Shown here piece by piece: positions 1-21,423 of a stretch of DNA of 21,423 nt (positions are counted from its first letter, which is position 1; the number at the start of each line of letters is the position of its first letter). The position numbers and the translations under genes are program-made. The notes beneath the pieces are model-generated. The model worked only from the letters and a program-made list of their open reading frames with translations. It made no database searches and had not been told where the DNA came from. Source of the stretch: Planctomycetota bacterium (GTDB taxonomy: Bacteria; Planctomycetota; Planctomycetia; Pirellulales; Pirellulaceae); the NCBI GenBank assembly GCA_026692885.1, contig JAPLNJ010000363.1, positions 1-21,423 on the forward strand, in the 5' to 3' direction.

Positions 1-31
1 TCGCGGGCCAACTACTGTGAGTATGGAAAGT

Positions 32-70
32 ACCCGACCCGCGAAAAATGAATTTCTGAACACCCGACCC
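32..70 (+). promoter_or_regulatory. Paired ACCCGACCC direct repeat upstream of the REC-HisKA gene
   Basis: ACCCGACCC occurs at 32-40 and again at 62-70, exactly 30 bp apart, which is about three helical turns, and ends 35 bp before the start codon. The spacing on one helix face suggests an operator, but no regulator is known and the window edge truncates the region. TCGCGGG (1-7) and CCCGCGA (38-44) can also pair. Functional role is a guess. Confidence 0.25.
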
Positions 71-105
71 CTAGCCAGCAAACCATTTTGTACTAGGAGA
101 CTCTG

Positions 106-1266
106 ATGACGACCCCTGCCGCCGCTTCCGTTGCCCTGCCAGGCATCCTCATCGTGGATGACGCCGTGGCCAACCTGGAACTGCTGTCCGTAATGCTCCA
201 GGAGCGGGGGTATGAACCGCGCCCGGTCCCCAGTGGCAAGCTGGCCCTGCTGGCCGCCCAGGCGGATCCGCCCGACCTGATCCTGCTGGACGTCAATATG
301 CCGGAGATGGATGGGTTCGAGGTGTGTGCACGCCTCAAGGCGGAGGCCGCACTGAAGGACATTCCCGTCATTTTCCTGAGCGCTTTTGCGGAGACCTTGG
401 ACAAAGTCAGGGCGTTTTCCCTGGGCGCCGTGGATTACGTGACCAAGCCCTTCCAAGTGGATGAGATCGAAGTGCGGGTGCGGACCCATTTGGCGATCCG
501 GTCCCTGCAACTCCAATTGAGCCAGCACAACGAGCGACTGGAGCGGGTGGTGGCGGAGCGGACCCACCAATTGGAGCAGGCCTACGAACAATTGCTGAAA
601 CTCGACCGGCTCAAGGCGGATTTTCTGCGGATGATCTCCCATGAAATCCGCACCCCCGTGACCAGCGTGTTTGGGGTCACGGAACTGGTGCTTGAGCTGT
701 GCCCGGCCTCCGCCGATCGCGAACTTTACCAGACTCTGTTCGAAGGCAGCCGTTTGCGACTACTCAATCTGGTCGAGGATGCGACCTCGCTCGCCGACAT
801 CGAACAACTGACCGCCAAGAGCGGGTCCGCCAGCTCGTTTTCCACGCTGCTCGCCGAGCTGCGGGTCGCTCTGCCGGACCTCCGGATTTCCGGGGTTGAA
901 GCGGCCGCCCTGGACGCAGTTTGCCTGCGGGGGGATCACTTCTTGCTGAGGAGCGCGCTGACCACGCTGATCCACCTGGCACGCTATTTCTCCCGACATC
1001 AGCAGACGGCGCAGGTGACGCGGGTCGTGGACACGCGGCTGCTGCGCATGCAGTTCGAGCTCAACGCCTTGTCGCTTCCCCCGTTGGCAGCGGCCAGCTT
1101 TTTCGAGCTCGGCTCCCCGGTTCGATCCGCCTCCTATGCGGAACCGCTGGGCCTGGCTCCCGTGGTGGCGCAGAAAATCATCACGACTTTTGGCGGCGAG
1201 GTGCGTCTGGTCCAAGGGACCGCGGAGACCGGGTACTTGGAAGTCCTCCTGCATCAGGCGGACTGA
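106..1266 (+). CDS. Response regulator receiver-HisKA protein with degenerate ATPase domain
   Basis: This 386-residue protein probably acts in two-component signalling in the cytoplasm. Residues 13-130 form a complete REC domain: acidic pair D18-D19, phosphoacceptor D62 in LLDVNMPEMDG, S92, and K114 in YVTKPF. A coiled linker (about 138-168) leads to a HisKA dimerisation helix with the H-box SHEIRTP (H179). The C-terminal third should be an HATPase domain but is eroded. No N-box asparagine motif and no DxGxG G1 box are visible, and only a G2-like tail (PLGLAPVVAQKI, then GGEVRLVQG) is recognisable. It may therefore receive phosphate without making it. The ATG at 106 is preceded by AGGAGA at 95-100 with 5-nt spacing. 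No membrane segment is seen. The opposite-strand neighbour is an HPt remnant. Family call is firm; lack of kinase activity is inferred. Confidence 0.9.
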   Translation: MTTPAAASVALPGILIVDDAVANLELLSVMLQERGYEPRPVPSGKLALLAAQADPPDLILLDVNMPEMDGFEVCARLKAEAALKDIPVIFLSAFAETLDKVRAFSLGAVDYVTKPFQVDEIEVRVRTHLAIRSLQLQLSQHNERLERVVAERTHQLEQAYEQLLKLDRLKADFLRMISHEIRTPVTSVFGVTELVLELCPASADRELYQTLFEGSRLRLLNLVEDATSLADIEQLTAKSGSASSFSTLLAELRVALPDLRISGVEAAALDAVCLRGDHFLLRSALTTLIHLARYFSRHQQTAQVTRVVDTRLLRMQFELNALSLPPLAAASFFELGSPVRSASYAEPLGLAPVVAQKIITTFGGEVRLVQGTAETGYLEVLLHQAD

Positions 1267-1284
1267 GCTTTCGCGAACGTGGTG

Positions 1285-1306
1285 GGGGAGGGCGACGCTC
1301 CCGCGG
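1285..1306. repeat. Interspersed repeat, half-element copy (matches 21130-21151)
   Basis: A 22-bp stretch just after the REC-HisKA stop is identical to 21130-21151, almost 20 kb away. It contains GGGCGACGCTCCCG. The distal copy is the left end of a hairpin element ending at 21204; here only this left end is recognisable. It is intergenic repeat DNA rather than coding sequence. Confidence 0.6.
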
Positions 1307-1363
1307 CGCGGATGTGGCCTTGATCGTAAGGTTGCGCACTGCTGTCCATGCTGGCCACGGTCC

Positions 1364-1443
1364 GGGTGGCTGGCGGCTGAGCCTAAGCGAAGCCCCAGTA
1401 CCCGGTTTCTGGGACATCGCTGCACTCTGCCCCAGCCACCCTG
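1364..1443. repeat. Intergenic hairpin repeat (GGGTGGCTGG/CCAGCCACCC)
   Basis: GGGTGGCTGG at 1364-1373 pairs perfectly with CCAGCCACCC at 1432-1441, enclosing 58 nt. The 15-mer at 1429-1443 recurs inverted as CAGGGTGGCTGGGGC at 9431-9445 after mutS. This marks a dispersed repeat family filling the convergent gap between the REC-HisKA gene and the HPt remnant. A role as bidirectional terminator is possible; no U-tract is seen. Confidence 0.55.
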
Positions 1444-1454
1444 ACCCCCTGCTA

Positions 1455-1769
1455 CTAGCGTAAAAGCTGCAGCGATTCCTGCAGCCGGCCGAACAGTGCC
1501 TCCAGGTCGGCCAGGCGGACTTGGACGGTGTTCAGGTCGCCGGCCTTCTCTAGGTCAAATGCCACCACGCACCTCCGCAGCGTTTTGACGCGCGGTGGTG
1601 TGTTTTCCAGAAAACTCTCGATGACGATGCGGGCCAGTTCCTCATCATGCATCAGCCGGTACAGCATGCCCGCCTTGTCGAACGCCGGCGGCTCCAGTGC
1701 CTGAGCGGAACGGGGCCGCCGTGTCCGATCAGGCTTCGTCTCAAGACCCTGCCGACGGCTCCCGTTCAT
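1455..1769 (-). pseudogene. HPt phosphotransfer domain remnant lacking the histidine core
   Basis: The C-terminal part of this minus-strand frame resembles an HPt domain. The first helix reads AFDKAGMLYRLMHDEELARI and continues as FLENTPPRVKTLRR. It is joined directly to the typical last helix, EKAGDLNTVQVRLADLEALF and RLQESLQLL. The roughly 35-residue core that normally carries AHxLKG with the phosphorylated histidine is absent, with the junction near 1550. The frame stays open across the junction, so a deletion is more likely than a frameshift. The start shown is an ATG at 1769 (104 residues) with no clear Shine-Dalgarno sequence; the frame is open further upstream to 1976 but there overlaps the toxin gene. 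It lies 34 bp behind the toxin gene, and the REC-HisKA gene converges on it. It could still be expressed as a small helical protein, but not as a phosphotransfer protein. Confidence 0.55.
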
Positions 1770-1803
1770 CCGCTGGTTCGTGGCCACGAGGGGTCCTGGT
1801 GCG

Positions 1804-2133
1804 TCAACGTTCAATAATATCCGCTGCCTTGAGCGGCGTTTGGCCGCGACCTCGTACTCGCAGGATCCGAACCTCCTCGTCCGCGACGGTGAATACGCAA
1901 CGGTAGGGAGCTCCGTATCGGGTCTTGAACAGTGCCTGCCGCAGTTCGACGTCAAACGCGGCGTTCTCCGGCGCAATCGAGCAAGCCAACGGTTGCAGAA
2001 TTATCCGTTTCGTACACGCCAGGAATGCCCGATACCAAGAGGCGGCCCCCTGCTGGGATCTCGCGAGTATGTAGGCGTAGATCTCGTCAACGTCGATTTC
2101 AGCAGGCTCTACGATAACGAGCCGATACGTCAT
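1804..2133 (-). CDS. RelE/ParE-family toxin of a type II toxin-antitoxin pair
   Basis: This 109-residue protein has the compact fold signature of ParE-like toxins. An N-terminal strand (YRLVIVEPAE) is followed by helices with DVDEIYAYI, then APENAAFDVELRQALF, YRCVFTVADEEVRILRVR and a basic end including RVRGRG. Known relatives inhibit DNA gyrase (ParE) or cleave mRNA (RelE). The sequence, with AFDVELRQ and YRCVFTV, looks more ParE-like, but the target cannot be settled here. Its ATG overlaps the stop of the upstream partner (ATGA, 2130-2133), implying translational coupling and the usual antitoxin-then-toxin order. Length is normal and no key region appears lost. Confidence 0.88.
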   Translation of the reverse strand: MTYRLVIVEPAEIDVDEIYAYILARSQQGAASWYRAFLACTKRIILQPLACSIAPENAAFDVELRQALFKTRYGAPYRCVFTVADEEVRILRVRGRGQTPLKAADIIER

Positions 2134-2384
2134 GCGTCGCTCGTTATGCTGTGGCGACTACGAAACTCGGCGTCAAAGGCGGAAAACGGTCGCATCCGTC
2201 CCGCGTCCATCGCGTCGAGCGATTCCTGAATAGCCGAAACGTTCTCCCCGTATTCGGCGACCGACGGATTCTCCAGACGCCACAACTCAAACAGTTGAAG
2301 CCACGTTACGTAAGATTTCGCGCCCGACACGAGCGAAACCGCAAAGTCATGGAATCGATCAAGTTCTTCCATCGTGACATTCAT
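2130..2384 (-). CDS. Probable cognate antitoxin of the ParE-type toxin
   Basis: This 84-residue protein sits directly upstream of the ParE-like gene and overlaps it by 4 bp, the classic antitoxin position. It starts MNVTMEELDRFHDFA, and a later ELWRLENPSVAEYGENVSAI segment is predicted helical. I do not recognise a ribbon-helix-helix, HTH or AbrB motif with confidence, so assignment rests mainly on context and size. The acidic, helical C-terminus could neutralise the basic toxin. GGAGG lies 8 nt before the ATG, and a good promoter lies just upstream (2406-2433). Autoregulation by the pair is expected from known systems but not shown. Confidence 0.75.
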   Translation of the reverse strand: MNVTMEELDRFHDFAVSLVSGAKSYVTWLQLFELWRLENPSVAEYGENVSAIQESLDAMDAGRMRPFSAFDAEFRSRHSITSDA

Positions 2385-2405
2385 CCCAAACCCCTCCCAT
2401 CTCGC

Positions 2406-2433
2406 ATTCTACCGGTCGATCCATTGTCGTCAA
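2406..2433 (-). promoter_or_regulatory. Sigma70-type promoter of the toxin-antitoxin operon
   Basis: Read on the minus strand, TTGACG (2433-2428) and TAGAAT (2411-2406) are separated by 16 bp, close to the housekeeping consensus. The -10 box ends about 21 nt before the antitoxin ATG. ACCGGT at 2411-2416 is a small palindrome beside the -10 box and a possible operator half. No experimental support. Confidence 0.6.
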
Positions 2434-2505
2434 CCGGCCCAGATGGATGGCGAGCTGACGGTGCGCTCGACGCCACGAACTCCGGACCTAGAGGCTGTTG
2501 CGCAG

Positions 2506-2522
2506 CGTTCCGATCAAGGCCC
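2506..2522 (+). repeat. 17-bp motif, copy 1 (upstream of GT2)
   Basis: CGTTCCGATCAAGGCCC occurs here, 165 bp before the GT2 start, and again at 5271-5287, 25 bp before the capK-like start, in the same orientation. An exact 17-mer shared by two leaders in the same gene group is unlikely by chance in 21 kb. It could be a regulator site, an RNA leader element or a repeat scar. Confidence 0.5.
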
Positions 2523-2687
2523 GGTGCGGGGCACCAAGGTCCCGCTGGATTGCCAGCGACCTCTGTTTGCAGTACCATCCTTGTCGATCTCCAGATTTGG
2601 GGGGGCAGTTTCTTGTACCCAGACGGACTGGATCCTAACCACGGGCGTGCAATGCCACTCGCTCGCCCCAACCTGCGGAGTCTCACG

Positions 2688-3632
2688 ATGCAGTCCCTCA
2701 GCACCCCGCCCCCAACCGTCAGCGTGATTATGCCAGCCTACCGGGCTGGCGGGACCATCGGCCGGGCGATCGACAGCATCCTGGCCCAGACGTATCCTGT
2801 GCACGAAATCCTGGTCGTCGACGATGGCAGCCCGGAGGACCTGGCCGCGATTCTCGCCCCGTACGGTGAGCGGATCAGCCTCGTGCGTCAGCCGAACGGC
2901 GGTGCCGCTGCGGCCCGCAATCGCGGCCTCGACCTGGCGCGGGGCGACTTGGTGGCCTTCCTGGATGCGGACGACCAGTGGCTGCCGGAGAAAGTCGCGC
3001 AATGCGTCGCGGTGTTCCAGCAGCAGCCGGATGTCGGTCTGGTCGCCAGCCGGTACAGCTTACAGGATGCGGATGGCGGGCCGGTAAAAACTGCCGGTCC
3101 CGAACCTGGCTGGTGCCACCAGCGAACGCGAGTTCGAGCTTCGCAGGTGTTAGATTTCGCCAGGAATATCGTCACGACCACCGTGGTGGTCCGGCGTCAG
3201 CTGCTCCAGGACCAGCGATTCGACGTGACCCTCGCGACGGCCGAGGACCGCGACCTCTGGATTCGGCTCTTGCTGGCCACGGAAGTCTACTTCATCGACG
3301 CTCCGCTCTGCATCTATCTGGTTAGCCAAACCTCGTTGTCTCACGGCAATGTAGATCTGGATTGCACTTGCATGCTGCGCGTCATCGATCGCTACGCATC
3401 GCGACTCGGGATTGGCATCAGCCGTCGCGAGCGATCCTACGTGCACTACAAGTGGGCTGCGGGACTCGGCGATGGCCGAGCAGCCTTGAGTCATTGGGTA
3501 CAGGCAACCTGGTTGTGGCCGCTCCCCTACGCCCACCAACGGACCCGCTGCTGGCTGGCCCGCCCGCGATTACTGGTCTCCATCCTGCGAAGACTTTTGC
3601 GGCCAGCTGATTTGGCACGCGGTCTGCAATAG
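2688..3632 (+). CDS. Glycosyltransferase family 2 (GT-A fold)
   Basis: This 314-residue enzyme should transfer a sugar from a nucleotide-sugar donor during surface-polysaccharide assembly on the cytoplasmic side of the membrane. The N-terminus is a typical GT-A start (TVSVIMPAYRAGGTIGRAID, then QTYPVHEILVVDDGS). It is followed by GGAAAARNRGLDLARGD and the metal-binding DxD-type motif FLDADDQWL (residues 91-99). The ATG at 2688 was chosen because GGAG lies 7 nt upstream and the fold begins 10 residues in; an in-frame ATG at 2652 is the alternative. No transmembrane helix is obvious. The C-terminal 80 residues are basic and Trp-rich and may contact membrane. Donor and acceptor cannot be predicted. 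It heads a group with a GT4 enzyme and a CapK-like enzyme on the same strand. Confidence 0.92.
   Translation: MQSLSTPPPTVSVIMPAYRAGGTIGRAIDSILAQTYPVHEILVVDDGSPEDLAAILAPYGERISLVRQPNGGAAAARNRGLDLARGDLVAFLDADDQWLPEKVAQCVAVFQQQPDVGLVASRYSLQDADGGPVKTAGPEPGWCHQRTRVRASQVLDFARNIVTTTVVVRRQLLQDQRFDVTLATAEDRDLWIRLLLATEVYFIDAPLCIYLVSQTSLSHGNVDLDCTCMLRVIDRYASRLGIGISRRERSYVHYKWAAGLGDGRAALSHWVQATWLWPLPYAHQRTRCWLARPRLLVSILRRLLRPADLARGLQ
3613..3628 (+). promoter_or_regulatory. Candidate sigma54 (-24/-12) promoter
   Basis: TGGCACGCGGTCTGCA matches the RpoN consensus TGGCACG-N4-TTGCW at all but one position, with the required GG-N10-GC spacing. It overlaps the last codons of the GT2 gene and would start transcription near 3640, about 107 nt upstream of the small ORF at 3747 and 400 nt before the GT4 gene. 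Sigma54 control of exopolysaccharide gene clusters is known in other bacteria. Its position inside a coding end means chance cannot be excluded. Confidence 0.45.
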
Positions 3633-3746
3633 GCTGTCGAGCGTTCTCAGGGAAGGAACGAACGGCAGCGGAAGCCGAAACGCAACTCAACCTGTGGCAG
3701 ACAGCGAGCGATTAAGCGACTGCCACGCAAGACAAGGGGTGGAACC

Positions 3747-3932
3747 ATGAACCGTGTTTGCTCTTACCTGATGAATGCCGTCGATCAACTCTGCGTGCTC
3801 CGGAACGACGAGGACCGCGCCGGTCACTCGGACGCAGCCGAACTGATCGAGCATTTGATGAAGGAGACGGAACGCGTCCTGAGCAACTTGGGACTGGGCG
3901 AATTCGATTACAATCGGGCCCGGTTCACGTAA
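3747..3932 (+). CDS. Small hypothetical protein
   Basis: This 61-residue ORF starts with ATG after AAGGGGTGG, a usable Shine-Dalgarno sequence. The product is acidic and mostly helical by composition (NAVDQLCVLRNDED, then SDAAELIEHLMKETERVL), ending GEFDYNRARFT. No family is recognised, and no signal peptide or membrane segment is seen. It lies alone between the two glycosyltransferase genes and downstream of the candidate sigma54 site. It could be a small regulator of the polysaccharide group or a chance ORF; the sensible amino-acid composition and ribosome site favour a real gene modestly. Confidence 0.45.
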   Translation: MNRVCSYLMNAVDQLCVLRNDEDRAGHSDAAELIEHLMKETERVLSNLGLGEFDYNRARFT

Positions 3933-4035
3933 GCCTCGTCGTGGCTGGGGCACGTGGGAAACGTGTTCCACACACGAAACCTGACGGTACTTTCTTCTGC
4001 CTTTCGCGGCCCTCCATTGCTGCAGGAAACCCACC

Positions 4036-5157
4036 ATGTTCTTCCCTTCCGCCAATTCGCGCGTCGTCCCCGGCGAACCGCTCGGAGTGGCGCACATCGC
4101 CTTCAGCTTGAAGACGGGCGGCATGGAACGACTGCTGGTGGAGTTCGCTCGGAATGCCGATCGCAACCGTTTCCGGCTGCAGTACTTCTGCTTGACGGAG
4201 CGGGGCACCCCGGCTCAAGACATCGAAGCTCTCGGCTGGCCGGTGCATGAGCTGAACAAACGCAGCGGCTTTCGCTGGAGCGCCGTGACCCAACTGGCCC
4301 GCGAATTCCGCCGCTCGCGCATCGCCGTCGTCCATTCGCACAACTCGGGGGCGATGATCTACGGGGCCCTCGCCGCACGCTGGGGCGGTGTTCCGGCTGT
4401 CATTCATACCCGCCATGGTCAACGCTTCGGGGCGGGTAGACGGCAGACGTGGGTGTTCGCCTGCATCACCCGTCTGATCGATCGCGTGGTCGGGGTCTCG
4501 CAGGACAGTGCGGCCATGTCCATCGCCGAAGGCGTTCCGCCAAGTCGTGTGCGGACGATCTGGAACGGCATCGACGTGTCACGCTTTGCGTATACCGGCG
4601 GCAATCCCCGCGGCCCGGCAGTGATTGTGGCTCGGCTGGCTCCGGAAAAAGATTTGGAGACCTTGTTGCGAGCCGTGGCGCTGATCGCGCCCCGGTCCCC
4701 GTCGTTTCGACTGCAAATCGTCGGCGATGGGCCGTGCATGCCGCAGGTCCGGGAGTTGGTGGAACGCTGGAGCCTGGCTGAGTACGTCCAATTGTTGGGC
4801 GAGCGGCGCGATGTGCCGGCGATTCTGCAGGCGGCGTCCATGTTCGTGCTGCCGTCGCGTACCGAGGGCGTCTCGCTGACGCTGCTCGAGGCCATGGCTT
4901 CCGGTTTGCCGGTGGTAGCCACGCAAGTCGGCGGCAACCCGGAGGTGGTGGAGAACGGCCAGACCGGTTGGCTGGTTCCGGTCGGCGACGCGGAGCAGAT
5001 GGCGGCGGCGTTGCAGCGGCTGTCGGCCGATCCCGTAGCGGCCCACGCGATGGGCGTCGCCGGACGACGACGCGTGGAGACGCATTTCGACGTCTCGCGT
5101 ATGGTGCGGGACTATGAAGCCATGTATAGCGAAGTGCTGGACGGCAAGCGACCGTAG
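4036..5157 (+). CDS. Glycosyltransferase family 4 (GT-B fold)
   Basis: This 373-residue retaining glycosyltransferase probably extends a lipid-linked glycan in exopolysaccharide or similar synthesis. The acceptor half begins LGVAHIAFSLKTGGMERLLV (residues 16-35), with the glycine loop KTGGME. The donor half shows VGVSQDSAA (152-160), RTIWNGIDVSRF (173-184), VARLAPEKDLETLL (198-211) and the EX7E-type motif with E277 and E285 (RTEGVSLTLLEAMASGLPVV). Overall architecture resembles the sugar transferases of PEP-CTERM/EpsH-associated clusters, but no exosortase is in view, so that link is tentative. AGGAAA about 6 nt before the ATG supports the start. It is followed at 155 bp by the CapK-like gene, same strand. 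Confidence 0.93.
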   Translation: MFFPSANSRVVPGEPLGVAHIAFSLKTGGMERLLVEFARNADRNRFRLQYFCLTERGTPAQDIEALGWPVHELNKRSGFRWSAVTQLAREFRRSRIAVVHSHNSGAMIYGALAARWGGVPAVIHTRHGQRFGAGRRQTWVFACITRLIDRVVGVSQDSAAMSIAEGVPPSRVRTIWNGIDVSRFAYTGGNPRGPAVIVARLAPEKDLETLLRAVALIAPRSPSFRLQIVGDGPCMPQVRELVERWSLAEYVQLLGERRDVPAILQAASMFVLPSRTEGVSLTLLEAMASGLPVVATQVGGNPEVVENGQTGWLVPVGDAEQMAAALQRLSADPVAAHAMGVAGRRRVETHFDVSRMVRDYEAMYSEVLDGKRP

Positions 5158-5270
5158 TCGGATTGGCACCAGCGGCGCGCCTCGTCGTAGGCGGGCTCTC
5201 CAGAGTCGGGTAGTATAGTGTGACGTGCTACTGAGGAATGGGACCGGCACGCAGTGACGGCATTTCGTAA

Positions 5271-5287
5271 CGTTCCGATCAAGGCCC
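5271..5287 (+). repeat. 17-bp motif, copy 2 (upstream of capK-like gene)
   Basis: Second exact copy of CGTTCCGATCAAGGCCC, ending 25 bp before the ATG at 5313. At this distance it could overlap the ribosome-loading region, which contrasts with the 165-bp distance of copy 1. A weak GG-N10-GC match (TGGCACC at 5164-5170) lies about 100 bp upstream. Confidence 0.5.
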
Positions 5288-5312
5288 AGGTCGCGTCAAG
5301 AAAGACTCACCC

Positions 5313-6671
5313 ATGCTGACTCGCTACTTCTATCGCTACGTTGTCATTCCAGCTTTCGAAACACTCTACAAGCGGCGCAAGACGCTGCAATACTGGAAAC
5401 AGTTGGAACGTAGTCAGTGGTGGTCGCCCGAGGAGTTGCAGGCCGAGCAATTTGCGGCCCTGCAGCGTCTGCTCCGACACGCTGCGGAGAACTGCCCGTA
5501 CTACCGCAACCTCTGGGCAGAGCACCGGTTGAATGTGCGCGATATCCAGTCTCCTGCGGATTTTCAGCGCTGGCCGTTGTTGCAGCGAGAGCACGTTCTG
5601 GAACACCGTCCCGCCTTGCGGGCCGAGCATGGCGTGCCACCGCTGATCTCGAAGGCCACCGGCGGCTCGACCGGGATACCGATGCAGTTTGATCTGGACC
5701 GGGGCAGCTACGAACGGCGGAACGCCGCCACACACCGGGGATACGGCTGGGCCGGGGCTACCCCGGGCACCAAGCAGTTCTACCTGTGGGGCGTACCGCT
5801 GGGGCCGCAGCCTGGCTGGAAGGTCTGGAAGAACCGGTTCTACGAGGCCGTGCAGAGACGCCGGGTGGCGAATCTGTTTGAACTGAGCGAGGCCACGGTC
5901 CCGCAGTTCCTCCGCTCGCTCAATAGCTACCGCCCGGATGTGATCGTGGCCTACACCAGCGCCGTTTACCACTTCGCCCGCAGCTTGGCAGAACGTAAGC
6001 AACGCCCGTTTTCGCCTCAAGCCATCATCGTCGGAGCAGAAAAACTCTACGGATTCCAGCGGGAACTGATCGAGTCGGTATTCGGGGCGCCGGTCTTTGA
6101 AACTTACGGTTCGCGCGAATTCATGCTGACGGGTGCCGAGTGCAGCGAGCACGCCGGCTTGCACCTGACCACGGAGCAACTGTGCCTGGAAATCGTGAAC
6201 GACGACGGCACACCGACACCCGCCGGCGAAGTGGGGAATGTGGTGGTCACGGACCTGTACAACTACGGCATGCCCTTCGTCCGATATGTCTGCGGCGATC
6301 AAGCGGTGGCGGGATTCAGCCAGTGCCGCTGCGGGCGTGGTCTACCGCTGCTACAAGAAGTCCGTGGCCGCAAACTGGACGTGCTGCGTACGCCGGACGG
6401 CCGTTTCGTGACGGGCGTCTTCTTCCCGCACTTGATGAAGGACTATCCCGGGGTCAGGCAATTCCAGGTGGTCCAGCCGGCATTGGACCAGCTGGAACTG
6501 CGTGTCGTCTTGGGCCCGTCGTGGAGCGAGTCCGATCAAGCGAAGCTGCTGCAATGCGTCCAACAGACGGTCGGCCCGCTGGTTCGCATCACGTGGCAGC
6601 CCGTGTCCGAAATCCCGTTGACCCGCGCCGGCAAGCACCGCGTGGTGGTTTCGGACATCGCGGAAGCTTAG
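5313..6671 (+). CDS. CapK/phenylacetate-CoA ligase-like adenylate-forming enzyme
   Basis: This 452-residue protein belongs to the PaaK/CapK branch of the ANL superfamily, which activates a carboxylate by adenylation. The phosphate-binding loop is clear (KATGGSTGIPMQF, residues 114-126). Further family features are ETYGSREF, the LCLEIVNDDG and TPTPAGEVGNVVVTDLYNYG region with MPFVRYVCGD, a CRCGRGLP cysteine pair, and GRKLDVLRTPDGRFVTG. A C-terminal subdomain ends at TRAGKHRVVVSDI. CapK-type members sit in capsule and exopolysaccharide clusters, where the substrate is usually unknown; the GT2 and GT4 neighbours fit that setting better than phenylacetate catabolism. Length is usual. The start is supported by alignment of the N-terminus; the ribosome site (AAGAAAG) is weak. 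Confidence 0.88.
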   Translation: MLTRYFYRYVVIPAFETLYKRRKTLQYWKQLERSQWWSPEELQAEQFAALQRLLRHAAENCPYYRNLWAEHRLNVRDIQSPADFQRWPLLQREHVLEHRPALRAEHGVPPLISKATGGSTGIPMQFDLDRGSYERRNAATHRGYGWAGATPGTKQFYLWGVPLGPQPGWKVWKNRFYEAVQRRRVANLFELSEATVPQFLRSLNSYRPDVIVAYTSAVYHFARSLAERKQRPFSPQAIIVGAEKLYGFQRELIESVFGAPVFETYGSREFMLTGAECSEHAGLHLTTEQLCLEIVNDDGTPTPAGEVGNVVVTDLYNYGMPFVRYVCGDQAVAGFSQCRCGRGLPLLQEVRGRKLDVLRTPDGRFVTGVFFPHLMKDYPGVRQFQVVQPALDQLELRVVLGPSWSESDQAKLLQCVQQTVGPLVRITWQPVSEIPLTRAGKHRVVVSDIAEA

Positions 6672-6799
6672 GACCGGCGCATCAATAACTGTCGGAACTA
6701 TTCAAAGCAGGCACACTACGCGAATCGCCCCAAGAATCGTTGGGTGCTAGGCGGCTCCCCTCTCGTCGTGCTCGCCTGTGGTTGCTACCATGCGGCATT

Positions 6800-9427
6800 A
6801 TGGCACTGACCCCCATGATGCAACAGTACGAAGATGCGAAGGCAGCGGTTGGCGATGCGCTGCTGCTGTTCCGCATGGGGGACTTCTACGAGTTGTTCCT
6901 GGACGACGCCAAGACGGCTGCCAAGGAGTTGGGGCTCACGCTGACCAGTCGGGATAAAGGGGAGAACCCGATCCCCATGGCCGGCTTCCCGCATCATCAG
7001 CTGGATGCCTATCTGGCCAAGCTGATCGCCGCCGGTTTTCGGGCGGCGGTGTGCGAGCAGGTCGAGGATCCGAAGAAAGCCATCGGTCTGGTCAAACGTG
7101 AAGTCACGCGGGTCGTCACGCCGGGAACGCTGACCGACGACGCGTTGCTCGATCCGCGGGAAAGCAACTACCTGGCTGCGTTGGCCTTCCCGCCTGGGAA
7201 GGACAAGCAGGCTGACGATCAGGTCGGCGTGGCCTGGGCCGAGTTGTCCACCGGACGGTTCGTGGCCGCCGTCTTCCGCGCGGCACAGTTGCCGGATCAA
7301 CTGGCCCGCATTCATCCGTCGGAATGTTTGATCGGCGAGGACGCCGCAGCCGAATGGCAGCCGCGATTGCCTGGGCTGGTGTTCAGCAAGCGGCCGCCGT
7401 GGGCCTTTTCGCTGGACGGTGCGACCGCCGCGCTGACCAAGCACTTTGCCACCACCACGCTGGAGGGTTTTGGCTTCAGCGACCAAGACGCGCTGGCGAT
7501 TCGCGCCGCGGGCGCCGTGCTGGATTATCTGCGTGAGACTCAGAAGTCGTCGCTGGATCACATCGATCGACTGATCTCCTATCGTCAGGGCGACACGCTG
7601 GAAATCGACGAAGCCACCCGCCGCAGCCTGGAGTTGACCCGCACGATGCGAGGCGGCAGCCGCGAAGGGTCGCTGCTGGCGGTGCTGGACCGGACCGTCT
7701 GCGCGATGGGTTCGCGGCTGCTGGCCGAGTGGCTGGCCAATCCGCTGACGCGTCCGGATGAAATCAACGCGCGGCTGGACGCGGTGGGAGAGTTGATCGA
7801 AGAAAACGGCTTGCGCAGCCAGATCCGCGAGCATCTGCGGGGCATCTTCGACCTGGAACGGCTGTTGGCGCGAGTGACCACCGGCCGGGCCAGCCCGCGC
7901 GACTTGAGCTTCATCGGCCGCACCCTGGGCAATCTGCCGAAGCTGAAAGCCAAGTTGACGGCACGCCGCAGTCCGCTGCTCTGCCGTCTGGAGGCCGAGT
8001 TGGATCTCTGCCCCGAAGTCCGCAGCAAGCTGGAAACGGCACTGATCAGCGACTGTCCGCTGGCGGCCCGGGACGGCGGGTTCATCCGCGACGGTTTCGA
8101 TCCGGAACTGGACCGGCTGCGCGAGTTGGCCGTGGGCGGCAAACAGTGGATCGCCAGATACCAGGCCGAGGCGGTCGAAAAATCGGGGATCCCCCATCTG
8201 AAGGTCGGCTACAACAAGGTCTTCGGCTATTACATCGAGGTGACCAACGCCAATCGTACGAAAGTCCCTGATAACTTCATCCGCAAGCAGACGCTCAAGA
8301 ACGCCGAACGCTATATCACGCCCGAGTTGAAGGAATACGAGGAACAGGTTCTATCGGCCGACGAACGTGCGAAGGAACTGGAGTACGAGCTCTTCCTCGA
8401 ACTCCGCGATACCGTCGCTGCGTCCGCGCGGCGTCTGCAAGCGGCCGCAGCGGTACTGGCCCACTTGGATGTGCTGGCCGCGCTGGCGGAACTGGCTCGG
8501 CAGCGGGGCTACTGCCGCCCGCAGATCGCCGCCGAACCGGTGCTCGACATCGCGGACGGGCGTCATCCGGTACTCGACCTGACGGAACCCGACGGGACTT
8601 TTGTGCCGAACGACGCCGTGGCCTGTGCCGAAGCCGGGCTGATCCTGTTGATCACCGGTCCCAATATGGCGGGCAAGAGCACCTACATCCGTCAAGTGGC
8701 GCTGCTCACGTTGATGGCCCAGATGGGATCGTTCATCCCGGCCCGCAAAGCCACCATCGGGATCGCGGATCGCATCTTCGCCCGTGTCGGCGCCAGCGAC
8801 GAGTTGTCGCGCGGGCAGAGCACGTTCATGGTGGAGATGACGGAGACGGCCCGCATTCTGAACACGGCCACTCAACGCAGTTTGGTGATCCTGGACGAAA
8901 TCGGGCGCGGCACGAGCACCTACGACGGTGTGTCGCTGGCCTGGGCCATCATCGAGCACATCCATGACCGGATCGGCTGCCGGACGTTGTTCGCCACGCA
9001 TTACCACGAACTGACGGATTTGGCGACGTCGCTGGCGGGGATCAAGAACCTGAACGTGGCGGTCCAGGAGTGGGAGGACAACATCGCGTTCTTGCACAAG
9101 ATCGTGGACGGTGCGGCAGACAAAAGCTACGGGATTCACGTCGCGCGGCTGGCGGGGGTGCCGCCCGAAGTGAATGAGCGCGCCAAGCAGATCCTGGCTC
9201 AACTGGAGGCCGAGCATCTGGACGACGAAGGCCGGCCCCGCATCGCGTCCCGCACCAAGAAACGCAAGCCGTCGCACCTCCAATTGACCTTGTTCGGCGC
9301 GATGGAGCATCCGCTGCTGGACAAGATCCGCGAGGTCGACCTGAACGCCATGACGCCGCTGGCCGCGATCCAGTTGATCAAACGCTGGCAGGACGAGTTG
9401 GATGCCGAGCGACGGAAAGCAAAGTAG
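6800..9427 (+). CDS. mutS: DNA mismatch repair protein MutS
   Basis: This 875-residue MutS recognises mismatches and recruits MutL. The mismatch-reading Phe-x-Glu motif is present in GDFYELF (F29, E31), followed by the connector, lever and clamp domains. The C-terminal ABC-type ATPase has Walker [10 protein letters not shown] (620-628), the [20 protein letters not shown] signature, Walker [17 protein letters not shown] (D699, E700) and [12 protein letters not shown]. The tail ends with the usual helical region ([19 protein letters not shown]). The ATG at 6800 was chosen because family members start with TPMMQQY; an upstream in-frame TTG at 6740 adds 20 unconserved residues. No strong Shine-Dalgarno sequence is visible. 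Length matches the family. It follows the polysaccharide genes by 128 bp but has no functional link to them. Confidence 0.98.
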
Positions 9428-9430
9428 CCG

Positions 9431-9600
9431 CAGGGTGGCTGGGGCGCGGGGTGGCTTCACCTCTCCCTTTGGAAGAGGACGGGCTGTCAGGCCCGGGAGA
9501 GGGTTGCCGAGCCTCGGGGAATTACCCTTAAGAATCTCGCCATCGTGCCCTCTCCCGCGGCTTAGACCGCGACCTCTCCCGCCAGCGGGCGAGGTCAGGC
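9431..9600. repeat. Intergenic hairpin-repeat cluster after mutS
   Basis: The convergent gap between mutS and the isomerase-like gene is filled with repeat DNA. It opens with CAGGGTGGCTGGGGC (9431-9445), the inverse of 1429-1443. CCTCTCCC/GGGAGAGG arms follow. The cluster ends in a strong hairpin, 9571-9582 pairing with 9585-9596 at 11 of 12 positions (GACCTCTCCCGC against GCGGGCGAGGTC). The GAGAGGG-rich composition recalls the hairpin part of the repeat inside the FtsX-type gene. It may act as a bidirectional terminator although no U-tract follows. Confidence 0.6.
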
Positions 9601-9647
9601 TCAGACGCCAGTCACCCCCGTTGCATCCCCGCAGCCACTCCAGATGT

Positions 9648-10664
9648 TCAAAAGCCCCGGGCGGCCTGGATGTCGTCCAAGTCGCGCAAATGGTAGGCGA
9701 TGCCGACGTAGTCCAACACGCGGCACAAGCTCCGCAGTGCCACGCCAAAACCATCGGGGCCGCTGAAGCCACCGAACTGGCCGCCGCCTTTGAGGTGCGG
9801 TTCCAGATCCAGGAACACGCCGGGCACCCCACGTTTCTTCAGCTTGCGTTCGATCTTCGGCAAGAGCTCGCGGAAGTCCCGCAGAATCGCCTCGTGAGCG
9901 CCGTCGCCCTCGCTGGCCGGCACAAAGTGCTTGAGCGCCTCTTCGTCGACATGGTCGGTTCGCTTCAGGGCGTGGGGATGGCGGTAGTCCTTGATGTGTA
10001 TCCAACCCAAGCCGGGCTTCATCGCTTGATACTGCGCGAATACCTCATGGCACGTGCAGCCCTGCGTCACGACATTGGCCGCATCAAAGATCAACAGCAG
10101 GGCCGGGTGGTCTACTTGGCGATAAATCTCCGCCAACAGCTGCCCGCTCTGCCCGACCAGATTGGCTTCGACTTCTAGTCCGAACGTCAGATCGCTCCGG
10201 TGACACAACTCGGCGATCTGGCCCAACTGGTCAACGACTTGCGGCAGATACTCCGCGGGATCGGTGCCGCGGGGATGATAGAACGAAAACCCGCGGATCA
10301 ACTTGGTCTCGAAAGCGTGGGCCAATTCGCAGGCCTTCGCCACCTCGTTATCCAGGTACTTCTTAAACGGCACATAGCGATTGTTGGTGGTGTCGTCCAC
10401 GTCCAAGAGCTTAACTTTGCCGATGGGGGAACCGAGCGACGAGACGTTTAATCCGTATTCGTCTTCCCAGTGGCGGACCGCTGCGATTTCCGCCTTCGTC
10501 AGTTGCATCACGTTCTTGACGCCGTTACCAGCGTCGACGAAGCGGACCGTGTAGTATTGCAGTCCCAGGGCGGCCAGCGCCGCGAACTGCTGCACGGGGG
10601 TCTTTTGATTGGCGGCTTCGTCCGCAAAACCGCTGAGGATCACGAAAGGCTGTTGTTCGGCCAT
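9648..10664 (-). CDS. Sugar phosphate isomerase/epimerase-like TIM-barrel protein
   Basis: This 338-residue protein has the xylose-isomerase-like TIM barrel. Likely metal ligands lie in GLEVEAN (Glu), LLIFDAANV (Asp), WIHIKDYRHP (His) and FLDLEPHLKGG (Glu), which are the expected strand ends. IRGFSFYHPRG and GLNVSSLGSPIG also fit the family. Such proteins isomerise or epimerise sugars, inositols or related polyols; the substrate is not predictable, and planctomycetes often carry many paralogues. AAGGAA sits upstream of the ATG. It lies 98 bp downstream of the PDZ gene on the same strand and could be co-transcribed. No signal peptide is seen, so it is cytoplasmic. Length is slightly above the common 270-320 range because of an extended C-terminus. 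Confidence 0.85.
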   Translation of the reverse strand: MAEQQPFVILSGFADEAANQKTPVQQFAALAALGLQYYTVRFVDAGNGVKNVMQLTKAEIAAVRHWEDEYGLNVSSLGSPIGKVKLLDVDDTTNNRYVPFKKYLDNEVAKACELAHAFETKLIRGFSFYHPRGTDPAEYLPQVVDQLGQIAELCHRSDLTFGLEVEANLVGQSGQLLAEIYRQVDHPALLLIFDAANVVTQGCTCHEVFAQYQAMKPGLGWIHIKDYRHPHALKRTDHVDEEALKHFVPASEGDGAHEAILRDFRELLPKIERKLKKRGVPGVFLDLEPHLKGGGQFGGFSGPDGFGVALRSLCRVLDYVGIAYHLRDLDDIQAARGF

Positions 10665-10762
10665 GGGGAGTTCCTTTGCGTTGTTGGCGGCGGCATCGAG
10701 ACAGCGTCATTCTTAGTCTGGCGGAATCGAGTTGCAAGGGGCAGGCGGGGTCCGGTGCCGGA

Positions 10763-12049
10763 TTACGGCTTGGGCTTCTCTAACGCCTGCAGCCGTTCCT
10801 CCTGTTCGTCCAGACGCTTCTGCAGGGCCTCAAGCTGGCTGCGTATCGTCTCCAGGAGACGCGGCAATTCGGCCGGGTTCATGGCCTCGCCCGCTGTCGC
10901 AGAAGGCGCCGTGGGTTCACCGGCCCGTCCCAGTCCCTTAATCAAACGCTCCACACGGTCCAACACCGGCTGTCTAGCCGCAGGTCCGGGATCCGCCGGC
11001 GTCCCATCCGGCAGGGGCGCGGCGGGTTGCAGTTTGTCGGGTGGCGCGGCCGCCACCTCCGCCCCCGCCAACTTCACCTTCGCGCGTTGCAGCCGGTCGC
11101 CGACGTAGTAGGTCAGCTCGACCTCCTGGCCGGCTTGGGCCAGGCGGACTTCTTGGACGAGCTCGTCGGAGATCTTGATCGGCCGCCCCTCAAACGCCAC
11201 AATCGCGGCTCCGACCGGAATCCCGGCCAAGCTGGCGGAGGAGTTGGCGCGAACCGCGGTGACCAAGGCCCCCGCTTGTACGGTGAGACCGAAGGCGGCG
11301 CATGACTCCGGTGTAAGATCGTTGACCGTGATCCCCAAACTCGGTTTGCCGGCGGCAAGTGCGGCCTGGGGCGCGGCCGGACTGGGCAACACATCCGGCG
11401 CCGCCGGCAGGGACGGAGGCATGGGTGGAGGCAGGGACGGAGGCACGGGCGCCGCATCGGATTCCTGCTCGGCGGGCGGGGGCAGAACGGGCGATCCGTC
11501 GAGCTTCTTCTCGCTCGGTGCCGCGGGCCTCAGCAGCTCCTCGGCCGGTGGTGACGGCCGGGGAGGCAGCTCGGATTTATTCTCGCCCGGCGGCGACAGA
11601 CTCGGGGCCTTTGGCGTCTCGTCCGGCTTCTTGCCCAACGTCACCAGGATGGCTTGGACTTTGCCCTTGCGGTCAACCTGGAACGCGATCTTGTCGCCCG
11701 GCTGCTTGCCTTTCAGAGCCTGGGCCATCTCGTCCAGGCTACCCACGGCCTGTTGGTTGATCGACTTGATGACGTCATCGGGACGAACGCCCGCTTGTTC
11801 TGCCGGGCCTTTGGCGCGGACCGACACCACTCGCACACCCTGACCGCCTTCACCGATATCGTCGCCGACGAGTCCCAGGAACACCCCGCTGGACTCGCTC
11901 GTCGCCACTGCCGGCTTGACGAGCACGCTGTTCGCGCCAGCTTTAGGCGTCCCCTTCAATTTGTCGAAGAACGATTGAGCACCGGCCGTGCGCACGCCTG
12001 CCAGGCCCACGACCACCGCGATGGCTGCGAGATACGTACTGCGTTTCAT
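10763..12049 (-). CDS. Exported two-PDZ-domain protein with proline-rich linker and C-terminal coiled coil
   Basis: This 428-residue protein has a signal peptide (MKRSTYLAAIAVVVGLAGVR, probable cleavage after TAGA at 24). PDZ domain 1 spans about 55-138, with VRAKGPAEQAGVRPDDVIKSI and GDKIAFQVDRKGK. A roughly 90-residue Pro/Ala/Ser linker (about 142-232, with PPSLPPPMPPSLP) follows. A divergent PDZ domain 2 spans about 235-328 (SLGITVNDLTPESCAAFGL, ANSSASLAGIPVGAAIVAFE). The final 45 residues are a heptad-like coiled coil (ELPRLLETIRSQLEALQKRL). No trypsin-like protease domain is present, so it is not a DegP-type protease; a scaffold or adaptor in the periplasm is more likely. AAGGGGG before the ATG supports the start. 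The isomerase-like gene follows. Domain calls are firm, role unknown. Confidence 0.85.
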   Translation of the reverse strand: MKRSTYLAAIAVVVGLAGVRTAGAQSFFDKLKGTPKAGANSVLVKPAVATSESSGVFLGLVGDDIGEGGQGVRVVSVRAKGPAEQAGVRPDDVIKSINQQAVGSLDEMAQALKGKQPGDKIAFQVDRKGKVQAILVTLGKKPDETPKAPSLSPPGENKSELPPRPSPPAEELLRPAAPSEKKLDGSPVLPPPAEQESDAAPVPPSLPPPMPPSLPAAPDVLPSPAAPQAALAAGKPSLGITVNDLTPESCAAFGLTVQAGALVTAVRANSSASLAGIPVGAAIVAFEGRPIKISDELVQEVRLAQAGQEVELTYYVGDRLQRAKVKLAGAEVAAAPPDKLQPAAPLPDGTPADPGPAARQPVLDRVERLIKGLGRAGEPTAPSATAGEAMNPAELPRLLETIRSQLEALQKRLDEQEERLQALEKPKP

Positions 12050-12176
12050 GACTTGCCCCCTTCGGTCCGTACAGATTCACGACCAACGTCTTCCCGATAC
12101 GACATCTCACAATTGGCCGTGGAGGCATTATCCCGGATTATTCATTGGTTTGGTAGGGTGGGTCGAGCAGGCCGTG

Positions 12177-12205
12177 TTCCTGGTGGGCCGCGGGGCCACC
12201 AGGAA
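12177..12205. repeat. Strong hairpin between divergent PDZ and GNAT genes
   Basis: TTCCTGGTGGGCC (12177-12189) pairs with GGGCCACCAGGAA (12193-12205) at 12 of 13 positions around a GCG loop. GGTAGGGTGGGTCGAGCAGG just upstream is typical of dispersed repeats near such hairpins. It lies in the 210-bp divergent gap, 55 nt before the GNAT start, where it could affect that mRNA leader if transcribed. Confidence 0.55.
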
Positions 12206-12259
12206 ATGTTTCTCACCGCTGCGTCGCGACGTTGGGCGGAGATTTGATATGCTGGATGC

Positions 12260-13150
12260 ATGCCAACGGCCTCGATATCCACGGTTACCATCAGCGTCGC
12301 TCCACCCGGTCGTCGTGCGGCCGTGGTACGGCTGCTGATGCCAGCCGATACCACATCCGGAAACACCGCGTCCACAGATCTCACTTGGGCCGGCTTGTTC
12401 GAAGCTCGTCGCGGCGATGCAACCGTCGGTGCGGTGTGGGGGCGAATCCGGCCTGGCCGGACTGCCGAAGTGATTCCGCCTCAGCTTGTCGACGACGAGA
12501 ACAACGCCACCGCCGACGGACTGTTGACGCGGCTGGATCAATTATTCCGCGCGGAGCGAGTCCGCGTCGCCTACGCCTACTTGGCCGCCCATGATCAACA
12601 GACCCCGCAGTGGCTGATCCGGCACGGTTACCGGTACGTGACCGAAGTGCTGCTGCTCGCACGGCCCCTGGACCATTTCCCCTCGCCAGCGGCTCAAGTC
12701 GTGTTGACGTACGCGCCGTGCCGGCCGTCGGAGCATTCGCGGTGGTGCGAGTTGTTGGCCGCGACGGAGGAGGACAGCCTGGACTTTCCGACCCTGAACA
12801 GAGTGCTGGCGAGCGAGGATCTTGTGGCGGGTTACGAGGCGACTGGCGATTGCGGCTCGCGACTGTGGCGGATCGCTCGCCACCAGCAGCGCGACGTGGG
12901 CTGCTTGCTGCTGGCCGACCATGCGCAACGGCGGCAGGTCGAGCTACTCTACCTCGGGCTCCTACCGTCGGCGCGCGGCCGCGGTTGGGGACGGGATTTG
13001 GTGCGAGTTTCCCTGCAGTTGGCCCAGGTGCTTCGTCGAGAACAGGTGGTCTTGGCGGTGGACGCGAACAATGATCCGGCCATTGCGACGTACTCCGCCG
13101 AATCATTTGTGGTTTGTGACCGGAAGCGCGTCTGGCTGCGGACATTTTGA
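12260..13150 (+). CDS. GNAT-family N-acetyltransferase
   Basis: This 296-residue protein has the acetyl-CoA-binding signature of GNAT enzymes near residues 230-250. LLYLGLLPSARGRGWGRDLV contains the R-x-x-G-x-G loop. It is followed by LAVDANNDPAIATYSAESFV, the usual late strand-helix. The N-terminal 140 residues (TWAGLFEARRGDATVGAVWG, WLIRHGYRYVTEVLLL) look like a second, degenerate GNAT fold, giving a tandem layout. The acetylated substrate is unknown. No signal peptide. The ATG at 12260 lacks a clear ribosome site, so the start is uncertain. It is upstream of dnaA on the same strand, separated by 427 bp, so a shared transcript is not assured. Confidence 0.8.
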   Translation: MPTASISTVTISVAPPGRRAAVVRLLMPADTTSGNTASTDLTWAGLFEARRGDATVGAVWGRIRPGRTAEVIPPQLVDDENNATADGLLTRLDQLFRAERVRVAYAYLAAHDQQTPQWLIRHGYRYVTEVLLLARPLDHFPSPAAQVVLTYAPCRPSEHSRWCELLAATEEDSLDFPTLNRVLASEDLVAGYEATGDCGSRLWRIARHQQRDVGCLLLADHAQRRQVELLYLGLLPSARGRGWGRDLVRVSLQLAQVLRREQVVLAVDANNDPAIATYSAESFVVCDRKRVWLRTF

Positions 13151-13577
13151 ACGGGCCGCTTCATTAGTGCTTTAAGGATCGCGGGTTACGATCGGGAATA
13201 CCACAGGACTCAGCGTCTTCACGGACAGGGCTTTGACAACTTTTCCACGGCCTGCGAGAGTGATTGCGGTCCCGCAACCTGCTTTCGCAGAAGCAGGGAC
13301 CTGCTAAGATTTGTCCAGGATTACGTGGTCGTTGATGAAGCTCGGAAAAAATCTTACCGGAGATCGCCCAGGGAGGTTTGACACGAGTGCTAGCAGACGT
13401 AGAATCGCGACCTCCTTGGTACGGTGAAAACACCTCGTTCGCCGTCACTCGCGGCGATGCAGGTCGAATTGAAGGAATCGCGCTGCCGACAGCGGCCACT
13501 TACGGACGGAACTCCGTCCGACTCCTTGTGGGCGGTAATGCCGAAGACAGCGATAGGCGCAAAGGAAGCGTGCGGAC
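13151..13577. other. Noncoding leader region upstream of dnaA
   Basis: These 427 bases hold no convincing gene. Visible elements are one DnaA-box-like 9-mer, TTTTCCACG (13241-13249). There is a hairpin CCTGCTT/AAGCAGG (13278-13284 with 13291-13297), and a sigma70-like promoter (13378-13405). A single box is too little to call an origin, and no dnaN or AT-rich tract is near. Confidence 0.5.
13378..13405 (+). promoter_or_regulatory. Sigma70-type promoter upstream of dnaA
   Basis: TTGACA (13378-13383) and TAGAAT (13400-13405) with a 16-bp spacer match the housekeeping consensus well. The predicted start near 13412 would give a leader of about 165 nt before the dnaA GTG. The same TAGAAT -10 box and 16-bp spacing are seen at the toxin-antitoxin promoter. 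Confidence 0.55.
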
Positions 13578-14975
13578 GTGACCAAACACGATAGGGAAAT
13601 CGTACCGGATTTACGAGCCGCTTTGGCCGCTCGGATCGGCGCGGACCGCTTTGAACTGTGGTTTGGCAACCGCGTGCAATTCGAGCTCCGCGGTCGTACG
13701 CTGCGCGTCACCGCGGCCGACCGCTTTTTCGTAGATCGCATCCGCAGCCAATTCCGTAGCGACCTGACGGCCGCGTGCGCCGAACTGCTGCCCGGCCACC
13801 TCGAGATCGAATTCCATATCGACAGTTCGCTGGCTCCCGCCCCCTCCAAGCCCCACCTCACCATAGCGGGGGACGACGCGCGAAGGGTCCGCCGTGAGAC
13901 GCCGGTGCCGCCCGGTCCCGCAAGGGAGCCTGGTCGGCCACGTTCCGGTGCCACGCTGGAGGCGTTTGTGGTCGGCGACTGCAACCGCTTGGCCTACACC
14001 GCCGCGCAGTCGATGATTCGGCGCCCGGGACAAGTCTCGCCGTTGTTCGTCTACGGCCCCACAGGCTGCGGCAAGACCTACTTGCTGGAGGGCATCGCCG
14101 CCACGGCGCGCCAGAATCGCAACATCCGCCGCGTGTTATCGCTGTCGTCCGAACAGTTTACCAGCCACTTCCTGGAAGCCTTGCGAGGCAGTGGGTTGCC
14201 CAACTTTCGGCGCAAGTACCGCGACGTCGAATTGTTGTTGCTCGATGACGTGCAGTTCTTCTGCGGCAAACGAGCCACCGTCGTGGAAGTCCAATACACG
14301 GTCGATGCGCTGCTGCGCGAGGGGCGGCAGTTGGTACTGGCCGCTGACCGGCCCCCGGCCGAACTGAGCGGCTTGGGTCAGGAATTGGTGGCTCGGATTT
14401 CCGGCGGTCTGGTGTGTGGCATCGAGTCACCGGACGAGGCGACGCGGTTGAACATCGCCCGCGGTCTGGCCGGGCGGTTGGACATGGCGGTCCCCGAAGA
14501 GGTCCTGCAGTTTGTCGCGGCCCAGGTGGTGGGCGACGCACGGCAGTTGGCCGGAGCCCTGAACCGACTACAGGCGGCCAGCAATGCGCTGTCACGACCG
14601 ATCAGCGTCGCGTTGGCCGAAACCGCCCTGACCGACATTGTCCGCGCGACGCGGCGTATCGTGCGCTTGCCGGACATCGAGACCGCGATTTGCGACGTGT
14701 TCGGGATCGACAGCAAGAGCCTGCAATCGGGACGCAAATCGAAACTGCTGAGCCAACCACGGATGCTGGCCATGTGGCTGGCCCGCAAGTACACCCGAGC
14801 GGCCTTCTCGGAGATCGGTGACTACTTCGGAGGCCGCAGCCACAGCACGGTGATTTCGGCGCAGAAGAAGGTGGCGTCGTGGATGGACGACGATGCAGCC
14901 ATCCAGTTGGCACACGGCCAGAGCCCAGTCCGGGACGCCATCCGCCGCGTCGAGGCGCGACTGCGGACAGGCTAG
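13578..14975 (+). CDS. dnaA: Chromosomal replication initiator protein DnaA
   Basis: This 465-residue DnaA binds DnaA boxes and melts the origin. Domain I covers residues 5-80 (RFELWFGNRVQFEL, RFFVDRIRSQF). Domain II is a short Pro/Arg-rich linker (about 85-125). Domain III is an AAA+ module with Walker A GPTGCGKT (160-167), Walker B ELLLLDDVQFF (218-228), QLVLAADRPP, an arginine finger in VARISGGL (R273) and sensor II ARQLAGALNR. Domain IV ends with SEIGDYFGGRSHSTVISAQK. The signature, RDHTTV in E. coli, is RSHSTV here, changing base-contact residues. The start is GTG with AAGGAAG upstream. The gene stands alone, without dnaN, recF or gyrB next to it. It could be one of several DnaA-like proteins in the genome. 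Confidence 0.93.
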   Translation: MTKHDREIVPDLRAALAARIGADRFELWFGNRVQFELRGRTLRVTAADRFFVDRIRSQFRSDLTAACAELLPGHLEIEFHIDSSLAPAPSKPHLTIAGDDARRVRRETPVPPGPAREPGRPRSGATLEAFVVGDCNRLAYTAAQSMIRRPGQVSPLFVYGPTGCGKTYLLEGIAATARQNRNIRRVLSLSSEQFTSHFLEALRGSGLPNFRRKYRDVELLLLDDVQFFCGKRATVVEVQYTVDALLREGRQLVLAADRPPAELSGLGQELVARISGGLVCGIESPDEATRLNIARGLAGRLDMAVPEEVLQFVAAQVVGDARQLAGALNRLQAASNALSRPISVALAETALTDIVRATRRIVRLPDIETAICDVFGIDSKSLQSGRKSKLLSQPRMLAMWLARKYTRAAFSEIGDYFGGRSHSTVISAQKKVASWMDDDAAIQLAHGQSPVRDAIRRVEARLRTG

Positions 14976-15024
14976 GGCGTCTTCAAGGCTAAGACGCCGC
15001 GCAACAAGAGAGTTACCGAACTAC

Positions 15025-15085
15025 GTGGGATAGGCTTTCAGCCTGTCGGCGGAGAAGACAGGCGGGAAGCCTATCCCACCTTTTT
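15025..15085. terminator. 23-bp hairpin repeat with T-tract downstream of dnaA
   Basis: 15025-15047 pairs with 15057-15079 at 21 of 23 positions (GTGGGATAGGCTT against AAGCCTATCCCAC at the base), followed by CC and TTTTT at 15081-15085. It therefore reads as an intrinsic terminator for dnaA. The same stem sequence type recurs as dispersed repeats in planctomycete genomes, from memory, so terminator use may be secondary. Confidence 0.6.
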
Positions 15086-15093
15086 CTCGTTCC

Positions 15094-15165
15094 GACGCTC
15101 TGCGTCCTTAGACAGACGACGCGGAGCGTCAAAACACTTGCGTTCCCACGCGGAGCATGGGAACG
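15094..15165. repeat. Two further hairpin repeats next to the dnaA terminator
   Basis: GACGCTCTGCGTC (15094-15106) pairs with GACGCGGAGCGTC (15118-15130) at 12 of 13 positions. CGTTCCCA (15141-15148) pairs perfectly with TGGGAACG (15158-15165). The second belongs to the same CTCGTTCCC-type family as 19867-19891. They sit in the convergent gap between dnaA and the thioredoxin-like gene. Confidence 0.6.
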
Positions 15166-15174
15166 AGAGACGCC

Positions 15175-15636
15175 CTATTTCTTCTGCGAGGCCGATTTCT
15201 CGGCGGCGATGCGGAGGGTCTCCGCCGCGACCCGCAGACGGGTCCGCAAGTCCTTCGGCCCAATGTATCCAGGGATGTGGTCGATCACACGGGCATCGGG
15301 CGAGATGATCACGGTCGTCGGAAATGTGCGCACCTGATACCGCTTGACCAAGTCCCCGTGTTGCTCCAAAGTCAGATGGGCGGCCACGAATTGTTCGCGT
15401 ATGTCGGCAGTCAGCGCCTGATCGGCAAAGGTCTCCCGTTCCATCTTGCGGCAGAATACGCAGTTGGCCATTTTGAAATACAAGATCAGCGGCCGCCGAC
15501 TGGCCTGCGCGGTCTGCCAGGCATGATTGACATCCGTTTGCCATTGGGGTGCGGTGGTCTTATCCTCGGCCGTGCCGCCACGGAACAACATGCCCAGCAC
15601 CACGACGACTGAGAGTATCCCCGTTCCATAGTCCAC
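15175..15636 (-). CDS. Thioredoxin-fold protein with CxxC, probably exported or membrane-anchored
   Basis: This 153-residue protein has a short N-terminal hydrophobic segment (GILSVVVVLGMLF, residues 6-18) that could be a signal peptide or anchor. A thioredoxin domain follows: LILYFKMANCVFCRKMERET with the redox pair C59/C62, then the cis-proline region RTFPTTVII (P106), PDARVIDHIPGYIG and a helical end. It resembles the DsbD-tail/thioredoxin-7 type of protein that reduces or oxidises thiols outside the cytoplasm. The GTG at 15636 was chosen because AGGAG lies 8 nt upstream and the hydrophobic segment follows immediately; the frame is open a further 49 codons with no such support. The gene diverges from the FtsX-type permease gene. 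Partner unknown. Confidence 0.85.
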   Translation of the reverse strand: MDYGTGILSVVVVLGMLFRGGTAEDKTTAPQWQTDVNHAWQTAQASRRPLILYFKMANCVFCRKMERETFADQALTADIREQFVAAHLTLEQHGDLVKRYQVRTFPTTVIISPDARVIDHIPGYIGPKDLRTRLRVAAETLRIAAEKSASQKK

Positions 15637-15990
15637 GTTGGCACTCCTAACCACGGTAGCATCCCGTCTGCGAAGCGGAGTCGCAACTGACGACCCGGAA
15701 GATCGCGGGGAACAGGCGGGTCGCAGCTCCCACCTCGGAGACGCCCGGCCACAGGCCCATCGGTTAACGTGGGTTATCGGCAACCCCGGCGTGTGCTATC
15801 GTGGATAGTTGTCGATTTGCGTGTGCGGCCAATGGGGGGAATTTACCGCGCTCTGACGAGTCTGCGGGCGGAGTGGAGAGGGAAGGGAGTAGTGCAGCAG
15901 CCGTTGAACCCTCCGGACAGCCCGCTCGGCGGGAGCCTCGCTCTCCCAACGCTTTGGCAAACCATCACTCAATAACAAGAAGGAGTCCCC
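15637..15990. other. Divergent intergenic region, thioredoxin-like gene to permease gene
   Basis: This 354-bp gap has no gene. It contains TGCGA/TCGCA arms near 15670-15690. It also has a right-half copy of the dispersed element at 15922-15945 (CCGCTCGGCGGGAGCCTCGC, 21 of 24 identical to 21181-21204). No promoter with both boxes was convincing on either strand. Confidence 0.5.
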
Positions 15991-18900
15991 GTGACTGGCT
16001 GGCGTTTCGTGATTCGCAGTCTTGTCTATCACTGGCGCATGAACGCCACCGTGGCGCTAGGAGTAGCCGCGGCGACCGCCGTTTTGACCGGGGCCTTGCT
16101 GGTTGGCGACTCGGTACGTGGCAGCCTGCGACGATTGACACTGGACCGTCTGGGCTGCATCGACGAGATCCTTATTTCCGAGCGTTTCTTCCGCGCGGAC
16201 TTGGCTGCCGAGGTGTCCGCAAGTCCCGGCTTCCGCAAACATTTCGCCACGACCATCCCGGCGATCTTGTTTCCGCGAGCCACGCTGGAGAAACGGGCTG
16301 AAGCGGTAGTCGCTCGGGCGTCCCAGGTGACCGTGATTGGATCTCAGCCGGACTTCTGGGCCGCCGGGAAAATTACTGTCAGACCACGTGTCTTGCCGGA
16401 AGATGGCGAGATTGTGCTGAATGCTCCGCTGGCTGCAGAGCTCGACGCCAAGGTCGGCGATCAGGTGGTGTTGCGACTGCCCAAATCCAATCTGGTTCCG
16501 GCGGACAGTCCGCTCGGGCGCAGGACGGATCGCATTCGCAGTTTGCCCGGTCTGAAAGTCGTGGACATCGTCCCTGCGGAGGGTCTTGGCTGCTTTAGCT
16601 GGCAGGCCAGCCAGACGACGCCTCGCAACGCCTATGTCGCCACCCGGACCCTGGAGTCGGCGATCCAACAGCCAGGCCAAGTGAACTCGCTGCTGGTCAT
16701 CGGCAGCGCGACAGATTCGCCGCCGAGCCAAGCCGCCGAGGATGCGTTGGCCAATGCGTTGCGACCAAGCCTGGAAGATTACGGACTTGTGGTCCGCCGC
16801 ATCCGCCACACGTTTCAGCCCGCGGGCGCGGGCCAGGAGGAGACCGTTTACGACTACTTCGACGTGTCCACCGACCGGCTGTTGTTTGCCCCAGCGGCAG
16901 GCCAGGCCGCCGAGCAGGCGCTGGCCGATGAACAGGTCCAGCCGGTGTTGACCAACCTGGCCACCTCCCTTGCCAAAGCCGGCGCCGAGGCAGCGTCCGG
17001 TATCCCCTACTCGCTGGTGACCGCGGTGGATTCCTGCCCGCCGCTCGGACCGTTGGCGACGGAGCCTGGGGACTCTGGGGAACGGCTGGCGGATGACGAG
17101 ATCGTATTGAATAGTTGGGCCGCGTCGGATTTGCGCGCCACCCCTGGCGATCGTATTCGCATGACGTTCTATGAACCCGAGACGACGCACGGTAAACCGC
17201 GGGAACAGACGGCCGAGTTCACGCTAAAGGCGATCGTCCCGCTCACGGAACCGACCTCGCCCGTTCGGCGCAATCGGCCGGCGCGCTACAAGCAGCGTCC
17301 GGGGTTGGCCAACGACCCCGACCTGACCCCCGTCGTGGAAGGCCTCACGGACCAGGATTCGATCAGCAAATGGGAAGCACCGTTTCCCGTCGATTACCGC
17401 CGCGTTCGTCCCCAGGACGACGTCTATTGGCAGAACCATCGCACGACCCCCAAAGCCTTCCTGACGCTGGCGGCGGGGCGAAAACTCTGGGCCAGCCGTT
17501 TCGGGCAGTCCACCTCGTTCCGCATCCCCGCGCCGACCGGGTTGCGGCCCGGCAGTCAGGCGGAGCAACGGTTCGAGCGGAGGCTGGAGGACCGGCTCCT
17601 GGAGCAACTGGACGCACGTCGGGCTCAGCTGGGCTTCGCGTTCTTGCCGGTCAAGGCACGGGGCTTGGCGGCCTCGGCAGGCACGACGCCGTTCGGTGTG
17701 CTGTTTCTATTTCTCAGCTTCTTCGTGATCGCCGCCGCGATTCTGCTGGTCGCCTTGCTGTTCCGGCTGGGCGTCGAGCGCCGGGCCGAGGAGATCGGCA
17801 TCCTGCTGGCCCTCGGTCTACAGCGCAAGCAGATCGGTCGCTGGTTGATGGGTGAAGGCGGGTTGGTGGCGACGGCAGGCGGCGTGTTCGGCGTGGCCAC
17901 CGGCGTGGGCTATGCCTGGCTGATGCTCGCCGGACTGCGGACGTGTTGGTCGGGCGCCGTCCAGACGCCGTCGCTGGGGCTGTACGTGACACCCGCCAGC
18001 CTGGGGATCGGGTACCTCAGCGGAGTCCTCGTCTCGGTGGCCACGATCGCCTGGAGCCTGCGCGGAACGCAAGCCATCTCCGTCTGCCGCTTGTTAGCTG
18101 GCGAAGCGTCTGCGGAGGCTCGACCGAAGGATAGCTCCCTCGCCCCGGTACTCCGGGGAGAGGGTGGGGGTGAGGGGCGTACGAGCAAATGCCGAAGTTA
18201 TTCTTCAGCCGATCCGAAGCATGCACGAATGGCGCCGCCAGGACGCTGGAGAACGTTCATCCCCGTCGGATTGCTACTGACAGCAATCGGTCTGGTGATC
18301 GGCGCCACGCGCTGGGGAGGCGAAGCCCAGGCCGGGGCCTTCGTCGGTTCGGGAACGTTGGTGTTGGCCGCTCTGTTGATCACCGTTCGCAACCGACTCA
18401 GATTGCGCGGCGTTGTCGGACTGAGGCCCGCCCAAATGCGGCTGGCGACGCTGGCACTACAAAACGCAGGGCGCAATCCGGGCCGCAGCACGGCCACCAT
18501 CGGGCTGATGGCAATGGCGAGTTTCCTGATTGTGGCGATGAGCGCTTTTCGCCTGGAACCCTCAGCCGTCGGCACCGGCGGGTTTGACCTGATCGCAGAG
18601 AGTTCCGAACCGATCTTCGGGAACCTCAACCGGCCGGAGGTTCGCCAGGATCTGCTGGCGGATGACGCGGGCAAACTGGCGGATACCGCGATCATCGGTT
18701 TTCGCGTTCAACCGGGCGATGACGCCAGCTGCAACAACCTCTACCGAGCCACGCAGCCACGCGTCCTGGGCGTCACCGAGGAATTGATCCGGCATTTCGA
18801 CGCGGCGGGCGGTCCGTCCTTCGCCTGGGCGTCCAGCGCGGCGAAGACTGCCGCGGAACAAACCAATCCATGGCGACTGCTGAGTCCCGAGTTGCCAGCG

Positions 18901-19836
18901 AAATCGGAGGGCGAGACTCCCGGCTCGGCAGGAGTCGTGCCATCCCGAGGTCCCGTACCCGGGCCTGCGCGGAATTCGACCGCGGGGCGGACGGACGCCG
19001 AACCAGCCGCTGCGGTACCCGTGGTCCTGGACCAGAACACCGCCATGTACAGCCTGCAGCTGTACCAAGGGATCGGGGAAGAATTCGCGGTGACGTACGA
19101 CGACGGCCAGACGATCCGTTTTCGGGTCGTGGGCCTGCTGGCCAACAGTATCCTGCAAGGCAGCCTGCTGATCAGCGAGCAGGATTTTGTCCAACGTTAT
19201 CCGGCGGTCAGCGGCTATCGCTTGTTCTTGATCCAGTCGCAGCGGAACCCGCCCCCGCCGAAAAACAACGCCCTCGCCTCGGTAGTCCGGGGTGAGGATT
19301 GGGTTGAGGGGCCGACGAGCAAACGCCGAAGTTACTTTTCGGCCGTGCCCACGTCCCCGCCGGTCGCCACCCTGTTAGAGGCCAGACTCAGCGACCAGGG
19401 CTTCGACGCCGTCTCGGCGGACGCGCGTCTGGCCGACCTGCTGGCCGTGCAGAATACCTACCTGAGCACGTTCCAAAGTTTGGGTGCGTTGGGACTCCTG
19501 TTGGGCACCTTCGGCTTGGCGGCGGTGCAGGCCCGCAACGTTCTGGAACGTCGCCGCGAATTGGCCTTGTTGCGTGCCGTAGGATTCCGCTTGGCCAGCC
19601 TCGCTCGGCTCGTGATGTTCGAGAACATCGGCCTCTTGGTCGCCGGTTTGGCGACCGGTTGCGGTGCCGCCCTGATCGTCGTCCTGCCGCACCTGCTGTT
19701 GGGCGGAGCCGCCGTGCCGTGGCGCGACCTGGCGATCATGCTGGGCAGCGTATTGCTCGTGGGCCTGCTCGTCAGCCTCGCCACGGTGCGGACCACCCTC
19801 CGGGCGCCGCTGCTGCCAGCCTTGCGTGGGGACTGA
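15991..19836 (+). CDS. Large ABC-transporter permease with two FtsX domains
   Basis: This 1281-residue inner-membrane protein has one N-terminal membrane helix (NATVALGVAAATAVLTGALL), a large extracytoplasmic domain and a first FtsX domain near 565-690 (FLFLSFFVIAAAILLVALLF, RRAEEIGILLALGLQRKQIG). Further helices lie at about 750-850. A second extracytoplasmic part precedes a terminal FtsX domain at about 1145-1275 (RRELALLRAVGFRLASLARL). This is the MacB/LolCDE-like fold that couples ATP use to extracytoplasmic work such as lipoprotein or peptide release. No ATPase gene is in the window. The GTG start has AGGAG 5 nt upstream. Residues 716-742 and 1094-1120 are translated copies of one DNA repeat, and 972-986 of another, all in predicted loops. 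The reading frame is uninterrupted. Confidence 0.88.
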   Translation: MTGWRFVIRSLVYHWRMNATVALGVAAATAVLTGALLVGDSVRGSLRRLTLDRLGCIDEILISERFFRADLAAEVSASPGFRKHFATTIPAILFPRATLEKRAEAVVARASQVTVIGSQPDFWAAGKITVRPRVLPEDGEIVLNAPLAAELDAKVGDQVVLRLPKSNLVPADSPLGRRTDRIRSLPGLKVVDIVPAEGLGCFSWQASQTTPRNAYVATRTLESAIQQPGQVNSLLVIGSATDSPPSQAAEDALANALRPSLEDYGLVVRRIRHTFQPAGAGQEETVYDYFDVSTDRLLFAPAAGQAAEQALADEQVQPVLTNLATSLAKAGAEAASGIPYSLVTAVDSCPPLGPLATEPGDSGERLADDEIVLNSWAASDLRATPGDRIRMTFYEPETTHGKPREQTAEFTLKAIVPLTEPTSPVRRNRPARYKQRPGLANDPDLTPVVEGLTDQDSISKWEAPFPVDYRRVRPQDDVYWQNHRTTPKAFLTLAAGRKLWASRFGQSTSFRIPAPTGLRPGSQAEQRFERRLEDRLLEQLDARRAQLGFAFLPVKARGLAASAGTTPFGVLFLFLSFFVIAAAILLVALLFRLGVERRAEEIGILLALGLQRKQIGRWLMGEGGLVATAGGVFGVATGVGYAWLMLAGLRTCWSGAVQTPSLGLYVTPASLGIGYLSGVLVSVATIAWSLRGTQAISVCRLLAGEASAEARPKDSSLAPVLRGEGGGEGRTSKCRSYSSADPKHARMAPPGRWRTFIPVGLLLTAIGLVIGATRWGGEAQAGAFVGSGTLVLAALLITVRNRLRLRGVVGLRPAQMRLATLALQNAGRNPGRSTATIGLMAMASFLIVAMSAFRLEPSAVGTGGFDLIAESSEPIFGNLNRPEVRQDLLADDAGKLADTAIIGFRVQPGDDASCNNLYRATQPRVLGVTEELIRHFDAAGGPSFAWASSAAKTAAEQTNPWRLLSPELPAKSEGETPGSAGVVPSRGPVPGPARNSTAGRTDAEPAAAVPVVLDQNTAMYSLQLYQGIGEEFAVTYDDGQTIRFRVVGLLANSILQGSLLISEQDFVQRYPAVSGYRLFLIQSQRNPPPPKNNALASVVRGEDWVEGPTSKRRSYFSAVPTSPPVATLLEARLSDQGFDAVSADARLADLLAVQNTYLSTFQSLGALGLLLGTFGLAAVQARNVLERRRELALLRAVGFRLASLARLVMFENIGLLVAGLATGCGAALIVVLPHLLLGGAAVPWRDLAIMLGSVLLVGLLVSLATVRTTLRAPLLPALRGD
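18137..18215 (+). repeat. In-frame 79-bp repeat, copy 1, inside FtsX-type permease gene
   Basis: This copy contains a hairpin, CCCTCGCCCCGG pairing with CCGGGGAGAGGG at 11 of 12 positions around TACT, followed by a tail with ACGAGCAAATGCCGAAGTTA. It is translated as LAPVLRGEGGGEG then RTSKCRSYSSADP. It aligns without gaps to 19271-19349, with 65 of 79 bases identical, and is read in the same frame. Confidence 0.85.
18906..18944 (+). repeat. In-frame insertion related to the 21130-21204 element
   Basis: The left part (GGAGGGCGAGACTCCC) matches the left end of the 21130-21204 element at 14 of 16 positions. The right part (CGGCTCGGCAGGAG and onward) matches its right end at 20 of 24. The middle of the element is missing. 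The segment is translated within the extracytoplasmic part of the permease (SEGETPGSAGVVPS). Confidence 0.6.
19271..19349 (+). repeat. In-frame 79-bp repeat, copy 2, inside FtsX-type permease gene
   Basis: Second copy of the 18137-18215 repeat, translated as LASVVRGEDWVEG then PTSKRRSYFSAVP. The hairpin has diverged (CCCTCGCCTCGG with CCGGGGTGAGGA), but two of the three changes remain as G-U pairs in RNA. It lies in the last extracytoplasmic loop before the terminal FtsX domain. Confidence 0.85.
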
Positions 19837-19866
19837 CCCGGATGCTGTAAACCTCCCGGAAACCCT

Positions 19867-19971
19867 CGTTCCCAGGCTCCGCCTGGGAACGCACTGCCTT
19901 GCCGACTCCGCCGGCCTTCCTACGAGGCGGAGCCTCGCGTCCAGTGGGTTACGAGGCCGAGCCCCGTAACC
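19867..19971. repeat. Three tandem hairpin repeats after the permease gene
   Basis: CGTTCCCAGGC (19867-19877) pairs perfectly with 19881-19891 around TCC. CGAGGC (19923-19928) pairs with GCCTCG (19932-19937). GGTTACGAGGC (19947-19957) pairs with GCCCCGTAACC (19961-19971) at 10 of 11 positions around CGA. All have 3-nt loops. No T-tract follows. They are best read as dispersed palindromic repeats that may also protect or end the permease transcript. Confidence 0.65.
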
Positions 19972-20030
19972 AGAGTGCTTCACGGATTTTGGACGATGCC
20001 AAGATCTTCACCGCAGTGGGGACTGGCTCG

Positions 20031-20382
20031 CAGGTCCGGCCTGGCCCGCGCAAAATTGGCGAGTCGGGCGTCAAACGGATGGTCCTGTTTTCGTTCCGCC
20101 CCCATCCGGGCTTGCCCCGGTGGAGCGAGGTTTCTGGTCTACGCCACGGATCCGCGACCGCCTCACTTCTTCCGCTGCCTCCCGCCCGCCGCCTCCGGCG
20201 GCGGGCGGGAGGCGGCGGAAGACAGCACGGCTAGAGTCTGCCAACGTAGTGTACGAAACCCAATTCCACCGGGGCAAGCCCGGATGGGGAGCAGACATGC
20301 CAAGCTGGAACAAAAGCCGGACCAGATCGCACCATTGCAAGGACTCTCTGGGATACAATTTTTCGCGGCCCAGGTCCGGCCT
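20031..20382. repeat. About 350-bp foldback (MITE-like) element
   Basis: The whole segment is a nested inverted repeat. The 25-bp arms 20100-20124 and 20265-20289 are exact complements. The centre is a 24-bp stem (20170-20193 with 20197-20220, 23 of 24 paired) around TCC. Outer parts pair imperfectly, including CAATTTT near 20356 with AAAATTG near 20052. CAGGTCCGGCCT occurs at both edges (20031-20042 and 20371-20382) as a direct repeat. No ORF encodes a transposase. The right edge touches the stop codon of the DJ-1 gene. Confidence 0.75.
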
Positions 20383-20957
20383 CAGGGCTGGACGGAGGCC
20401 TTGAGCAGTTTGATGAACTCCCGCAGCAGGGCGGAGTTGTCGTGCCAAGTGCGGGCGGTCACGATGTTCTCGCACACCACCACTTGCCGATCGACATACG
20501 CGGCACCACCCTGCTCCGCATCGAGCTTGCACTTGGCGACGGTGGTCACCGTCTTGCCGCGGATCAGGTTCGCGGCGGTGAGAATCTCGATGCCGTGGCA
20601 GACGCAGGCGATCGGCTTGCCTGCCGCGTGAATGGCCCGCGTGACGCCCAGCAGATCCTGGTCGTACCGCAAATACTCTGGGGCGCGACCACCGGAGATG
20701 AACAGACCGGCGTAGTCCTCGGCTCGCACGTCGCGAAAAGCGATGGTCGCCCGAATGTGATAGCCGGGGCGTTCCTGCGTGATGTCCCAGGGCACGCCGG
20801 CATCCGGCGGTATCTCGTGCAGGACCGAGTGATACAAGCGTGCCTCCGGTCCGGCCACGACCACCTCGAAACCGTCTTCGGGCAGACGGAAATAGGGATA
20901 GAAGGTATCCAACGCCTCGGTGGCGTCACCAATCGGCAGCAGGATCTTGAGCATCAT
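20382..20957 (-). CDS. DJ-1/PfpI family protein
   Basis: This 191-residue protein has the class I glutamine amidotransferase-like fold of DJ-1/PfpI. The first strand MLKILLPIGD and E14 are followed by YAGLFISGGRAPEYLR and the nucleophile elbow IACVCHGIEIL with C120 and H121. The end is YVDRQVVVCENIVTAR then ALLREFIKLL. Family members act as proteases, chaperones, glyoxalases/deglycases or isonitrile hydratases, and the exact activity is not predictable here. GGAG lies 4 nt before the first of two adjacent ATG codons (20957) and 7 nt before the second (20954); either could be used. An in-frame upstream ATG at 21023 lacks support. The gene is alone, bracketed by two foldback elements. No signal peptide is present. 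Confidence 0.9.
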   Translation of the reverse strand: MMLKILLPIGDATEALDTFYPYFRLPEDGFEVVVAGPEARLYHSVLHEIPPDAGVPWDITQERPGYHIRATIAFRDVRAEDYAGLFISGGRAPEYLRYDQDLLGVTRAIHAAGKPIACVCHGIEILTAANLIRGKTVTTVAKCKLDAEQGGAAYVDRQVVVCENIVTARTWHDNSALLREFIKLLKASVQP

Positions 20958-21129
20958 TCGTCTCCAAGAGCACGGGTTGGTTTTCGCATGAATTTGCGTC
21001 ACCAGACAATGTATCGTCAGCACCGGTCTATGGGAACCGGCTGACAGGGAACCGGCCGACGGGTGTTCACGGCGGAGTGCCGATTTCCGGTGAGTCTAGG
21101 TTGCTCATGGAAAACGAGAGCACGTAGAT

Positions 21130-21204
21130 GGGGAGGGCGACGCTCCCGCGGAGCCGTAGGCCGTTCCTGACGGCCCGCTCCGGCTCGGCAGGAGCCTCGC
21201 CCTC
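21130..21204. repeat. Dispersed hairpin element, fullest copy
   Basis: The ends GAGGGCGACGCTCC and GGAGCCTCGCCCTC pair at 13 of 14 positions around a GC-rich middle. The left 22 bp recurs exactly at 1285-1306. The right 24 bp recurs at 15922-15945 (21 of 24) and at 18921-18944 inside the permease gene (20 of 24). It is a multicopy palindromic element with no coding content. Confidence 0.65.
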
Positions 21205-21260
21205 TTATGGGCAACCTAGCACCCAACGATATTTTGGCCCCTGCGCGCAAAACATGAGAC

Positions 21261-21420
21261 TTAACGGTTCAGCAGAGACGGGGCGTGAGACAAGGGGTCA
21301 GACGTACAGATTTCAGTTTTCGCGGTCGTGTGCCCAAGCCTAGGGAAAGCCTGCTGCCCGCGAAAACTGAAATCTGTACGTCTGACCCCAGCTGGCGGTC
21401 CGTCTCTGCGAAACCGTAAA
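21261..21420. repeat. 160-bp nested inverted repeat (MITE or REP-pair-like)
   Basis: 21294-21325 and 21358-21389 are exact 32-bp inverted repeats starting GGGGTCAGACGTACAG and separated by 32 nt. Outside them, CAGAGACGG-containing 21261-21281 pairs imperfectly with CCGTCTCTGCG-containing 21400-21420, leaving short unpaired spacers of 12 and 10 nt. No ORF is present. GGGGTCAGAC-type termini are, from memory, typical of REP elements mobilised by RAYT transposases. The right boundary may extend past the window. Confidence 0.75.
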
Positions 21421-21423
21421 ACC

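Follow-up and report, generated by a model that had tools for sequence, protein, structure and literature searches.

The coding sequence of an FtsX-type permease in a member of the Pirellulaceae (Planctomycetota) has most probably (a probability of roughly 0.83 in our estimate) received two insertions of a non-autonomous palindromic element resembling RPE, REP, and MITE sequences, both in segments tolerant of change and both now drifting. This reading is based on the kinship of the two segments with a dispersed repeat, the pairing of the hairpin across copies, the absence of the segments from the other orthologs examined, the presence of both in a sister protein, and the recurrence of core and tail in other proteins. 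The features concerned, within a window of 21,423 bp (the whole stretch of DNA that was analysed), are as follows.

15991..19836, + strand: FtsX-type ABC permease of 1281 aa, host of the insertions (Pfam PF02687, E 5.6e-20, two stretches; homolog alignment)
18122..18210, + strand: copy 1 of the 89-bp palindromic unit (repeat scan, alignment); the insert is residues 710-742 (18118-18216)
18122..18135, + strand: left inverted end, copy 1; 10/14 positions match the right end
18137..18164, + strand: stem of copy 1, 12 positions with a TACT loop, the REP-like core (core plus right arm 18134-18178; HMM, counted stem pairs)
18197..18210, - strand: right inverted end of copy 1
19256..19344, + strand: copy 2 of the 89-bp unit (repeat scan, alignment); the insert is residues 1084-1120 (19240-19350)
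19256..19269, + strand: left inverted end of copy 2, 11/14
19271..19298, + strand: stem-loop of copy 2, the REP-like core (core plus right arm 19268-19312; HMM)
19331..19344, - strand: right inverted end of copy 2

Two Copies of One Unit in a Permease Gene

Alignment of 18137-18215 with 19271-19349 reproduced the gap-free pair (65/79 identities) that a preliminary description of this DNA had reported in a single frame of the permease, the two segments having equal codon phase in the open reading frame 15991-19836. The pair ranks first among direct repeats in a repeat scan of the window (88 nt, 81%), and a pattern for the 26-base tail, allowing up to three mismatches, matches the window twice vs. 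no match in 100 shuffles. The placement of both segments in loops, also proposed earlier, is consistent with a simple hydropathy estimate in which hydrophobic stretches 669-687 and 753-775 flank insert 1, and stretches 833-855 and 1161-1179 flank insert 2; the insertion sites would correspond to the linker joining the two permease halves and, in the second soluble domain, to a loop. Searches of the window returned zero matches in Rfam and four weak families in NCBIfam, all below their own cut-off.

While the repeat pair is real, its extent exceeds the 79 bp originally assigned to it: the unit is 89 bp long, its two copies (18122-18210 and 19256-19344) are identical at 70/89 positions, and imperfect 14-bp inverted ends enclose the REP-like hairpin. 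Similarly, the palindromic stem CCCTCGCCCCGG/CCGGGGAGAGGG exists as described except that position six carries a G.A mismatch. Terminal inverted repeats are thus present around each palindromic unit (10/14 and 11/14); inverted ends of at least 10/14 at the unit's spacing occur at 20 of 21334 window positions, both copies counted in. Each unit folds better than its mononucleotide shuffles (-41.2 vs. -29.8, sd 3.1, for unit 1; -39.6 vs. -28.9, sd 3.6, for unit 2). Among the matches listed, from which 64 distinct stems were drawn (the first places listed per genome), stem pair 11-18 is seen in four forms (GC, AT, CG, TA) and pair 3-26 in two (CG, TA). In an alignment of 43 copies, the two pairs changed on both sides and the five further pair types are not unusual, with 82/500 and 67/500 shuffles, respectively, as high. 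No clear target-site duplication is visible by eye in the flanks, and no close empty site was found at the DNA level. The unit length of 89 bp is not a multiple of three; with an open frame and a net length divisible by three, the ribosome would read through each insert and add approximately 30 residues, so that the peptides are presumably translated in the cell.

Distribution among Permease Homologs

Inserts 1 and 2 occur in only one of the best 119 homologs (of 5129), namely P0003, the closest, while the other 118 lack both segments, the opposite of what the preliminary description had named as evidence against its reading, namely both segments in all orthologous permeases. P0003 is 80% identical to the permease, is encoded on other contigs (the longest of 360 kb), and carries all three inserts, the third of which is treated below. 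Because P0003 has both, the two insertions are older than the split between the two proteins. The element was not seen in the 20 orthologs inspected from 203 matching ones, L167 among them being masked near site 1. Other homologs (P0064, P0025, P0037) have unrelated insertions at the insert sites, which are variable.

Dispersal of the Core and of the Long Unit

The hairpin core, with three mismatches or fewer, is present in 18 of 241 Pirellulaceae genomes vs. 0 in controls, and reaches 140 copies in G054, the highest number, and 30 in G097. A search of relatives' genomes, as the preliminary description had recommended, therefore finds the core dispersed within the family; it lies in many places in other genomes, on both strands and elsewhere in other reading frames. 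Its recurrence outside the permease gene and in other frames rules out a protein-domain duplication, as had been argued from the hairpin itself. An HMM of 45 copies from other genomes matches copy 1 at 18132-18188 (E 6.1e-16, partly by construction, as the training copies were gathered with copy 1 as bait) and copy 2 at 19271-19321 (E 1e-8), the latter being the better test because copy 1 served as bait. The same HMM finds no third copy in the window, where the next match has an E-value of 1.8 and the best match to the reversed window 6.5.

Only three of the 45 copies lie deep inside long frames, a position judged by open frames and third-position G+C as distinct from gene calls, in a sample including the DNA of 15/110 matches in G054 and 15/20 in G097. 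Further in-frame cases come from a TPR protein of G104, which contains two direct copies of the element; in its paralog a 45-bp gap stands opposite 53 residues of the query, and its ortholog in G040 shows a weak match to the element accompanied by a change of frame. Inverted pairs of the core are found in other genomes (e.g. G098:C461 at 6117/6196; G195:C332 at 481/571), while each window copy holds the core singly. Partial core matches are also present in 75 plasmid records by blastn, foremost in Sinorhizobium (41), Rhizobium (18), and Azospirillum (9), and no match there spans 80% of the query.

The 89-bp unit is known from the window, P0003, and a few other database proteins only. In P0124, P0131, and P0127 the core is likewise followed by this tail, in another frame or another protein; of 4000 random segments, 0, 1, and 0 reach the respective scores, the database E-values are weak (6.7e-4, 0.62, and 0.055), and the proteins were picked with a query that itself contained the tail, a six-frame query with 14 matches of which 13 were examined (P0129 left out). 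When residues 215-260 of a 500-aa window frame enclosing copy 1 served as a protein query, nothing was returned at E <= 10, and a search for P0135 in 246 genomes of the order gave no match and was uninformative. The tail is found in 0/241 genomes of the family, and its 36 places among the matches listed for 396 genomes of the order, vs. approximately 33 control matches, are at control level; dispersal of the long unit therefore rests on the three proteins, seen as peptides.

Origin of the Inserts

The proposed element would consist of an 89-bp unit, imperfectly inverted at its ends, around a REP-like core hairpin that is dispersed in Pirellulaceae, and would have spread as DNA via an enzyme, presumably by transposition. 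Among the alternatives, a single insertion followed by local duplication or conversion within the gene to give the second copy is rather unlikely, albeit the least so: the whole unit, including its lineage-restricted tail, is common to both copies and the window holds no third, but the boundaries of the unit coincide with the inverted ends in both copies, and the proteins with core and tail indicate that the unit is not confined to the permease gene. Less likely again is that the segments have been kept for a function, either as an RNA hairpin tuning translation or mRNA stability or through a role of the peptide. The folding of both units and their retention in two proteins 80% identical would fit such a function, but the 17 differences between copies 1 and 2 fall at codon positions in a ratio of 6/5/6, an evenness that does not point to selection acting on the peptide, and the three inserts share only 54/104 residues between P0001 and P0003, against 975/1177 elsewhere. 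The inserted peptides thus look neutral and drifting.

An ordinary protein-level repeat or linker expansion involving no mobile DNA is very improbable; the variability of the sites and the unrelated insertions of other homologs agree with it, but a core dispersed on both strands and in other frames contradicts it. An assembly artefact is scarcely credible: the window is one record, but P0003 carries all three inserts on other contigs. Independent insertion of a palindromic element consequently remains the reading that we prefer.

Relationship to Known Palindromic Elements

Rickettsia offers the best-known cases of palindromic elements inserted in frame, usually against a background of genome reduction. 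For Wolbachia and Methanocaldococcus jannaschii, papers by Ogata and Suyama reportedly also treat palindromic repeats able to code for protein. RPEs are described as short palindromes with terminal inverted repeats, located between genes or fused in frame within conserved genes (PMC2229807); the present unit likewise has terminal inverted repeats and lies in frame in a gene whose examined orthologs, except P0003, lack both copies, while it differs in length (89 bp vs. the 105-146 bp given there) and in its G+C-rich core found in Pirellulaceae, the likeness being one of description. The parallel with Rickettsia drawn in the preliminary description is therefore apt but not exclusive, as in-frame intragenic REPs are also described for several other bacteria by Di Nocera 2013 (PMC3733652). 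That paper describes GTAG/CGTC REP hairpins inside open reading frames, as dimers and groups adding 20-30 residues, with REPs sometimes twice in one gene, such as uvrA of the verrucomicrobium O. terrae. Relative to that description, inverted pairs occur for the planctomycete core too, whereas in the window a longer unit bounded by inverted ends surrounds the core; a GTAG/CGTC tag in the adjoining four bases is found in 0/45 copies on the left and 0/32 on the right (copies with a right arm). Similarly, the inverted core pairs of other genomes recall REPIN/RAYT systems, in contrast to the single core of each window copy.

Class 3 TnpA(Y1)-associated structures of Planctomycetes, Acidobacteria, and Proteobacteria are hairpins that can be multi-copy and have a CnGA foot (PMC6006769). 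The element shares with them the hairpin and the potential for multiple copies, but has CYGA at the core's right arm, on the 3' side, in only 10/32 copies, and no Y1 locus examined has a neighbouring element; a Y1 transposase as neighbour is ruled out at the 30 loci with fetched flanks (0/30), of 46 matches in six other genomes. A literature search of abstract openings returned no in-frame palindromic elements in planctomycete genes, in keeping with the earlier statement that no such description was known for this group. These data suggest that repeat DNA can enter proteins in planctomycetes as in Rickettsia, and that genome decay is not needed for it, given an otherwise intact permease with two, probably three, insertions common to its sister protein. 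The permease and its relatives provide a natural series on how proteins tolerate mobile DNA.

A Third Insert and a Second Repeat Family

Between inserts 1 and 2 lies a third, absent from the preliminary description, which, like intergenic copies around the gene, probably relates to a second repeat family, REP2.

18906..18950, no strand assigned: REP2 matches (HMM) within the third in-frame insert, residues 969-1002 (18895-18996), common to P0003
15924..15953, + strand: REP2 copy directly upstream of the permease (E 7.1e-7)
21128..21164, - strand: REP2 copy, left arm of a downstream inverted pair (E 4.6e-5)
21181..21204, + strand: REP2 copy, right arm of the pair with 21128..21164 (E 2.2e-7)

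The intergenic matches arise partly by construction, the REP2 pattern having been taken from them. An HMM of 15 REP2 copies from G054/G097 matches the third insert at 18921-18950 on the + strand (E 0.0043) and at 18906-18922 on the - strand (E 0.064), vs. a best E-value of 1.7 in the reversed window. The third insert is thus probably the remnant of an inverted REP2 pair, and it is likely to have entered the permease in the same way as the two copies that flank it.

More tentatively, and with somewhat less than even odds, REP-like elements of planctomycetes may be a general and still-spreading source of new protein segments in this non-parasitic phylum, inserted into conserved genes in several frames and orientations, singly, in tandem, or as inverted pairs, and from more than one family per gene.

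A repeated unit within an FtsX-type permease

The preliminary description of two similar 79-bp segments (18137-18215 and 19271-19349) translated in the same codon phase is borne out, with 65 of 79 positions identical. The permease that contains them (P0001), whose best named genome relative is Candidatus Anammoximicrobium (Pirellulaceae; approximately 63% over permease residues 1-708), which points to a planctomycete source, harbors a direct repeat longer than 79 bp, measured at 88 nt and 81% identity in a repeat search of the window. In each copy the left and right ends of the repeat form an inverted repeat with mismatches (10/14 in copy 1 and 11/14 in copy 2; at the same spacing 15 of 21334 window positions score 10 and 5 score 11, both copies counted), and the unit is therefore taken to be 89 bp, with 70/89 positions identical between copies. 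RNA folding yields -41.2 kcal/mol for copy 1 and -39.6 kcal/mol for copy 2, versus -29.8 and -28.9 in mononucleotide shuffles, and the fold predicted for copy 1 is a stem closed by the unit ends with two hairpins within.

Permease, repeat copies and inserts
15991-19836: FtsX-type permease, 1281 residues
18122-18210: copy 1 of the 89-bp unit
19256-19344: copy 2 of the 89-bp unit
Residues 710-742: insert 1
Residues 1084-1120: insert 2
Residues 969-1002 (18895-18996): third insert, common to P0001 and its closest homolog, P0003

A dispersed core

The segments are a dispersed repeat. The REP-like hairpin forming the core of the unit is present in 63/199 family genomes (blastn, E <= 0.001), while the 28-base stem-loop of copy 1, with up to 3 mismatches, occurs in 18/241 genomes and in no control; G054 has 73+67 copies and G097 has 11+19. 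An HMM of 45 core copies from other genomes matches the window at 18132-18188 (E 6.1e-16) and 19271-19321 (E 1e-8), the next best match having an E-value of 1.8 and the best in the reversed window 6.5; because copy 1 served as bait for collecting all 45, the match to copy 2 is the less biased of the two.

In an alignment of 43 copies, 91.7% of the stem cells are paired and the covariation score is 0.064, each value being reached in 2 of 500 shuffles; pairs changed on both sides (82/500 as high) and further pair types (67/500) are unremarkable. Across the 64 distinct stems among the matches listed, pair 11-18 is GC in 48, AT in 4, CG in 2, TA in 4, G.T in 3 and unpaired in 3, pair 3-26 is CG in 55, TA in 2, TG in 2 and unpaired in 5, and position 6-23 is mostly G.A. 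Some genome copies form inverted pairs approximately 80-110 bp apart. GTAG/CGTC adjoins the core in 0/45 copies on the left and 0/32 on the right, and CYGA directly follows the right arm in 10/32. Partial matches to the planctomycete core (identity bands 60-90%) in alphaproteobacterial plasmids (Sinorhizobium, Rhizobium and Azospirillum) may reflect either common origin or convergence.

The long unit and other in-frame copies

A six-frame peptide query, which included the tail (the part of the unit after the core) and thereby favored P0124, P0131 and P0127, returned 14 proteins at E <= 10. The tail follows the core in P0124 (E 6.7e-4), P0131 (E 0.62) and P0127 (E 0.055), its score being reached by 0, 1 and 0 of 4000 random segments, respectively; by the same comparison it does not in P0122, P0126, P0128, P0132, P0134 or P0135. 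Core and tail are read in the window's frame in P0127 and in another in P0124 and P0131. By eye, P0124 has a left end resembling that of the window copies, and P0132, P0134 and P0135 carry a peptide of the kind encoded by a closely spaced inverted pair. Judged from these sequences, the long unit reaches beyond the permease gene. The tail occurs in 0/241 family genomes, and across 396 genomes of the order it stays at the level of the controls (36 places among the matches listed, versus approximately 33 control matches), so the 89-bp unit seems lineage-restricted. P0127 is an ORF of 200 aa that has a PF02811 domain by precomputed annotation and a C-terminal end consisting of core and tail; here the element may have interrupted a gene.

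Only 3 of 45 copies with fetched DNA lie deep in long frames (>300 codons from both ends), the remainder lacking a spanning 150-codon frame or lying <=150 codons from an end of one. Two of the three are direct copies, 78 bp apart, within a TPR protein of G104, to which they add LTPALSPEYRGEG-type peptides; a G104 paralog has just a 45-bp gap opposite the query's 53 residues. In the ortholog from G040, which is 79% identical upstream, the frame changes at this place and the element is matched weakly (E 0.0099), as expected of a decaying insertion. The third is a degenerate copy in L024, between the kinase and FGE-sulfatase domains; L024 belongs to the same genome as L023, Candidatus Anammoximicrobium.

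Age and drift of the inserts

Among 119 homologs (the best 120 of 5129, less the window's own), inserts 1 and 2, with the same peptide, recur in just one, P0003, which is 80% identical and whose longest contig measures 360 kb. P0004 (65% identical) lacks both, and P0064 has unrelated letters at the insert 2 site. The HMM finds no element in 20 long orthologs, of 203 matching, L167 having a masked stretch near site 1; orthologous permeases lacking both segments, a check suggested at the outset, are what was found. When 26 residues are aligned, the peptides of copies 1 and 2 agree at 16 within P0001 and at 15 within P0003, and orthologous peptides agree at 19 (copy 1) and 14 (copy 2). Since the copies are approximately as distant within a protein as between proteins, both insertions would predate the P0001/P0003 split, perhaps not by much. 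The 17 differences between window copies fall 6/5/6 by codon position, and P0001 and P0003 have 54/104 residues in common in the three inserts versus 975/1177 elsewhere, suggesting that the insert sequences are drifting within an otherwise conserved protein. P0037, a homolog of 1590 aa, has several hundred unrelated residues beyond the site equivalent to window residue 740; they lie in the inter-half linker, where insert 1 is also found, and would stem from fusion or assembly error.

A third insert and a second repeat family

The pattern of a second family, REP2, was derived from intergenic repeats of the window; it occurs in G054 (56+50 copies) and G097 (15+11), with none in controls or in five other genomes searched.

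Matches to a 15-copy REP2 HMM (reversed control, best 1.7)
15924-15953: intergenic
21128-21164: intergenic
21181-21204: intergenic
18906-18922: arm inside the permease, E 0.064
18921-18950: arm inside the permease, E 0.0043

The matches inside the permease are both arms of one inverted pair, and on this sequence evidence the third insert is probably, rather than certainly, a REP2 inverted pair. P0025 has a different long stretch at that site.

Proposed mechanism and relation to known elements

The segments are best explained (probability about 0.83) as a REP-like or MITE-like non-autonomous element inserted twice in tolerant segments of the permease. Such an element would act as non-autonomous mobile DNA; with 3/6 frames stop-free over 92 translated bases in each window copy, a fraction of random insertions of net length divisible by three could be read through by the ribosome, and those in tolerant segments would persist. 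Hydropathy places insert 1 in the linker joining the two halves, and the other two inserts in the second soluble domain, in agreement with the earlier assignment of both segments to predicted loops. Insert 1 is probably on the opposite membrane side from the others, which would argue against a shared function. No element was found near Y1 tyrosine transposases at 30 fetched loci in six genomes; CGTC REPs, too, are reported to have no dedicated transposase (PMC3733652). A single insertion, copied within the gene by local duplication or conversion, is an unlikely alternative to two insertions; the gathering of HMM copies with copy 1 and the weak database E-values of two of the three tail proteins weigh slightly in its favor and against the two-insertion reading.

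Two insertions would be the same kind of event as the Rickettsia palindromic elements inside genes (PMC2229807), and as the REPs described within the ORFs of several bacteria, where double insertions occur and 20-30 residues are added (PMC3733652). The literature searched held no planctomycete case of in-frame palindromic elements in genes. What is new is the planctomycete host, the sequence family and the way a REP-like core is nested within an inverted-end unit, and probably also the further hit on the permease by another repeat family.

Other repeats in the window

The permease is flanked by a GTTCCCA..TGGGAAC-type inverted pair of 29 nt (93%), at 15139-15167 and 19865-19893, which may represent a further dispersed repeat family. 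Nested palindromes occupy 20100-20289, where a 35-nt inverted repeat (89%) encloses a 26-nt hairpin (96%; 20168-20222). Within a PDZ-domain protein ORF (10763-12049), GGCAGGGACGGAGGCAYGGG occurs twice, 24 bp apart, at 11406-11449. Finally, an inverted repeat at 21294-21389, starting GGGGTCAGACGTACAGATTT, has perfectly matching 32-bp arms separated by 32 nt and resembles the ends of IS200-like or TIR-associated elements.
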